A DNA stretch of 64,000 nucleotides from assembly GCA_019685655.1 (NCBI GenBank), contig JABFQP010000001.1, positions 1-64,000 on the forward strand, written 5' to 3'. The DNA is from Candidatus Bathyarchaeota archaeon A05DMB-5 (GTDB lineage: Archaea; Thermoproteota; Bathyarchaeia; Bathyarchaeales; Bathycorpusculaceae). The notes under the pieces were generated by a model, which saw only the letters and a program-made list of their open reading frames with translations, ran no database searches and was not told the origin of the DNA. Positions 1 to 64,000 of this stretch are shown here, piece by piece (position 1 is the first letter of the stretch; each line of letters starts with the position of its first letter). Position numbers and translations under genes: made by a program.

Positions 1-64
1 TCAGTACGGATAGAGCACCGGCCTCCTAAGTCGGCGGTCGTGGGTTCAAATCCCATCCCGCCCG
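1..64 (+). tRNA. tRNA-Arg (CCT), 5' end cut off by window edge
   Basis: The window opens inside the D arm. The anticodon arm (CCGGC, loop CTCCTAA, GTCGG) gives anticodon CCT, which reads AGG. A T arm with stems GTGGG/CCCAT around TTCAAAT follows, then the 3' acceptor strand CCCGCCC and a G discriminator. CCA is not encoded. The 5' acceptor strand lies outside the window, so the pairing cannot be completed here. Confidence 0.9.
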
Positions 65-143
65 TTTACATGCATCATTATTCTTTCATAAAATTTGAAA
101 CGTGCTATCAACACGATTCTTTCTTTCCATTACATGGTAAACC

Positions 144-153
144 TTTTTATAAG
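144..153 (+). promoter_or_regulatory. TATA box of the DEAD-box helicase gene
   Basis: The sequence TTTTTATAAG has the archaeal TATA form. A transcript starting about 25 bases downstream would have a leader of roughly 75 bases before the helicase start. Called by eye only. Confidence 0.4.
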
Positions 154-251
154 ACGATTGATGCTGTGTAGTGTTGTCACATTAATTCATGTAATTAACA
201 AAGCTTTTGAAGCTTTCAACTAGATGCATGAAAAATTTTGTGGCAGGAGAA

Positions 252-1370
252 ATGAAAAACATGCAAATACAAAACTTTAAAGACTTACCATTAAGTATGG
301 AGGTTTTAAAAAGCATTGAAGAGCTTGGATTTCATAATCTTTTTCCAATTCAGGCTCAAGCCATAGCACCGTTGCTTGAAGGCAAAGACGTTATTGGGCA
401 AGCGCAAACTGGAACTGGTAAGACTGCGGCTTTCGGAGTTCCAATGGTCGAACGATTGAATCCGAAGGATAGAAATGTGCAGGGCTTAGTTTTAGTGCCA
501 ACCCGCGAACTTGCCGTCCAAGTCGCAGAGCACATTAGCCAACTCGGGAAATATGCACGATTAAAAGTTTTGCCAGTTTATGGAGGAGAACCGATAGGAA
601 AGCAGATACGCGCGCTGGAACAGGGCGTCCAAATTGTTGTTGGCACGCCGGGTCGTATAATCGACTTGCTTAAACGGCGCATTCTAAATCTTTCATCTGT
701 AAAAGTTGTCGTTCTTGATGAAGCAGATAGAATGCTTGACATGGGATTCATAGACGACATAGAATACATACTTGCAAGGGTATCGTCAAACAGGCAGACC
801 AGCCTTTTCTCTGCGACAATAGACCAGTCAGTAATGAGAATATGCAGCAGATACATGAAAAACCCAGAAAAGATACTCGTAAGCAAAGACGAAATAGCCC
901 TCACACAAATAAGCCAATATTACATGGTCGTAAACCCTCATGACAAATTCGAAACACTCTGCAACATTTTAAACGAAAACCACATAGGCCGCGCAATAAT
1001 ATTCTGCAAGACACGCACAGACACAAGCATGCTTGCAGACAAACTAAGAAACAGAGGATATGACGCAAAACCACTACATGCCGGTTTTACGCAAGCTCAA
1101 AGAGATTTCGTAATCAATTCGTTCAGAAATGGAAGACTGAAGTTGCTTGTTGCAACGGACGTTGCCGCAAGAGGCTTAGATATCCAAGGAGTAACTCACA
1201 TAATAAACTACGATGTCCCATTGGATGCATTAGTCTATTTTCACAGAATCGGCCGCACAGCCAGAGTAGGACGTGAAGGGACAGCCATAACACTTGTAGG
1301 CTACGGAGAACTTGCAGAGTTCAATAACATAAGAGCCTTAACCAAAACCACCATAGAAGAACTACAATGA
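252..1370 (+). CDS. DEAD-box ATP-dependent RNA helicase
   Basis: Superfamily 2 RNA helicase that unwinds or remodels RNA with ATP in the cytoplasm, probably in ribosome assembly or RNA folding. The family motifs appear in order: Q motif (FPIQAQAIAP, about residues 31-40), Walker A AQTGTGKT (51-58), PTRELA, TPGR, DEAD (156-159), SAT (187-189) and HRIGRTAR (about 331-338). The length of 372 residues is a minimal two-RecA core with no C-terminal extension. The frame is open from an ATG at 207, but the Q-motif region needs only the ATG at 252 or 261. A GGAG at 246-249 lies 2 bases before 252 and 11 before 261, so the exact start is uncertain. Small zinc and YHS proteins follow on the same strand. 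The sequence does not show which RNA it acts on. Confidence 0.95.
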   Translation: MKNMQIQNFKDLPLSMEVLKSIEELGFHNLFPIQAQAIAPLLEGKDVIGQAQTGTGKTAAFGVPMVERLNPKDRNVQGLVLVPTRELAVQVAEHISQLGKYARLKVLPVYGGEPIGKQIRALEQGVQIVVGTPGRIIDLLKRRILNLSSVKVVVLDEADRMLDMGFIDDIEYILARVSSNRQTSLFSATIDQSVMRICSRYMKNPEKILVSKDEIALTQISQYYMVVNPHDKFETLCNILNENHIGRAIIFCKTRTDTSMLADKLRNRGYDAKPLHAGFTQAQRDFVINSFRNGRLKLLVATDVAARGLDIQGVTHIINYDVPLDALVYFHRIGRTARVGREGTAITLVGYGELAEFNNIRALTKTTIEELQ

Positions 1371-1522
1371 CCAATAGATTCTCTTATCCATCATCCAAAT
1401 TAATAGAAACAATCATAAAATAGATGGTTGCAGAGGGATAAGTTTAAAGCGGCGTTGCCAGTTAAACAAGGTGTGCAAAAACATTTTTTGCGCTAAATAG
1501 TATAAGGAGTTGAATCAGCAAA

Positions 1523-1660
1523 ATGTATGAGAAAGAGATGCATAAGGCAGTCTGTGCTGATTGCGGAAGAGAATGTGAAGTTCCCTTCAAACCAGACGGA
1601 AGCAGACCAGTATACTGCCGAGAATGCTATTCCAAACGAAGACCCCCAAGAAGATATTAA
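1523..1660 (+). CDS. 45-residue CxxC zinc-ribbon miniprotein
   Basis: A GGAG at 1506-1509 precedes this ATG. The product has two cysteine knuckles, CADC and CREC, plus a single Cys between them in ECEVPF. The pattern of a CxxC, then VPFKP, then RPVYCREC is a short zinc-ribbon type that I recognise as widespread in archaea and some bacteria and often close to RNA helicases or cold-shock genes; that association is recalled, not searched. The tail is very basic (KRRPPRRY), which suggests binding of nucleic acid or ribosome. It lies 150 bases after the DEAD-box helicase and may act with it. No enzyme function is suggested. Confidence 0.8.
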   Translation: MYEKEMHKAVCADCGRECEVPFKPDGSRPVYCRECYSKRRPPRRY

Positions 1661-1762
1661 GCTTTTAGGCTAACATCTTTATCTTGTTCCACAAACCCTT
1701 TTTTTAACCACTAACAATAATAAACGGGACACACATTCTTAAGTGAGGTTAAGACAAAAATA

Positions 1763-1906
1763 ATGCCTAAAGACCCAGTTTGCGGCATTGTTCTCGATGA
1801 AAAAACAGCAAAATTTAAAATAACCTATGATGGCGAAACCTACCATTTTTGCAGCCTAGCATGCAAGAAAAAATTCAAAAGACATCCAATGAAGTTCGTG
1901 AAGTAG
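1763..1906 (+). CDS. YHS-domain miniprotein
   Basis: The 47-residue product begins with the YHS signature DPVCGI and ends with YHFCSLACKKKF, the complete short YHS/TRASH-like fold. These domains bind heavy-metal ions through cysteines and occur alone or fused to copper ATPases and monooxygenases. Here it stands alone, with Cys7, Cys30 and Cys34 as likely ligands. There is no copper transporter next to it, so the metal and partner are unknown. A GTGAGG at 1743-1748 lies 14 bases before the ATG, farther than usual for a ribosome site. Confidence 0.8.
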   Translation: MPKDPVCGIVLDEKTAKFKITYDGETYHFCSLACKKKFKRHPMKFVK

Positions 1907-2014
1907 CACTAGTTTAGGCGACTCATGTCAGAATATTGCACGCAATCGCTCCTACCGATTCAGCAATCCAAAATAACGAAAAACACACAGTAGCCTAATC
2001 AATTTTCAATTGCC

Positions 2015-2022
2015 TTTATAAG
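2015..2022 (+). promoter_or_regulatory. TATA box of the first Alba gene
   Basis: TTTATAAG in an AT-rich stretch. A start site about 25 bases downstream would fall near 2040-2045, exactly where an inverted repeat begins, leaving a leader of about 80 bases before alba. Confidence 0.45.
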
Positions 2023-2038
2023 CAAGGCTGACGATTAT

Positions 2039-2089
2039 GTGTCAGTAACGTTCTGTCACAGACAACCGTTTCCCGGCAGCGTTACACAC
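2039..2089 (+). promoter_or_regulatory. Inverted repeat / possible hairpin in alba1 leader
   Basis: The arms are GTGT plus GTAACG (2039-2042 and 2045-2050, with a 2-base CA bulge) and CGTTACACAC (2080-2089), giving ten Watson-Crick pairs. The loop holds a smaller palindrome, TCTGT-CA-CAGA. The structure lies between the TATA box and the alba start, so it could be a leader RNA element or a protein-binding DNA site. Function is unknown. Confidence 0.5.
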
Positions 2090-2123
2090 GACAAACAACA
2101 AATAAAGGAGTGAAAATAAAAAA

Positions 2124-2411
2124 ATGACACAAAATAAGGATGTTATCTTCATCGGAAACAAACCACCAATGGCCTACGTTCTAGCAATAATTACAAGCCT
2201 CTCCTCAAGCAACGCCAAAGAAATAACATTGAAAGCACGCGGACAAGCAATCACCACAGCTGTTGACGCAGCTGAAATAGCCAGAAGACGCTTCCTAAAA
2301 GACCTACAAATTAGCAAAGTAGCCATAGGCACAATGGAAATGCCGCCGAGAGAAGGCGAAAACAGGTCAAGAATGGTTTCAACAATGGAGATAACGCTGA
2401 CAAAAGAGTAG
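2124..2411 (+). CDS. albA: DNA/RNA-binding protein Alba (first copy)
   Basis: Small archaeal chromatin and RNA-binding protein that coats DNA as dimers. The 95-residue sequence carries the family's N-terminal signature IGNKPPMAYVLA and the basic loop segment RGQAITTAVDAAEIARRRF. The family's usual lysine at the Sac10b Lys16 position falls in the NKP motif. A GGAG at 2106-2109 precedes the ATG. A second Alba lies at 55035-55313; the two are clearly paralogous (shared NKP, KARG and MPPRE/MAPRE segments), so mixed dimers are possible. The OB-fold gene starts 8 bases downstream and is probably co-transcribed. The leader contains an inverted repeat at 2039-2089. Confidence 0.95.
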   Translation: MTQNKDVIFIGNKPPMAYVLAIITSLSSSNAKEITLKARGQAITTAVDAAEIARRRFLKDLQISKVAIGTMEMPPREGENRSRMVSTMEITLTKE

Positions 2412-2418
2412 GAAAACA

Positions 2419-3054
2419 TTGCGAAACAAAGCATCCCCCGGCGAGTATCTCGCCTTTCTTTCAATAAAATATGAAGTTGACCCAGACAAACTTTTTTATG
2501 CCTTAATTTCCGCATGGAAAAATCAGAAGGCCTCTTGTGGAAACCTTTCAATTGAATGCCGTAGTAAACAAAAAAACAAGGCTATTTTCCTAATAACAAA
2601 CGGTCAGAAAGTAGTTGCACAATTTCCCATACCGGAAGAATTTCTTCAAGAAGAGAATAACTCAATCAAAAATTTCAGAGAAACCGAAATGCTCCGCAGG
2701 CATCTAGCTAAAAAGCACAGCGAAAAGCGTTCCTTCCAGATTAAAGATTTACGAATAGGAATGAAAAAGGTCAATGTGAAAGCAAAGGTTTTGGAGATTG
2801 CAAGACCAACATTGGTCATTACAAGATTTGGAAACTATGCCAGCGTAGCTAACGCTTTGATAGCGGATGAAACAGGAACGATTAAGCTGTGCTTGTGGAA
2901 TGAACAGATAAACTCCATATCCACCGGAGACGATATCCAAGTTGAAAATGCAAGCACGTCAACGTTTAGAGGCGAAAGACAATTAAGAATTGGAAAAAAA
3001 GGAACCCTACGCAATGTAGGAAACTTGACTGCCAAAACGGCAAGAATTACGTAA
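2419..3054 (+). CDS. OB-fold single-stranded nucleic-acid-binding protein (RPA/SSB-like)
   Basis: The C-terminal half, residues about 105-200, has a typical archaeal RPA-type OB fold: repeated strands in KVNVKAKVLEI, a TRFG turn, then ALIADETGTIKLCLWN and GDDIQVENAS, ending in FRGERQLRIGKKGTL. This is the pattern of archaeal SSB and SOSS-B proteins, which bind single-stranded DNA in replication and repair. The first 100 residues are helical and charged and I do not recognise them. The start is a TTG with GGA six bases upstream; no ATG fits before the OB fold. It lies 8 bases after alba, so the two probably form one transcript for DNA-binding proteins. Confidence 0.75.
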   Translation: MRNKASPGEYLAFLSIKYEVDPDKLFYALISAWKNQKASCGNLSIECRSKQKNKAIFLITNGQKVVAQFPIPEEFLQEENNSIKNFRETEMLRRHLAKKHSEKRSFQIKDLRIGMKKVNVKAKVLEIARPTLVITRFGNYASVANALIADETGTIKLCLWNEQINSISTGDDIQVENASTSTFRGERQLRIGKKGTLRNVGNLTAKTARIT

Positions 3055-3166
3055 CTCCGAAAGAATAATTTGCGACGACGCAAGATAGAAAAAATTCTGG
3101 AAAACATCGCCCTACCGTAAAGGGCAAATTGCTTGTAACCCTTTAGAACAGATAGCCTTCACAGCG

Positions 3167-3853
3167 TTACCCAAGAAGGCGCCAGACTACTGCTGCTAGA
3201 AAACCACCAAATATTGGAGCCACCCAAAAAAGCCAAAGCTGATTTAAAGCTGTGCCGCCGACCAAAACGGCTGGACCAAAACTCCTAGCCGGATTAACTG
3301 AGGTGCCAGTTATTGGTATTCCTACAAGGTGAATGAGGACTAGGCTGAACCCGATAGATACGCCAGCAAAGCCTTTCGGGGCTTTTTCGCTTGTTGAACC
3401 ATGTATCACAAGCAAGAATATGAACGTGAGAATTGTTTCAGCAACGAATGCTGACGCCATCGAAAATCCTCCAGGTGATGCAATGTCATATCCGTTTTGA
3501 CCCAAACCATCAACTGAGAGACTGTACCGAGGATTGCCAAGTGCAACCCAATAAAGGGCTGCTGCTCCAATCACAGCTCCCACACACTGCACTATTACGT
3601 ATATTACCGTGTCTTTTGGTTTCATTTTGCCCGCGGCAAGCATTGATATGGAGACTGCAGGGTTTATGTGACACCCAGAAATGCCTCCTATGGCGTATGC
3701 CATGGCAAGCACAGAAAGACCGAACGCGAAGGAGATTCCTACGAATCCTATATGCGCGCCTGCAATCACCGCGCTTCCGCAGCCCATGAACACTAACACG
3801 AATGTGCCGACCATTTCAGCAACATATTTTTTAATATTGTTATTGCCGTTCAT
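3167..3853 (-). CDS. Aquaporin (MIP family), AqpZ-like filter
   Basis: A six-helix membrane channel of 228 residues with both half-helix signatures: NPA at residues 64-66 and NPAR at 187-190. By comparison from memory with E. coli AqpZ, the selectivity-filter positions are Phe44, His175, Thr184 and Arg190, the water-specific set. The characterised archaeal AqpM has Ile and Ser at the second and third positions. This predicts a water channel rather than a glycerol or broad-specificity facilitator. The start ATG is at 3853. The neighbours, an OB-fold gene and a miniprotein, give no substrate clue. Confidence 0.93.
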   Translation of the reverse strand: MNGNNNIKKYVAEMVGTFVLVFMGCGSAVIAGAHIGFVGISFAFGLSVLAMAYAIGGISGCHINPAVSISMLAAGKMKPKDTVIYVIVQCVGAVIGAAALYWVALGNPRYSLSVDGLGQNGYDIASPGGFSMASAFVAETILTFIFLLVIHGSTSEKAPKGFAGVSIGFSLVLIHLVGIPITGTSVNPARSFGPAVLVGGTALNQLWLFWVAPIFGGFLAAVVWRLLG

Positions 3854-4003
3854 ATGAAAACCTCAAAGTTTTATTCTTGCTGAGTATGCCTTTTTGGTCT
3901 GCTGCTTAGGGTTTATATGGATTTCCATAATATGCGCAAAGTATAGAGTGAGCAAAAGAACTAAATGGGCCTTGGTGTAAATTGGTAGTGAGAGGTGATG
4001 GGA

Positions 4004-4168
4004 ATGAAAGAGGAGAAAGAAGAAAAGGGTAAAGCTGAAAAGACTGCAGAGAAAACTGGAGAAGTTATCGGCAAAGGCGTAAAGAAAGGTTTTGGAATAG
4101 TCAAAGGAATTGGAAAGGGAATAAAAGAAGGAGTCAAAGGAGAAGAGAAGAAAAAGAAAGAAGAATAG
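4004..4168 (+). CDS. 54-residue Lys/Glu/Gly-rich miniprotein
   Basis: An open frame of 54 residues made almost only of Lys, Glu and Gly, with a central segment of regularly spaced glycines (GKGVKKGFGIVKGIGKGIKEG) between charged ends. It is preceded by GAGGTG at 3992-3997, six bases before this ATG; another in-frame ATG at 3998 has no spacing. The central segment could form an amphipathic helix on a membrane or nucleic acid surface. I do not recognise the family. Low complexity means chance coding is possible, but the strong ribosome site and the short upstream gap favour a real gene. Confidence 0.55.
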   Translation: MKEEKEEKGKAEKTAEKTGEVIGKGVKKGFGIVKGIGKGIKEGVKGEEKKKKEE

Positions 4169-4470
4169 AGAGGCTAGATTTTTCTCAGTTTTTCTTTCCA
4201 TTTTTGAAGGAATGCGTATTGTCCATTACACATAGTGAAAATGTTAGGGTTAGTTTGCTACATCAATCGAGAAATTTAAAATTATTAGATGATTCTTCAA
4301 GTGATAGATTTCTGGGTAAGCGAATTTTTGTTCTATAATTAGTTTACAGAAACCTTTTATGCCATAGACAGCTTAATACTTTATCCACAGGCATTTTCAG
4401 TTTAGTCTGAACCATCTTTCGGATTATTCTGAAACTGTTTGAATAATAAAAAGGGAAAGGAGAAGGAAAA
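4169..4470. other. Intergenic region before the large exported protein gene
   Basis: About 300 AT-rich bases. I see no RNA gene and no convincing reading frame. The 3' end holds a purine-rich ribosome site (GGGAAAGGAGAAGG) directly before the ATG at 4471. A possible TATA element is CTTTTATG near 4353, but it is weak. Confidence 0.4.
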
Positions 4471-7400
4471 ATGCTAAAAACAACTGGAAAAATAGTAGTG
4501 ACTATACTGTTTTGTTTCATGTTGACTATGCCAATAATCATTAACAGAAACGTACGTGGACAAGAACCCACAACACTTCGTGTTGACCCCCCAGAACAAG
4601 AAATTCCAGTAGAATCGTTTTTCGATGTCTTTGTATGGGTTGACAGTTTTTTCGATGTATTCAGGGATGGGATAATTCTGACCTACGACACTTCGATTAT
4701 TGACGCAGTAGATGTTGAATCGGTTCCTCCATTTTTGACCACAAACAAGGTAATCGATGATGCGGCGGGCTACATGATGATAGAAAGCATAGCTGAGCCT
4801 CCGATTCATGGTTCCATACCCCTAGCACATTTCACATTCCACTGTACTGGCGGAGGCGTAAGCGACTTAACCATAGCAGAGTACTATCTATTCGACCCAT
4901 ACCAAAACCCTATTCCTGCCGACAAAATTATAAACGGACGTGTTACACAAACCAGCTTTTACTTTAAACCACCATATCCCGATTACGCACCAAGCGGCGT
5001 TCCAGACTTCGACCAAAAACAATGGGGCGCGCAAATGTGGATAAACCCGTTCCCACCAGTCGGCACATGGAGCTACTGCGGACCAGTAGCAATAGCAAAC
5101 TCTTTATGGTGGCTTGACTCAGAACACGAACCAAACCCAATACCTCCACCAATAATCAACGATAATTTCCCATTAGTTCAAAGCTACGCCGCTGGAGTTT
5201 GGGACGACCACGACCCGCAAAACGTTCCACCACTCGTCGAAGACCTTGCGTTTCTTATGGACACTAATGGCCAAAGGTTCGGTCATCAACATTGCGGCAC
5301 AGAAGTGCACGAAATGACGATTGGGCTCAACGAATACATATCACGCCAAGAACTCGACTGGAAATTCTACGTTCACCTGCAGAAAGCTCCGGACTTCCTT
5401 TGGATAGAAAGGGAAATCAAAAAATGCCAAGACGTAGTACTGCTTCTCGGATTCTGGCAATGGAACCCATACATGCAACAGTGGGTGCGTGTTGGCGGAC
5501 ACTACGTGACATGCGCAGGTGTTAACTCCGCAAATTGGATGCTTGCAATAAGCGACCCCTACATAGACGCGGCAGAAATGGGACTTACACAAGGAAGAGT
5601 ATTACCACCGCCTCCACATCCCCACACAGGAATACCCGAAACACTACACAACGATGCACTATACGTTTCCCACGACTTCTATCAAATAGGACCATCACCA
5701 AGCCCAGGCGGCCCCTTCGGATTCTATGAGTACCCAGCAGAATATGTCATCGACAACTTCGGCTCATGCCAAAACACTCCAGACGAATTCCTTGAATTCG
5801 ACGGCGAATACTTGCCCGGCCAACCAATCAATACAGAGATAGAATATGCGGTTGTGACCTCATGCAAAACAGGAATTATTGCCGCAGGCTCAGAAGACAC
5901 GAACATCTACGTCTGGGACTTCTTCGGAACACTACAATGGCAATTTGCTCTCGCAAACCCAGTAGTTTCAGTGGCGATGGATAACAATGGACGGTACATA
6001 GCTGCAGGTACACGTTTACCTGTGCAACCCGCCACTGGCAACTTATGGCTGTTCGACAACTCTCTTGGAGCCCCACCAGGCAACGTGCTTTGGGCAACAA
6101 CCCTACCAGTATCTACAAGCTACGATGGCGGCTGGGCTGGAACCGAATCCAAATCCGTGGATGTCAAATACAACAATTACAACGGTTATGTAGTAGTAGC
6201 TGCAGCAACAGACCAAGGATTATACTTATTCGACCAGTTTGGCAGCATAATCTGGCAATACTGGGATCAAGCACCAGAAACTATAGTTGAAATTTCACAA
6301 GACGGCAACTACATAATCTGCGCAGACTACAATACAGGTTTCATTCACTACTTCTCTCACTTGAAGGACGGAACGCCAGGATGGGGACTCGGCGACGGAG
6401 TACCAGTGTGGACTCGCTGCGGTGGAATGGAATCTTTATTTGCTTTCTGGGTGGCAATATCAGGCAACGGCGAATATGTCGCTGCCAGTGTCTATCAGGT
6501 TCCAATGGGTCTCTTTCCTGCTGGAGTTGTATTGTTTGACAGATCAGGTTCAATTGTTTGGTTCTACATACTTCCAAAGGGCGGTTTCGTGAGAGTTGAC
6601 ATGCCCTGTGCCGGAAACAGCGTAGTTTCAGTCAATGATGATCCAAGTGACAATTTTGGTTGCGACCTCAACTATTGGAGCGACGGAGGCAACGGTTGGG
6701 ACGGAGGAGACGCGAACCCGGTTTGGACTTTCTCGTTAGGTATCCCAACTGACGACTTCTACACGGTGTCAATTTCTGAGAACGGCGATTACGTGGCAAC
6801 TGGAGGAGCGCCAACAAACAATTATCTCCTCACGAAAGGTGGAACACTTCAACAAGTGATAGGCTTGATGCCAGGTGCGATACAATCTGCTGACTTGACG
6901 TTCTCTGGAAAGTATGGAGCGTCAGTTGACAACGCTGGAACACTATGGTTCTTTGACAAAGACACCGGATTCTTGTGGAGCGCAAACCCAACTCAAGCGC
7001 CCTTCCATTGCGTTGCTGTTTCAAATATTTACCCGTGCATGTTTCCATATCCAGATCATGATGTAAAAGTCGCTAGCATAAAGCCGAATAAAACCATTGC
7101 AGGACAAGGATACAACGCAAACATTAGCATAACCATAACGAACGAAGGCGATTTCCAAGAAACATTTGATGTAACACTCTGCGCAAATTCAACAGCTATT
7201 GGAACTCAAACGGTTAACAACCTAGTCGCGGGAATGTCAATAATTCTGAACTTCTCTTGGAATACTGCCACCTACGAAAAGGGAATCTACACTATATGGG
7301 CTTTCAGCTCAATTGTACCAGACGAAATAGACGTATACGACAACCACCTTGTAGACAGCACTATAAAAGTGACTATCCCTGGCGATGTTGATGGCGACTT

Positions 7401-7596
7401 CAAGGTTAAAATGGACGATATCATGTTGATTGTTGAAGCCTTTGGGTCAACACTTAGAGCAGACGGGTGGTACTGGCACACGTCACCATGCATACTATGC
7501 CCACACAGTCCAAACCTCGACGTAGACGGAAACGGCAAAGTAGACATGGGCGACATAATCATTGCGTGCGACGACTTTGGAAAAACCTATCCATAA
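4471..7596 (+). CDS. Exported multidomain protein: cohesin-like, C39-like peptidase, propeller, CARDB, dockerin
   Basis: A 1041-residue exported protein. Residues 1-30 are a signal peptide. Residues about 34-160 resemble a cohesin fold. Residues about 170-380 look like a C39-type cysteine peptidase, with a plausible triad Cys203 (SYCGPVAIAN), His344 (GGHYVTC) and Asp362 (ISDPYID). Residues about 455-865 contain repeated Trp-containing blades with GxYIAAG-like turns, typical of a propeller. A CARDB-like beta domain follows (about 872-970), then a dockerin with two calcium loops (DVDGDFKVKMDD and DVDGNGKVDMGD) ending in FGKTYP. Cohesin and dockerin in one chain suggest self-assembly or assembly with the neighbour at 8975-9754, which ends in the same FGKTYP. 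The purine-rich ribosome site before the ATG is strong. Its target is unknown; the peptidase call rests on motifs only. Confidence 0.85.
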   Translation: MLKTTGKIVVTILFCFMLTMPIIINRNVRGQEPTTLRVDPPEQEIPVESFFDVFVWVDSFFDVFRDGIILTYDTSIIDAVDVESVPPFLTTNKVIDDAAGYMMIESIAEPPIHGSIPLAHFTFHCTGGGVSDLTIAEYYLFDPYQNPIPADKIINGRVTQTSFYFKPPYPDYAPSGVPDFDQKQWGAQMWINPFPPVGTWSYCGPVAIANSLWWLDSEHEPNPIPPPIINDNFPLVQSYAAGVWDDHDPQNVPPLVEDLAFLMDTNGQRFGHQHCGTEVHEMTIGLNEYISRQELDWKFYVHLQKAPDFLWIEREIKKCQDVVLLLGFWQWNPYMQQWVRVGGHYVTCAGVNSANWMLAISDPYIDAAEMGLTQGRVLPPPPHPHTGIPETLHNDALYVSHDFYQIGPSPSPGGPFGFYEYPAEYVIDNFGSCQNTPDEFLEFDGEYLPGQPINTEIEYAVVTSCKTGIIAAGSEDTNIYVWDFFGTLQWQFALANPVVSVAMDNNGRYIAAGTRLPVQPATGNLWLFDNSLGAPPGNVLWATTLPVSTSYDGGWAGTESKSVDVKYNNYNGYVVVAAATDQGLYLFDQFGSIIWQYWDQAPETIVEISQDGNYIICADYNTGFIHYFSHLKDGTPGWGLGDGVPVWTRCGGMESLFAFWVAISGNGEYVAASVYQVPMGLFPAGVVLFDRSGSIVWFYILPKGGFVRVDMPCAGNSVVSVNDDPSDNFGCDLNYWSDGGNGWDGGDANPVWTFSLGIPTDDFYTVSISENGDYVATGGAPTNNYLLTKGGTLQQVIGLMPGAIQSADLTFSGKYGASVDNAGTLWFFDKDTGFLWSANPTQAPFHCVAVSNIYPCMFPYPDHDVKVASIKPNKTIAGQGYNANISITITNEGDFQETFDVTLCANSTAIGTQTVNNLVAGMSIILNFSWNTATYEKGIYTIWAFSSIVPDEIDVYDNHLVDSTIKVTIPGDVDGDFKVKMDDIMLIVEAFGSTLRADGWYWHTSPCILCPHSPNLDVDGNGKVDMGDIIIACDDFGKTYP

Positions 7597-7597
7597 C

Positions 7598-7613
7598 CCT
7601 TTTTTTCTCTTTA
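7598..7613 (+). terminator. T-run terminator after the exported protein gene
   Basis: A run of seven T then CTCTTT directly follows the stop codon of the 1041-residue protein. Archaeal RNA polymerase terminates at such oligo-T tracts without needing a hairpin. Confidence 0.5.
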
Positions 7614-7673
7614 TATTAAATAAATACCTTATTAAGGATTGAAATACCAAATTAAAACGTGACACTAGAAGGT

Positions 7674-8228
7674 CTAGAGAAATCTTTGCTTAATATAAAC
7701 AAATAAAAAGAAAAGCACTATGCCTACTTCACAAAAAAGAACAGCATAATCTCCATAAACACGAGTCACTATTAAATCAAGTTTATAATGAATGTCGGAT
7801 TTTGGCGTCACCCCCGTTGGAGGAGCCATCGAACGTGCGTCAACAAATTTGTCAGCAATATCATTGAATCGGTAATACGCATATCCGCCATGCGTCGTTT
7901 CAGTCCACTTATATTCAACATTAACAAAGGTGTAGGTTATTACTGCTAGTACTACAAAAAGCAAAGAGGTACATAAGATTGTGACGAAGGCTTTTTCTTG
8001 AAAAGAACTCTTTCGAGAAATTTCAAAATGTAATGTAACAAAAATCATTAGAAAAATAGTTCCTAAACCTAGAAAGGCTGCAGCTTCCATAGAAAAACCT
8101 AACGGTTTCAATAATGCTATGCCAAAAAATGTAAAGGTTAACCCGGCAATCGCAAATATTTTAGGAGCATGAATGCTTAGCACATTAAACAAAAGAGCCC
8201 ATCCCTCCAAGTAATAATTAAGCTGCAT
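7674..8228 (-). CDS. Four-helix membrane protein of unknown function
   Basis: The 184-residue product has about four hydrophobic segments (near residues 23-42, 48-68, 80-103 and 160-180). A loop of about 55 residues between the third and fourth is rich in Tyr and charged residues. No family signature is recognised. No clear ribosome site precedes the ATG at 8228, and the transcript may be leaderless. The gene lies between two exported cohesin-dockerin genes and beside tRNA-Gly, so a surface role is possible but unsupported. Confidence 0.65.
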   Translation of the reverse strand: MQLNYYLEGWALLFNVLSIHAPKIFAIAGLTFTFFGIALLKPLGFSMEAAAFLGLGTIFLMIFVTLHFEISRKSSFQEKAFVTILCTSLLFVVLAVITYTFVNVEYKWTETTHGGYAYYRFNDIADKFVDARSMAPPTGVTPKSDIHYKLDLIVTRVYGDYAVLFCEVGIVLFFLFVYIKQRFL

Positions 8229-8238
8229 GAAATATAAA

Positions 8239-8568
8239 TTATTGTCGAAAACGCAAAGAAGCCAAGAACGGTGCGGTCGCCGGGATTTGAACCCGGGTTG
8301 TCGGCTTGGGAAGCCGATGTCCTAACCAGACTGGACTACGACCGCGGATATTTTGATTATTAAAGCTTGATTCTTTAACTTTTAGGTCAATTGAGTCCAT
8401 ATTGCTTTTGGTCTGGCCAGTTGTTATAACTCTGTTAATGTACTCTAGACTTTGCCTGCGATATTCAAACTTGAGCTTGCCATTAACTGAACCCATATAG
8501 TGCCTTATTCTGTAGTAATTTTCAGATAGATGCCCTGTTTGGCCACATATTTCACAGACCATCTTCAT
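8239..8568 (-). CDS. Small zinc-knuckle protein whose frame runs into tRNA-Gly
   Basis: A strong ribosome site (GGAGGTG, 8579-8585) lies ten bases before this ATG. The first 50 residues look like a real protein: a CxxC knuckle (CEICGQTGH), then RIRHYMGSVNGKLKFEYRRQ, a pattern I recall from short archaeal proteins of unknown function. The frame has no stop before it enters the tRNA-Gly gene on the same strand and ends at 8239, giving 109 residues of which the last 35 or so are tRNA-encoded. Either the gene lost its stop, or the tRNA was inserted or duplicated into its 3' end, or the message is processed. The N-terminal part is credible, the C-terminal part is not. Confidence 0.55.
   Translation of the reverse strand: MKMVCEICGQTGHLSENYYRIRHYMGSVNGKLKFEYRRQSLEYINRVITTGQTKSNMDSIDLKVKESSFNNQNIRGRSPVWLGHRLPKPTTRVQIPATAPFLASLRFRQ
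8272..8345 (-). tRNA. tRNA-Gly (CCC)
   Basis: Reading the minus strand, the acceptor GCGGTCG pairs perfectly with CGACCGC, with an A discriminator. The anticodon arm is TCGGC, loop TTCCCAA, GCCGA, so the anticodon is CCC. The T arm CCGGG-TTCAAAT-CCCGG is perfect. The length is 74 bases, with no intron and no encoded CCA. It overlaps a same-strand ORF that starts at 8568. Confidence 0.96.
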
Positions 8569-8974
8569 ATCAACTATTCACCTCCACTACAGCCTTGACA
8601 AATCCCGGTTCAATCAGAAAATATAAAGACCCCTCACACTAATCTTCAATAGTGATACATACAAACACACTATTTCTCCATTAAAAGGCTCATACAGACT
8701 AAACCATATTTCTGTCCTAGACGGGAATTTTGCTATTCCCATTTAAAGACTTTCTTCTCAACCATAAATGAAAGGAATGTTTCGTCAATTAGCTGACAAG
8801 ATACTTAAAAAGTTATAGCAGAACCAAATTGTTGATCAAAATCATCAAAAGTTAAATAACCCAAATTTCAAGCAATGTTATTTTTAGATAAAGAAAAGTG
8901 GCACGTAAGTTACGTATAACCGATTAATTACGGTAAAGAGTTAACTGTTTAGAGCTAAAAGATAAAAATGGGGA
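8569..8974. other. Intergenic region, 400 bases
   Basis: AT-rich, with no reading frame or RNA gene that I recognise. It holds a perfect 6-base hairpin, GGGAAT-TTTGCT-ATTCCC, at 8723-8740, and the ribosome site of the 8568 gene at its left end. Confidence 0.4.
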
Positions 8975-9754
8975 TTATGGGTAGGTTTTTCCAAAGTTCA
9001 TTAACATGACAGCTATATCAGCCATTGTTATTCTGCCGTCCAAGTCCAAATCCCCGTGTGGATTCCATCTTAGGTGTGCCGGATAGGAACCAAAAGCATC
9101 TACGACTACCATGATATCATCGAATTTTACAACTCCATCTTCATTAATATCTGGTATAGGTGAGAAATTAAGTATACAGAGGTACGCAGACATTGTGAAG
9201 ACCGGCTTTTGTCCAGGTTCCAAGACAACAAAAGTTTCTTGCTGTAAGAACGTTATTTCTGTGCACAACACTTCATCGCTTGGAAGTTGTTGTATTGTAA
9301 AGTTGACTTCACATAATACTCCTAGATTTGTGACATCTACAGGTGTTTCTGGTGATAATGTTGCATTCACTTTTAAGTATCCAGTATCATCTACAACATC
9401 ACTTGAAGCAAAGGTTATTAATGCGGCTCCGTCAATAACAGAAGCAAAAACATTGTCGTCCGGTACCGAAACGTCTTGGAAGTTTACTATACTGTTGTTC
9501 TATGAAACAGAAATCTCCCATGCGACCAATTTTTCAATGTGAGTTATAGAGAACACCACTGTAAAAACACTGCCGATGGAGTGTTCTGAAGCTTTCAGTA
9601 TGAAGAAACTATCATCTGTTTCTGGATTAAGCATTCTTATTGTCGCAACCTCACCTTCAGCTTTAACTGTGAACCCGTTGCCTTTAAGTGCCAATGCTAA
9701 CATGCTCACTGACAACAGCACTACCATTATCTTGAAGGCCATTCTTGTAGACAT
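8975..9754 (-). pseudogene. Exported cohesin-dockerin protein interrupted by one in-frame TAG
   Basis: A single frame of 260 codons runs from ATG 9754 to the stop at 8975, broken only by TAG at 9500-9502 (codon 85). Before it lie a signal peptide (residues 1-30) and the first half of a cohesin-like domain. After it the domain continues naturally (VSVPDDNVFASVIDGAALI), followed by a dockerin with two loops (DINEDGVVKFDD and DLDLDGRITMAD) and the ending FGKTYP. Cohesin domains usually have Tyr at this strand position, so a TAT or TAC to TAG change is likely. A GAGGAG ribosome site precedes the ATG. It may be a recent nonsense mutation, a base error, or stop readthrough. TAG is a normal stop in many genes here, which argues against general pyrrolysine decoding. 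Confidence 0.75.
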
Positions 9755-9890
9755 ATTTCTCCTCTCTTCGAAGAACTACAAAATGATTCTATGCAAAAAG
9801 ATAAGACTTGTGGATAAATCTTCTATTGTCATTGAGTTTCAATGGGTTTTTGAACACGATACAAAATATCCAAAGAAAGGAAATAATTAA

Positions 9891-9902
9891 CTTAAACTTT
9901 TA
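9891..9902 (+). promoter_or_regulatory. TATA box of the kor operon
   Basis: CTTAAACTTTTA lies 47 bases before the ATG at 9949. A transcript would start near 9922 with a leader of about 27 bases containing GGAAG at 9935-9939. Confidence 0.4.
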
Positions 9903-9948
9903 TCTATTACATTCTTTCCTACTTCATAAACGAAGGAAGTCAAAATTC

Positions 9949-11097
9949 ATGAAAATAATCAAACCGAATACTTATTTCTGGCAAGGGAACGAAGCATGCG
10001 CAGAAGCAGCCATAATCGCGGGATGCCGCTTTTTTGCAGGTTACCCAATAACGCCAGCCAGTGAATTATTTGAACACATGGCTAAACGCTTGCCACAAAT
10101 CAACGGAATAGCTATCCAAATGGAAGATGAAATGGCTTCTTTAGGCGCGGTTATAGGCGCAAGCTGGACAGGAAACAAAGCCATGACAGCCACCTCCGGA
10201 CCTGGCTTCAGCCTAATGCAAGAACTAATAGGCTACGCATTTATGACCGAAACACCATGCGTAATAGCCGACATGCAAAGAGCAGGACCAAGCACAGGAC
10301 AAGCCACAAAATGCGGACAAGGAGATGTAATGCAAGCTCGCTGGGGCACTCATGGCGATTACTCAGCTATTGTGCTCGCGCCGAACTCCGTCCAAGAAAT
10401 GTTCACATTAACCATTAAAGCCTTCAATTACGCAGAAAAATACCGCGCTCCAGTCATACTTCTTGCAGACGAAATAGTCGCCCACATGAGAGAACAAGTA
10501 ACCGCGCCACCTATAGAAAGCATAGAAATAATTAACCGCAGAAAACCAAAAACTGGAGAAAAAGCATTTTTTGGTAATCAAGAAGTCCCACCCATGCCAG
10601 CAGTCGGCGAAGGCTACAACGTTATCGTTACTGGGTCAACCCATGACGAGTATGGCGTTAGGTCAACAGCCAACCCAATAGTGCACAGACGCCTCGTGGA
10701 GAGACTCAACAACAAAATACAGAGCCATACAGAAGAAATTGCAGATTACGAAAGTTACAATGTCGAACAATGCAGAATAGGCATAGTCGCCTTCGGCTGC
10801 ACATCACGCGCCATCTACGAAGCAACAGAAAACGCGGAAAAAATGGGAATAAGAACGGGATATGTGAGATTGAAAACTCTCTGGCCTTTTCCAGAAAAAA
10901 TCATCAAAAAACTAGCAAAATCAGCTGAGAAGATAATAGTGCCAGAAATGAATTTGAAACAGATATTTTATGAGGTAGAACGGACTGCACACGGTTCTGC
11001 AAAGGTTGTTCCACTCAACAAAATCGGTGGCGGAGAATTAATCACGCCAGAAGAGTTAACAGCTAAAATTCAGGAAGTAGCGGAGGAGAAGAAATGA
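9949..11097 (+). CDS. korA: 2-oxoacid:ferredoxin oxidoreductase, alpha subunit
   Basis: Alpha subunit of the cytoplasmic enzyme that oxidises a 2-oxoacid plus CoA to acyl-CoA and CO2 while reducing ferredoxin. The 382-residue sequence has the family's pyrimidine-binding region (GYPITPASEL), EDEMASLGAVIGASWTG, the TSGPGFSLMQE loop and RAGPSTG. The best match is the 2-oxoglutarate (Kor) type because alpha and gamma are separate genes and no delta subunit is present; the substrate is not proven. The frame is open from 9808, but the ATG at 9949 follows a GGAAG and gives the normal N-terminus. The stop overlaps the korB ATG by four bases (ATGA), so the subunits are translationally coupled. Confidence 0.92.
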   Translation: MKIIKPNTYFWQGNEACAEAAIIAGCRFFAGYPITPASELFEHMAKRLPQINGIAIQMEDEMASLGAVIGASWTGNKAMTATSGPGFSLMQELIGYAFMTETPCVIADMQRAGPSTGQATKCGQGDVMQARWGTHGDYSAIVLAPNSVQEMFTLTIKAFNYAEKYRAPVILLADEIVAHMREQVTAPPIESIEIINRRKPKTGEKAFFGNQEVPPMPAVGEGYNVIVTGSTHDEYGVRSTANPIVHRRLVERLNNKIQSHTEEIADYESYNVEQCRIGIVAFGCTSRAIYEATENAEKMGIRTGYVRLKTLWPFPEKIIKKLAKSAEKIIVPEMNLKQIFYEVERTAHGSAKVVPLNKIGGGELITPEELTAKIQEVAEEKK

Positions 11098-11924
11098 CAC
11101 AGCAATTCTCGATAAGAAAATATCTCAGAGAAATAGAGATGCCCTTCTGCCCAGGCTGCGGCATATTCACAGTCATGAACACTTTTCTGAAAGCCATCCA
11201 CGAGCTAGGTCACGAAGACTTGAGCAAATTCGTTTTTTGCAGCGGAATCGGATGCTCAGCTTGGATTCCATCACCACATTTCATTGCTGACTCAATCCAT
11301 ACACCACACGGAAGAAGCATACCAGTCGCAACAGGTGTAAAATTACTCCGTCCAGACCTTAACGTAATTGTTTTCGGCGGCGACGGAGACATAGTTGGCA
11401 TAGGCCTAAGCCACTTTATCCACGCAACTAGAAGAAACTTAGACATACTCGTCATAATGGTTAATAACATGGTTTATGGGATGACTGGCGGGCAAGTCGC
11501 ACCGACAACACCCTCTAAAATAAAGACTACAACAACCCCGTATGGAAGTTTTGAGCAACCATTAGATGCTGCAAGATTAGCCGTTACAGCCGGAGCATGC
11601 TACGTTTCACGTTGGACCACAATACATCAAAACGAATTAAAAGAAAACATAAAAAAGGCGATGAAAATGAAAGGTTTCAGATTCATCGAGGCAGTAAGTC
11701 AATGTCCAACAGCTTTTGGAAGAAGAGCGGGTTTCAAAGACGCTGGAGAAATGCTAAAGTGGTTCAAAGAAAATTCTGTTCCTATAAAACAAGCAGAAAA
11801 ACTTGATGAAGACGAGTTAGCCGAGAAAATAGTTGTAGGCGAATTTATTCAAAGACAGCGCCCCACGTTTGTTGACAACATACACAAAATGATTAAGGAG
11901 GCACAGAAAATCAGTGAAAATTGA
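11094..11924 (+). CDS. korB: 2-oxoacid:ferredoxin oxidoreductase, beta subunit (TPP-binding)
   Basis: Beta subunit holding thiamine pyrophosphate and an Fe-S cluster. The CPGCG motif near residue 18 and a later CS-G-C pair provide cluster ligands. GGDGDIVGIGLSHF through NNMVYGMTGGQ is the TPP-Mg binding segment. The length of 276 residues is normal. It overlaps korA by four bases and korC by eleven. With 2-oxoglutarate as likely substrate, the product succinyl-CoA would be used by SucCD, encoded at 52.3-54.4 kb. Confidence 0.92.
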   Translation: MTQQFSIRKYLREIEMPFCPGCGIFTVMNTFLKAIHELGHEDLSKFVFCSGIGCSAWIPSPHFIADSIHTPHGRSIPVATGVKLLRPDLNVIVFGGDGDIVGIGLSHFIHATRRNLDILVIMVNNMVYGMTGGQVAPTTPSKIKTTTTPYGSFEQPLDAARLAVTAGACYVSRWTTIHQNELKENIKKAMKMKGFRFIEAVSQCPTAFGRRAGFKDAGEMLKWFKENSVPIKQAEKLDEDELAEKIVVGEFIQRQRPTFVDNIHKMIKEAQKISEN

Positions 11925-12453
11925 AGTTAGAATAAGCGGACTTGGCGGGCAAGGCGTCGTTTTGGCAGGCCAAATACTAGGCAAAGCAGCAGTCTACGAC
12001 GGAAAAAACGTGGCTCAAACACAAAGCTACGGCGCTGAAGCAAGAGGAAGCGCAGCAAAAAGCGAAGTGATAATATCAGACAGCAAAATTGGTTTTCCTG
12101 CGGTAAGAAAAAGTGACATACTAATCGCAATGAGTCAACAAGCCCTCGAGAAACATCTTAAAGATTTGAAAGAAAATGGAGTGTTACTTGTCGACAGCAC
12201 ATACGTGAAAAAAATACCTGAAACAACAGCAAAAGTGCTTCAAATTCCAGCTACAGAGAACGCCGAAAAAATGTTTGGAGCAAAGATATGTGCAAACATG
12301 ATTATGCTTGGCGCTTTAGCAAAAGCCACGAACATTGTCAGTGAAAAAGCGATGCAGAAAGCCATCGAAGATACTGTAACTAGGAAGACCGTCGACATAA
12401 ATAAGCGCGCATATAAATATGGGGCAAAAATAATTTCACCGAATATTACGTGA
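11914..12453 (+). CDS. korC: 2-oxoacid:ferredoxin oxidoreductase, gamma subunit
   Basis: The gamma subunit, 179 residues, begins with the family signature ISGLGGQGVVLAGQILG and contains QSYGAEARGSAAKSEVIIS. It completes the catalytic heterotrimer. The start is GTG at 11914 with GGAGG at 11897-11901, inside the end of korB. No delta subunit with a 2[4Fe-4S] ferredoxin domain is found next to it, so electrons probably pass to a separate ferredoxin or the delta gene lies elsewhere. Confidence 0.9.
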   Translation: MKIEVRISGLGGQGVVLAGQILGKAAVYDGKNVAQTQSYGAEARGSAAKSEVIISDSKIGFPAVRKSDILIAMSQQALEKHLKDLKENGVLLVDSTYVKKIPETTAKVLQIPATENAEKMFGAKICANMIMLGALAKATNIVSEKAMQKAIEDTVTRKTVDINKRAYKYGAKIISPNIT

Positions 12454-12495
12454 TATAATAGGTTTTCACCATCAAAACCTTTAGGAAAGCCAACT

Positions 12496-14037
12496 TCATG
12501 TTAATTTTTCATCTTCTGCTTTTTTCTTAGCTTGAAAGCTTACATGAGCACGTTTTGATAGATAGATAGTAGTTAGAAGGAAGATTGCCACAGTTGCCGC
12601 AAAAATATAGACTAGGTTTTGAAAATTACGTAGACTTTCAGTGTAAGCTGACAAATGCTCGCGAAGATCATTATTTAATTGATTGCAAATTTCTTGAAGA
12701 GAAGAGTAGTTTTCTGAAAGAATGGTGTAGTTGTTCAAGAATTGATAATATGATGTGTTCAGACTGTTAAAATCCGATTGTAGTTTAGCGTAGTCACCGA
12801 GAAGCTGCGTGTAGAGGTACATTGTTTTTGAAGAAATTATTCTAATTGTGTGTGCACTGAAGGTATAGTTGACATATAAAAAGCGGTGCGTTTCATTAGA
12901 GGGACTCAGCAAATTTGATGGAACTTCTACATCATCTATAATAACAATGAGTGAATAGTTCATCAATTCCGTTAAAATAACAATCCTGCAAAAACCAGTA
13001 GTAGCTTCTTTACCGGTAACATTGAATAGTATCACCCGATCTGCTGTTTCAGTCGCAACCTCAAATTTGAAATTGGAAATTGTCGAATTACAAATAAAAG
13101 GTACAGCGTACATTTTACCTTGAAAGTCAACATAGAAGATAGAAAACATACCTGAGAGCGGATAATTATCTTGAACCATCGAATCCGTGAGGTATGGATC
13201 ATCTCCTATTCCATCATAGTTTAAATCGCGGCCAGAATAATCGCTCCAATGGTTGCCTTCGGCATTATAGCTCCAAGAATTCATAGTGTCAGCATACGCT
13301 TGTTGAGTGTTATTAAAATTGTTATGATAAATAATGTTCTCTCCACTGAGAGTGAGATGGATTCCGTAATAATTTGAAAACACAGTGTTGCCAGAAATCA
13401 TGTTGTTACTAGAAGACAGAAGATAGATACCAGCATTTGTGTTATAAGTAATTGTGTTATAAGATATCGTGTTACTACTTGAGTAATGCAAACTTATTCC
13501 ATTTAAAACGTTGGAAGATATCGTATTATTTAGAAGCATGTTGTTACTAGAGAAACGAAGACTAATTCCATTAGTGTTCTGTATTATTTTATTATAACTT
13601 ACGACAACTCCGCTGGAATAGTTTAATAATATTCCGCAGTTCACTGCATCTGTTCCACTGTTTTGAACCGTGAAGTTTTTGATCGTCACATTTTCAGCCA
13701 TTACGATTATCACGTTTTCGATTCCAGAGCCATCAATAATTGTAAGGTCTGTATGCTCGCCAATTAATGACACACTTTTATTGATAAGTAAGTTTTCAAC
13801 ATATGTTCCATTTCGAACATAAATGGTATACCCATCCAAGGCGTTTTTTAACGCACTTGTTATGTTTTGATAGGGATTTGTTAAAGTGCCGTTCCATGGG
13901 CCAATAGTGTTACGCCAATCTACATATATGATGCTGTTTTCAGCTTTTACATCCAATTTCTGAGCTGATAGAAATGGTATGGATAATATAGACAGTAATA
14001 TAAGTAAACTCAATATCGATGTTTTCAATTCAACCAC
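12496..14037 (-). CDS. Exported right-handed beta-helix protein (NosD/PbH1-like), membrane-anchored
   Basis: The 513-residue protein has an N-terminal signal (about residues 1-30) and opens with the typical pectate-lyase-like start IYVDWRNT. A series of short Asn- and Ser-rich parallel beta-helix rungs follows (YNTITYNTNAGIYLLSSSNN and similar), about residues 100-265. A junction WSDYSGRDLNYDGIGDDPY resembles the end of NosD-type helices. The C-terminal third has a beta domain, a coiled coil (about 405-465) and one membrane helix (about 468-490). These folds bind or cut polysaccharides or form surface fibres; no catalytic residues are evident. The GTG start at 14037 lacks a clear ribosome site. 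Confidence 0.8.
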   Translation of the reverse strand: MVELKTSILSLLILLSILSIPFLSAQKLDVKAENSIIYVDWRNTIGPWNGTLTNPYQNITSALKNALDGYTIYVRNGTYVENLLINKSVSLIGEHTDLTIIDGSGIENVIIVMAENVTIKNFTVQNSGTDAVNCGILLNYSSGVVVSYNKIIQNTNGISLRFSSNNMLLNNTISSNVLNGISLHYSSSNTISYNTITYNTNAGIYLLSSSNNMISGNTVFSNYYGIHLTLSGENIIYHNNFNNTQQAYADTMNSWSYNAEGNHWSDYSGRDLNYDGIGDDPYLTDSMVQDNYPLSGMFSIFYVDFQGKMYAVPFICNSTISNFKFEVATETADRVILFNVTGKEATTGFCRIVILTELMNYSLIVIIDDVEVPSNLLSPSNETHRFLYVNYTFSAHTIRIISSKTMYLYTQLLGDYAKLQSDFNSLNTSYYQFLNNYTILSENYSSLQEICNQLNNDLREHLSAYTESLRNFQNLVYIFAATVAIFLLTTIYLSKRAHVSFQAKKKAEDEKLT

Positions 14038-14093
14038 GTTCTCTAATGTTAGAACGCAGAATTATTAAACATTAAGGTAAATTGTGTAACTAA

Positions 14094-14708
14094 TCATATT
14101 TTTGCGAGTGATTTCCCAAGCATAACTGAACATAATGTAGCAAAAGAAAAGGCAAAAACAAAAATGAATGGATCAATGACGGGTTGTGTAATAGCCCATA
14201 AAGCTGCTGCATATAACATTAATGTCGTTAATGCAAAAACAAAAACTTGAGCCTTGATATTTACCATTTTTTTAGTTACGACATTTTGTTGCCGAGCTAA
14301 TGCATTCTCCAGCAGTTCTTTCGCATCCTTCATTTCTTGTTCGGTAACAAGAATTACTAGGTTTTTGTCGGCATCTTGAAATTTAAAACTTGAGAGAGCA
14401 TATCTTTGCAGGTCCCAAGGTCTTTTCTTCGGTAAGATTTTTACAATATTACTTTTTTCCATCTTTTTCAGAATTGTTTGAATTTTTCGGATGAACTGGA
14501 TGTCATTTGTTTTTTCTTCTCCATACAATCTTTTCACTAGATCTTTCACATCAGGAAAATACAGCTCAAGCTGAAAGGATGCGATAGCTTTGGCAAGAGC
14601 ATATTGGTATTCGCCTTCACGCAGCCGAATATTGACTATTTTAAGGTCTGCCCTTAGAGCTTCTTGTAAAAATTTTATTTCGTCTAGTGTTGGTTTATGC
14701 TGAGACAT
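14094..14708 (-). CDS. Unknown protein with C-terminal pair of membrane helices
   Basis: The 204-residue product has a charged helical N-terminal part of about 145 residues, in which KLEKMEKSNIVKILPKK-like text resembles the wing of a winged helix. Two membrane segments follow (about residues 152-172 and 177-197). GGAAG lies four bases before the ATG. A cytoplasmic DNA-binding or sensor part tethered to the membrane is possible, but I cannot assign a family. It is transcribed away from the winged-helix gene at 14882. Confidence 0.6.
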   Translation of the reverse strand: MSQHKPTLDEIKFLQEALRADLKIVNIRLREGEYQYALAKAIASFQLELYFPDVKDLVKRLYGEEKTNDIQFIRKIQTILKKMEKSNIVKILPKKRPWDLQRYALSSFKFQDADKNLVILVTEQEMKDAKELLENALARQQNVVTKKMVNIKAQVFVFALTTLMLYAAALWAITQPVIDPFIFVFAFSFATLCSVMLGKSLAKI

Positions 14709-14881
14709 TTTTCTTCCTTTTCAATAGTTTCAGTTGAAACGAGTTTAAAAAGTCTTCGCATAATGGATGGTGATTTCAATAGTTTCAATAATTTTTTGAA
14801 TGTTTGACCTACTTTTTCAATGTAGTCTACCGAAAAAATCCGTAACTTATTCAATAAGGAGAGTGTTATTGGGCGGAGAGT

Positions 14882-15286
14882 TTGGAACGTTATACAGTGA
14901 AGCTTTATATTCCTTTGCTTAAAGAAAATAACGATTTCAGATTTCACAGAAAGTACAGAAGCCATATTGAAATCATAGCTTTAATGCTGGAGGCAATGGG
15001 AGAGAATGGTGCACCTAAATTTTTCATAATGAAGCATGCAAATACCAACTCTGCTCAGCTTAACAGATATTTAAAAACTTTAATCCAAATGAGCTTCGCA
15101 GAAGTTACCTTAAAAAATAACCGCTTTGTATACATCGCCAGTAAAAAAGGACTCGCGTTTCTGAAACAGTACTACATTCTTCGAGAAATGCTGGTGGAAG
15201 CATCACCAGAAAGCAAACCACAAATCTTAACTTACAGAAAGTTAGCGGAAAGGCAAGCGGAATACCAGTCTGTTTCACGCTTTTAA
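14882..15286 (+). CDS. Winged-helix transcriptional regulator (archaeal, short)
   Basis: A 134-residue protein with a winged helix-turn-helix: residues about 24-95 read as HIEIIALMLEAM, then IMKHANTNSAQLNRYLKTLIQM and a hairpin wing (NNRFVYIASKKGLAFLKQY). This is the arrangement of short archaeal regulators of the ArnR1/PadR-like kind. GGAG at 14875-14878 lies three bases before the TTG start; a GTG at 14897 is the alternative. It is divergent from a membrane protein gene that also starts at this intergenic region and could be its target. The effector is unknown. Confidence 0.65.
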   Translation: MERYTVKLYIPLLKENNDFRFHRKYRSHIEIIALMLEAMGENGAPKFFIMKHANTNSAQLNRYLKTLIQMSFAEVTLKNNRFVYIASKKGLAFLKQYYILREMLVEASPESKPQILTYRKLAERQAEYQSVSRF

Positions 15287-15397
15287 TCCCCTTCTCCTTT
15301 CGGCTTAAAAGCAAATTCCGCTTGCCCCGCCCAATAAACTTAGTTTTTGGAAGAACAATTAGAGTTAAGTTATGAGTTTGGAAGTGTAAACTATCAC

Positions 15398-15406
15398 TTT
15401 ATAAAT
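15398..15406 (+). promoter_or_regulatory. TATA box of purM
   Basis: TTTATAAAT lies 35-43 bases before the TTG start of purM. GGTGTGATG at 15429-15437 supplies the ribosome site. Confidence 0.5.
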
Positions 15407-15440
15407 GAATGTTGCTCACTGTAATTCGGTGTGATGTTGA

Positions 15441-16520
15441 TTGCCGCGTGAGTTTACATATACGCAAGCTGGTGTTGATAGAGAGTTAAGGGCGGAGTCG
15501 AAGAAGGCTTTACAGGTTTTGCGGGAAACTTACAAGTTTAGCGGTTATGGTGGGGTTGTTCAGCTTCCTTATGGGAACATTTTCTCGTTTGACAGAGACC
15601 GTTACTTGGATTTGGTTATTGAAGGCGTGGGCACGAAGGTGCTTGTTGCACAGTTAGCTGAGAAATATGACACGATTGGTGTTGATGCTGTGGCGTTGGC
15701 GGTTAATGATGTTATAAGGTCTGGAGCTAAACCGTTAGCCATTGCAGATAATATTCATACGCAGGTTTCAGACCCTTATTTAGTTAGGGAGTGGTTGAAG
15801 GGTATAGTCAAAGGCGCAGTAGAAGCCGAGTGCGTGGTGCCAAGCGGGGAAATTGGCGATGTCGCCGAAGTAGTTAAGGGACTGGTGGAAGGAAAAGGTT
15901 TCGACATGGTCGTAGCTACAATAGGCATAGTGACGCGTGAAAAGATAATTTATGGAAGAGACATAAAGGCAGGCGACTCGGTTATAGGCTTGCGAAGCTC
16001 TGGAATCCACAGCAACGGCGTGTCTTTGGCGAGGAAGATTCTTTTCAAAAAGTGGGGTGGCATGTATGAGCCACATGACATCCCAGAAGGATTAGACCGT
16101 GAGGTTGTTTTGGAGGTTTTGGAGCCTATGAAAATTTATGTTAAGCCGCTGCTTAAAGTTGCTGATGCGCTTAAGGTGAAGGCCGCAGTGCACATTACAG
16201 GCGATGCGTATCTTAAATTTGTCAATTTAGCAAGGTTCTCTAAGGGCATAGGCTTTGAATTTGACAACTTTAAGCCTCAACCAATCTTTGAGGTAATTCA
16301 GAAGACTGCGTCAAAGTTGGGTAAGACAATAACCGATGAGGAGATGTTCAAGACGTTTAACATGGGTTGGGGTTTTGCAGTAATAGTTGATAAGAGAGAT
16401 AGGGACGAAGCTGTCGATGTTTTGGAGAAGACAGGTGTGCAGGCGGAGCAAATAGGCAGTGTGACTGATGACGCAGGCATAAAAATTCATTATAAAAACA
16501 AGAAAATAATTTTGAAGTAA
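15441..16520 (+). CDS. purM: Phosphoribosylformylglycinamidine cyclo-ligase (AIR synthase)
   Basis: Closes the imidazole ring: FGAM plus ATP gives AIR, step 5 of purine synthesis. The 359-residue sequence has the N-terminal YTQAGVD, the conserved DLVIEGVGTKV segment, GVDAVALAVNDVI and SGEIGDVAE, followed by GLRSSGIHSNGVSLAR and the C-terminal HITGDAYLKF. The start is TTG behind GGTGTGATG. It precedes purS, purL and purQ, whose product it uses. A separate promoter before purS suggests two transcripts. Confidence 0.95.
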   Translation: MPREFTYTQAGVDRELRAESKKALQVLRETYKFSGYGGVVQLPYGNIFSFDRDRYLDLVIEGVGTKVLVAQLAEKYDTIGVDAVALAVNDVIRSGAKPLAIADNIHTQVSDPYLVREWLKGIVKGAVEAECVVPSGEIGDVAEVVKGLVEGKGFDMVVATIGIVTREKIIYGRDIKAGDSVIGLRSSGIHSNGVSLARKILFKKWGGMYEPHDIPEGLDREVVLEVLEPMKIYVKPLLKVADALKVKAAVHITGDAYLKFVNLARFSKGIGFEFDNFKPQPIFEVIQKTASKLGKTITDEEMFKTFNMGWGFAVIVDKRDRDEAVDVLEKTGVQAEQIGSVTDDAGIKIHYKNKKIILK

Positions 16521-16546
16521 CAATTTGCTTTGTTATTGATAAAAGC

Positions 16547-16555
16547 GTTTAAATT
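16547..16555 (+). promoter_or_regulatory. TATA box of purSLQ
   Basis: GTTTAAATT lies 23-31 bases before the purS ATG, with no ribosome site between. This spacing predicts a leaderless purS message. Confidence 0.5.
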
Positions 16556-16577
16556 CCATAAAACTCAAACTTAACCC

Positions 16578-16829
16578 ATGAAATACCGTTTAAAAATTGA
16601 AGTCAACTTGAAACCCGGACATAGCGACCCCGAAGGCGAAACCACAGAGCGTTTGCTGAAAGAGCTTGGATATAAAGTTGAAACTGTTAATGTAGGCAAA
16701 GTTTACCGTGTAATTCTTAATGCTAATTCGAGAAAGGAGGCTGAAGCGAAAGCTGATGAAATGTGCAGAAGGCTTTTGGCGAATCCAACAAAAGACAACT
16801 ACACAGTAACGATTGAGGAAGAAAAATGA
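16578..16829 (+). CDS. purS: FGAM synthase, PurS subunit
   Basis: The 83-residue subunit bridges PurL and PurQ in formylglycinamide ribonucleotide amidotransferase. The sequence has the family pattern KIEVNLKPGHSDPEG, GYKVETVNVGKVYRV and a C-terminal CRRLLANP. There is no ribosome site, and a TATA box 23-31 bases upstream indicates a leaderless transcript. The stop overlaps the purL ATG (ATGA). Confidence 0.95.
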   Translation: MKYRLKIEVNLKPGHSDPEGETTERLLKELGYKVETVNVGKVYRVILNANSRKEAEAKADEMCRRLLANPTKDNYTVTIEEEK

Positions 16830-19207
16830 GCAGTAGCCTATATATCCGCAGAAAAACAGTCTTCCCAGTTTTTGAAATAAACACGTTCGAGGCTACAGAC
16901 CAGCAACTGTTGGAAATTAGCCGAGAACTTGGCATAGGATTAAATTTGCATGAGATGAAGGCAGTTCAAGAATATTTTAGGAAAAAAGGACGCAATCCAA
17001 CAGATGTAGAGCTTCAGACCATTGGACAAACGTGGTCGGAACATTGTTTTCACAAGACGTTTAAAGGCAAGATAAAGGTGGATGAAAAAGAGATTGACAG
17101 CCTCTTTAAAACATACATTGCGAGGGCTACGGACGAAGTTAATCCGAAATGGTGTTTTTCTGTTTTTGAAGACAACGCGGGTATTATACGGTTTGACAAG
17201 AGCTATGGTGTAGCGGCTAAAGTTGAGACGCATAATCATCCTTCAGCTGTAGAGCCATTTGGCGGAGCCGCAACCGGCGTGGGCGGCGTCATCCGAGACA
17301 TTTTGGGAGTGTGGGCTGACCCGATTGTGTGCATGGATGTTTTAGGTTTTGGACCATTAGATTTTGATTATAATAAGCTTCCGGCTGGAGTGAAGCATCC
17401 AAAATATATTTACATGGGCGTCGTGGCAGGTATAGGAAGTTACGGTAACAACATGGGCATTCCCACCGTGAATGGCGCAGTCTACTTTGACGAAAGCTAC
17501 ACTGGAAATGTGGTTGTTTACTGCGGATGCGTAGGTTTGCTTCCGCTAGAAAAATTCAGGAAAAACGCGAAGCCTAATGACATAATTGTTTTGGCTGGCG
17601 GAAAAACCGGACGCGACGGCATTCATGGAGTAACGTTTGCGTCTGCTGAGTTAACGGAAAAATCAGAGGAAGTTTCTAGACCGGCGGTTCAAATTGCAAA
17701 CCCGATTGAAGAGGAAAAGCTGAAAAGAGCAATAATCACGGTTCGAGACTGCGAGTTAGCATCTGCGATAACAGACCTTGGAGGCGGTGGGTTGTCGTCT
17801 GCGGTTGGTGAAACTGCGAAGAAGTTTGGTTGTGGTGCTGTTGTAGAGCTTGATAAGGTTCCATTGAAGTATCCGGGTTTGGCTCCGTGGGAGATTTACG
17901 TTTCTGAATCGCAAGAGAGAATGCTTTTGGCTGTTCCGTCAGAGAACCTCAGTAAGGTTTTGGAAATTTTTGAAAATGAAGATGTTGAAGCGACGGCTAT
18001 TGGAAAATACACTTCAGACAAGCTTTTGCGAATATATTATTGCGGTGAAAAGGTCGCTGAGATGGATATTTCCTTCCTTTTCGAACCTCCAAAAATTGTG
18101 CGAACCGCAAAGTATGAACCCTCGAATTTTGAGGAGCCAGTTTTTCCAGAGCCAATAAACCTAACAGAGACTGCTTTGCACCTTTTGTCTTCGCCTAACA
18201 TTGCGAGTAAGGAAAGCGTAATTCGCAGTTACGACCATGAGGTTAAGGGTAATACGACGCTTAAGCCTTTGCAAGGAGAATATGGTGGACCTAATGATGC
18301 CGCTGTCATAAAGCCTCTTGAGAATTCTTGGAGGGGCATAGCCATTTCGTGTGGGATGAATCCGAATTATGGTAAGATTGACACCTATTGGATGGCTGCG
18401 TCTGCGATAGACGAGGCGGTTAGGAATAATGTGGCTGTTGGAGGAAGAAGAATCGCTTTGCTGGATAATTTCACGTGGGGTAACCCTGAAAAGCCCGAAA
18501 GACTTGGTAATTTGGTTAGGGCGTGTGAGGCATGTTACAAGTTTGCGAGGGCTTTTAGGACGCCGTTTATTTCTGGAAAGGACAGCTTATACAATGAGTC
18601 TCCGCTTGGTCCGGTGACGCCGACTCTTTTAATAACGGCTTTAGGCATTATTCCTGACATTCGCTTGGTTGTTTCAATGGATGTTAAGGATGTAGGCGAC
18701 TCGGTTTACATTGTTGGCAAGACATTTGCGGAGTTAGGCGGCTCGGAGTACTATAAGCTGAAAGGGTTTGTTGGTAAAACCGTGCCAAAAGTGCGTGCAT
18801 CTCAAGCTAAGAGAACGTTTAGCGCTATCACGAAGGCTGTTGATTCGGGTTTGGTTAAGGCATGTCATGATTTGTCTGAAGGCGGCTTGGCGGTGGCTGC
18901 TGCAGAGATGGCTTTTGCTGGTGGACGCGGGTTGGAGTTGGATTTGCGAAAAGTTCCATGTGAGGCGTTGGCACGTAATGATTTTGTTTTGTTTTCGGAG
19001 TCGAACAGCCGTTTCTTGGTGGAAGTTTCCGAGAGGGATAAAAGGGATTTTGAGGCTCTGATGAAAAGTACGGTTCGTGCGGAGATAGGCAGAGTAAGCG
19101 AAAATCCACGGTTGCGCGTTAAAGGGTTGGATGGAAGGGTTGTTGTTGACGCGTCGCTTGCGAAGTTGTTGGCAAGCTGGAAGAGAACATTAAGCAGCGG
19201 GGTGTAA
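16826..19207 (+). CDS. purL: FGAM synthase, large subunit PurL
   Basis: Converts FGAR, ATP and glutamine-derived ammonia to FGAM. The 793-residue form is the small PurL type, two AIR-synthase-like halves without a glutaminase domain. It is somewhat longer than the usual 720-750 residues. Recognised segments are GQTWSEHCFHKTFKG, KVETHNHPSAVEPFGGAATGVGG, LGGGGLSSAVGE and GKDSLYNE. It overlaps purS by four bases and lies three bases before purQ. G- and T-rich codon choice contrasts with the A- and C-rich kor genes. Confidence 0.96.
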   Translation: MSSSLYIRRKTVFPVFEINTFEATDQQLLEISRELGIGLNLHEMKAVQEYFRKKGRNPTDVELQTIGQTWSEHCFHKTFKGKIKVDEKEIDSLFKTYIARATDEVNPKWCFSVFEDNAGIIRFDKSYGVAAKVETHNHPSAVEPFGGAATGVGGVIRDILGVWADPIVCMDVLGFGPLDFDYNKLPAGVKHPKYIYMGVVAGIGSYGNNMGIPTVNGAVYFDESYTGNVVVYCGCVGLLPLEKFRKNAKPNDIIVLAGGKTGRDGIHGVTFASAELTEKSEEVSRPAVQIANPIEEEKLKRAIITVRDCELASAITDLGGGGLSSAVGETAKKFGCGAVVELDKVPLKYPGLAPWEIYVSESQERMLLAVPSENLSKVLEIFENEDVEATAIGKYTSDKLLRIYYCGEKVAEMDISFLFEPPKIVRTAKYEPSNFEEPVFPEPINLTETALHLLSSPNIASKESVIRSYDHEVKGNTTLKPLQGEYGGPNDAAVIKPLENSWRGIAISCGMNPNYGKIDTYWMAASAIDEAVRNNVAVGGRRIALLDNFTWGNPEKPERLGNLVRACEACYKFARAFRTPFISGKDSLYNESPLGPVTPTLLITALGIIPDIRLVVSMDVKDVGDSVYIVGKTFAELGGSEYYKLKGFVGKTVPKVRASQAKRTFSAITKAVDSGLVKACHDLSEGGLAVAAAEMAFAGGRGLELDLRKVPCEALARNDFVLFSESNSRFLVEVSERDKRDFEALMKSTVRAEIGRVSENPRLRVKGLDGRVVVDASLAKLLASWKRTLSSGV

Positions 19208-19210
19208 ACT

Positions 19211-20029
19211 GTGAAGCGTGGAGAAATTAAGGTCTGTGTTTTGCGTGTTGGCGGAACCAACTGCGACTCGGAAACAAAAAGAGCGTTTGAAGAGTTAGGT
19301 GTGCATGCGGAAGTTGTGCATGTGAACGAGCTTGTCAAGCACGGCGGACTGCTTGAATATCACGCTTTGGTTTTTCCAGGCGGCTTCTCTTATGGAGATT
19401 ATGTGCGGGCTGGTGCGATATGGGCTAAGTGGATACTGGCTAAGATGGGCAGGGAGTTGAAGGCGTTTGTTGACGAAGACCGCCCTATTCTTGGCATTTG
19501 TAATGGCTTTCAGGTGCTTGTTGAGGCTGGTTTGCTTCCGGGTTTTGAGGGAATGAGTCCTTATCCTGAAGCGTCTTTGGCTACTAATGTTCCGCCGGGG
19601 TATAATTGTCGTTGGGTTTATCTTACGCATGAAAATAATGGAAAATGCTTGTTTACGTCGAAGATTCCGAAAGGAAGAGTTTTGCGTGTTCCAGTTGCGC
19701 ATTCGGAAGGCAGATTCATATTTGCAAAAGAAAAGGAAAAGCGACTTTTGGAAAGGCTTTATGAAAATGACCAACTGGTTTTTCGCTACTGTACGAAAGA
19801 TGGTGAGTACGCAGATGGGCAGTATCCGGCGAACCCTAACGGTTCCTTTCATGACATAGCTGGAATATGTAACCCGGAAGGAACAATATTTGGTTTGATG
19901 CCGCATCCAGAAAGAGCCTTCTACTGGTGGCAACAACCAGACTGGACAAGGCAAAAGCAAATGCCACAACACGGCGACGGAAAACTAATCTTCGAAAGTT
20001 TGATAAACCATCTTGAAAAGGAAGGATAG
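19211..20029 (+). CDS. purQ: FGAM synthase, glutaminase subunit PurQ
   Basis: Class I glutamine amidotransferase that releases ammonia for PurL. The nucleophile is in GICNGFQVL (about residue 96), and the catalytic His-Glu pair lies in MPHPERAF near residue 232. PGGFSYGDYVRAGAIWAK is typical. At 272 residues it is longer than the common 220-230. The extra length lies around residues 130-215 and at the C-terminus (WWQQPDWTRQ). The GTG start is three bases after purL. Confidence 0.95.
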   Translation: MKRGEIKVCVLRVGGTNCDSETKRAFEELGVHAEVVHVNELVKHGGLLEYHALVFPGGFSYGDYVRAGAIWAKWILAKMGRELKAFVDEDRPILGICNGFQVLVEAGLLPGFEGMSPYPEASLATNVPPGYNCRWVYLTHENNGKCLFTSKIPKGRVLRVPVAHSEGRFIFAKEKEKRLLERLYENDQLVFRYCTKDGEYADGQYPANPNGSFHDIAGICNPEGTIFGLMPHPERAFYWWQQPDWTRQKQMPQHGDGKLIFESLINHLEKEG

Positions 20030-20131
20030 TTGAGAATTTCTTATTACTTTTTCTCGCGTTTTAGAGTCGAATTGCTAATGCAAGTTCATTGATTCTCTTT
20101 TATTAAGAAACGTTAACGAGCGTATGCTGAG

Positions 20132-21130
20132 TTAAAGAAGATATGATAAGATGAGGTAAAGAGCGTAGCTTATTAGGATTAGACCACTGATTACTCGGAT
20201 TTTGCGGCGATGTTTGTAGGTTTTTCTGGTTAGTTTTGATGCAGAACCAGCGGCAATTCCGATGAAAATGAAAGGTAGTATTGCACCTAAACAGAAGAGT
20301 ATCAAAGGAAGTGTAAATTCGGAATTTTGAAGCATCACCAGCACGCTGAACAAGAATGGAGAAATGCAAGGATCTAGAAAGTAGAAAAGGAAGCCAAGCG
20401 AAAAGAGCCCAGCATAAGTGAACGCATACCTTTCTGTCAGTTTCTTCACTAAGGATTTTGTTTGAAAGGGTAGTTTGAACAAACCCAACAGATTAAATCC
20501 GAAAATGATGACAAAAGCGCATATAATCCAAACAAAGGCATTTTGAAGACTGGGCATTGAAATTAATACTAGAGCAAAGGTTACTCCAATAAAAATGGCG
20601 GCAGAAACGAAGCCTATCCCAAAGATAATAACATACAGCATTCCTTCTTTGAAACGTGTTGCCTTTCCTATGGTGTAGCTTAGTATGAAGGATAAGATTG
20701 CAATTAGGCATGGAGAGAATGTTTCGAAAAAGCCAAGAGAAAAAGCTACTATCAAGTTTAAAGGTGTTGAAGAAGAGGGTGGAAGTGGCGTTTCCTGCAA
20801 GTACGCTTCTATAACTGTCCTGAGTTTTTCAAGAGATATTTCGTTGCTTAAAATCGTGTATTCATGGTTAACCACAACAGCAGGAACTCTCGTGAGGTTG
20901 TATTGTCGAAACCGCTGAAGCCCTTCGGAACGGCTTACGTCTATCCATTCCACATCAATTTTTCCGTCGTATTCCTTCTCTGTTTGCAGGATTAATGGCT
21001 TAGCTTTATCACAGCTTGTGCAACCTGACGGAAAGTAGAAAAACTCTACAAACACTGTAGCCGGGCTGGCATATACTAGTTGCAAACATGCCAAAAGAAG
21101 AATAATCGCCACGCAAATTCCTTCATTCAA
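20132..21130 (-). CDS. Thioredoxin-like/CcdA fusion membrane protein
   Basis: A signal-like N-terminus leads into a thioredoxin/glutaredoxin-like domain with active-site CTSC (FPSGCTSCDKAKPL) and the cis-proline TRVPAVVV. Six or so membrane helices of the CcdA/DsbD type follow, with paired cysteines in ETFSPCL and FLDPCISP. Such proteins carry reducing equivalents across the membrane to control disulfides. The frame opens at a GTG at 21193, but GGTGA at 21138-21142 lies seven bases before TTG 21130, and a TATA box sits upstream of that, so TTG 21130 is preferred. It is divergent from a very Cys-rich exported protein, a plausible substrate. It has no cytochrome c genes nearby. Confidence 0.85.
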   Translation of the reverse strand: MNEGICVAIILLLACLQLVYASPATVFVEFFYFPSGCTSCDKAKPLILQTEKEYDGKIDVEWIDVSRSEGLQRFRQYNLTRVPAVVVNHEYTILSNEISLEKLRTVIEAYLQETPLPPSSSTPLNLIVAFSLGFFETFSPCLIAILSFILSYTIGKATRFKEGMLYVIIFGIGFVSAAIFIGVTFALVLISMPSLQNAFVWIICAFVIIFGFNLLGLFKLPFQTKSLVKKLTERYAFTYAGLFSLGFLFYFLDPCISPFLFSVLVMLQNSEFTLPLILFCLGAILPFIFIGIAAGSASKLTRKTYKHRRKIRVISGLILISYALYLILSYLL

Positions 21131-21169
21131 GAATATACTCACCTTAGTTTGTGCCTTCAATGCACCCAC

Positions 21170-21182
21170 AAATTTTATATTT
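21170..21182 (-). promoter_or_regulatory. TATA-like element between the CcdA-type gene and the Cys-rich exported gene
   Basis: On the minus strand this reads TAAATATAAAATT. A start about 25 bases on would fall near 21145, between the distal GTG and the preferred TTG at 21130. The AT-rich patch may serve both divergent genes. Confidence 0.35.
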
Positions 21183-21219
21183 AGAAATAACACATAATTA
21201 ATTTTTTAGGTGATAGAAA

Positions 21220-23442
21220 ATAGTTCAATTTACGCCCAAAAGTAAGCCAAAGGCTATGATTGCAGTGATTATGGCTTGCTTGCTTATTTTCACGATGCTC
21301 ATAGTGCCCACGGCTTCTATAAGTTCCAATCCAAATGCAGAAACGAGTTTTCACAACGTCACAGTTGATATGGTTAATGGAGAGTTCGCGCTTTGTATAA
21401 ATCCTTTAGTGGCGGTCTCACCATCATGCGAAGGCGATGCTGGATGCGAAATCTATGGAGAATCGTTTAACTGTAACGAGGGTTGCACACCAGAGTTTTC
21501 CATAGAGACACTAAGTCTTAGCGTCTTGATGGATACAGAGAACCAGAAAGTGATGCTTCTTGTTTACGAAATAAACGAAACACTTCAAGAGATGGTTATT
21601 TCAACAAACGTCCTATGGAGTTACATCGAGACAAGCAATCAACTTAATAGAAGTGCCTCTTTAAGCAAGTTTAGGTTTGTCGTTGAAGAAAATTCCTTAG
21701 AATTGCTTATGCTGAAGTACATTGCTCGGCATGCTGGATTTACGGTATCGCTTTTCACGATTCTTTACTCAACTTGCTCGGGAATATATAATAATTCTCG
21801 TACAGGTGTGAGTTACATGCCCGCTAATAAATCAGAGATTAAGTCAGCAGAGTTTGTAAGCTTCAATTACAGTGTAACACTCTCTGAGCACTATACTATT
21901 TTAAGCGAAGTTGCCAGCGAAATTGGTTCGCTTTATGCAAGCAGCCAAAATATTTCAATTCAACAACTTGCCAGTGCATATTACACTATGGAAAACGAAA
22001 TTAGCTATTTATCTGAAATTGTGAGAATACAACTACAAAACTACGACAATGAAATTCTTAAAGCAGGAGCAATTCTAACTGACGTTGACTGTGGTGTACT
22101 CTGTGGTGCAATCATGGGGGGCGTCTGCTTCGGTATTTGTGGCTGGGCGTGCGGTTGTTTCTTCGGAAATATTCCATGCTGCGTTGGTTGCGGTGTAGTT
22201 TGTGGTCTTTTATCTGCTTTTATATGTGGTTTCCTTTGCGGTGATATACCGAGTTTATGCTCATTAGGATGTGCTGCTGTATGTGGTGCTGGTTGTGCAC
22301 TGGACCCAGTAACAGGAGTGCTCTGTGATCAAGTGTGCAATGTTGGTTGTCTTCAACTAATAGGTTCCCTTTGTGGGGGTGCACCTCCACCTGGGGACGG
22401 CGGGGGCGGAGGTGGTGGCTGCCCGTTTGTTTATATCTGGAACGGCACTCAGTATGTATTGGTCAACAATCTCTTGCCGGCTTCACTAATGCATGAAAAT
22501 GATATTGAGGACTATTATTGCCTTGACCTTTCATTAGTGCGCAGAGATGGAAAATATCATTTGATAATTGGCGAGTTTCAAAATGAGCATTCGTATATTG
22601 ACGAACTTAAGCTCATTGCAGTTGACCACGACCCAAACCTTAACATAGCGGTGACATCTGATGGTGAAATCTTAACCTATAGGAATCCGCTTGCACCGGT
22701 ATGGTGCCTTGACGATAATGGAAACATTAGGCTAAATGAGATTAGTTTCATGGATGGAAACATTTCAGACCCTACTACTTATTTCGAAGGATATCCTGAT
22801 GACTACATCATTCTCAACTTTGGAAAAGTGGACTCAAGCAATGCAAAACTGATCTTCAGAACCGACGTGAAAAAAGAGTTTGAGTGCATCGAGGTTCAGG
22901 TGAAAAATAGTAGTGGAGCATGGCAAACGATAAAGGTGCTTACTCCCCGCGCCTACTGGTGTATGGAAGCAGTTAGCCTTTCACCTTACATTACCAAAGA
23001 TGAAGACCTCATGGTGAGACTACTATGGAAGAGCCATCATAGACTCGACTATGTAGGCCTGGACCTCAGTCCCCAAGAAGATGTCGAAATTCGCTATGCT
23101 AACTTGGTCTCGGCGTTACATTTTGATGAAGGCGACGTGAAAGCAAAATTAAAAAATAGCGACGGCATTCACGCTGAACTGATTCCAGGGCAATTTATGA
23201 AGCTAGAATTCACCTTGCCACAAAATGCTAAAGAAGCAAGGACCCTTAATATTATGCACAAAAGGGCGTTATCATATTATAACAACGGTGAAAACATGAA
23301 ACACAAGACACAAATCCTCTTTTTTCTTTTCCATACTCAAGATTTTTGTTATAAAGATATTTTATTGTTTTATATAGGATTAAAGGTAGGAACTGATTAT
23401 GGAAATTTCCACGGTTCATGTTTTGTTAATACTATTCTATAG
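21220..23442 (+). CDS. Exported protein with dense CxxxC cluster and beta-rich C-terminal domain
   Basis: Numbered from ATG 21256, residues 1-24 are a signal peptide and 30-270 an Asn/Ser-rich extracellular part. Residues 279-373 hold 20 cysteines, mostly spaced C-x3-C and rich in Gly. A Gly linker then leads to a beta-rich domain beginning CPFVYIWNGTQY (about 389-660). A better start is the ATA at 21220, six bases after GGTGA (21209-21213). It adds 12 residues with four lysines (MVQFTPKSKPKA), giving a proper signal peptide. Near the C-terminus the frame becomes implausible after position 23243. One base fewer in the CCC at 23243-23245 would restore the ending RTLILCTKGRYHIITTVKT and stop at 23299. 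Opposite lies a CcdA-type redox gene. Function is unknown. Confidence 0.7.
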   Translation: MVQFTPKSKPKAMIAVIMACLLIFTMLIVPTASISSNPNAETSFHNVTVDMVNGEFALCINPLVAVSPSCEGDAGCEIYGESFNCNEGCTPEFSIETLSLSVLMDTENQKVMLLVYEINETLQEMVISTNVLWSYIETSNQLNRSASLSKFRFVVEENSLELLMLKYIARHAGFTVSLFTILYSTCSGIYNNSRTGVSYMPANKSEIKSAEFVSFNYSVTLSEHYTILSEVASEIGSLYASSQNISIQQLASAYYTMENEISYLSEIVRIQLQNYDNEILKAGAILTDVDCGVLCGAIMGGVCFGICGWACGCFFGNIPCCVGCGVVCGLLSAFICGFLCGDIPSLCSLGCAAVCGAGCALDPVTGVLCDQVCNVGCLQLIGSLCGGAPPPGDGGGGGGGCPFVYIWNGTQYVLVNNLLPASLMHENDIEDYYCLDLSLVRRDGKYHLIIGEFQNEHSYIDELKLIAVDHDPNLNIAVTSDGEILTYRNPLAPVWCLDDNGNIRLNEISFMDGNISDPTTYFEGYPDDYIILNFGKVDSSNAKLIFRTDVKKEFECIEVQVKNSSGAWQTIKVLTPRAYWCMEAVSLSPYITKDEDLMVRLLWKSHHRLDYVGLDLSPQEDVEIRYANLVSALHFDEGDVKAKLKNSDGIHAELIPGQFMKLEFTLPQNAKEARTLNIMHKRALSYYNNGENMKHKTQILFFLFHTQDFCYKDILLFYIGLKVGTDYGNFHGSCFVNTIL

Positions 23443-23749
23443 TTTTCTTGTCATTCTAGTTTTGTGGTGGTCTTGGAGGATGGGTAAAAAATTGAGATAC
23501 TGGTATCCTGCGACATTTAGTGAGCTTGCTCGTTATGCTTTTCTTGGCTCCTTGACTATGGGTATCGGATTGTCCGCAGCAGCTGGATTATTTTCAGTAA
23601 TAGCAAATATTCTATACGATAAACCGCTAGAAAGAGCTTTTTGCGATGCACCATTAATAGGGTTTATATCTGGTTTCATGGTTTTCTTACCGGGCTTCAT
23701 GATACTATTTAAAACTAAAAGACCCGAGAAGCGAGATGCTAATGGATAA
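23399..23749 (+). CDS. Small three-helix membrane protein
   Basis: The 116-residue product has hydrophobic segments at about residues 8-26, 45-72 and 84-105 and a basic tail (KTKRPEKRD). No family is recognised. The ATG overlaps the unlikely out-of-frame tail of the Cys-rich protein gene, which fits that gene really ending at 23299. It overlaps the next gene by 14 bases, so the two small membrane proteins are probably made together. Confidence 0.55.
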   Translation: MEISTVHVLLILFYSFLVILVLWWSWRMGKKLRYWYPATFSELARYAFLGSLTMGIGLSAAAGLFSVIANILYDKPLERAFCDAPLIGFISGFMVFLPGFMILFKTKRPEKRDANG

Positions 23750-23936
23750 CAAAAAAGTTTTAAAAGCGTTAATAGTTGCAACAATAACTTGGCTTGCTGC
23801 CTTCGCAGCATACATTGCAGCGGATTTGTGGGTATGGCGAAAAATGAACGTTCTCAATGCCTTAGCCACATCTACATCAATATTTTTAATAACTCTCTTT
23901 GGCTTGTTGTGGACAACTTTTAGGACAAAGAAATGA
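23736..23936 (+). CDS. Small two-helix membrane protein
   Basis: The 66-residue product has two hydrophobic helices (about residues 10-30 and 41-60) with Lys-rich ends facing the cytoplasm. The ATG at 23736 or 23742 lies inside the end of the previous gene, which suggests coupled translation. No family is recognised. It may form a membrane complex with its neighbour, and perhaps with the exported Cys-rich protein; this is inference from position only. Confidence 0.5.
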   Translation: MLMDNKKVLKALIVATITWLAAFAAYIAADLWVWRKMNVLNALATSTSIFLITLFGLLWTTFRTKK

Positions 23937-24000
23937 ATTCTAGGAGATATATCACTGCAGAATGAAAGTTTAGGCTAAGAATTTTGCCATCGTTACTTCG

Positions 24001-24486
24001 TCAACGTGTTTGTCTCCAATCTTGTACTGTTTTTTTCACCCCTTCAATTTTGAAACCAAGTTTGTGGTAAAGGTTTATTGCAGGCTTGTTTGTTGAGAAA
24101 ACCTCTAACGTGATTTTTTCTAAGCCTTCTTGTTTTTGGGACCATTCAAGTAGGTGATTCATCATTGCTGTGCCGATGCCCATTCGCCTATAATTCTTTA
24201 AAATAGTGATGCCTAAAGACGTAACATGCTTGTTCTTTTCAAATTTTCCTCTAACTAGATACGCCATGCCCACGATTTTGTCTTTAACTTGCGCGATTAT
24301 GATTAGTCCTTTCCTTTTCTTTATTTCCTTAATAGTCTCTCGCCAATCTTCCCTTGAATCTTCTGGAATAATGTAATATTTCTCTGCTGCGACACTGTTA
24401 ACGACGCTTTTTATTTCGAGTGCATCGGCTTCTTCAGCTTCTCGTATTGTCACAGGTTCTTTCTTTTTCGCCGACGCCTTGTTCAT
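24001..24486 (-). CDS. GNAT-family N-acetyltransferase
   Basis: The 161-residue protein has the acetyl-CoA binding segment NYRRMGIGTAMMNHLLEW and the preceding strand VTSLGITIL, ending in INLYHKLGFKIEG. This is the RimI-like subgroup by general appearance. The substrate could be a protein N-terminus or a small amine. It follows the PfkB kinase by seven bases and is the last gene of the purine-linked minus-strand operon. Confidence 0.85.
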   Translation of the reverse strand: MNKASAKKKEPVTIREAEEADALEIKSVVNSVAAEKYYIIPEDSREDWRETIKEIKKRKGLIIIAQVKDKIVGMAYLVRGKFEKNKHVTSLGITILKNYRRMGIGTAMMNHLLEWSQKQEGLEKITLEVFSTNKPAINLYHKLGFKIEGVKKTVQDWRQTR

Positions 24487-24493
24487 CAGATAA

Positions 24494-25414
24494 TCATGCC
24501 AGCTTATTCTGTTCTAAATCCTCAAGGCTGGGAAGCCCCGGTCTGGCGCCTATTTTCATTATGCATCTTGACGCTACAAAATTGCCAAGTTTTCCACATT
24601 CGTAAAGGCTTTTGTTGCGAAGCAGTCCGTAGAGAAAACCTGCGCAGAAAGCGTCGCCTGCACCTGTCGTATCGATGACTTGAACTTTGAAAGGCTTTAT
24701 CAAGTGTTTTTCTTTTCCGTCCGTCACATAACAGCCTTTGCTGCCGAGTTTTACGGCAACCACTCTCACGCCTTTCTCAAGCAGCAACTCAGTGCCTTTT
24801 TCATAATCATTCATTTTTGTTAACAGTTTAAGCTCGGCTTGATTTGGCATCAAAACAAACGCCTTGCTTATCATTGGCTCCAGCTTGGCGATTCCTTTTC
24901 GCGCATACAACTCTCCTGGGTCAAGACTTACCTTAACAGTTTTGGGAAGGGCTTCAACTAGTTTTCTCTGGGCTTGAAAGGATTTCTCTCCGACAAAAGA
25001 TGTTAAATGCAGAAACTTCGTTTGGAAAGCATACTTTTTGTCTATTTCCTCAAAGCCTATCGCGTCGTTCACGCCAGGGTCCACATACAATGCTCGCTCG
25101 CCTTTCTCATCCACAAACCCCATCACCACGCCGCTTCGCCCATCATTCACGTGGACAATGCCGCTTGTGTCGACGCCTTCTCTGCGAAAATCTTCAACCA
25201 GCATCTCGCCCTCTCTGTCACTTGCTACTTTTCCAATAAAGCCCACCTTGCATTTAAGCCTCGCCAAACCCACGATTGTGTTAGCTGCTGAGCCACCGCA
25301 AGCTTCTTCGCAGTCTATTATGAAGCCCTCCTCTTCCGCACCAGCTATCTTATTTACTCTGAAGAGTTTGTCTACGTTTAACGCGCCAAATCCAACAACG
25401 TCAAAACGTGTCAT
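24494..25414 (-). CDS. PfkB-family carbohydrate or nucleoside kinase
   Basis: ATP-dependent kinase of the ribokinase fold, 306 residues. The N-terminal GG motif ([15 protein letters not shown], about 39-53) and the C-terminal [13 protein letters not shown] with the catalytic Asp (about 250-262) are intact. The substrate is not readable; a nucleoside or sugar fits the purine surroundings. It overlaps the stop of ftr by four bases (ATGA on the minus strand) and is followed by the GNAT gene. Confidence 0.88.
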
Positions 25415-26322
25415 GCGAACAGCTCGCGCAAATAAATCTTATACTCACCCAATTTTCCACCGTAGTTTCCAGCAGAAACCTTCACAACACCATCAACGTC
25501 CACAGCTGCTTCGATGCCGACTTTCATGGCCTTTTTCACCGCATCCAAAGAGACACCGTTAATCACTATTTCAGGAATATAGCCAACACCCTCGGGAACC
25601 TTCGATTCCTTGCCCAACTTTTTCTTAAGCGATGGACAATAAGGATGATTTGTTGTCGGACCAATCCATGGAAAACGCGTTTCAGGCTTTGACCCAGCAG
25701 AGCAAATATCAAAGGAAGTTATTACGCCGTTTATCTTGTGTATAGCGCTTAAGGCTTTTGCACCAGCCTCTTTAAGCGCCTCTTTAGTTTTGCACATCAC
25801 CCAAAAGTTTGCGCCCATCACGCCATGCGCGTAGCCAATGTGGCGTTCAATTATGAAGTCTGGAACCATTATCGGCACAACTATCACTTCGCGTCCATAA
25901 CGTTTTTCAGTCCACTCGTAGCCGTCGCCACAGTGCCCCACACGTTCCATCATGTCGATTTTTCCTTCAGCTTTGGGCATTGCATCAAAAACTGCTGTGA
26001 ACGGCTTAACGAGAATGTCTTGCCTTATCCTGTAAGAAAGCTCGATTTCAAATTTCTTTAATGAGTCGCTGAATGGTTTTTTGGGGTCTATTCCGCCCCA
26101 GAATTGCAGAACCACGCCTTTGCGGTTGTCTGGAGTTTCTTTTTCTTTCAGCCACTTCTCTATTCCACCTTCAACTCTGCCTATGACTATGGATGGAGTT
26201 GCTGTCGCATGCAACGCGGCTTTCCGCAAAGTCTCTTCATCATCAGCAGTCACAATCACCCGACAATAGACGCCTTCAAAAGCTTCCGCGTAAGTGTCTT
26301 CAACCAAACCTTTCTTAACCAT
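25411..26322 (-). CDS. ftr: Formylmethanofuran:tetrahydromethanopterin formyltransferase
   Basis: Moves the formyl group between methanofuran and tetrahydromethanopterin, a step of the archaeal methyl branch. The 303 residues match the family length and pattern from start ([20 protein letters not shown]) to end ([19 protein letters not shown]). [36 protein letters not shown] and [11 protein letters not shown] can be matched to methanogen enzymes from memory. The ATG lies one base after the HAD gene stop. No other C1 genes are in the window. Its place between purD and a kinase suggests it may supply or drain formyl-H4MPT in connection with purine synthesis. Confidence 0.93.
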
Positions 26323-26323
26323 T

Positions 26324-27406
26324 CTATCCCAACCGCCCGATGGCTTCTCCTCTCACTTTTTTCCTAAATTCGCTACTCTCTTTTGCCAGAGTTTCCATAT
26401 TCTCGTTTGTTATTATTTTAACTTTAGGCAACTTGCTGGGATATAACCTAAAAAGATTAGCGAGCAAAGTTTTGTTTACTCCGCTTTTTGCTAACGATTC
26501 ACGAGTCCAATTCTCAACAAGCCGTAGGGTTTGCTCTTTTCCGAAAGCGGCAAAGGCATCTGCAATAACAGCGGTTACTATGCTGTTTTCTGTCAAAACT
26601 GCAATTTCAGCATTCTTCACGGCGTATTGGTTGCCATTGAAAGAAACTGTTAAGCCGCCGTGTTCGCGAACAAGTCTGAAGGCTTCAACGTCTGTTATGC
26701 TGTCGCCAACATACATAACATCCGCCAATGCAACGCATACTTTCTGCGCTACGTCCTTTATCGCTTCAGCCTTCTCGCAGCCGCCAACAGGATTAACCTC
26801 ATCCAAAATCTTTCCAAGCTCCATACTTGCCATTTCAGTCCAGAAAATTTCATCAAGCCTCCGAATCGTTTTCTGGTCTTGTTCTGAAAAATCCTCAATA
26901 GCCCTTGCATTTTTAGGAATAGTCATCAGAGGCATCTTGGCGATTTCCTTTGCAAGTTTTTCCAGTTTTGCTTTTTCCTTTTCTGTTATGCGATATTTGT
27001 CGATGTTTAGTTTTGTGTAGTAAGTGTTCTCGTATGGAAAAGCTATTGCTTTGCATAAGGCTTTTAGGTAATGCTCGTAGCTTGTGCTCACGATAAACGC
27101 GTAAGCCACTTTTCTAACGTGCCGCACCGTGTCCTTCACGTTTGAGATTAAAATTAGATTTTGCGCTGAGAACTCGCGCATTTTATTATCTGTAACATTA
27201 TAAGCTTTAAGGAAAGGAAGGATGAGCTTTAACGTGTCGCCAGCCTTGTAATGTGGTTTCTTGAGAACATCTGCCAAAACATCGTCATATTTGCTGATGA
27301 CCGTGAAGAGTTTGTCGCCGTCTGGAACAAAATGCGCTGTCAGTTCAAAGGCATTATCGTTTTTGGATATGGGTCCTTCACAGTCGGAAACGAAGACGCG
27401 CTTCAC
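26324..27406 (-). CDS. HAD-like phosphatase, EhaR/COG4030-like
   Basis: The 360-residue protein starts with a HAD-type motif I ([12 protein letters not shown], with the expected first Asp) and later has motif IV in [15 protein letters not shown]. The cap between them is large and helical. The pattern resembles archaeal proteins annotated as energy-converting hydrogenase subunit R; I recall this, and no hydrogenase genes are present here. The start is GTG overlapping the purD stop by four bases, so it is in the purine operon. A phosphatase acting on a nucleotide or cofactor is the most cautious reading. Confidence 0.65.
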
Positions 27407-28812
27407 TTTTTGCGCCTCAACTTCTCCATGTGTTTTATGCTCTTTTCTATGTGCTGTGGTGAGGCGATGTCTGTTCTGTGCCAGAGCGCTCCGCCTTTCA
27501 CGGCTTTAACGCCTTCCAAAGATAGTTGTCGTGCTTCGCTGATGTCTTCGCCTATGCCTATAACGCCTACGGCTCGGGATTTAAGCGCGAAAGTTTCGCC
27601 GTCACGCAGTTCCATTGCTGCTGGATAAACACGAACCTTGCCATGGTATTTTTTTGTCAGTGCATATGCTTTTGTCAGGTCAATATGCGTGCCAATTTCC
27701 TTTTTGTCCACTAGATGGGGGAACACATCCATGTAGCCGCCGTAGTTTGGCGGAACCTTATAAGTTAAAACCGTCGCTGCTTCTTCCAGCTCCACACGTG
27801 TTAGGCTGCCTTCCAAAATTTTGAAGCAAACATCCACAAAATCATCCTTCAAAATTGGCAGAATATTAATTATTTCTGGGTCGCCGGGTCGACTGTTATT
27901 CTCAAGAATTTTAGGCTCTTTGCCCGTGTGCATGAAAGCCACGTAAAAGGGAACACCTCGCAAGCCAGCATTATCTTTTCTTTTCCATTTTTCGAAGATT
28001 CTGTTAACAATTTCTATTTCTTTGGCTCTATCCGTTTTTGTCATGAAAGGCAAAACATCGCCAACATCTTTGTAGGAGCCCATGCCTCCTGTGTTTGGTC
28101 CTTTGTCGTCGTCAAAGGCGCGTTTGTAGTCTCTTGTTTCTGGCAAGGGCACGAGGTGTTTGCCGTCGCAGAAAGCTTGGAAGCTTGATTCTTCGCCTTC
28201 GATTTTCTCTTCTATTATGACCGCGCCATGTTGGAAATTAGCTAGAAAATGCTCCATAAGTTGCTCTCGGGTTGAGAAGTGGTCGCCCCAAACGCCAACG
28301 CCTTTTCCTGCAGCGGGCTGGTCTGGCTTCACAACAGCCATATTATTCAGTTCATCAAGCCATTTGTAAACTGCTTTTTTCGCTTCTTCCTGGTTTTTGT
28401 AGCTTTTTGGGTGGAAGATTTTGAAGCGAGGATTCGCCGTCGGAACGATTTCTTCGAATAGCATGCGTTGCTGCACTTTGCTTGCTTCTATGGCGCAGTC
28501 TTTTGTTGGGCAAATCATAGGTATGCCAGCGTGCTTTTCCACGAGGTCACGGACTCCTTCGATTATGGGTTTTTCTGGACCAACAATGCCAAAGTCGATT
28601 TTGTCTTTGTGGTTTTCTGCGAATTTGCAGATTTCCTCAACATTCAAGTCGGGTATGACCACGTGTTGTGTGGCGTTTTTTGCGTTGAAGGGGTTTCGTT
28701 GTTTATCTGCAATGTAAAGGTTCACATTGTAGTTTTGGCTTCGCGTGAAAGCGTCAATCATAGCGACTTCTCTTGCGCCATACGATACTACGAGTATGCC
28801 TACTTTTTCCAT
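27403..28812 (-). CDS. purD: Phosphoribosylamine-glycine ligase (GAR synthetase)
   Basis: ATP-grasp enzyme for step 2 of purine synthesis: phosphoribosylamine, glycine and ATP give GAR. The 469-residue sequence has the N-terminal substrate domain (GILVVSYGAREVAMIDAF), the central FGIVGPEKPIIEGV, VKPDQPAAGKGVGVWGD, IEEKIEGEESSFQAFCDG, GPNTGGMG and ENNSRPGDPEIINILP, all GAR synthetase hallmarks. It lies 61 bases after purF, whose product it uses, and overlaps the HAD gene by four bases. Confidence 0.95.
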   Translation of the reverse strand: MEKVGILVVSYGAREVAMIDAFTRSQNYNVNLYIADKQRNPFNAKNATQHVVIPDLNVEEICKFAENHKDKIDFGIVGPEKPIIEGVRDLVEKHAGIPMICPTKDCAIEASKVQQRMLFEEIVPTANPRFKIFHPKSYKNQEEAKKAVYKWLDELNNMAVVKPDQPAAGKGVGVWGDHFSTREQLMEHFLANFQHGAVIIEEKIEGEESSFQAFCDGKHLVPLPETRDYKRAFDDDKGPNTGGMGSYKDVGDVLPFMTKTDRAKEIEIVNRIFEKWKRKDNAGLRGVPFYVAFMHTGKEPKILENNSRPGDPEIINILPILKDDFVDVCFKILEGSLTRVELEEAATVLTYKVPPNYGGYMDVFPHLVDKKEIGTHIDLTKAYALTKKYHGKVRVYPAAMELRDGETFALKSRAVGVIGIGEDISEARQLSLEGVKAVKGGALWHRTDIASPQHIEKSIKHMEKLRRKK

Positions 28813-28873
28813 GCTTCAATCCCGTCGAGACTGTGAAAAGAGTAAACGTAAAGCCTAATTATCTTTTGGCTAA

Positions 28874-30361
28874 TCACATGTTTTGAACTAGCTGTTCTAT
28901 CTCGTAAAGGCGGCCTTTTTCTTCGTAGCCTTCAAGGAAACGTTTCTTCATTTCATCTGCGATTTTCTGTGCAAGCGGTGTTGGATACTTGCCGGTTATG
29001 CATGCCATGCAAAGCTGGTCTCGCGTGAAGCCTGTTGCCTTCACAAAGTTTTCTATTGACTGGTAACGCACCGCGTCTGCACCGATTATTTCAGCTATTT
29101 CTTCTGGCGTGTGTTTTGAGCCGATTAGTTGTCCGTAAGTTGCCATGTCTATTCCGTAGAAGCATGGTCCAATGATGCGTGGGAAAGTCACGAATAAGTA
29201 GACTTTTTTGGCGCCCATTCTGCGAAGCTTTTCTATCACAACTTTTGTTGTGTCGCCGCGGACTACGCTGTCTTCGGTTATTATGACACGTTTGGCTTCA
29301 AATTTTGTGGGTAAAATGTTGATTTTCTTGTCAATTGTTGCGTATCGTTCTTTGTTTAGGAGAATGAAGGCTCTTTCGGTCACGTAGCGATGTCTCCGCG
29401 AAGCCCTTTCCCATCTTAACCCAGACTCTTCATGCGCTCCCAAAGCAGCATCATCGCCTGTTTCTGGCAACGAAATGATTACGTCCGCGTCTTTAACTAT
29501 GTCAGGGTTTTCTCTGACAAGGTTTCTTCCAAACTCTTCGCGAACTTCATAAACGTATTTATCGTCAAACCGTGAGTCGGGACGAGCAAAATATGCAAAT
29601 TCGAAAGCGCAAAAGGCCTTATGGTTGCAATTGACTAGCTTTTCTTTTTGGAAACCGCTTTTTGTCACGGTTATGAGTTCGCCGGGTTCGATTTCGTGGT
29701 CTCGTTGAAAACCGTTTATGTCTAAGCCTACGGTTTCCGAGGAGAACGCAAAAATTGTTTTTTCCATGTTGTATCCAGCGCATAGTGGTCTTATTCCATG
29801 CGGGTCTTTAAAGGCGAAGAATTTGCCGTCTTTTGTTATGCCAGACACGGAGAAAGCGCCTTCAATTTCTTGCATGCATGCTTCAACTGCTGGCGTGAGA
29901 GATTTGCCTTTCATGAGTTCGATGAGGAGTTTGTGGCAGATGAGGTCTGCGTCGCATTCGTAAGAAAAGCCTAGAAACTCTTTAGTTATTTCTTTTTTTA
30001 TTTGGAATGTGTTGACTACGTTGCCGTTGAAGGAGACTGCGAGTTTGTGTCCGTTTTTTGAGGCTGTAACGGGTTGTGTGCCTTTTATGAGGGATTTCTT
30101 GTCGGTTTTTCCAGAAGTAGTGTATCTAACATTTGCGATGCCAACATTGCCTGGCAATCGCCCGAACCATTCTTGGATGGCGCTTGTTTTTATTTTAGGT
30201 ATTAGGTCTAAGCTCCTGTGCACATAGAATTTGCCATCGTGGTATGTGAGAAAACCGTGTGATTGATGCCCACGGTGGTTTTGGGCGCGCATTCCCCAGT
30301 ATATGTAAGGGAATATGGGCTGGTTTGCGTAGTTTATTGCGGCGAAGACTCCGCAGCCTAT
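28874..30361 (-). CDS. purF: Amidophosphoribosyltransferase, probable AUA start
   Basis: Step 1 of purine synthesis: PRPP plus glutamine gives phosphoribosylamine. The glutaminase half needs an N-terminal Cys, seen here as GCGVFAAINY, followed by RAQNHRGHQSHG. The C-terminal PRTase has the PRPP loop VIITEDSVVRGDTTK. The first ATG in frame (30292) would remove the catalytic Cys. No ATG, GTG or TTG exists between the upstream TAA and that Cys. An ATA at 30361-30359 lies seven bases after AGGAGGGG (30369-30376) and gives M-G-Cys, 495 residues. I therefore place the start at that AUA; a base error (ATG to ATA) is the alternative. purD follows. Confidence 0.9.
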   Translation of the reverse strand: MGCGVFAAINYANQPIFPYIYWGMRAQNHRGHQSHGFLTYHDGKFYVHRSLDLIPKIKTSAIQEWFGRLPGNVGIANVRYTTSGKTDKKSLIKGTQPVTASKNGHKLAVSFNGNVVNTFQIKKEITKEFLGFSYECDADLICHKLLIELMKGKSLTPAVEACMQEIEGAFSVSGITKDGKFFAFKDPHGIRPLCAGYNMEKTIFAFSSETVGLDINGFQRDHEIEPGELITVTKSGFQKEKLVNCNHKAFCAFEFAYFARPDSRFDDKYVYEVREEFGRNLVRENPDIVKDADVIISLPETGDDAALGAHEESGLRWERASRRHRYVTERAFILLNKERYATIDKKINILPTKFEAKRVIITEDSVVRGDTTKVVIEKLRRMGAKKVYLFVTFPRIIGPCFYGIDMATYGQLIGSKHTPEEIAEIIGADAVRYQSIENFVKATGFTRDQLCMACITGKYPTPLAQKIADEMKKRFLEGYEEKGRLYEIEQLVQNM

Positions 30362-30467
30362 TTGGGTTCCCCTCCTGTCTGATGGGCAATAGAAATGAGT
30401 AGTTATTTATCAGCTTTTAGAAACATTTTTAAGTAAAAAGTCCATGAACTGTAAGCTATGCCTAATT

Positions 30468-31202
30468 TTATGGTTTTATGTCTAAAACTTCCTTTCGTTC
30501 TTTGCCTTTCAAGTCTCGAATTGCATAAAGTGTGATTACTGCGGAAACGCCTTTTTGTCTTAGTGACTTTACATAGTTGAGAACTTTTTCTTTGTCGCCT
30601 CGCATGCAATCTTTCAGCGCCCAGCCAACGCCTTTTCGTACCATATCCTCTCCATCCCAAATTAAATTGTCACATAACGCTAACGCTTTATCTGTAAATT
30701 TTCCGCTCATCCCCACTTTTCGTGTGAACACAACAACGCTTGCTCTCCGTTTCCATAAATTGTCTGATTTGTTCCATTTTTCTAAAAGGTTAAGGGTTTC
30801 CTTTGGATATGCCATCAACAAAGGCTGCATAACATAAAGGCTGAATCCATCCGTGGTTCCCCAATTGTTGAGGCAGCCAGCAATTTCATTCAAAAAACCG
30901 AAGTCTGAGGACTTCATTTCTTTTACTCCTTGTGCCAAAATTACAATTCCGAAGGTTGATTGTTCGGAATACTCAGATTCGAAGAACATTCTTGAGAGGT
31001 CAAGTTTTTCTTGTAAACTTAATTGTTTGAAGGTATTGCGGTGTTTTTTGATAAGTTCCTCGAGCTCTGCGGTTTTGATTCCGTAAGACTTGTGCCTCGC
31101 TGTTTTGTGATAATATTTGTCCAGTTTAGCTCTTTCAGCATCAGCCATTTTCTCCAGTTCACTGACAATTTCCAAATACAAATCCTTTATTTTCACACGC
31201 AA
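30468..31202 (-). CDS. AlkD-like DNA alkylation repair protein
   Basis: The 244-residue, all-helical protein has HEAT-like repeats of the AlkD DNA glycosylase family, which removes bulky or cationic alkylpurines. Conserved features are NNWGTTDGF, with Trp114 and Asp118 at the place of the AlkD active-site pair, LWKRRASVVVF, and VRKGVGWALKD. It is divergent from an MFS exporter, with a perfect inverted repeat between. A shared response to toxic compounds is plausible. Confidence 0.85.
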   Translation of the reverse strand: MRVKIKDLYLEIVSELEKMADAERAKLDKYYHKTARHKSYGIKTAELEELIKKHRNTFKQLSLQEKLDLSRMFFESEYSEQSTFGIVILAQGVKEMKSSDFGFLNEIAGCLNNWGTTDGFSLYVMQPLLMAYPKETLNLLEKWNKSDNLWKRRASVVVFTRKVGMSGKFTDKALALCDNLIWDGEDMVRKGVGWALKDCMRGDKEKVLNYVKSLRQKGVSAVITLYAIRDLKGKERKEVLDIKP

Positions 31203-31256
31203 ACCCTTGTAAACTCTTTATGAACGAAGCAACCGTTCTTATCGTTTTCGACAGCC

Positions 31257-31284
31257 AAAAGTGACCGAGTAATTGGTCACTTTT
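31257..31284. promoter_or_regulatory. Perfect 10-bp inverted repeat, likely operator
   Basis: AAAAGTGACC (31257-31266) and GGTCACTTTT (31275-31284) are exact reverse complements around an 8-base spacer. The site lies between the divergent AlkD-like gene and MFS exporter gene, about 55 bases from each start. It has the size and symmetry of a dimeric regulator's operator. As RNA on the plus strand it would also make a hairpin followed by T5, so a terminator is the alternative. Confidence 0.6.
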
Positions 31285-31342
31285 TCCACAATGAATAATT
31301 GGGTTATCCATATGTTTAGTTTCTTTCAAGGAAGTGGAAAAT

Positions 31343-32599
31343 ATGCAAGCGCCACCTATGGAAACGAAACCGGACTATGCCACGTTTAGGCATTACTTGT
31401 TTTTCTGGTCTGGACAGCTTGTTTCTTTGCTCGGTTCGTCTATTGCACAGTTTATCATAATATGGTGGATAACTGTCACAACGCAAAGCGCGTTATATTT
31501 GTCGCTTGCGTATTTTCTAGGTTTGGCTCCAATGGTGATTCTTGCTCCGTTTACCGGCGTTTTCGCTGACCGCTGGAACCGCAAAATGCTAATTGCAACT
31601 GTGGATTTGCTACAGGCAGTGGCTACCATAATTCTTATAGTGTTTTTCTGGTTTGGAAACATCTCAGTTTGGATAGTGTTGCTTCTGCTTTCTTTTCGAG
31701 GCGTTTTCCAAGCTTTTCACTCGCCAACTGTCTCTGCAATCACTCCTTCGATGGTTCCTCAAGACAAGTTAAGCCGAATGAACGGATTGAACTATCTTTT
31801 TTCTGGAGCGGTATATCTGGTTGGTCCCATTTTGGCGGCGGTTTTACTTCAAACGTGGCAAATTTATCAGATTCTATGGGTGGATGTCGCAACCTTCTTA
31901 GTGGCAATAGTCCCTCTATTGATGATAAGGATACCTTCTGTCAAAAAGAAAAGCGAGAACCGCTCGTTCAAAGCAGACCTCGTGGAAGGATTCAGTTTCA
32001 TCAAACATGCAAGAGGCTTCATGCCTCTCATCGTATTAGCGACCGCCCTAAACTTTCTCTTCACGCCTTTCTCCACTTTGCTTTCTTACTTTGTGGTTTT
32101 TGACCATTTTGGAGGAGCTACAGAGTTGGCTCTTGTCACCGCTTCATTGCAAGCGGGAATTCTTGCTGGCGGCTTGTTCATGTCGGTTAAGAAGGAAATT
32201 AAAAACAAAATGGCAGTGTGCATGGCTTCGATTTTTATTGCTTTTGTTGGATATACACTTGCAGCGTTGACTCCTACTGGCATGTTTTGGTTCATGGCTC
32301 TAAGCGTGCTAATCCTAACTTTGTGCCTTCCAGTGGCTAACGTTCTAATACAAACAATAACGCAGACGCTTGTTCCTTTAAACATGCAAGGCAGAGTAAA
32401 CGCGGTTACGATGGCGTTAGCCACTGCTGCCCAACCGGCTGGAATGATTATTTCTGGAGCCATTGTGCAGTTTGTTAGAGCATCTTACCTGTTTATTGGA
32501 TGTAGCCTTTTAGGAATGTTGATACTAATATTTTCTTGGTTCTTCACCGATGTTAAACACATAGAAGAAACAAAATCTATAGAATTAGGAACATCATAG
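31343..32599 (+). CDS. MFS transporter, exporter type
   Basis: Twelve-helix major facilitator of the MFS_3 (enterobactin/macrolide exporter) kind, about 418 residues. The N-terminal half holds the signature FWSGQLVSLLGSSIAQF and the loop 2-3 motif GVFADRWNRKMLI. Motif NVLIQTITQTLVPLNMQGRVNAV in the second half is typical. The frame opens at GTG 31334, but an AAGGA at 31328-31332 fits ATG 31343 better. Proton-driven efflux of a drug or metabolite is likely; the substrate is unknown. Confidence 0.88.
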   Translation: MQAPPMETKPDYATFRHYLFFWSGQLVSLLGSSIAQFIIIWWITVTTQSALYLSLAYFLGLAPMVILAPFTGVFADRWNRKMLIATVDLLQAVATIILIVFFWFGNISVWIVLLLLSFRGVFQAFHSPTVSAITPSMVPQDKLSRMNGLNYLFSGAVYLVGPILAAVLLQTWQIYQILWVDVATFLVAIVPLLMIRIPSVKKKSENRSFKADLVEGFSFIKHARGFMPLIVLATALNFLFTPFSTLLSYFVVFDHFGGATELALVTASLQAGILAGGLFMSVKKEIKNKMAVCMASIFIAFVGYTLAALTPTGMFWFMALSVLILTLCLPVANVLIQTITQTLVPLNMQGRVNAVTMALATAAQPAGMIISGAIVQFVRASYLFIGCSLLGMLILIFSWFFTDVKHIEETKSIELGTS

Positions 32600-32620
32600 C
32601 AATGCGTTTTTCAAGTTTGG

Positions 32621-33061
32621 CTATTCTACTGTGCTCGATGTTATGCTTAATTCTGCACCAGAAATCACGTGTATCCACCAGTTCAGCGCAGTATATGAAT
32701 CATTATAGTATACTACAAGTCGCGCCACAGAATCTACTGGAGCATCACATGGAACATTTCCATTCCACGATAAAGTCCTGGTTTTGGAAGGCTTAAGCGT
32801 TAATGTTTGCCGTGTCCCGCTCCAAGTCCAAGCGTTCCCTTCAAAAGCTATGTTGATAAGCCATGTGCCTTCCACCTTGCCAGTGTTTTTGAATGTAATC
32901 CTAACCGTGAAAGCCTCGCATGGCGCTTTATCAACCACGCCGCCTTCGCTTCCACATGCCAAGCAAGCCAACGATTGACTGGACGAATTAAAAAGCGAAC
33001 CAAGCAAAACAATAATCAGCGTAACTGATGAGAAAGAACATAACATCAACTTCTTATTCAT
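32621..33061 (-). CDS. Small exported protein with Ig-like fold
   Basis: The 146-residue product from ATG 33061 has a signal peptide (about residues 1-31) and a beta-rich domain of about 100 residues resembling CARDB-type folds (VRITFKNTGKVEGTWLINIAF, TLTLKPSKTRTLSWNG). Three Cys lie near the mature N-terminus (CLACGSEGG, APCEAF). GGAGG at 33072-33076 fits this ATG rather than the upstream frame opening at 33097. It is convergent with the MFS gene. Function is unknown. Confidence 0.7.
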   Translation of the reverse strand: MNKKLMLCSFSSVTLIIVLLGSLFNSSSQSLACLACGSEGGVVDKAPCEAFTVRITFKNTGKVEGTWLINIAFEGNAWTWSGTRQTLTLKPSKTRTLSWNGNVPCDAPVDSVARLVVYYNDSYTALNWWIHVISGAELSITSSTVE

Positions 33062-33214
33062 TAGCTTTCTTCCTCCAAAAAATACAAAAAGGAACAAGTC
33101 CTCTTTATGCGTTCTGCAGTATACTTCTATAACATAATAATAGAACTTTCTATTAGAACCAAACGCCCAAGGTATAAATAAGGGGGGTATAGAAACCCGA
33201 GAGCAACAAGTTTT

Positions 33215-33748
33215 TCAACCTATCGTCTTAAGCAAATCAGAACGCGTCACAATACCAACAATCTCTTTTCCCCTCGCCACTAAAACGCCTTGATGCTTCT
33301 CCAAAATCCGCCGAACAACATCAATACTCGCTTCTTCCTGAACCGTTGGCAAAGGACCAACCATAACATTCTTAACCTTCTCCTCCGCCAAATTCGAACG
33401 CAAATTCCGAATAATAACTTCTTCAGTCACTGTCCCAATAACTCTGCTTCCACTCATCACAGGCATCTGCGAAATAGCATGACGCATCATAACGTCACTC
33501 ACCCGCAAAATAGTATCATTCGGCTTCGCAAAAAGCACACCCTTAGTCATTATATCCCTACACTTACTCTGCTTAGTCACAGTCAAAACCTGCAAAATCC
33601 TGTTAATCGTCGAAAGCCTAGGATCAACCTTCCCCTGCTCAATCTTAGCAATATGCGCCTGCGAAACACCAACAAGCTCCGCCAATTTCTTCTGCGTTAA
33701 ACCAGCATCTACCCTTAATTTTTTAAGCGTTGTTCCCGTTATAGCCAA
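33215..33748 (-). CDS. XRE-type regulator with two CBS domains
   Basis: Residues about 6-58 are an XRE/Cro helix-turn-helix (LRVDAGLTQKKLAELVGVSQAHIAKIEQG). Two CBS domains follow (about 63-118 and 122-177). CBS pairs bind adenosyl ligands such as AMP, ATP or S-adenosylmethionine, so this is a ligand-sensing repressor or activator. It starts with TTG behind GGTGGTT. It is divergent from metK across a 98-base gap, so control of metK by an adenosyl ligand is an attractive inference. Confidence 0.9.
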   Translation of the reverse strand: MAITGTTLKKLRVDAGLTQKKLAELVGVSQAHIAKIEQGKVDPRLSTINRILQVLTVTKQSKCRDIMTKGVLFAKPNDTILRVSDVMMRHAISQMPVMSGSRVIGTVTEEVIIRNLRSNLAEEKVKNVMVGPLPTVQEEASIDVVRRILEKHQGVLVARGKEIVGIVTRSDLLKTIG

Positions 33749-33789
33749 AAATAACCACCAGTTATTTTCCTTTATAAATTAATACAGTA

Positions 33790-33802
33790 AAATATATATT
33801 TA
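33790..33802 (+). promoter_or_regulatory. TATA box of metK
   Basis: AATATATATTTAA lies 45-57 bases before the metK ATG. On the other strand, the sequence near 33768-33778 (TTATAAAGG) may serve the divergent regulator. Confidence 0.5.
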
Positions 33803-33846
33803 ATGGTTTGCATACACCTTAGACTTCTCAATGGAGAAAGGACACA

Positions 33847-35055
33847 ATGCGAAACATAATCGTCGAAGACCTAAAACAAACACCCCTCGAAAAACAACGC
33901 ATTGAAATAGTCGAAAGAAAAGGCTTAGGACACCCAGATTACATGTGCGACGCAGTAATGGACAGCATCTCAATACGCCTAAGTAAAGAATACCTAGAAA
34001 AAGCCGGAACAATACTGCATCACAACGTCGACAAATCACTCCTAGTAGCTGGAGAATCCGAACCAAAATTTGGAGGGGGCACAATAAAACAACCAATGCT
34101 CTTCGTATTCGGCGACAGAGCAACATCAGAAATTGGAGAAATCAAAATAGACATCAACCAAATAGCCATACAAACAGCAAAAGAATGGTTCAAAAACAAC
34201 ATGCGCTTCATAGACCCAGAAAAACACGTAAAATACCAAGTAGAACTAAAACCAGGCTCAATAGGCTTAATAGACATCTTCCAACGCAAAGGCAAAGTCC
34301 TAGGTGCAAACGACACATCCGCAGCAGTAGGCTACGCACCAATGACAAAAACAGAAAAAATAGTTAAAAAAACCGAACAATTCTTAAACTCAAAAGAGTT
34401 TAAACAACGTTTTCCAGAATCCGGCGAAGACATAAAAGTAATGGGCTTCAGAAACAACAACCACCTAAAACTAACAGTCGCCATGGCATTTGTCGACCGA
34501 TTCATAAACAGCGAAGAAGACTACTTTGAAAAGAAAACAAAAATTCTCGAAGAAACCCGCAAGTTTGTAACAGCAAACACAGACTTTGACGACATCACCA
34601 TCGAACTAAACACCCTAGACGTGCAAGGAAGAGGATTAAGCGGCTTATACCTAACAGTCCTAGGCACAAGCGCAGACAGCGGAGACTCCGGACAAGTTGG
34701 CAGAGGAAACCGCGTAAACGGCTTAATATCCCTAAACAGACCCTTCTGCTCCGAAGCAGCAGCAGGCAAAAACCCAGTAAGCCACGTAGGAAAAATCTAC
34801 AACGTTCTCACATACAAAATCGCACAACACGTTTACGAAGAAGTGCCAGAAGTTGAAGAAGTCTACATTTGGCTTCTAAGCAAAATTGGAAGCCCCATAG
34901 ACCAGCCAGCAGTAGCAGCAGCCCAAGTCATAATGAAAGGCAACAACAACCTGGACAAAGTCAGGTATGAAATAAACGATGTACTTGACTGCGAACTGGA
35001 AAACATAGACAAATTCTGCTATGAACTAGCTCAAGGAAAAATCCAAACCTACTAA
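33847..35055 (+). CDS. metK: S-adenosylmethionine synthetase, archaeal type
   Basis: Makes S-adenosylmethionine from methionine and ATP. The 402-residue sequence is the divergent archaeal family, unlike the bacterial and eukaryotic MetK. It has VERKGLGHPDYMCDAVMD, HHNVDKSLLVAGES, KPGSIGLIDIF, GANDTSAAVGYAP and GTSADSGDSGQVGRGNRVNGLI. AAGG lies five bases before the ATG. Codon third positions are strongly A and C rich compared with the purine genes. An XRE-CBS regulator is divergent from it. Confidence 0.96.
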   Translation: MRNIIVEDLKQTPLEKQRIEIVERKGLGHPDYMCDAVMDSISIRLSKEYLEKAGTILHHNVDKSLLVAGESEPKFGGGTIKQPMLFVFGDRATSEIGEIKIDINQIAIQTAKEWFKNNMRFIDPEKHVKYQVELKPGSIGLIDIFQRKGKVLGANDTSAAVGYAPMTKTEKIVKKTEQFLNSKEFKQRFPESGEDIKVMGFRNNNHLKLTVAMAFVDRFINSEEDYFEKKTKILEETRKFVTANTDFDDITIELNTLDVQGRGLSGLYLTVLGTSADSGDSGQVGRGNRVNGLISLNRPFCSEAAAGKNPVSHVGKIYNVLTYKIAQHVYEEVPEVEEVYIWLLSKIGSPIDQPAVAAAQVIMKGNNNLDKVRYEINDVLDCELENIDKFCYELAQGKIQTY

Positions 35056-35133
35056 CCTAATTCCACATGCTAAAGCGTTTACTTGCTTAAACATAAATTT
35101 CTTGTTACTGTAACCTTTGTTTAGGTGTGAAAA

Positions 35134-36246
35134 TTGCAAATTAGCTCGCTGAAGATATTAGCATTAACTGTGGGCATCTTCTTTTTCACAAACAATCTCT
35201 CCACAAGTTTTCTCCCAATCTATTACATGGAAATAGGCTTAAACGTAAACGAAATTGTCCAACTTTTACTCTCAACTTTTATAGTGATAGGATTACTCCC
35301 AATAACACTGCTTAAACTCGTGAAGAACTTTGAAAAAATAATAACATTCGGAATCCTCTCCACCGCACTCTTTTTCGTAACCCTAATCTACATAAAGAAC
35401 CCCATAATTTTAGGATTAACCTACGGATTAAGCATAGCCACCTTCTGGCCAAGCTTTAACCTTCTACAATTCCGCTTAAGCGAAACACAAATTCGCGCCA
35501 GAACTGTAAGCCTATTCTCCTCAATAATTCCCTCCATTGCAAGCATAATCGGTCCCGCGGTTGGCGGTTTTGTCGCGTCAACTTTTGGTTTTCCAACACT
35601 TTTTGCAATTTCAATTGCATTATACATTACCGCTTTCCTCTTCTCAAGGCACATAAAATTTCAGCTTGAAACTCACAAATTTACAATTCCAAAAACCAGA
35701 ACATTCAAAATATTCTTCATCTCCTTCATTCTTCTAGGCCTATCAGAAGCTTATTGGCTCGCCTATCCATTATTTGTTAACAAAATTTCCGGAGGAACTT
35801 TTCAGATGGGACTAGTTCTAGCCGCAAGCGCTGTGCTAATCTGCGGAGTAACTTTTCTTGTTAATTGGCTTTCAGACATCAAAAGAACACGCGTGAATTT
35901 CGCTATCATCGGCGCAGTTCTAAACGCAATATGGTATTTTGCTATATCTTTCGCATCTGTACCGCAAGAAATTGTTGCTTTGTCGCTTCTTTCAGGATTT
36001 GCAAGCGCCTTCTCCCTTTCATGGTTTGCCCATTACGGAGACTCCTTCAGCAAAGAATATTATGCAAGCATACTGGTCATGCTGGAAGCAGGACTGATGA
36101 TTGGCAGAATCTTAAACCTCGCACCGACCAACATTTTCATATCAACCGCAAACTACACAAACTATTTCACGCTCTTAGGTTTAGTGTGGCTCCTCCTAAT
36201 CCCCCTATATTTGATTGCCAAAAGAACGAAAACAGGTGCAATCTAG
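35134..36246 (+). CDS. MFS transporter
   Basis: A 370-residue protein with about ten to twelve hydrophobic helices in MFS arrangement. The central charged loop (KFQLETHKFTIPKTRTFK, about residues 172-190) separates the halves. A short loop 2-3 motif is seen, and helix 5 contains the glycine-rich SIIGPAVGGFVAS. The start is TTG with AGGTG seven bases upstream. The stop overlaps the convergent methyltransferase end by four bases. Substrate is unknown. Confidence 0.8.
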   Translation: MQISSLKILALTVGIFFFTNNLSTSFLPIYYMEIGLNVNEIVQLLLSTFIVIGLLPITLLKLVKNFEKIITFGILSTALFFVTLIYIKNPIILGLTYGLSIATFWPSFNLLQFRLSETQIRARTVSLFSSIIPSIASIIGPAVGGFVASTFGFPTLFAISIALYITAFLFSRHIKFQLETHKFTIPKTRTFKIFFISFILLGLSEAYWLAYPLFVNKISGGTFQMGLVLAASAVLICGVTFLVNWLSDIKRTRVNFAIIGAVLNAIWYFAISFASVPQEIVALSLLSGFASAFSLSWFAHYGDSFSKEYYASILVMLEAGLMIGRILNLAPTNIFISTANYTNYFTLLGLVWLLLIPLYLIAKRTKTGAI

Positions 36247-37124
36247 CTTTTCGGTTTATGCGCCTGCACTAAAACATGCGAATACTCTTCGCCTTCCAAA
36301 GGCAACAAATCCATAGGATTATACGGCCAAATTCCAGAATACACTTCCTCAATCCAATCAAGAACAAGCCCCGCCTTATTCAATGTCTTTTTCAGCCTCT
36401 TTTCACTTGCCATTTGCCCAAAACCATGCGTCTCAGCCAACTTCATGCTTTCAGAACCTTCCTCAAACCACAAAGAAGAAAAGATGACTTTACCATTAGT
36501 TTGCAGAACACGTGCAGCCTCCATAAACGCTAAAGTGGCTTCAGGAACGTTGTCAAAACCAAAATTTGAAGTTACCGTAGATAAGACATTGCTCTTGAAA
36601 GCTAAATGTTTAGCGTCGGTTACAACTAAAGAAATTTTCTTGTAAGTATTCGCTCTTTTTGCTTTACTCATAGCACCGCGTAAAGGTTTCTCATCTATGT
36701 CCGTTCCAATAATGAAAACCGCACTGGAACTTTTCTCAGCCAACGGCAGAATAAATCTGCCCATTCCAGTTGCAACATCCAAAACAGTGTTACCAGATTC
36801 TTTGCACGAAGCAATTGTGCAACCTATTAGTTTGTCCATGAGCTTTTTCAACGCGTTTTTCTGGTCATCTCTCAAATATGAATTGTACTGCCTCTGTATC
36901 TCATCATATCTTTTTTCATCTGCCACGTTAACCTTCCATTCAAACTCGCCAGCCGAAACTTTCGCATCTTTTAACAATCCAATTTCTTCCTTAACCTGAA
37001 ACAAGTGCCCACGGCTACACTTAAAATACCCATTAACAAAACGCTCATTCGACTCGTTGCCTTCAAAAATTAACTGACTCCGACAAAGCGGACACGCAAT
37101 AAAATCTATAAGTTCTTTACGCAC
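36243..37124 (-). CDS. SAM-dependent methyltransferase with N-terminal zinc ribbon
   Basis: The start at GTG 37124 follows GGAGGGAG (37130-37137) and yields 293 residues. Residues about 1-50 are a Trm112-like zinc knuckle (FIACPLCRSQL, then YFKCSRGHLF). The Rossmann methyltransferase part has motif I VLDVATGMGRFILPLA, motif II ending FIIGTDIDEKPL and motif IV SNFGFDNVPE. The fusion resembles RlmA/UbiE-type enzymes in which the ribbon precedes the methyltransferase. Substrate is unknown. It ends convergently with the MFS gene. Confidence 0.85.
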   Translation of the reverse strand: MRKELIDFIACPLCRSQLIFEGNESNERFVNGYFKCSRGHLFQVKEEIGLLKDAKVSAGEFEWKVNVADEKRYDEIQRQYNSYLRDDQKNALKKLMDKLIGCTIASCKESGNTVLDVATGMGRFILPLAEKSSSAVFIIGTDIDEKPLRGAMSKAKRANTYKKISLVVTDAKHLAFKSNVLSTVTSNFGFDNVPEATLAFMEAARVLQTNGKVIFSSLWFEEGSESMKLAETHGFGQMASEKRLKKTLNKAGLVLDWIEEVYSGIWPYNPMDLLPLEGEEYSHVLVQAHKPKS

Positions 37125-37270
37125 CACCGCTCCCTCCAAAAATCGAGATAGGCACTTGATTCTAAAACTTTGTCGCTCACAAAACAGAAAATTCAAGGAT
37201 TGCGCAGTGCAATAAGGGTTAAAACATTTAAATGGTTAGAGATGGAATTTATAGAGAAGGGGTCTTAAAA

Positions 37271-37549
37271 ATGGTTGAGGCAAGCGAAAAACTGCCAATA
37301 TCCGAGTTCTATAAAGTAGTGGATTATGTTACAATCTTCAAAAGCGAAAAATGGTGGGAAGCCATAGTCGTGTTCGAATCCTTCGGAAGACGGTCAATCG
37401 GCTTGTATCTTTGGCAAAAAAGGCTAGATAAAGAAAAGAATCAAGAAGTGTGGAGAAGAAAACACAAGTTTAACGTGCGCAATCTGGACGAGTGGAACAA
37501 GCTTAAGAACGCCATTGAACAGCTTACGCCAAAACTTGTTTCAAAATAG
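37271..37549 (+). CDS. Small conserved-looking protein of unknown function
   Basis: From ATG 37271, which is preceded by AAGGGG at 37257-37262, the product has 92 residues; the frame also opens at 37232. It is Trp- and charge-rich (SEKWWEAIVVFESFGRRSIGLYLWQKR), with an alpha-beta look, a basic middle and no Cys. I do not recognise the family. A nucleic-acid-binding role would fit the charge. Confidence 0.6.
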   Translation: MVEASEKLPISEFYKVVDYVTIFKSEKWWEAIVVFESFGRRSIGLYLWQKRLDKEKNQEVWRRKHKFNVRNLDEWNKLKNAIEQLTPKLVSK

Positions 37550-37654
37550 TCACAATTGCCAATTCCTTATTTTGAATTCACATTCTAAATAATAATCTAG
37601 AATTGAATAATTTTATTAATCAACGCTTACAACAAAAACAAGAAGGCGAACACT

Positions 37655-38050
37655 ATGGCTGCAGAACAACAGACACAAGAAAATAATCAATACGAAGAAG
37701 AAGCAAACAGCGAAAACCTTCAGCCAGAACAAGAAAGTGAGCAACAAGAATACATGGAAACAGAAAACCTACAGGAACAACGGTTTCCCAAAAATTCAAA
37801 AACAAATAACCTTGGAGAAGACAGAAGCAGTTTTATACATGGACTAGCTGTTGGGCTTGGAATTGGATGCATCGCCACTTTCGTAATCACGTGGATTGCA
37901 ATTTTCTTCACGCCAATGCTACCATCAGTAACATACGAAACTTTGCTTTCAATATTCATTTATCCGCTAATCTACTTGCTAGCAGTGGGCTTAGTATCGC
38001 TCACAGCGGGCATAGTCAGAGAATATTACGCAAGAAAACCCCGCCTCTAA
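37655..38050 (+). CDS. Membrane protein with acidic Gln/Glu-rich N-terminus
   Basis: Residues 1-55 are hydrophilic and rich in Gln and Glu and probably disordered. Two membrane helices follow (about residues 66-90 and 99-121), with a basic end (REYYARKPRL). AAGG lies eleven bases before the ATG. The upstream region contains an imperfect inverted repeat, ATTCTA and TAGAAT. The function is unknown. Confidence 0.6.
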   Translation: MAAEQQTQENNQYEEEANSENLQPEQESEQQEYMETENLQEQRFPKNSKTNNLGEDRSSFIHGLAVGLGIGCIATFVITWIAIFFTPMLPSVTYETLLSIFIYPLIYLLAVGLVSLTAGIVREYYARKPRL

Positions 38051-38121
38051 AAGTGTCCAAGATAACGCAATAAATTTTTCACTACAACAATTATAATAAT
38101 TAACACGATAATCTATAATTT

Positions 38122-38757
38122 GTGGAACCTATGCCTCACACGTTAAAACAAGTTTTAGAAAAACTATCAAGCGAAAAAGCACCGGGCCCATCACCAACCT
38201 TCTCCGCATTACATCTTCTGCACGCAATAGAATTAATCTCTGAAAAAACAATTGGTCGCGGAAAACTAGCTCAGAAACTCAATGTAGGAGAAGGCGCAAT
38301 TCGCACTCTAATAGAGCGCCTGAAAAATGCAGATTTGATTACCACATCTAAGACTGGATGCAGTTTAACGAGTAAAGGCATGAAACTCTGGAGAGAATAT
38401 GCAACCGTCGTCAAAAAAGTTGAAATTGGAAAAAACGAGTTGACTCTTGCAAATTATAATTTTGCGATTTTGATAAGAAAACATGGGAATAAGATTAAGT
38501 CAGGAATGGAGCAACGTGATGCCGCCGTGAGAGCTGGCGCAAAAGGAGCTACAACAATATTGTTTAGGAAGGGACGTTTAATGATTCCATCCGCAAGCGA
38601 GAATGTGGCTAAAGATTTTCCAGAAGCTGCAAACCAGATTTTTGGACTTCTGAAACCGGAAGAAAATGATGTGATAATAATTGGAAGTGCCGATAACTTA
38701 GCAGACGCTGAATATGGAACGTTAGCTGCCATGTGGACGCTCATTAATGACTGCTAA
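38122..38757 (+). CDS. DUF4443 winged-helix protein
   Basis: An archaeal protein of 211 residues. Residues about 23-95 form a winged helix (LLHAIELISEKTIGRGKLAQKLNVGEGAIRTLIERLKNADLI). The C-terminal domain (about 100-210) contains the conserved RKHGNKIKSGMEQRDAAVRAGAKGATTILF typical of DUF4443. It probably acts as a transcription regulator that senses a small ligand. The GTG start has an AT-rich promoter directly upstream; an ATG at 38131 is the alternative. It is convergent with the GPN GTPase gene. Confidence 0.85.
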   Translation: MEPMPHTLKQVLEKLSSEKAPGPSPTFSALHLLHAIELISEKTIGRGKLAQKLNVGEGAIRTLIERLKNADLITTSKTGCSLTSKGMKLWREYATVVKKVEIGKNELTLANYNFAILIRKHGNKIKSGMEQRDAAVRAGAKGATTILFRKGRLMIPSASENVAKDFPEAANQIFGLLKPEENDVIIIGSADNLADAEYGTLAAMWTLINDC

Positions 38758-38773
38758 AAATTATCGGTTTGCT

Positions 38774-39535
38774 TTAATACGTGTATTTTTCTCCTTCAGC
38801 CAGTATACGTTCTAATGCAGCGTTAAAGTTTATCATTCCATCATTCGTTTTCGCAGAAACTGGAATTAACAAGTATCTCAAACCAAGCTGATAAATCGCC
38901 CGCATCATATTTCTACTCAATAAACGCTTTGTTCCCTCAAGTTTCTGCTCAATTGCCATTTCCAAAATATTCGGATTAGCAGACCAATCCACAATCTTGT
39001 CAACTTCTCCTTTAGGCAACAAATCACATTTCGATAAGATGTGTACTTGAGGAAGAAGAAAGCGACTATAAACCGCCGTTGAAAGGAAGACGTTTGAAAC
39101 ATAATTTAACGGGTTAACAGAGAAAACAGCATCAAACAAATAAACGATAGCTTTAGGTGCCTTTGTAAGCTCACTGGCAATGTATGGTCCGCTTGCCCTA
39201 AAAGCAAACAACTCCATCTGCCCGGGTGTATCCACCAAAATAATGTCGGAGTTTAAATCTTCAATTTCCTTCGAAACATTCTCAACCTCGTCTGCAATTA
39301 AATCAGCAGCAAGTATTAACGCGCCATTAGGACCTAAACCATACTTCTCCATTAAATCTCCAACATCCACAAAGTCCCGAACATCCACATCAGGAGAATA
39401 AGGAAGCGTTAAAGTTCCAGGGTCCAAGTTAACCACAGCAACGTCTTGCTTTGACATTTTCAACCATTCGCCAAATGCAGCAGTTAACAAAGACTTTCCA
39501 GACCCCGCAGTCCCGATGATAAAGACCATAAACAT
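38774..39535 (-). CDS. GPN-loop GTPase
   Basis: Dimeric GTPase of the GPN family, known in archaea as the PAB0955 type and in eukaryotes for RNA polymerase assembly. The P loop is GTAGSGKS (about residues 8-15), the GPN loop is in KYGLGPNGALI, and the switch II motif is VDTPGQME. SKCDLLP is the base-recognition motif. The frame opens at 39547, but GGTGAT at 39542-39547 places the ribosome six bases before ATG 39535. Confidence 0.93.
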   Translation of the reverse strand: MFMVFIIGTAGSGKSLLTAAFGEWLKMSKQDVAVVNLDPGTLTLPYSPDVDVRDFVDVGDLMEKYGLGPNGALILAADLIADEVENVSKEIEDLNSDIILVDTPGQMELFAFRASGPYIASELTKAPKAIVYLFDAVFSVNPLNYVSNVFLSTAVYSRFLLPQVHILSKCDLLPKGEVDKIVDWSANPNILEMAIEQKLEGTKRLLSRNMMRAIYQLGLRYLLIPVSAKTNDGMINFNAALERILAEGEKYTY

Positions 39536-39613
39536 TCTTTGCATCACCCTATTTTGACTCTGGAATCATGTTGCCTACAAAAGCATTCATTAATTAGTAA
39601 AAGCTTTTCTTTT

Positions 39614-40750
39614 TCAAGATGGAACTTGTGGTGGTTGCGGTTCTAATACTTGCGGCTGTGCTTTTCTGGAGATGACGAATACAAACACCCCAACACAGAT
39701 TAGAATTATAGTGACAACCAATAATGAAAAAAAGAACATGGATAGAACTGTAATGGTTAAAGTTGGATTGTCAGCGCCGGCATAAACGTCGTCTCCAGAC
39801 CAACTTGCACGGACATAGCATACGCCTGCAGTTTCAGCAACCCAAGAACACGAAAAACGCCCGCCGGAATCAGTTACAACAGTGCCTAAAACTGTCCAAG
39901 GAGAACTGTTTTCTTTAATGTAAATAATGATAGTCTTGTTTTGCAGATTGGGAAAGAGTTGTCCGGCAAGAGAAGCCGTGTTTCCTTGGATGAGGTAATT
40001 TGTAGAGACAGTTAATGATATTGATGAAGACGTTAAGGTTGCGTAACTTGCAGAAACTTGCCCGGGAGCCCACTTTTCAATATTTTTAAGCGGAATCACC
40101 TGCACGTTCCTCAAGGATTGCCTTAATTCTTCGGGGCACTCGCCGACCCTCCACCCAATCTGCCAGTTATCACCAGTGCATTCAGCTACGTAATATTCTG
40201 CGCCACCATATGTCACATTGTATGCTTGTCCTCTCACGTCATAAGGTTCATGAGACAGTCTAACGCCGATGTTCATGTGCTCTTCGTTTTTATAGTAGAG
40301 AAGTATGGCATCGATTCCACCGGCTTCAACGATTGAGGCGGCAATAAAAGAAAAAAGGTCACAGTCTCCTTTGTTCTTCACCATTGTTTCCACCGGATAT
40401 CTCGCAGGCGTGGTTACTTCATAAGGTATCTGATGAACAATCATTAATACTCCATTTGCAAAGTCTTCCTCATCTTGGTAAATTTGCCAAAGGCTGTCCG
40501 CGATAGGTTCCAAAGCATAAGGGGTAACGAATTTAGCAAAGTCATTAATGGAGCTTGCGCTATGACTTTTTTCAGTATAATAATCATAAAGTGACTGTGG
40601 AATTACGACGTTAAGCCTATAATATGTTGAGCCGTTGGGATGGTTCAAAAGCTGGTAAGATTGGACATAATTTTCAGACAAGCAAGAAGGAAACAAATGC
40701 AAAAAAATGAATGAAATTGCCAGAGCTAGCATTACTTTTGTTTTTTTCAT
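39614..40750 (-). CDS. Exported transglutaminase-like protein with Ig-like domain and C-terminal anchor
   Basis: The 378-residue protein has a signal peptide (residues 1-26). A transglutaminase-like core follows, with Cys in KNKGDCDLFSFIAASIVEA, His in EEHMNIGV and an acidic partner in YYVAECTGD. A bacterial Ig-like domain (about 245-335) contains TSLAGQLFP-like strands and RASWSGDDVYAGA. One membrane helix (about 340-363) and a Pro/Gln tail close it. Such proteins act on peptides at the cell surface, as proteases or cross-linkers. No ribosome site is obvious. Confidence 0.78.
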   Translation of the reverse strand: MKKTKVMLALAISFIFLHLFPSCLSENYVQSYQLLNHPNGSTYYRLNVVIPQSLYDYYTEKSHSASSINDFAKFVTPYALEPIADSLWQIYQDEEDFANGVLMIVHQIPYEVTTPARYPVETMVKNKGDCDLFSFIAASIVEAGGIDAILLYYKNEEHMNIGVRLSHEPYDVRGQAYNVTYGGAEYYVAECTGDNWQIGWRVGECPEELRQSLRNVQVIPLKNIEKWAPGQVSASYATLTSSSISLTVSTNYLIQGNTASLAGQLFPNLQNKTIIIYIKENSSPWTVLGTVVTDSGGRFSCSWVAETAGVCYVRASWSGDDVYAGADNPTLTITVLSMFFFSLLVVTIILICVGVFVFVISRKAQPQVLEPQPPQVPS

Positions 40751-40877
40751 AGAAAACTTTGTTGCAAAGTTGGTTTAAGGCATTTATGAAATACAAATCA
40801 ATATGGATAATTCTAGCTTCCAGCTAATAGGGACTGTGTTAAACTGTGGTTTAATGTCAAAACTTTCTGGTAAAAGG

Positions 40878-41699
40878 CTACTGCGTTCTTTTTAACTTAA
40901 CTTTTCCACCTTTCTTTTCAATCAACTCTGACAGGTGAATAATTGCTTTTCCCAAACGGTCTTTGGCAGTTTTCGATTCTCTCGCGGTTGTTGAAAAGTG
41001 AATTTCTATGTGTGGCTTTTCTTCCTCGCCTTTAGGGTGAGATTTTATGTAAACATATGGGTTATCACGCATTGTTTGGTCGATTAAAGGTGCCAACGTT
41101 GACTCCATAATTTTGTCTGCATATATGCTGGTTTCAAAAAACACTATGCCCTCCGCCGCTTTCTTAAGTAGAGGCACAATTGACTCATCAAAAATGGCTT
41201 CCATTTCGGAGGGAACACCAGGCAATGCTATTAGAAAAGTTTCATCAGTTTGAATGATCACGCCAGGTGCGGTGCCAACTGGATTCCGTAACGGTTCAGC
41301 ATCTTTGGGAAGTTTCGCCATTTTGACCCTAGGTGGCGTTAACTCAACTTGCTCTATTCTCCCTGCTTTTGCATAAGCTTCATATTTTTCCTTAACCATT
41401 TTCAAAGCTTTCTCGTTAACTTCCAATTTGTTGTTTAAGGCTTTGGCGATTCCTTCTAAAGTTTTATCGTCAAAAGTTGGACCCAACCCACCAGTTGTTA
41501 TTATGAATCTTGGTTTTCGTTGCAAGGCTTCTCGGATGACGCTTGCAATTTCACTAACTTCATCACCAACAACCGTTATACGTTTCACCGAAACACCCAT
41601 AGAAGTGGCACGCTTAGCCATCCAATACGCATTTGTGTTCAAAGTTTTACCGATTAACAATTCGTTACCAACACAGATTATTTCCATATCTCGATTCAT
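40878..41699 (-). CDS. CinA-like molybdopterin-binding-domain protein
   Basis: The 273-residue protein contains the MoaB/CinA N-terminal fold: EIICVGNELLIGKTLNTNAYW, TVVGDEVSEIASVI, IITTGGLGPTFDDKT and NPVGTAPGVII. The CinA C-terminal amidohydrolase domain is absent. In bacteria this N-terminal domain is an ADP-ribose/NAD-related pyrophosphatase; the archaeal role is less clear. The second ATG at 41687 is an equally good start. Confidence 0.85.
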   Translation of the reverse strand: MNRDMEIICVGNELLIGKTLNTNAYWMAKRATSMGVSVKRITVVGDEVSEIASVIREALQRKPRFIITTGGLGPTFDDKTLEGIAKALNNKLEVNEKALKMVKEKYEAYAKAGRIEQVELTPPRVKMAKLPKDAEPLRNPVGTAPGVIIQTDETFLIALPGVPSEMEAIFDESIVPLLKKAAEGIVFFETSIYADKIMESTLAPLIDQTMRDNPYVYIKSHPKGEEEKPHIEIHFSTTARESKTAKDRLGKAIIHLSELIEKKGGKVKLKRTQ

Positions 41700-41795
41700 T
41701 TATACCACAGCTCAGATAAACACGCTGTAAAAATAGAGTAATTTCACTTTTATGCTATTTGCTAACCTACTCTTCAAAAAGCTGAGATGTCCGAC

Positions 41796-42002
41796 TTATT
41801 TTTTCTTGCTAAGCCACCATTTCAGGTATTCTTTTCTCCGCTGTTCCTGTTCCTCTTCTTTGGATTCTCTACTTGGACGTAATTTTTCTCTGAGTTCCAT
41901 AAGTTCTTGCTGTGTTACGGACAAACCGCAGCTTTTGCAAACGTAATGCTTAGTTGCAATCATGTAATGCATTTCGCCACCGCATTCAGGACAATAGGGC
42001 AT
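41796..42002 (-). CDS. Small zinc-ribbon protein
   Basis: The 68-residue protein has a zinc ribbon of two knuckles (CPECGGEM at residues 4-11 and CKSCGLSV at about 22-29). A highly charged helix ends in WWLSKKK. This is the shape of small archaeal ribbon proteins that assist transcription or translation. It stands alone between a CinA-like and a radical SAM gene. Function is unknown. Confidence 0.75.
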   Translation of the reverse strand: MPYCPECGGEMHYMIATKHYVCKSCGLSVTQQELMELREKLRPSRESKEEEQEQRRKEYLKWWLSKKK

Positions 42003-42081
42003 TTTTTAATCACGATTCCGCCATTAAAATTGAACATTCTTTGAGAAATAGCTTTCTATTGTTGTCAGCTAATTTTGCTAT

Positions 42082-43173
42082 CTACGTTATTATATTTTCT
42101 AGTTTTGCTTCTTTAGTCAATTGCAGAGCTTTTTCCATCTCGTCTCTAGTTAGTCTTCTGCGCAATTCGGGAATCTCGTAAGCTCGCCATTCTGGTCTGT
42201 ACTGAAACATCACGTTTACTCTCGTTTCTACTCCCAAATTCTCGGCAATCCAATTCAGCACTGGCTTCGTGCAGCATTCCAAATGCCCCGGCAAAACAAG
42301 CACACGAATTATCAATTCTCCATATTTTTTGGCATCCAGATGGTTGCGTGTGCATACTTCCCAATAGCTTTGGGCGTCGGAAATTTTAACAGCACAATCG
42401 CCAGGTCCATATTTAAAATCTAATAGGTAAACATCAGCAAATCCAGCTAATAGTTGAGCCGTTTCTGGACTATAATAACTGTTAGAATTCCACACAACTG
42501 GAATGTTAACGTTCACATGTGTAAATGTTTCAAGCCACTGCTCCAACCAAGGTGTTGGTTCTCCACCAACTAGGTTAGCATTTCTGCAACCATTTACGCG
42601 TAAGTTTTCAACTTCTCTCGCCAATTCTTCAGGGTGATAAATTTCGCCTCTCTCAATCCACTGGGAAATTGTCCAGTTTTGGCAATGTTTGCAACGCATA
42701 CTACAGCCCATAGTAAAAATTGTGCCAGAAGGCACAAGCTCCGGCTCTTCGCCAACATGTTCAAAAATACTTGAAACTGTTATTTCATTGCCGCACTTGC
42801 AAAAACCCAGTTCACCCGCAAACCTGTTGACTCCGCATCTACGGGTACAAAAATGACAATTTGAAAGCATACACTTTGCAATTTCAATTTTCAAATCCAA
42901 ATAAGATTCGCTTGGAACACGTATTTCCTTTAAGTTTCTCTGACCATTATCAATTTCTTTTTCTATTTCATAGAACTCTTGCGTGAGCATTGCGTGCTTT
43001 TGCCAAAGTTCCTCTAAAGAATCTTTTTCGTTGAATTCCGCGGGCAGTTTTTTGGCAATAAGAAATTTAGCTGGTTTCTCATTTTGCATAACAGCGAAGT
43101 ACCTACCCAAACTCTTCTTTGCCAATTTGTCGCTTAGCACAGCAACAGCGTCTGAGCGAAGAACTCTCCACAT
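42082..43173 (-). CDS. Radical SAM protein of the PflA/COG1313 type
   Basis: Residues about 100-130 have a zinc or cluster motif (CMLSNCHFCTRRCG). The radical SAM cluster motif CSMRCKHCQNW is near residue 157, preceded by PSGTIFTMG. GGEPTPW is the glycine-rich SAM contact. The C-terminal half follows the TIM barrel of glycyl-radical-activating-like enzymes (LLDFKYGPGD). The first 95 residues are helical and not typical of the family. The substrate is unknown; no glycyl radical enzyme is nearby. Confidence 0.82.
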   Translation of the reverse strand: MWRVLRSDAVAVLSDKLAKKSLGRYFAVMQNEKPAKFLIAKKLPAEFNEKDSLEELWQKHAMLTQEFYEIEKEIDNGQRNLKEIRVPSESYLDLKIEIAKCMLSNCHFCTRRCGVNRFAGELGFCKCGNEITVSSIFEHVGEEPELVPSGTIFTMGCSMRCKHCQNWTISQWIERGEIYHPEELAREVENLRVNGCRNANLVGGEPTPWLEQWLETFTHVNVNIPVVWNSNSYYSPETAQLLAGFADVYLLDFKYGPGDCAVKISDAQSYWEVCTRNHLDAKKYGELIIRVLVLPGHLECCTKPVLNWIAENLGVETRVNVMFQYRPEWRAYEIPELRRRLTRDEMEKALQLTKEAKLENIIT

Positions 43174-43491
43174 TCCATCTCAATAATTAATTAATACAAA
43201 CACCAATTTATACAATAAGATTTAGACATCTTAAGAAAACTAAGGCGACAAGAACCACATAGCATCCTACGAACACGTCCAACAACACCATAAACATACA
43301 ACCAAACACCTCAAAGAAACTTTTCCCCAAAAACCCAAACCTTTTAGCTCCAAATAGACGGAGCCAGCGCAATCACACCACACACTCATACTACTCATCA
43401 ACCCAAAACAAAACTAAATCAATACAACAAGAGTCGAAACATTCATAAATGAGAAAAGTTGATAAGACTGTGCATTTAAAGGGTGAGGCTC
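43174..43491. other. Intergenic region before the ribosomal protein block
   Basis: About 310 bases, with very few G on the plus strand between 43250 and 43430. A small hairpin GCTCC/GGAGC occurs near 43348-43366. A possible TATA (ATTCATAAATG, near 43440-43450) could start the ribosomal transcript. I see no gene. Confidence 0.35.
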
Positions 43492-43872
43492 ATGTCCAAA
43501 CCATTCTATGTAAAATTTGAAGTCCCGAAAGAAATCGCAGATGCGGCCTATGAAGCCCTGCAAATAGCTTGCAAAACAGGCGCGGTCAGAAAAGGCACTA
43601 ACGAAACAACAAAAGCCATCGAAAGAGCTCAAGCAAAACTCGTAGTAATAGCTGAAGACGTAGAACCACCAGAAGTCGTAGCACATTTGCCACTTTTATG
43701 TGAAGAAAGAAAAATCCCATATGTGTTTGTGCCAAACAAAGAAAAAATAGGCACTGCAATAGGAATTGACGTTCCAGCCGCTTCTGCATGCATAATCAAA
43801 GAAGGAGATGCAACTGGACTAGTCAAAGAAATAGTTACTAGAATCGAGCAGATGAAAAGAGGAGCAAAGTGA
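43492..43872 (+). CDS. rpl7ae: Ribosomal protein L7Ae
   Basis: K-turn-binding protein of the large ribosomal subunit and of archaeal C/D and H/ACA RNPs. The 126-residue sequence has [34 protein letters not shown] and [14 protein letters not shown], the classic L7Ae core. GGTGA at 43482-43486 lies five bases before ATG 43492; an upstream GTG is inside the ribosome site. The rps28e and rpl24e genes follow, the standard archaeal order. Confidence 0.97.
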
Positions 43873-44108
43873 TGAGCAAAGAAGAGAAGACCACAGAAGC
43901 GGTAGAGGAAGAATTAACACCAGCCGAAGTGATTCAAATCATTGGACGCACAGGTGTGACTGGCGAAATTACACAGGTAAGAGTGCGCATTCTAGAAGGA
44001 AAAGACAAAGGACGCATAATAACGCGCAATGTTAAAGGACCAATCCGCGTTCAAGACATTCTTATGTTAAGAGAAACCGAAAGAGAAGCAAAGAAAATCA
44101 CACGATAA
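43872..44108 (+). CDS. rps28e: Ribosomal protein S28e
   Basis: Small-subunit protein of 78 residues. The core [47 protein letters not shown] and the ending [11 protein letters not shown] are diagnostic. The acidic N-terminal extension is normal for archaea. The ATG overlaps the L7Ae stop (TGATG), so translation is coupled. Confidence 0.97.
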
Positions 44109-44140
44109 ACTAAACCTAAGACAGTTTGGAGGAACCATAG

Positions 44141-44338
44141 TTGCCTAGACCTAAAAAATGTTCATTCTGCGGCAATGAATTTCCAACGGGCACTGGAATG
44201 ATGTACGTTAAAAATGATGGGTCTATCCTATGGTTCTGTTCAAGCAAGTGCAGAAAAAGTTCGTTAAATCTCAGAAGAGATGCACGCAAACTCAAATGGA
44301 CAGCATATTTTGGCAAAGAAGAAAAAGGAAAAGCCTAA
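44141..44338 (+). CDS. rpl24e: Ribosomal protein L24e
   Basis: A 65-residue zinc ribosomal protein with [34 protein letters not shown], the complete four-Cys L24e motif. The start is TTG behind GGAGG at 44128-44132. In many archaea ndk and infB follow; here they do not, so the block ends. Confidence 0.96.
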
Positions 44339-44436
44339 ACAACGAAGCAGATAATACTTGAAAATTTACAGTTTAAACCCTATCTTATTTTCAATAACCT
44401 TTTCCCACAAAACTCTACTGCAGATACACCCCACAT

Positions 44437-44538
44437 CTAGTTTTTTATATCCACTTCAAAGTAACCGTAAGACCCTGCATGGCAACCTCCACACATGCAG
44501 TTATCTGAGCAACTTTCACATTCGACCACTCTTCCCAC
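44437..44538 (-). CDS. Possible Cys-rich microprotein in the 320-base gap after L24e
   Basis: The gap 44339-44658 holds no long gene, but the minus strand has an open frame whose text is unlike chance: from GTG 44538, VVECESCSDNCMCGGC then HAGSYGYFEVDIKN. Six Cys lie in 14 residues, spaced C-x2-C-x3-C-x-C-x2-C starting from ECESC. There is no ATG and no clear ribosome site, and the frame is closed 22 bases further upstream. It is either a tiny metal- or cluster-binding protein or the 3' remnant of a lost gene. Confidence 0.3.
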   Translation of the reverse strand: MGRVVECESCSDNCMCGGCHAGSYGYFEVDIKN

Positions 44539-44658
44539 ACCAAAAATCCTGCATGTTTTCTAGGTGCAGTTTGGATGGCATATGTTGTTTTTCGACATAT
44601 TCTCGAACAGAAAGAACTGATTTATTAAGACACGCGAAAATACATAAAAGGGATTAAA

Positions 44659-44871
44659 ATGGGTTCCAAAAACAAAAAGCAGCTTAATCTGCTAGAGTTG
44701 CCAAATCCAGAAAGAGTTAAGTTCATCAAAGAAGTTAGAGAAAAACTTCAGCAGAGAATCATAGAAGAAAAACTTTGGCAATCACTACTGGAAACCGAAA
44801 ACATAGTCATCAATGGAAACACTGTCTACCGAATGGGCGAGCAACTATGCGGGTTTTCAGTGAATAAATGA
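44659..44871 (+). CDS. Small charged protein of unknown function
   Basis: The 70-residue product is helical and charged (NPERVKFIKEVREKLQQRIIEEKLWQSLLETENI) with a short C-terminal hairpin. AAAGGG lies six bases before the ATG. I do not recognise the family. No transcription link to the ribosomal block is visible; a T-rich stretch follows the stop. Confidence 0.5.
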   Translation: MGSKNKKQLNLLELPNPERVKFIKEVREKLQQRIIEEKLWQSLLETENIVINGNTVYRMGEQLCGFSVNK

Positions 44872-44957
44872 GCTCATCTTTGCTTTCTCTCTTTTATTTT
44901 CTTAATCCAAAATGAAAAACCATCATGGTCCTATCACTTTAAGATAAGTAACTTTGG

Positions 44958-45033
44958 TAGCGGGGGGTTGATTTGAACAACCGATCTCTGGGTTATGAGC
45001 CCAGCGGGTTAATCCTGGCTACCCCACCCCGCT
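44958..45033 (-). tRNA. Initiator tRNA-Met (CAT)
   Basis: On the minus strand the acceptor AGCGGGG pairs with CCCCGCT, with an A1-U72 end and an A discriminator, as in archaeal initiators. The anticodon arm is CTGGG, loop CTCATAA, CCCAG, giving CAT with the three G-C pairs typical of initiators. The T arm GGTTG-TTCAAAT-CAACC is perfect. The length is 76 bases and there is no intron. Confidence 0.95.
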
Positions 45034-45053
45034 ACTGTTATGCTGAATGAAGA

Positions 45054-45066
45054 CTTTCTTAAATCT
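45054..45066 (-). promoter_or_regulatory. TATA box of tRNA-iMet
   Basis: Minus-strand AAGATTTAAGAAA lies 21-33 bases upstream of the tRNA 5' end, the spacing expected for archaeal tRNA promoters. Confidence 0.5.
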
Positions 45067-45118
45067 TTTGGGAATACTCTTTAATCGGTATAGGTTTTCT
45101 TTTAGTAAAACATTTTTA

Positions 45119-45799
45119 ATGCCCGAATTACTTATTGACTTTGGTTGTTACCATATGGATAGACCATATTTCAATTACATGTTCAATCCTGCTCTTGAAA
45201 ATCCAATTTTCGTGCAAGGGCTTCCGGGGTTTGGAAATGTTGGAAAAATCGCTGCACATCTTCTGATAAAGTTTAGTGGAGCGAAGCCTTTTGTTGAGTT
45301 ATATTCACCTACTTTTCCAGATTATGTTTCAGTTAATTCAGACGGCATTTGTCGTTTGCCGAAATACGAGTTTTACGCGGCTTCGATGAAAGAGAACGAT
45401 TTTATTATTATGACTGGTGACACACAACCATCTTTTGACGATGTACTTGCGCATTATGAAGTTTGTGGCGAAATATTGGATTTTCTAGTAAAGCAGGGAT
45501 GCCGCTTCCTGATAACAATAGGAGGAGTACCGATTTCAGAAGAGAAAACGCAAGTATACGTGGCTGCGACTTCTCCAAGACTTGCATTAGAGTTCATGGA
45601 AAAAGGAGCCGTAATATATAGCAAAGGTAGAATTGTAGGCGCTACTGGATTGCTGCTTGGGCTTGCAAAGGAACGCAATATTGAGGGAGTATGCCTTTTA
45701 GGCGCAACGGCAGGTTTCAAAGCGGATCGTGGTGCAGGTTTTTCCGTTTTCAAGTTTCTTATGAAAGCGTTGGGTAATGAGGTAAAGGAAGGGTTATAA
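45119..45799 (+). CDS. PAC2-family proteasome assembly chaperone-like protein
   Basis: From ATG 45119 the product has 226 residues. It has the PAC2 opening LENPIFVQGLPGFGNVGKIAAHLLI, TGDTQPSFDDVLAHYEVCGEILDF, TIGGVPI and GATGLLLGLAKERNIEGVCLLG. Archaeal members (PbaA/PbaB type) assist 20S proteasome assembly or bind other complexes. The frame opens at 45047, but the upstream part overlaps the tRNA promoter region and is not conserved-looking. No ribosome site is seen, so the message may be leaderless. CDC48 (61.4 kb) is another proteasome-related gene in the window. Confidence 0.88.
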   Translation: MPELLIDFGCYHMDRPYFNYMFNPALENPIFVQGLPGFGNVGKIAAHLLIKFSGAKPFVELYSPTFPDYVSVNSDGICRLPKYEFYAASMKENDFIIMTGDTQPSFDDVLAHYEVCGEILDFLVKQGCRFLITIGGVPISEEKTQVYVAATSPRLALEFMEKGAVIYSKGRIVGATGLLLGLAKERNIEGVCLLGATAGFKADRGAGFSVFKFLMKALGNEVKEGL

Positions 45800-45841
45800 G
45801 GGAAAAATTTAGATTTATGATTGTTACTGGAACGTGAATTT

Positions 45842-46090
45842 ATGAGCAAAGGAAAGCAAAAAGATAAAAACAGTCAATCATCAAGGTTGAATTTGAATTC
45901 GAAATTTTGGAAAGCATTTCTGTTTGTGTTGGCAGCTTTTTTGATATTTGCTGGGCCAACATACGTTGTTTATGCGCTCATGAGTGTGCTTGATATAAGC
46001 TATGTGTTTTCGATGATCTCTGGATTTGTCCTGTTGGTTGTTGGGTTAGTGCTTTTGTGGTATTTGATTAGGAATAAGGTTGTTTCTTAA
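45842..46090 (+). CDS. Small two-helix membrane protein
   Basis: From ATG 45842 (GTGA seven bases upstream), an 82-residue product: a basic hydrophilic N-terminus of about 25 residues, then helices at about residues 26-48 and 54-76. The frame also opens at a TTG at 45821. No family is recognised. It follows the PAC2 gene by 42 bases. Confidence 0.55.
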   Translation: MSKGKQKDKNSQSSRLNLNSKFWKAFLFVLAAFLIFAGPTYVVYALMSVLDISYVFSMISGFVLLVVGLVLLWYLIRNKVVS

Positions 46091-46268
46091 ATAGAAAATA
46101 GTTTTGTGCCTCAGATACCCTAGGGTGCATCATCCATTCAGACCCTATTTTCGTCATTGGCAAGAATTCAAGTGTGCATACATTTTTAAAAGTCGTTCGG
46201 TTATTGTTGGTGAGTAAATAGTAAGGAATATAAAATGTTCGCTGTTCTTAACAGTAAAAGGGTATATT

Positions 46269-46874
46269 ATGAGAATTTTAGGAGTTTCGGGATCGAACAG
46301 AAAAAACGGCAACTCTTACTTACTTCTAAAAGAGATATTTAGCGCTGTGCCCTCTGTTGAGACAAAAATTGTTCAGATTGCAGAGTTGCAAATAAAACCA
46401 TGCGAACTCTGTTTTGATTTTTGCGCTCAAAAACCTTATGAATGTGTGATTGAAGATGACTTTAAACTGCTTTTTGAAGAGATGAAATCTGCGGATGGTA
46501 TAGTGATTGCCTGCCCATTTTACTTTTATGTACCCTCTAAATTTCAAGCTTTCTTGGAGAGAATAAGTTGTTTAGATTATTCCACTGTAGAAAAGCATGG
46601 TAAGCAGTTTTCTCCATTTACTGGTAAACCTTGTCTTCTTGTGACTGTTTCAGCGAGTGGTAGCAGTTTTAATGCGTTTCAAATTCTTTATTTCCTTCAA
46701 GAGTTTGCTTTAATGCTCGGTATGAAACCTATAACTGTCAATGCATGGCCGTACATTGGTTTTTCAGCAAAAAGTGGTGGAATAAATGCAGGAGCCATTT
46801 TAAAAGAGCAAGAAACAATAAACAAGGGAAGGGAATTTCTAAAGTTATTGGTTTCAGCAATTAATGGTGTATGA
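46269..46874 (+). CDS. Iron-sulfur flavoprotein (NADPH-dependent FMN reductase family)
   Basis: The 201-residue flavodoxin-like protein has the FMN phosphate loop GVSGSNRKNGNSYLLL (residues 5-20). A cysteine cluster lies in residues 45-59 (CELCFDFCAQKPYEC, pattern C-x2-C-x3-C-x6-C), close to the 4Fe-4S motif of archaeal iron-sulfur flavoproteins. ACPFYFYVPSKFQAFLERIS is the family's second signature. It transfers electrons between ferredoxin-type donors and unknown acceptors, perhaps in oxygen protection. AAAGGG lies before the ATG. Confidence 0.85.
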   Translation: MRILGVSGSNRKNGNSYLLLKEIFSAVPSVETKIVQIAELQIKPCELCFDFCAQKPYECVIEDDFKLLFEEMKSADGIVIACPFYFYVPSKFQAFLERISCLDYSTVEKHGKQFSPFTGKPCLLVTVSASGSSFNAFQILYFLQEFALMLGMKPITVNAWPYIGFSAKSGGINAGAILKEQETINKGREFLKLLVSAINGV

Positions 46875-46923
46875 TGAAATATTGTTATGGTAGATTCATT
46901 CAAATTCGCAAGACATATATGAT

Positions 46924-47541
46924 ATGCCGAAAGATATATCAGCTATGCAAGAGGATAAAGAGAAAAAGCTTGAAGAAATGATAAAAAAGGATGAAGAATC
47001 AACAAAACGAACAACAATAATTCTGGAAAAAGAAGAACGCGAATTCATCGATTCACTAATTCGAGAAGGAAAAGAACCAGGCATAAAACCTCTAATTTCC
47101 AAAATGCTCGACGTTTACAGAAGCATGATGATTTACGATTGGCGCTTTCCCGGCGAGTACTATTGCGGCATAAGCCGCATAGCCTTCGTGAATGTAGAAC
47201 TAATCAACATCCTAATACAACATATTCCAAAAGAAAAATGGCGCGAAATAGGAAGGAAAATGGGCGAAGCCGCAAAAGTTTCCATGGAAACAAGTCTCAG
47301 CATCCAAACTGGAGAACGGGAAAAATGGTCAGAAGTGTTTAAACGTTTGAGAGTGCAAGGATTTGGCGATTTCTACTTGAAAGACAAATATCTTCTTGTT
47401 AAAACGCCTTTTATTAATGAAACTGATATTTGGGCTGGCTTTTTGGAAGGTTTGCTGGGCATAGAATTAGATGTGAAAACCGATGCTCCACCTTTCGTTT
47501 TTGAAATAAAAGAAAAACCAGATGCAGCGTCAAATAAATAA
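46924..47541 (+). CDS. Protein with ribbon-helix-helix-like N-terminus, unknown function
   Basis: The 205-residue protein starts with about 30 charged helical residues. A segment like ribbon-helix-helix DNA-binding proteins follows (RTTIILEKEEREFIDSLIREG, about residues 29-49). The C-terminal 130 residues (IGRKMGEAAKVSMETSL, RLRVQGFGDFYL, ETDIWAGFLEGLLGIEL) resemble the archaeal fold used in small-ligand regulators, but I cannot name it. It may be a transcription regulator. No ribosome site is evident before the ATG. Confidence 0.65.
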   Translation: MPKDISAMQEDKEKKLEEMIKKDEESTKRTTIILEKEEREFIDSLIREGKEPGIKPLISKMLDVYRSMMIYDWRFPGEYYCGISRIAFVNVELINILIQHIPKEKWREIGRKMGEAAKVSMETSLSIQTGEREKWSEVFKRLRVQGFGDFYLKDKYLLVKTPFINETDIWAGFLEGLLGIELDVKTDAPPFVFEIKEKPDAASNK

Positions 47542-47607
47542 GTGATGTTTTAAATAGGCAAAGATTTACACGGAAGATTGAGACTAAGCAACAGAGGGGA
47601 AGATTAA

Positions 47608-48663
47608 GTGTCCATGCACGAAGCTATGCTCTATGAAAAATTGAAAGATAAAAAAGTCAAATGCAATTTATGCGGGAGAAGATGCATAATAAACGATGGC
47701 GGAATCGGCTTTTGTTTAGTAAGAAAAAACGATGGCGGAACACTCTTTTCACTTGTTTACGCTAAAGCCATATCAGCGTGCATAGACCCAGTAGAGAAAA
47801 AACCTCTATCGCATTTCAATCCTGGGTCGCTGGTTATGTCTATCGCTACTGTTGGCTGTAATTTTCGTTGCCAATTTTGTGATAATTGGATGATAAGCCA
47901 AGAGAAAAAAATAGAAGGCAAACATTTTCCTCCAGAAGAGGTTGTAAAAGCGACGAGAGAAAACAATTGCCAAGGTATAAGCTACACGTACACGGAGCCT
48001 ACCATATTTTTTGAGTATGCCTATGAGACGGCTAAGCTTGCTCATCAAGTGGGGTTCTTTAACACTTTTGTTACTAATGGTTATATGACGCCGGAAGCCG
48101 TGAAAACTATTGCGCCATATTTGGATGCGGCTACTGTGGACTTCAAAGGTGGTGGAGACCCGGATTTTTACAAAAGTTTTTCCGCGGTTCCTTCTGTGGA
48201 GCCGATTTATGAATCTTTGAAAGAAATGAAAAAGAATGATATTCACATAGAGATTACAAACTTGATTGTGCCAAAAATTGGAGACTCAATTGAAAGAATT
48301 AAAGAGCTTGCTCTGTGGATACGGAATAATCTTGATAGCGACACGCCTTTCCATTTACTACGTTTCCACCCAGATTATCAACTGACGACTATTCAATCCA
48401 CTCCAATTGAGACTTTGGAGAAAGCGTACATGGCTTCTAAAGAAGCTGGATTGAATTATGTCTACATTGGTAATGTACCGGGACACCCTTGTGGAAATAC
48501 TTATTGCCCGAACTGCAATGAGCTGCTTGTTAAGCGTTTTAATTTTGAAATTACTAAGTGGAACTTAACAAGGAACATGCGTTGCCCAGTGTGCGGAAAA
48601 GAAATTCCAATAAGAGGTAAATTGCATGCTAGCGGGTTTTCGTATCCTTATGCTTTGTTTTAG
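47608..48663 (+). CDS. amrS: Radical SAM enzyme, AmrS type (AmmeMemoRadiSam system)
   Basis: The 351-residue protein has the N-terminal CNLCGRRCIINDGGIGFC zinc motif and the radical SAM motif CNFRCQFCDNW. SYTYTEPTIFFEYAYETAKLA and the FHLLRFHPDYQ segment also fit the AmrS profile. A C-terminal zinc ribbon (CPNCNELL, CPVCGKEI) completes it. It is usually encoded with AMMECR1 and Memo genes, forming a system of unknown chemistry; neither partner is in the window. The start is GTG with GAGGGGAAG upstream. Confidence 0.92.
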   Translation: MSMHEAMLYEKLKDKKVKCNLCGRRCIINDGGIGFCLVRKNDGGTLFSLVYAKAISACIDPVEKKPLSHFNPGSLVMSIATVGCNFRCQFCDNWMISQEKKIEGKHFPPEEVVKATRENNCQGISYTYTEPTIFFEYAYETAKLAHQVGFFNTFVTNGYMTPEAVKTIAPYLDAATVDFKGGGDPDFYKSFSAVPSVEPIYESLKEMKKNDIHIEITNLIVPKIGDSIERIKELALWIRNNLDSDTPFHLLRFHPDYQLTTIQSTPIETLEKAYMASKEAGLNYVYIGNVPGHPCGNTYCPNCNELLVKRFNFEITKWNLTRNMRCPVCGKEIPIRGKLHASGFSYPYALF

Positions 48664-48788
48664 TTTTTGTGTTGTGTGGATATAAGAAGAATTTACGAGG
48701 ACATCTTTCTGGTTTTATGGACTTATTTGCGAAGGTTTCGACTAAAATTGTGTGCAGAAGAAGCCTCAATTAAAAATTAAAGTAGAAA

Positions 48789-48800
48789 GGTTTAAATAAA
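48789..48800 (+). promoter_or_regulatory. TATA box of gar1-tfb
   Basis: GGTTTAAATAAA about 50 bases before the gar1 TTG. A start near 48825 leaves a short leader that contains GAGGGGA. Confidence 0.5.
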
Positions 48801-48848
48801 ATGCTTCGTTTTTGAACCATTCGTTTTTCGTGAGGGGAAATCAACATT

Positions 48849-49097
48849 TTGCAGAGACTAGGTCGGGTCCTCCATATAAGTCCAAGCCGAAGCATAATCA
48901 TCCAAATTGAAAATCTTCCAAAAATCGGTGAAACAGTTGTTGATGAAAATTTGAAGTCAATCGGAAAAATCTTTGACATATTTGGACCTGTATCCTCGCC
49001 CTACGCGGCAATAAAATCGACATCACGAGAACTCGAAAAATTAACTAACAAAACGTTGTATGTGATCCCCTCAAAAAGGAGAAAGGAGAAAGCATGA
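48849..49097 (+). CDS. gar1: H/ACA RNA-protein complex subunit Gar1
   Basis: Component of the H/ACA guide RNP that makes pseudouridine in rRNA. The 82-residue beta-barrel has LGRVLHISPSRSIIIQ, VVDENLKSIGKIFDIFGPVSSPYAAIK, the typical Gar1 core. The start is TTG with GGGG ten bases upstream. The stop abuts tfb, and this gar1-tfb pairing is common in archaea. Confidence 0.93.
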   Translation: MQRLGRVLHISPSRSIIIQIENLPKIGETVVDENLKSIGKIFDIFGPVSSPYAAIKSTSRELEKLTNKTLYVIPSKRRKEKA

Positions 49098-50072
49098 ATG
49101 GACAATAACGAAGAAGGGCGCGAAACATCTAGCCCCCGGTTACCCGCACCACATGTTGAACCACCAAAGGTTCAATGTTGCCCAGAATGTGGCAGCACAA
49201 GACTCATGCGTGATTATGAATGCGCAGAAATAGTATGTATGGACTGCGGCTTCGTAGTAGCTGCAAAAATAGCCGATAGAGGACCAGAATGGAGAGCTTT
49301 CGATGACGAACAAAGAACCAAACGCACCAGAGTCGGAGCCCCCTTAACCTACACAATTCATGACAAAGGCTTATCAACAATGATTGATTGGCATGACCGC
49401 GACATCTATGGAAAAAGCCTATCTCCAGGACAGAAAGCACAAGTTTACCGCCTCAGAAAGTGGCAACGGCGTATAAGAGTTTCTGACGCAACAGAACGCA
49501 ACTTAGCTTTCGCATTGTCAGAAATCACAAAAATCGCAAATAACCTAAACCTCCCAAAAAACATTCTGGAAACAGCTTCAGTCATATACCGAAAAGCTGT
49601 AAAAGAACGACTAATACGCGGAAGATCAATTCAAGGCGTGACTGCGGCAGCGATTTATTTGGCTTGCCGACAATGCGGATTAGCTAGAACATTAGAAGAA
49701 ATAGCACAAGCCTCAAGCGTAAACAAAAAGGAAGTTGGACGTAGCTACCGTTTCCTAATAAAAGAGCTCGACTATTCAATTCCCCCACTCAAACCAGGGC
49801 AATACATAACAAAGTTTTCAAATCAGTTAACAATGCAAGGGAAGGTTGAAGAAATAGCTCACAAAATTTTAGGTGCAGCAAAAGAGCTGAAACTTACTTC
49901 AGGTCGTGGTCCCACGGGTATTGCAGCGGCAGCAAGTTACATCGCCTCAGTATTGACAGGTGAAAGGAAAACGCAAAGAGAGATAGCCGAGATAGCACAG
50001 GTAACAGAGGTTACCATTCGAAATCGTTACAAAGAGCTTGTTGACCGCTTAATGTTTCAGATGGCTCTTTAA
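49098..50072 (+). CDS. tfb: Transcription initiation factor TFB (TFIIB homologue)
   Basis: Bridges TBP-DNA and RNA polymerase at promoters. The 324-residue protein has the zinc ribbon with Cys28, Cys31, Cys47 and Cys50, the B-reader segment (ERGPEWRAF-like, here [14 protein letters not shown]), and two cyclin repeats (about 125-215 and 225-320). The repeats have [18 protein letters not shown] and [18 protein letters not shown]. The ATG immediately follows the gar1 stop, with GGAGAAAGC upstream. Confidence 0.97.
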
Positions 50073-50075
50073 CCC

Positions 50076-50093
50076 TTTTCTTTTTTTTATTTT
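50076..50093 (+). terminator. T-run terminator after tfb
   Basis: Four T, C, then eight T and ATTTT follow the tfb stop directly. The next gene is convergent. Confidence 0.5.
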
Positions 50094-50102
50094 CAAGCAT
50101 TT

Positions 50103-50387
50103 TTAGAGAAGTTCTTCTTCATTACAACTGGAGCATTCTTCTTCCTCTTCTTCCAAGAATTGAGAAGCCGTCTCACCAAGTTCCCGAAGAAGTTCGCTGG
50201 GAATTCTCTCTTTCAGGGTTTTAGCTTCTTTTTTCAGTTTATCAACCTCATTTTCTAAAACCTTCGCCTTTTCGCTTAACTCAACAACCTCTCTAAGCTG
50301 CTCTATCTCTTCCAAAAGCATGTTTTTTTCATTTTCTAGCGCCTTAATCTTTTCTTCCAGCTTAGTCTTCATACCTATAACTTGCAT
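50103..50387 (-). CDS. Small coiled-coil protein with acidic CxxC tail
   Basis: From ATG 50387 (GGAAGG four bases upstream) about 94 residues, or 98 from GTG 50399. Most of it is a long coiled coil (LEEKIKALENEKNMLLEEIEQL and on). It ends in an acidic patch with one CSSC pair (EEEEEECSSCNEEELL). The plain coiled coil could be a structural or scaffold protein. The next gene on the other strand also joins a zinc ribbon to a coiled coil. No family recognised. Confidence 0.55.
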   Translation of the reverse strand: MQVIGMKTKLEEKIKALENEKNMLLEEIEQLREVVELSEKAKVLENEVDKLKKEAKTLKERIPSELLRELGETASQFLEEEEEECSSCNEEELL

Positions 50388-50520
50388 AAGCCTTCCCACA
50401 CTCTCAAAATCATATTTTGCACAATTAGCATTAATATTTTATCTTGACAACCACGTTCTGCGTTGCTTACAAAACACATTTTAGACTGTAAGACCATAAT
50501 TATAGGAAGGGGCTTATAGT

Positions 50521-50952
50521 TTGGTTAATTGTCCCAAATGCGGGAGTGAAGTAGCAACACCCATCAAAACTTGGCCAATTTCTATTCGAAAACCGTTAAA
50601 AAAAGGCGAAGAAACTAAAATGGCAATGGGAATTTTCGAATGCCCAAACTGTAAAGCTAGGTTCAGAGCCGCTGTTGAATTTGAAACCAAAGTCGAAGAG
50701 ACAGTAAGCATTAAAAATATAGTTGAAAGAATAAAAGGTATAAGGGGAGAACTAATGCAGACTCTGAAAAATCTACGCGAAAAAATAAAAACCTTAGAAA
50801 CAGAACGGACAAATTTAATGATTGAAATTGAAAAATTGAGAAAAGTGGCGGAATCAAAAGTCACAGCTCTCGAGAGCGAAGTTAGCATGTTAAGAGAAGA
50901 AGTAAAATCTCTAAGGGAACTGCTAGGCTACAGCGAGAACACAGAAAAATAA
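50521..50952 (+). CDS. Zinc-ribbon plus coiled-coil protein
   Basis: The 143-residue protein has a zinc ribbon (CPKCGSEV at residues 4-11 and CPNCKARF at about 41-48). A coiled coil occupies about residues 60-138 (LREKIKTLETERTNLMIEIEKL). TTG start with AAGGGG seven to twelve bases upstream. It resembles chromatin- or RNA-polymerase-associated small archaeal proteins in layout, but no specific family is recognised. Confidence 0.65.
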   Translation: MVNCPKCGSEVATPIKTWPISIRKPLKKGEETKMAMGIFECPNCKARFRAAVEFETKVEETVSIKNIVERIKGIRGELMQTLKNLREKIKTLETERTNLMIEIEKLRKVAESKVTALESEVSMLREEVKSLRELLGYSENTEK

Positions 50953-50983
50953 CACTAGCAGTTTCTCGCGCTTAATGAGAAAA

Positions 50984-51405
50984 TCAAGAACTCTCTGTCG
51001 TTTGTACCAGATATTTCTTGTAATATTCTTGCGCTTTAGCCACGGCCTTCTCTGGATTTTTCAGTATCGTGTACCTTGCATTCGGCGAAAGTTTTTCAGC
51101 AGCGCTGAAAAATTCCACAACTCTTTTGACGTCGCCTTCATAAATCGCCAAACCACCAGCGATCTCATACCATACTTTGGCTCTTACAATGCTTTGACTT
51201 TTTCAAATTTCTTGGCATTCTCAGCAGCTTCTTTCATCGTCGTTCCAGTTTTTCTCGGGTCAAGAAACATTGTGTTAAGCAGTGCTTCGTAGGTTTCTCT
51301 ATCGTCTCCACAAAGTTTTTCAAGCGCAGTTTTTTGTTGTACGGGTTGAACAATTGCTTTCTTTTCCTTTTCTTTTCCTTTTCTAAATTTGCTAAGTATA
51401 CCCAC
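50984..51405 (-). pseudogene. Small helical protein split by a frameshift
   Basis: The first part starts at GTG 51405 (GAGGA upstream) and reads KEAAENAKKFEKVKAL before a stop at 51184. The minus-one frame then continues naturally as SIVRAKVWYEIAGGLAIYEGDVKRVVEFFSAAEKL to a stop at 50984, about 60 further residues. Both parts are charged and helical with no start codon at the second. The frames join at a run of five A (minus strand, 51199-51203). A one-base deletion, an assembly error or minus-one slippage on the A-run would explain it. The joined product, about 140 residues, looks like a TPR-type helical protein. Confidence 0.65.
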
Positions 51406-51499
51406 GGTTAGTCATCCTCGATTATTGAGTGTGTTTTACATTTAGCATTAGATATAAACATCAGTTAATTTTAAAGGTTTGTCTGTCTATTATGTGAAT

Positions 51500-52114
51500 A
51501 TGCCATACAAATTCGCCTTTGACCTTTCAAGAATTCCACGTTTCTTCTTTAAAGAAATAGCCATAGTTGGCTATCAAGCAAGTGTACACAAAAAAGTTGG
51601 CAAAACTGCTCAGGAAATAATAAAAAAATTCAAAATTGACGAGGCAACGGGTCTCAACTTATCTGATGCAGTGATTGTTATACAGGACCTAATAGACATG
51701 CAAGCGAGGAACATAAAGGAAAGAGAAAAATTCGTGCAGACGAAGAAAAGAGCACTTTTTCTGCCGCATTGTTCAAGAAAATACATGGATAACCGTTGTA
51801 ACGCAACCTTCGATCCTAACATTCCATCTTATGTCTGCGCTCACTGTTCCACAGATTGCCTAATTAACAAGGCAACAACGCTTGCAAAGAAAAAGGGCTA
51901 CGACGTTTACATCTTACCAGGAGGCTCTTGTGTGCCAAAAATCTTGAGTAGTAAACGCTATGAAGGCATTGTCGGAGTCGCTTGCGGTGAAGAAATAAGA
52001 CTTGGCGGGGAAATAACGCAACATATGGACGTAGCCAGCCAAGCAGTTCCCCTAATAAAAAACGGATGCGCAAACACAATCTTCAACATTGAAACTCTGA
52101 TTAAAACTCTTTAA
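51500..52114 (+). CDS. DUF116-family protein
   Basis: About 204 residues from ATG 51500. It has the family's Cys-rich centre (LPHCSRKYMDNRCNATFDPN, CAHCSTDCLINKATTLAKKKGYDVYILPGGSCV) and VGVACGEEIRLGG. The many Cys suggest a metal centre; the function is unknown. The frame also opens at a TTG at 51479, but a TTG placed directly after AAGG is unlikely. It is convergent with the L40e gene. Confidence 0.83.
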   Translation: MPYKFAFDLSRIPRFFFKEIAIVGYQASVHKKVGKTAQEIIKKFKIDEATGLNLSDAVIVIQDLIDMQARNIKEREKFVQTKKRALFLPHCSRKYMDNRCNATFDPNIPSYVCAHCSTDCLINKATTLAKKKGYDVYILPGGSCVPKILSSKRYEGIVGVACGEEIRLGGEITQHMDVASQAVPLIKNGCANTIFNIETLIKTL

Positions 52115-52120
52115 AAGAAA

Positions 52121-52282
52121 CTATTTCACAATTTCTCGTTTCTTCCAACGAAGATTCTTGCTTCGGCACTTTCTACACTTAACTGCAGTTTCAGCATTCC
52201 GCGCACCACATTCTCTGCAGATTTTCATGTATAACCTATGTTTTTGAGCTATGGTCTTTTTGAGCGGGTCTAAGATTGGCAT
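52121..52282 (-). CDS. rpl40e: Ribosomal protein L40e
   Basis: A 53-residue basic zinc protein of the large subunit. The zinc ligands are Cys22, Cys25, Cys36 and Cys39 (CRECGARNAETAVKCRKC), preceded by DPLKKTIAQKHRLYMK and followed by the basic end NLRWKKREIVK. All L40e features are present. The ATG is at 52282 and the stop TAG at 52121-52123. It is only 53 codons long and easily missed. Confidence 0.93.
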   Translation of the reverse strand: MPILDPLKKTIAQKHRLYMKICRECGARNAETAVKCRKCRSKNLRWKKREIVK

Positions 52283-52346
52283 TTGTCAACATCTCTTTTT
52301 AGCTAGAACACAGACTATTTGCCTACACATATACTTTTTGTCTGCC

Positions 52347-53210
52347 TCAAACGTTTATGAGCTCAGCTACATCGCCCGGCTTTTCGGCGACTTTTACACC
52401 GGCCTTTTTGAGAGCGTCAATTTTGCTCTCTGCTGTTCCTGCCTTGCCCATCACTATTGCTCCAGCGTGACCCATACGTTTCCCTGGCGGTGCAGAACGT
52501 CCAGCGACGAATGCTACGACTGGTTTTGGATATTTAGTTTCGGAGATATATTTGGCTGCTAATTCTTCGAGGTTGCCGCCGATTTCGCCTATCAAAACCA
52601 CAGCTTCTGTGCGCTCGTCTTTTTCAAACATTTTTAATGCGTCTATGAAGTTTAAGCCTGTTATTGGGTCTCCGCCCAGTCCGAGACATGTTGATTGTCC
52701 AAGATTTTTCCTTGTTAGGCTCGCAGCTACTTCGTATGTGAGGGTTCCGCTTCTAGAAACCATGCCCACATTGCCTGGCTTAAAAATATGCGCAGGCATG
52801 ATTCCAAGTTTACTTTCTCCAGGGGTTATTATTCCCGGAGTGTTTGGACCAATTATTGTTGCGTCTGCTTCTTTTGCACGCGCCATTATGTTGATCGCAT
52901 CTTTTATGGGGATATGTTCAGTTATTATTACAACGGTTTTTATTCCGTTTTCTAAAGCTTCCAGAGTCGCGTCTGCAGCAAAGGGCGCTGGAACAAAAAT
53001 TATTGCTGCGTTTGCCGAATGCTTTTCTTGAGCTTCTTCTCCAGTGTCATAAACTGGAACATTGAGAACTTGGGTTCCACCTTTCCCAGGAGTTACGCCG
53101 GCGACAATTTTTGTGTCATATTCCAACATTAGCTTTGTGTGAAAACTTCCTTGGGTTCCAGTGATGCCCCAAACGATTGCTCGAGTGTTCTTGTCAATTA
53201 TTATTCCCAA
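52347..53210 (-). CDS. sucD: Succinyl-CoA synthetase, alpha subunit
   Basis: Alpha subunit of succinate-CoA ligase: succinyl-CoA plus ADP or GDP and phosphate gives succinate, CoA and a nucleoside triphosphate. The 287 residues show the CoA-binding N-terminus (VWGITGTQGSFHTKLML), ITEHIPIKDAI, VSRSGTLTYE and the active-site His248 in GHAGAIVMGKAGTAESK. It starts with TTG two bases after the sucC stop. Confidence 0.95.
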   Translation of the reverse strand: MGIIIDKNTRAIVWGITGTQGSFHTKLMLEYDTKIVAGVTPGKGGTQVLNVPVYDTGEEAQEKHSANAAIIFVPAPFAADATLEALENGIKTVVIITEHIPIKDAINIMARAKEADATIIGPNTPGIITPGESKLGIMPAHIFKPGNVGMVSRSGTLTYEVAASLTRKNLGQSTCLGLGGDPITGLNFIDALKMFEKDERTEAVVLIGEIGGNLEELAAKYISETKYPKPVVAFVAGRSAPPGKRMGHAGAIVMGKAGTAESKIDALKKAGVKVAEKPGDVAELINV

Positions 53211-53212
53211 TG

Positions 53213-54361
53213 TTATTTTCCTCCGCTTTTAGCGATTTCGATGACGCGCTGTGCTGCTTCTTCCATACTTTCTAATACGTGTATGCCAGCTTCTGTTAGT
53301 ATTCGTTTTCCCTCTTCTTCGTTTGTTCCAACGAGTCTTATGACCATGGGTTTTGTTACTCCAACTCTTGTCTTTGCTTCGAGAATTCCCCTTGCAACTT
53401 CGTCGCATCTGGTGATTCCGCCTAGAATGTTGATGAATAGGGCGTTGACGTTTGGGTCTGAAAGCACTATTTTTAAGGCTGTGGCAATTTTGTCCGATGG
53501 AGCCCCACCGCCAACATCTAAGAAATTCGCGGGTCTTCCGCCATAATATTGGATTGTGTCAAGCGTCGCCATCACAAGCCCCGCTCCATTGCCAATAACG
53601 CCTATGTTTCCGTCCAGTTTAACGTAAGCCAAATCGTTTTTCAGAGCCTCTATCTCTTGTGGAGAAAGCTCGCTTTCCTCGCTAAGAAGCCTCTCCTTGT
53701 ACTCTGGATGTCGGAAAAGTGCATTGTCATCTATTATTATGCGGGCGTCTGCAGCGACAAATTTTCCTTCAACTGTTTCCACTAGAGGATTCATTTCAAC
53801 TAATTCAGCATCATAGTCCATGCCTACTTGGTAAAGTCTTTCAAAAATTTTTCCAAGTTCAGAAAGTTGACTGCTAGTGTAGCCAAGTTTTCTTGCTACT
53901 TGTCTAGCGTGGAAAGAACGGAAACCATGTCGGGGATTTATTAATGATTTAATGATTTTTTCTGGAGTTTGAGTGGCTACTTCTTCTATTTCCATTCCGC
54001 CGACCGCAGAGGCAATTACTACGTAGCTTTGGTTGAATCTGTCTGTGGTTATGCCGAAGTAAAGCTCCTTTTTAACTTGTATTTTCTCTTCAATCCAAAC
54101 ACTTCTCACGGGAATGCCCTTTATCTGTATACTTAACAGTTTTTCAACAGACTTCTCTGCTTCTGAGACGGAATCAGCGAAAAGTATCCCGCCAGCCTTT
54201 CCTCTTCCTGCAACCAGCACTTGCGCTTTGACGGCAAAGGGTGGTTTCAGTTTAGATAATATCTCATACGCTTGGGTCTTATCCGTTGCCAATCCGCCTT
54301 GAGGTGTTGGAATCCCATATTTTGTAAGTATGTTTTTCGCTTCATACTCGAACAGTTTCAC
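53213..54361 (-). CDS. sucC: Succinyl-CoA synthetase, beta subunit
   Basis: Beta subunit with an ATP-grasp fold, 382 residues. Segments include FEYEAKNILTKYGIPTPQGG, VLVAGRGKAGGI, EMNPLVETVEGKFVAADARIIIDDNALFRH, GNGAGLVMATLDTIQYYGG and GGGAPSDKI. GTG start with GAGGAGCG upstream. With korABC it forms the 2-oxoglutarate to succinate conversion, giving one ATP by substrate-level phosphorylation if run that way. Confidence 0.95.
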   Translation of the reverse strand: MKLFEYEAKNILTKYGIPTPQGGLATDKTQAYEILSKLKPPFAVKAQVLVAGRGKAGGILFADSVSEAEKSVEKLLSIQIKGIPVRSVWIEEKIQVKKELYFGITTDRFNQSYVVIASAVGGMEIEEVATQTPEKIIKSLINPRHGFRSFHARQVARKLGYTSSQLSELGKIFERLYQVGMDYDAELVEMNPLVETVEGKFVAADARIIIDDNALFRHPEYKERLLSEESELSPQEIEALKNDLAYVKLDGNIGVIGNGAGLVMATLDTIQYYGGRPANFLDVGGGAPSDKIATALKIVLSDPNVNALFINILGGITRCDEVARGILEAKTRVGVTKPMVIRLVGTNEEEGKRILTEAGIHVLESMEEAAQRVIEIAKSGGK

Positions 54362-54374
54362 ATCAATTCGCTCC

Positions 54375-54833
54375 TCACTTTATGCTTTCTATAGTAACGT
54401 AAGATTTTGTGTCTTGTATTCCCTCAATAGCAGATAACCTTTTCAGAACTTCGTCAAGTTTTTCACGGTCAACTATCAACAATGCGTCAACGTCACCAGC
54501 TATTCTGAAAGCCCTTTGAAGAGCAAGTTCCTTAACCTTTTCGTAAGCGTACATTCTCTTGTGAGGAGACACCTTAAGAAACACAAAAGCGGGAGCAGAC
54601 GTTATCCCAAGCACATCCAGCCCTTTCTCAGTTACGTCTATAAACCCTCTACCTGTGCGTATATAATTCAAGTCTCTAAGTTTTCTCAGGTGAACATTTA
54701 ATGCTTGCCTACTTATGCCCAACTGCCTTGCCAACTCATCCTGTTTCACATGCAACGTGTATGTGCTTGTGGATTTGCCTCTTTCATACAACATCCGCAG
54801 TATTTTCAACGAACGCCTTGTTAGTGCCTCCAA
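54375..54833 (-). CDS. Lrp/AsnC-like transcriptional regulator
   Basis: The 152-residue protein has a winged helix (residues about 5-70: VKQDELARQLGISRQALNVHLRKLRDLNYIRTG) and an Lrp-type ligand-binding C-terminus (YEKVKELALQRAFRIAGDVDALLIV). TTG start, with GAGGAAG six bases upstream; an ATA lies directly before that TTG in frame, so the start is not settled. It is 13 bases upstream of sucC and on the same strand, so it may control the succinyl-CoA genes or itself. Confidence 0.8.
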   Translation of the reverse strand: MEALTRRSLKILRMLYERGKSTSTYTLHVKQDELARQLGISRQALNVHLRKLRDLNYIRTGRGFIDVTEKGLDVLGITSAPAFVFLKVSPHKRMYAYEKVKELALQRAFRIAGDVDALLIVDREKLDEVLKRLSAIEGIQDTKSYVTIESIK

Positions 54834-55034
54834 TATTTCTTCCTCTTTTTAACATTTTGTTAAGGTTGAATTTTACAATAGTAGGGATTATTTAAAAGTT
54901 TAGCAAATAAAAATCATGAAGCATGAGCAGTTTTCAGCCGTTAACTAGAAGTATAAACCGTAATGTATTTATTTGTCGATAAAAATGGTTATGAAGCCAT
55001 AAAAAATGGAAAAACTAGGAGTGAGGCGGTCAGT

Positions 55035-55313
55035 ATGTCAGAAAGCAACTCGGTATTGATCGGAAATAAGCCAGTAATGAACTACGTACTGGCTTGCATA
55101 ACCCTCTTTCACGGCGGAGCAAAAGAAGTAAATGTTAAAGCAAGAGGGCGATCTATAAGTCGTGCCGTAGACGTCGTCGAGGTCGTTAGACGCCGATTCC
55201 TGCCAGACGTAAAGATCAAGAAAGTCGGCATTGGAACGGAACAAATGGCACCCAGAGAAGAGGGTAGCACGCCCACAAACGTAAGCACAATCGAGATAAC
55301 CCTAGAACGCTAA
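55035..55313 (+). CDS. albA: DNA/RNA-binding protein Alba (second copy)
   Basis: From ATG 55035, which follows GTGAGG, the product has 92 residues with the Alba core [48 protein letters not shown] and MAPREEG. The frame is open from 54963, but the extra residues are unlike the family. A TATA-like ATTTAAAAG near 54889-54897 implies a leader of about 110 bases, similar in length to that of the first Alba. The two copies could differ in regulation or form mixed dimers. Confidence 0.94.
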
Positions 55314-55378
55314 ACAGCGTTCGCGTAAATGTTCAGAGCTCCGCCCCCCTCCTTTATTTGTGGAGGGCACTGTTTCAG

Positions 55379-55888
55379 GTGAAAACAGTATTATGTAGTT
55401 TCTGTTTAAAGAGTGGGATACTGTGTCAGAAGTGTTCGGCTAAGTTAAAGTCTGGAGAAATAAGTGAGCTTGATTTGAGGATTGCTCGTTTGTTATTGTC
55501 TTTAGAGGAGAGGTATCCTTCTCTTCAGAATGTTTATTTTCACGGTGCGGTTGAGGTGGATGGGACTTTGGCTTTGGTTGTTGGGCATGGTGATGTTCCT
55601 CGGCTTTTGGGTTATGGTGGTAAGATTATGAAGGCGTTGAGTGAGGAGACTGGCAGGAAAGTTCGTGTTTTGGAGTATGGGGTTGATGACCGTAAGTTTT
55701 TGGAGGATTTGTTTGCGCCTTTGAGCATAATGACTATTAACACTATTTGGTTGCCTGATGGAACTACGGAGACTAGGGTGATTTTGAAGAAGCGGCGTGG
55801 TGCGCAACCGCCTTTTGATGTAAAGGCTTTAAAGGAGATTGCGCGTAAGGTTCGGAACATGGTCTTGCGTGTGGAGTTTGCGGATTAA
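55379..55888 (+). CDS. KH-domain protein, NusA-like, with N-terminal zinc knuckles
   Basis: From GTG 55379 (GGAGG at 55362-55366), about 169 residues. An N-terminal CSFCLKSGILCQKC zinc motif leads to two alpha-beta KH-like modules. The second has GYGGKIMKALSEETGRKVRVLE with the GGKI loop typical of KH RNA binding. Archaeal NusA-like proteins have this layout. The aspS gene follows on the same strand. It may act in transcription elongation or translation. Confidence 0.8.
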   Translation: MKTVLCSFCLKSGILCQKCSAKLKSGEISELDLRIARLLLSLEERYPSLQNVYFHGAVEVDGTLALVVGHGDVPRLLGYGGKIMKALSEETGRKVRVLEYGVDDRKFLEDLFAPLSIMTINTIWLPDGTTETRVILKKRRGAQPPFDVKALKEIARKVRNMVLRVEFAD

Positions 55889-55906
55889 AGGTTTGGCGGT
55901 GAAATT

Positions 55907-57226
55907 GTGAAGTTAGATTCTCTTGGTGAGTGGCGCAGAACGCACTATACTGTTGAGGTTAAGCCTGAAATGGATGGTGAGGAAGTTACTGTTTTTGGTT
56001 GGGTTCAAGATGTTCGGGATTTGGGTGGCATTCGGTTTATTATATTGCAGGACCGTGAAGGAACTGTTCAAGTTACTGTTCCAAAGAAAAAGGTGCCCAG
56101 CGAAGTTTTGTCGAAGTCTGACGTGTTGCAGAGAAGGTATAGTATAGGCGTGAAGGGTGTTGTAAAAAAGACAGACATGACCCCAAGAGGCATCGAAGTA
56201 ATACCGAAGGAGATTAAAATTTTCAGCATTGCCGCTTCTCAATTGCCTATTGACACAACTGGAAAAACGCTTGCAAATCTGGAGGTTCGATTGGATGCGC
56301 GTGCGTTGGACCTTTGCCAAGAAGAAAACACGGCGGTTTTCAAAGTGCAGCATGTAGCCGTAGAGGCAATACGGGATTTTTTGTTTGAAAGAGGATTTTT
56401 GGAGGTGCATACGCCACGGATAATTGCGTCCGCAACTGAAGGCGGTGCGGCTCTTTTTCAGGTTGATTATTTTGGGCGGAAGGCGTTTCTTGCGCAGAGT
56501 CCGCAGTTGTATAAGGAGCAGTTGGTGATGAGTTTGGAGAAGGTTTTTGAGGTTGGTCCTTTTTTTAGGGCTGAGGAGTCGCATACTCGTCTTCATTCAA
56601 GCGAGTTTATTTCTGTGGATATTGAGCAGGCTTTTGCTGATGTTGAGAATGTAATGCGGTTGCTTGAGCAGTTGATGCGGCATGTTTGCATAACTGTCCG
56701 TGAGAAATGTGGGAGAGAACTGGCAGTGCTGAAATATTCTGTGGAAGTGCCGGAATTGCCTCTGAAACGCTTAAGGTATGATGACGCACTGCGTGAATTG
56801 AAACGTGAAGGCATAGAGATTCCATGGGGAGAAGACATACCTACACCAGCGCTTAGGAAATTAGGCAAGATTCATCCGTACCTTTATTTTATAACCGAGT
56901 GGCCGACGCATTCCAAGGCTTTTTACATAAAGCCGCGAGATGATAATCCGGAATTATGTGAAGGTTTTGATTTGATGTGGCGGTGGATAGAACTCGTGTC
57001 TGGAGGAACGAGAATTGCTTCTAAAGAGCTTTTAATAGAGCGGTTGAAGGAGAAAGGCTTGAATCCGGAATCTTTTAGGCATCATTTGCAAGCGTTTGAT
57101 TATGGGATGCCTCCACATGCTGGTTGGGCTATTGGGCTGGAGAGGTTGACTATGATGTTGACTGGAAAAAGGAACATTCGGGAAGTGACGCTTTATCCAC
57201 GAGACAAATTTAGGTTGACACCTTAA
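55907..57226 (+). CDS. aspS: Aspartyl-tRNA synthetase
   Basis: Class IIb synthetase, 439 residues. An OB-fold anticodon domain (about 25-115, with GWVQDVRDLGG) precedes the catalytic core. Motif 2 (FRAEESHTRLHSSEF) and motif 3 (GWAIGLERLTMML) are clear. From memory of T. kodakarensis AspRS, position 26 (Trp in the tRNA-nondiscriminating enzyme, His in discriminating ones) is Gln34 here. Position 85 (Lys versus Pro) is Pro. That favours an Asp-only enzyme and a separate AsnRS elsewhere, though the Gln is unusual. GTG start 18 bases after the KH gene. Confidence 0.95.
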   Translation: MKLDSLGEWRRTHYTVEVKPEMDGEEVTVFGWVQDVRDLGGIRFIILQDREGTVQVTVPKKKVPSEVLSKSDVLQRRYSIGVKGVVKKTDMTPRGIEVIPKEIKIFSIAASQLPIDTTGKTLANLEVRLDARALDLCQEENTAVFKVQHVAVEAIRDFLFERGFLEVHTPRIIASATEGGAALFQVDYFGRKAFLAQSPQLYKEQLVMSLEKVFEVGPFFRAEESHTRLHSSEFISVDIEQAFADVENVMRLLEQLMRHVCITVREKCGRELAVLKYSVEVPELPLKRLRYDDALRELKREGIEIPWGEDIPTPALRKLGKIHPYLYFITEWPTHSKAFYIKPRDDNPELCEGFDLMWRWIELVSGGTRIASKELLIERLKEKGLNPESFRHHLQAFDYGMPPHAGWAIGLERLTMMLTGKRNIREVTLYPRDKFRLTP

Positions 57227-57361
57227 CAATTGTTTGAAGCGGTAGCAAACTGGGTGATAGCCTTATTTTTTAAAGCTCTCTGTGGTTGTTAGCCCCCCTT
57301 ATAAATAGGTTCAATTTGCGTCTCAATCTCTGATAGAATGGATGTGATGTGTATGATTGTG

Positions 57362-58105
57362 TTACTTTTTCAGTTCTTCGATTAATCTGACCAGTTGGCT
57401 TACTATGTAATCGTTTATGAATTTTCCTTTTTCAGCCGAAGCCACCGTTGGGTCGCCCCGTATTCCTTCAGGCAAAAATTCTCTTGGATTCACAATTATT
57501 TCGAATCTTGGAAGTTTCTGAAAATTCTTTTGCCCTTTTTCCTTTATTAGGTCAGGTCGTATTGCCATTATCCGTGAGGTTTCAATCGTGCCGCCGTGTC
57601 CGTCTTTTTCGTCGAAATATTTTCCGCGGAGTTCATACGCAAAATCGTAGTCGGAGCACACTATTATTCGCAGTTTTTGCTTTTCAGCGTCCTCTCTATG
57701 TTTCCACATTACATGGTGCGCGGCAAGTCTTAAGGCAGCCATCTGCTCCTCGTCTGCGTGACCGCTGAGGATTAAGAATCGTTTGAATCCGTTGCGTATG
57801 AATTCTTCGATTATTTCTCTGGTGATTCTGTAAAGTGATCGGAAGCTTACAGAGATTGTTCCTGGAAAAATGCGTGTGGTTGTGCAGATGCCATATTTTA
57901 ATGGTGGCGCGACTAGGCTGTGGGTTTTTTTGGCTACTTCAACTGCAATGTATTCTGGTTGTAGGCTATCAGTGCAAAGCGGCAAGTGAGAGCCGTGCTC
58001 TTCGACGCTTCCAACTGGAAGAATTATTACCTTGTTTGTTGCCGCCGCTTCTTTTATTTCTTTCATTGTTAACTCAGCAAACCAAACCGTGCTTTCTGAA
58101 GCCAT
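57362..58105 (-). CDS. Creatininase-family amidohydrolase (ArfB-like)
   Basis: The 247-residue protein has the family motif LPVGSVEEHGSHLPLCTDSL with the metal-binding Glu and His, GHADEEQMAALRLA and the later DGHGGTIETS. In archaea this family includes the ArfB deformylase of riboflavin and F420 synthesis; which reaction applies here is not readable. GGAAGGG lies six bases before the ATG. Confidence 0.85.
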   Translation of the reverse strand: MASESTVWFAELTMKEIKEAAATNKVIILPVGSVEEHGSHLPLCTDSLQPEYIAVEVAKKTHSLVAPPLKYGICTTTRIFPGTISVSFRSLYRITREIIEEFIRNGFKRFLILSGHADEEQMAALRLAAHHVMWKHREDAEKQKLRIIVCSDYDFAYELRGKYFDEKDGHGGTIETSRIMAIRPDLIKEKGQKNFQKLPRFEIIVNPREFLPEGIRGDPTVASAEKGKFINDYIVSQLVRLIEELKK

Positions 58106-58162
58106 AACAGTTCCCTTCCAATGCTTAATGCGGTTTAGGAGAATAAAGTTTTGTTTTTAAAC

Positions 58163-59539
58163 TTAGAATCCTGCTTTTATTGGGTTTCGCGGTTTCATTA
58201 TTTCTCTTAGAAAAATTGTTGCGTATGAGCCACGGTATAACATGAAGCTTACTTCGGCGATATGCTTGGACGAGTGTGTAAAGTCTTTTTCTATCTTGTC
58301 TAAGGAAAAATTGTTTAGTGGAGTTATGGCGGCTCGCAGTTCTCCTTTCGTGGTTGTTTCCGGCATCGCTTTGATTCTAAAGTTTTCTTGAGTTACGCCT
58401 TCTTCTTCAAGAATTTGTTTTTCGATTTCTCCTTGAACGCCTTGCGAGGTTCGCTGTTTCAAACCTATTAAAGGAAGAGCTAAACGCATCTTTCCAGCAA
58501 CGACTGCATCGTTAATTTCTTTAAGCGTTTGTAGGTTTGCTGTTCTATACATTGTGGTCATTGGCAATCCGGAGTGTTCAATGTTCACAACATAATCTCC
58601 AACTTCAATTTTATTCAATGCAAAACCGCTTGTGATTCTCTTGCTTAGAAACTTGTTGAAGAGATAAGATTGATAGGCTTGTGGAAAGAGTAGACGCAAT
58701 TTTGTTGGTAGTCGTCGGAAGGCGCCTACGAAATCGTCTGGTTTTTGAATTAAGTGCCGGAGCATCAGCCGTTCATAACGTAGTTGCTTCGGAAAATTCT
58801 TTAGCGCTTGCTTAAAATCTTGTGTGGCTTTTAATTCTTTGCGTGCTTGTCTTGATTCTGGATGCTCGTAGGGGCTGGGCTTAGCCAAAAAAAGCATGGT
58901 TGCCTTCTTGAAGTTGCCTTTAACAAGAGCCTTACCCACAAGATGCGTTATTGGGCGTGTTGTGCCGAAACGCTGATGACCGAAAAAGTTGGGAACACCG
59001 CCTACTGCTTTGAGTTCTTCAACGATTTTTGCAGTTCTCTTTTCTATTGCGGATTTGGAGTGGCGTATTGCTCTGATTGTGATGTTAAAATTGTTTCCCA
59101 AGAGGTAATATGGTGAAAGTTTACTGCGAAAATAGCCTACGGGATGGATTTCTATGTCCTTGACTTTAATCTGCCGAAGTGTTTCGGCTGTTACGCCTTC
59201 AATTGTGATGTGCTGAGCTGTGAGAGCCTTAGCGTCTTTTATGCCCGCAATGTGAATTTGCCCAGTGCTTACGCCAATTTGCTCTGCAATCATTCTAATG
59301 GCTTGGAACGTGTCCCAATTTCGCTTAACCATAACGCATAGTAGATAACGGTCTCTTGTTGATGATACACCTAATGGTTGGTGCCCCAGAGTGTGGTTAA
59401 CTTCGGCTTTGGAACCGTCAACCAACACTTCTTTAACAACAAAATCCTTAACAGACTGCCGAATAACTCCGCCGACACCAGAAGAAGCGGTAGCATAAAC
59501 TTCAATGCCGATTAACTTCTCAACTTTAGGAACAAACAA
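58163..59539 (-). CDS. truD: tRNA pseudouridine synthase TruD
   Basis: Makes pseudouridine 13 in tRNA. The 458 residues show VKDFVVKEV, the catalytic Asp in HIAGIKDAKALTAQ (about residue 103), GNNFNITIRAI, NFFGHQRFGTTRPITH and SYLFNKFLSKRI with the TruD-type insertion domain. TTG start. It is followed upstream by pth2 in a translation-related group, a common archaeal pair. Confidence 0.93.
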   Translation of the reverse strand: MFVPKVEKLIGIEVYATASSGVGGVIRQSVKDFVVKEVLVDGSKAEVNHTLGHQPLGVSSTRDRYLLCVMVKRNWDTFQAIRMIAEQIGVSTGQIHIAGIKDAKALTAQHITIEGVTAETLRQIKVKDIEIHPVGYFRSKLSPYYLLGNNFNITIRAIRHSKSAIEKRTAKIVEELKAVGGVPNFFGHQRFGTTRPITHLVGKALVKGNFKKATMLFLAKPSPYEHPESRQARKELKATQDFKQALKNFPKQLRYERLMLRHLIQKPDDFVGAFRRLPTKLRLLFPQAYQSYLFNKFLSKRITSGFALNKIEVGDYVVNIEHSGLPMTTMYRTANLQTLKEINDAVVAGKMRLALPLIGLKQRTSQGVQGEIEKQILEEEGVTQENFRIKAMPETTTKGELRAAITPLNNFSLDKIEKDFTHSSKHIAEVSFMLYRGSYATIFLREIMKPRNPIKAGF

Positions 59540-59561
59540 GCCACATAACGCTCTTTTAAAG

Positions 59562-59924
59562 CTAAAAGAGAGGAAGCCTACCAGTTAACCTATCCACCTT
59601 CTCAACCGGTGCTGGACCAATTCCTAAACAAGTAACAGTTCCCGGCGGAATCTCAGTCAAACCTCTATCAACAATCAATGCACAAGGCAACACTAACTCT
59701 TTCGCTTGTTTCTCTAACTCTAACAATTCCTTTTCGCTTTTCACCTTAACAGCTATTTTGCATTGTCCTTCACTTAACCAATTTTCCCACCATGCCTTGT
59801 GGTGTTTGCGGGCTTCTTCTGCCGCAGAAACCGCCGCATGACCCGCTTGAGCAGCAACTTTACCCTTACTCAAACGTAAATCAGAACGAAAAACAACCAC
59901 TTGCTTATAACGAAACTTGCTCAT
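59562..59924 (-). CDS. pth2: Peptidyl-tRNA hydrolase, archaeal Pth2 type
   Basis: Releases tRNA from stalled peptidyl-tRNA. The 120-residue protein is fully typical: KQVVVFRSDLRLSKGKVAAQAGHAAVSAAEEA, then WLSEGQCKIAVKVKSEKEL, LIVDRGLTEIPPGTVTCLGIGPAP and VEKVDRLTGRLPLF. ATG 59924 is the right start; the frame extends to 60038 only by overlapping the geranylgeranyl reductase gene. Confidence 0.95.
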   Translation of the reverse strand: MSKFRYKQVVVFRSDLRLSKGKVAAQAGHAAVSAAEEARKHHKAWWENWLSEGQCKIAVKVKSEKELLELEKQAKELVLPCALIVDRGLTEIPPGTVTCLGIGPAPVEKVDRLTGRLPLF

Positions 59925-59964
59925 GCGCTTCCAACCGTCCCTAACAGTTTGTTCTCCAGAGATT

Positions 59965-61191
59965 TTAAGGATTCGCAGACAAATGGAGAAAGAATAGGTA
60001 GAAAAGAGCCGAGAGAATCCGTGGGCTCCGCAGAGCATGTATGAGCGCTTGTCCTTGAAAATCTATGTCTTCAACATTTCGAAAAGTTTTATCCAGACCT
60101 AATTTTGTGCAGAAACCAATGGCATCATCCATTTTCTTATCAGACATCGCATTGAGCGTTTTCCTTATTCTAAGCATGGCTTTCATGTCAAAACCTAAAA
60201 GTTTCTCACATCGCCTCTGATATTTGCTTAGAAAAATGGTAGAAAAATCATCCGCGTATAAAGCTTCACGTGCCACTTCAGCGGCAATTCTTGCACAGTT
60301 CATTCCCATAACCACTCCGCCGCCAGTTGTGGGCTTCACTTGAGATGCAACATCACCGACTGCTAAAAAACCGTTCGAATATGCTTTCGGAATTAGTCCT
60401 CCCAGCGATATCGGGTGAAAAGTGGTTCGCAATATTCTTGCTGCACGCAATTTCTTGGAAGCCACTGGATGATTGCACATCAATTTCTGCAAAAACTCCT
60501 TCGGATTTCCAATTTGCGCTGCTAAACCCACTTTCGCCTTTCCATCTCGCTTCGGAGCCAACCACGCATAAAAACCCGGCGCATAGTGTTTTCCAAGAAA
60601 AACTTCAACTATGTCTGGCTCTACGTCTTTAACGTTTTCAACCTCCGCCTGCACAGCATTAACAAGCATTTCACTGTTTAGCGTTTGCAAGCCAGTTTGC
60701 CTCAAAATTCGCGAAGAAATTCCCTCAGCGTCAACTACAAATTTAGCCGTAAACTCACAGTCAACTTCGCCGTTCAGCCTTACTAATGCACCCTTTACAA
60801 AACCGTTCTCAACGATTAATGATTTAACCTGCGAATTTAGGCAATATTGCGCGCCAACTTTTTCTGCCTTTTTTGCAATGTGCTTGTCAAATAAAGCACG
60901 GTTAACAATACATGTTACAGGTTGAGAAAAACGAACTGAGAGGGTTTTTCCGCTGGGCGAGTGAAAGTTTGCTCCATAAAAAACGTTTTCAACAATCTCA
61001 TCGGGAAGCGGATAAAGCCCCAGAGTCCTTAAGCCCTTGATGCTTAAGTGTCCAGTGCAATGGCATGGAACACCAATTTCTTCATGTTCCTCAAAAACCC
61101 TAACGTTAAAGCCATGCTTTGCCAAGTTTAGAGCCGCAAATGACCCGCATGGTCCACCCCCAACAATAATGGCGTCTGAAACTGTTTCCAT
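59965..61191 (-). CDS. Geranylgeranyl reductase family flavoprotein
   Basis: FAD-dependent enzyme that saturates the isoprenoid chains of archaeal ether lipids. The N-terminal FAD loop AIIVGGGPCGSFAALNLAKHG, the later GDVASQVKPTTGGGVVMGM and the substrate-side signature FYAWLAPKRDGKAKVGLA are all present. About 408 residues from ATG 61191 (GTG at 61200 is nine bases upstream in frame). Pth2 follows on the same strand. Confidence 0.9.
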   Translation of the reverse strand: METVSDAIIVGGGPCGSFAALNLAKHGFNVRVFEEHEEIGVPCHCTGHLSIKGLRTLGLYPLPDEIVENVFYGANFHSPSGKTLSVRFSQPVTCIVNRALFDKHIAKKAEKVGAQYCLNSQVKSLIVENGFVKGALVRLNGEVDCEFTAKFVVDAEGISSRILRQTGLQTLNSEMLVNAVQAEVENVKDVEPDIVEVFLGKHYAPGFYAWLAPKRDGKAKVGLAAQIGNPKEFLQKLMCNHPVASKKLRAARILRTTFHPISLGGLIPKAYSNGFLAVGDVASQVKPTTGGGVVMGMNCARIAAEVAREALYADDFSTIFLSKYQRRCEKLLGFDMKAMLRIRKTLNAMSDKKMDDAIGFCTKLGLDKTFRNVEDIDFQGQALIHALRSPRILSALFYLFFLHLSANP

Positions 61192-61205
61192 CGAATGCAC
61201 ACTGA

Positions 61206-61439
61206 CTACGTTACAAGCTCAACCCGTCTTTTGCCCCGAGCCAACGACATAGTCCGAATTTTCCCGCCGATTTCCAACCGCATCAAAAGCTCATTGAAGT
61301 CCTTAAAGCCCAAATCTTCATATTCTTCGCTTAACGCATCGAACAACTCCGTGTCTGTCATCGCGCCTTTCTTCTTCAAAATCTCCAACAAAACGAAATA
61401 GGCGGGATGTGTCTTCCAAGTTTTAACTGGCAAGACCAT
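61206..61439 (-). CDS. Small winged-helix protein next to CDC48
   Basis: The 77-residue protein has a winged helix: LLEILKKKGAMTDTELFDALSEEYEDLGFKDFNELLMRLEIGGKIRTM. I recall this short protein as a common neighbour of archaeal CDC48 genes. GGAG lies three bases before the ATG. It may be a regulator or a CDC48 accessory; no direct evidence. Confidence 0.75.
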   Translation of the reverse strand: MVLPVKTWKTHPAYFVLLEILKKKGAMTDTELFDALSEEYEDLGFKDFNELLMRLEIGGKIRTMSLARGKRRVELVT

Positions 61440-61445
61440 GCGCTC

Positions 61446-63617
61446 CTAAGCAACAGGCGTGGCGGGCTTCTGAACTTGCCGAACTTGCTGCATGAAACCC
61501 TTATACCATTTCTCCATGTCCGGCGTAATTGACGGGCCAGTCCTTTTCAGTGCTTCTTGAAAGTCCACCATCGCAACTTCTTTTGTATTTACATCTCTTC
61601 GCAGGGCTTGCATGGCGGCTTCTCTGCAGAGAGCTTCGATGTCTGCACCCGAATAATTCTTTGTCATAGCCACCAGTTCTGATAAGTTGACGTCTTTTGC
61701 CAAAGGCATGTTCTTCGTGTAGATTTTGAATATTTGCAGTCTGCTTTTCTCGTCGGGCTCCGGCACATATATTAGTCTGTCGAATCTTCCCGGACGGAGC
61801 ACTGCTGGGTCTACAATGTCTGGTCTGTTTGTCGCGGCTATAACAACAATGTCTTCTAAAGCCACGATTCCATCCATCTCGGTTAATAGCTGACTTATGA
61901 CACGTTCTGAAACGCCGCTGTCCGCGAAGCCTAAACCTCTGCGGGGCACAAGCGAGTCTATCTCATCAAAGAATATAACTGAAGGCGCTGCCATTCGCGC
62001 TTTTCTAAAAACTTCTCTAATGGCTTTCTCAGATTCGCCAACCCACTTTGAGAAAACCTCTGGACCCTTAATTGTTATGAAGTTGGCTTCGCTTTCGGTG
62101 GCAACAGCCCTTGCCAGAAGCGTTTTTCCACAGCCTGGCGGTCCATAGAGAAGTATGCCTTTTGGTGGTTTGATACCGAGGCGGTTGAACATTTCAGGGT
62201 TTTTCATAGGCCACTCCACTGCTTCTTTTAGTTCCTGTTTTACTTCTTCCAGTCCGCCTATGTCTTCCCAGTGGACGGTGGGCACTTCAATGTAGACTTC
62301 ACGCATGGCTGTGGGCGTGACTTCCTTGTAAGCGTTCATGAAGTCTTCCATTTTAACTTCCATTTTCTCTAGGACGCTTGGCGGTATGCGTTCTTCTTCA
62401 AGATTTATTTGCGGCAAGTATCTGCGGAGGGCTTTCATGGCTGTTTCGCGGCATAATGCTGCTAAGTCTGCGCCTGTGTAACCATGAGTCATTTCAGCCA
62501 GTTTTTTAAGGTCAACATCTTCCGCCAATGGCATTCCACGCGTATGAATCTGCAAGATTTCATGTCTTCCCTGCTTGTCCGGTACGCCTATTTCGATTTC
62601 TCTGTCGAATCTGCCAGGTCTGCGCAGTGCCGGGTCAAGTGCGCCGGGTCTGTTGGTGGCGCCTATGACGATGACGTTTCCTCTTCCAGACAAGCCATCC
62701 ATTAAAGCGAGAAGCTGCGCAACCACTCGCCTTTCAACTTCGCCGGTAACTTCTTCACGTTTTGGCGCGATTGCGTCAAGCTCGTCGATGAATATTATGC
62801 TTGGTGCGTTCTGTTGGGCTTGCTGGAAAATTTCTCTAAGCCGCGCTTCTGACTCGCCGTAGAACTTGCTCATTATTTCTGGTCCATTTATTGAGAAGAA
62901 GTTTGCTTCTGATTCGTTCGCAACAGCTCTGGCTAATAGCGTTTTGCCACAGCCTGGTGGACCGTGAAGCAGAACTCCTTTTGGCGGTTCTATTCCGAGT
63001 CTTTGGAAAAGCTCCGGATGCCTCAAGGGAAGCTCAACCATTTCTCTTACTCTTTGTATTTCTTCGTGTAAACCGCCGATGTCTTCGTATGTTGTTCGCG
63101 GTAATCCTTTTCCTTCCGGTGCTGGCTCGTTTAGAATGGTGAGTTTTGTTTCTGATGTGACTTTCACTATGCCGTGCGGGCGGGTTTTTGTTACTGTGAA
63201 GGGAATGGCGTGTCCAAGCATCATCACAAGCGTTGTGTCGCCTTCGACAAGCGTTCTTTCCATGAGGCGATTTTTCACGAAATTGGTGAAATCTTCATCA
63301 ACGTTTAGGCGCATGTCCACCGGCGCCAAAGTTATGCTTAACGCAGTTTTGACTTTGGCGGGGCGCACAACGACGTATTCATTTATGGCTACGCCGGCGT
63401 TTTTGCGTGTGAAACCGTCTATTCTTATCATGTCTCTGTTTTGGTCTTCGCTGTAGGCTGGCCAAGCTATGGCGGAAGTTGTTCTTTTTCCAGCTATTTC
63501 TATAACGTCGCCTGCTGTTATTCCTAATTTCTGCATTGTTTTTTGGTCTACGCGGGCTATGCCTCTTCCAACGTCTCTTTGTCTTGCGTCTCCGACGCGT
63601 AGTTGTACTTCACTCAA
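61446..63617 (-). CDS. CDC48/VCP-type AAA ATPase
   Basis: Hexameric unfoldase with an N-domain (residues 1-175, double-psi barrel plus alpha-beta) and two AAA modules. Walker A GPPGCGKT occurs at 219-226 and 492-499. Walker B DELD is at 278-281 and DEID at 551-554. Arginine-finger regions and the pore segments KFYGESEA and KWVGESEK are intact. It extracts or unfolds proteins for the archaeal proteasome. TTG start with GGAAGGA upstream. The C-terminus (QKPATPVA) has no obvious proteasome-docking HbYX end. Confidence 0.96.
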
Positions 63618-63705
63618 TTAGAATCCTTCCCATTATTTGTTGATTGGGATACATCACGAAACAAAGTTTCAATCCTATATAAATGTTTAAACCAAGTGTT
63701 TAAGG

Positions 63706-63981
63706 TTATCTGCTTGTTCTGCGCACCATGACAGTTTGCACTTGGCTTATTTCGTCCATGCCTTCCAGTTTCTTTTCAAGTTCTTCAAGTATGCCTGTCT
63801 TGTCTTCTGGAAAGGTTATCTGCACCAGCAGTGCTTTTAAACCGAAGGCTATTGGTTCTTCGCCGTATCCGCGAACCGCGGCAAACTCTGGAAGAGTCTT
63901 TTCAATCTTCTTTTTCAATGGGTCGAAGTTGTCGATTACTTCTTTTGGAAAGATTTTGTAGACAATTACGACGCTACCCAT
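63706..63981 (-). CDS. Translation elongation factor 1-beta (aEF1B)
   Basis: Nucleotide exchange factor for EF-1A. The 91-residue ferredoxin-like fold has VVIVYKIFPKEV, GYGEEPIAFGLKALLVQITFPEDKTG and the ending SQVQTVMVRRTSR, all typical of archaeal EF1B. ATG with GGAGGTT upstream. The gene lies at the right edge of the window, complete. Confidence 0.95.
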   Translation of the reverse strand: MGSVVIVYKIFPKEVIDNFDPLKKKIEKTLPEFAAVRGYGEEPIAFGLKALLVQITFPEDKTGILEELEKKLEGMDEISQVQTVMVRRTSR

Positions 63982-64000
63982 TCTTTAACCTCCATCATTT

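Follow-up and report, generated by a model that had tools for sequence, protein, structure and literature searches.

A conserved AUA codon as the probable start of purF in a family of Archaea

Introduction

How is purF translated when its reading frame holds no canonical start codon ahead of the codon for the catalytic N-terminal Cys? The question is raised by a stretch of 64,000 nucleotides of DNA from the Bathyarchaeota, uncultured archaea (the window, that is, the whole stretch analysed), for which a preliminary description had proposed that purF begins at an AUA codon. Comparison with relatives supports this reading: the Shine-Dalgarno (SD) sequence, the start codon and the next codon each appear to carry signatures of selection. 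If true, archaea, which are held to initiate at AUG, GUG and UUG, would also possess a conserved start of the AUA type, and gene callers restricted to ATG, GTG and TTG would truncate PurF in these genomes, deleting its catalytic Cys. The codons found at this position in relatives (ATA, ATG, ACG, GTA and ATC), with their matching SD states, would moreover form a natural series on start choice by the archaeal ribosome.

The purF locus and its start region

The purF gene (amidophosphoribosyltransferase) lies on the minus strand (28874..30361; 495 codons counted from the ATA, plus the stop), with purD (27403-28812, minus strand) directly downstream. Its product matches NCBIfam TIGR01134 over profile positions 1-432 of 432 (304 bits, E 2e-90) and contains the Pfam domains GATase_7 and GATase_6; because this full-profile score falls under the curated cut-off of 350, we regard the protein as a divergent PurF, a name supported by the catalytic Cys, the PRPP-binding motif (VIITEDSVVRGDT, aligned with VVMVDDSIVRGTT) and the purD neighbour. 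The alignment with B. subtilis PurF (1gph, E 8e-71; 1ao0, E 4e-71) begins exactly at Cys1 of the mature enzyme, which is paired with the Cys encoded by TGC at 30353..30355 (minus strand). In B. subtilis PurF, which has a normal start codon, an N-terminal propeptide is cleaved off to expose Cys1, as would be the case for the window protein; the propeptide comprises 11 residues in the former, whereas it would consist of Met-Gly only in the latter.

Downstream of the in-frame TAA that closes the purF frame on its upstream side (30407..30409), the minus strand reads ATA ACT ACT CAT TTC TAT TGC CCA TCA GAC AGG AGG GGA ACC CAA ATA GGC TGC. The 17 codons between this stop (30409-30407) and the Cys codon include no in-frame ATG, GTG or TTG, as the preliminary description had stated, nor any CTG; the in-frame ATG to which it pointed (30292) is the earliest of the frame and lies 21 codons past the Cys. 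All the coordinates that it gave for the candidate start are correct: the ATA at 30361-30359 (minus strand, 30359..30361) stands two codons ahead of the Cys codon (30355-30353) and 7 nt from the SD AGGAGGGG (minus strand, 30369..30376), and is followed by GGC (minus strand, 30356..30358), a Gly codon for residue -1 of the predicted propeptide. The SD is complementary to the 16S rRNA 3' end of the same genome (GGATCACCTCCT, complementary to AGGAGG). A second in-frame ATA (30406-30404), directly after the TAA, has no SD.

Two start arrangements among relatives

The start of purF could be read in 101 genomes (80 of the same family and 21 of the same order), which fall into two arrangements. In class A (24 family and 21 order genomes), the start lies 7-8 codons ahead of the Cys (with, for example, the propeptide MGEQLKIA), the start codon is ATG in all except one order-level GTG, and an A-rich box is located ~28 nt upstream of the ATG. 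Class B (56 genomes from 15 genera, all of this family) is devoid of upstream ATG and presents an SD-like region followed by the pattern NNN-GGC-TGY, with the putative start codon at a fixed distance from both the SD and the Cys. This codon, two before the Cys, is ATA in 43 genomes (including the same-genus genome), ATG in 6, ACG in 4, GTA in 2 and ATC in 1, while GTG and TTG occur in none of the 56. The six relatives with ATG at exactly this codon back the start position and do not refute it. The recurrence of the arrangement in the 50 non-ATG genomes, which belong to 14 genera, is far beyond chance, and sequencing error is excluded as the source of the ATA, since the genomes derive from numerous metagenomes assembled separately.

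Both classes encode the same enzyme behind an apparently homologous upstream region, and family members of class A carry an internal Ile codon (ATA/ATC) at the homologous place, but class A differs from class B by its more distant ATG, its A-rich box, the absence of an SD and a -1 codon that is never GGC. Class A leaders (e.g. L093 of genome G031) look gaplessly alignable with window positions 30400-30350 (ttctattgccca...), and sequence comparison suggests that the two arrangements are homologous.

Some relatives fall outside this picture. One purF (L229, G045:C97:6598-7252) has an in-frame TGA in a short match reaching the contig end, and is possibly a pseudogene or an assembly edge. Eleven genomes of the same order (G062, G064, G068, G071, G077, G080, and likewise G086, G089, G092, G095 and G098) contain only a distant PurF of 31-33% identity, and their purF may have been replaced by that of another lineage. 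In G015 (91% complete), G009 and other family genomes, the window-type purF was not found, only a GlmS-like match; these are possibly purine auxotrophs or incomplete bins.

Signatures of selection around the start

An SD-like core is found 6-8 nt before the putative start codon in 50/50 non-ATG genomes of class B, whereas ahead of the class A start it occurs in 2/45, and the class B leader is variable apart from the SD and ATAGGC. The third base of the start codon underwent 6 changes on the PurF tree, compared with 8-20 in 10 conserved Ile columns and a synonymous background with a median of 14 third-base changes per conserved column. ATG has taken the place of ATA at exactly this codon in five lineages, and among the genomes with an ATG start 4/6 have lost the SD core, versus 0/50 of the others (Fisher p 4e-5); counted as independent pairs, the loss accompanies ATG in 3/5 (sign test 0.25, with five lineages only), so this trade-off between SD and AUG lends weak support to the ATA start. 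The trade-off is seen only in the core-motif count, as SD duplex energy gave no clear trend with the start codon, and several members of the largest genus have a modest SD, with a duplex of about -4.5 kcal/mol.

The second codon is constrained as well: 54/56 class B genomes have GGC there, and the codon changed 2 times on the tree, whereas the third base changed 12-27 times in 25 other conserved Gly columns. Why should one Gly codon be so strongly preferred? The base preceding TGY forms an NTG triplet out of frame, and C at this place would yield CTG, the weakest start. In class B, 2/56 genomes form an out-of-frame ATG, GTG or TTG in this way, compared with 41/45 in class A (a Fisher test without correction for kinship gives p 3e-21), and one of the two class B exceptions, G026, has an ATG start. 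We read the conservation of GGC as probable avoidance of out-of-frame NTG, which is expected if initiation is weak, and which fits an archaeal model where the initiator tRNA probes the triplets in the vicinity of the SD (PMC6237735). RNA structure was rejected as the cause, the RNAalifold consensus being weak (-1.6 kcal/mol).

Together, the sequence comparisons strongly support the start position: the conserved N-terminus does not appear obtainable from any canonical start, and AUA is conserved across species with a properly spaced SD.

Proposed mechanism and origin

Very probably, purF is translated from the AUA at 30361-30359 by means of the SD and the normal Met-tRNAi, this weak start being kept by selection. 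The strong SD (30376-30369) would position the 30S subunit at the AUA, with which the ordinary initiator Met-tRNA (anticodon CAU) would pair while tolerating an A-C mismatch in the third position, presumably making Met the first residue. The resulting Met-Gly-Cys... product would then be processed to free Cys1, with Met-Gly removed by methionine aminopeptidase and/or by propeptide autocleavage, and a Gly at -1 seems compatible with both Met removal and autocleavage. The choice of frame would be protected by the SD and by the purge of nearby out-of-frame NTG codons. A variant initiator tRNA was rejected: the CAT initiator tRNA-Met of the window (44955..45033, minus strand), with its GGG/CCC anticodon stem, is normal, and none of the tRNAs resolved carries a TAT anticodon (three tRNA loci being unresolved).

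Class A is probably ancestral, because all order-level relatives belong to it, and the A-rich box ~28 nt before the ATG, combined with the lack of an SD, suggests that its mRNA is leaderless. Class B would have formed by loss of the upstream ATG and gain of an SD, initiation moving to the former internal Ile codon. A single origin of the SD/ATA class was tried on the PurF tree, whose deep branches are weakly supported (85/35), and grouping it as one clade was rejected (p-AU 0.007); class B thus likely arose or reversed repeatedly, or was transferred.

Alternative explanations

Could the AUA start be of no benefit, a leftover internal Ile codon not yet improved to AUG after loss of the upstream ATG? 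The presence of ATA/ATC (Ile) at this place in class A, so that the codon predates the loss, and the emergence of ATG in five lineages both favor this explanation, which we consider unlikely although far from negligible. A merely poor start should be quickly replaced, yet ATA persists in 43/56 genomes although a single transition converts it to ATG and synonymous sites change often, which suggests that weak or adjustable initiation is selected for; moreover, in one clade ACG occurs beside ATG as start codon.

According to a second alternative, translation starts further upstream, from a canonical start in another frame followed by a frameshift or through a spliced leader, and the ATA is no more than a normal Ile codon. 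The occurrence of Ile, Val, Thr and Met at -2 can be read as a residue preference, and the internal Ile codon of family class A relatives at the same place agrees with it. However, 39/50 non-ATG class B genomes have no canonical in-frame start at all, several of them have a stop 2-3 codons ahead of the Cys (the shortest open stretch being two codons, TAA ATA GGC TGT in G035), and 35/50 have no canonical start in any frame within 25 nt. In addition, the leader lacks coding-like conservation, the SD points at the ATA, and the third base of the ATA is more constrained than that of Ile codons, which makes an upstream start improbable.

The internal ATG at 30292, the first canonical start in the purF frame and the one that a gene caller would choose, would shorten the enzyme by the N-terminal Cys and 21 residues. 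Such a product would lack Cys1, on which catalysis depends, along with the CGVF/CGIF segment that every relative read has conserved. Between G000 and G001, most changes ahead of this ATG fall on third positions (1,1,5); a start at this ATG is accordingly very hard to credit. Equally far-fetched is mRNA editing that creates AUG (A-to-I at AUA, C-to-U at ACG), as one type of editing cannot make AUG from ATA, ACG, GTA and ATC alike, even if ATA and ACG are each one base off ATG, and we know of no such editing in archaea. Its precedent is the ACG-to-AUG editing known in plastids (PMC9845219).

Why a weak start may be kept

Returning to initiation at AUA, the conservation of this codon across many genera suggests that weak initiation is useful rather than accidental, most likely by holding PurF synthesis low or by making it dependent on initiation conditions. 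Archaeal aIF1 makes initiation complexes less stable when the mRNA is non-AUG (PMC6237735) and would be a natural control point for the purF start. AUA may even be a regulatory element, PurF synthesis, and hence purine flux, being set by start-codon stringency (the aIF1/aIF2-GTP state), in what would be the first such archaeal control, kept and perhaps regained several times in the family; we advance this only tentatively, and rather doubt it. Simple weakening does not explain why GUG and UUG, the usual weak starts, are never seen while GTA, with two differences from ATG, is present. The efficiency of AUA in archaea is itself uncertain, because aIF1 rejects non-AUG starts (PMC6237735) and AUG, GUG and UUG are the only starts listed for archaea in a review (PMC7531240).

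Comparison with known systems

A search of the open-access literature turned up neither an archaeal AUA start nor any mention of one in purF. In E. coli, the AUU of infC is a rare start codon kept by selection and used as a control element, a situation resembling our reading of purF; however, IF3 thereby controls its own synthesis, whereas PurF is no initiation factor and archaea use aIF1 and aIF2. This autoregulation of infC is mentioned in a study of S. aureus (PMC13009471), in which ccpN, citZ, infC and cvfC1 have AUA/AUU starts with a strong or extended SD and a reporter output of about 10-30% of that of AUG (PMC13009471). The starts of ccpN and cvfC1 are conserved among staphylococci, and the output of the ccpN start depends on the growth medium (PMC13009471). 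These genes share with purF a non-canonical start and a strong SD, but they are bacterial, IF3-modulated and mostly code for regulators or translation factors, not for the first purine enzyme, and their starts were shown by ribosome profiling and reporters, while the evidence for that of purF is comparative. Mis-called purF starts have precedents: in a curation of archaeal purine genes, moving them upstream restored the Cys (PMC3261824).

Other features of the genome and window

Is AUA initiation a general habit of this genome? Over the syntenic parts of 264 kb, 89 genes were set against the genome of the same genus, and purF was the one gene with a clear coding pattern well ahead of its first canonical start, so that a general habit was rejected, although this small sample does not exclude a few other such cases. 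Of two weaker cases, one (C1:238647-239210) has a plausible GTG and the other lies at 139943-140350; conservation alone, at ~90% identity, was uninformative. A scan for Sigma-70 promoters and terminators found nothing, as expected for an archaeon.

Two further loci of the window may be mentioned. An open frame at 8975-9499 (minus strand) has a dockerin-like C-terminal part (DINEDGVVKFDDIMVVVDAFG, DLDLDGRITMADIAVMLMNFG) and, behind a preceding stop, runs for 43 codons without canonical start; it looks like a gene fragment. At 55268-55888 (plus strand), a NusA-like protein (PRK06418, 142 bits, below cut-off) has its first ATG 120 codons in, with TTG and GTG codons near the start of the profile match.
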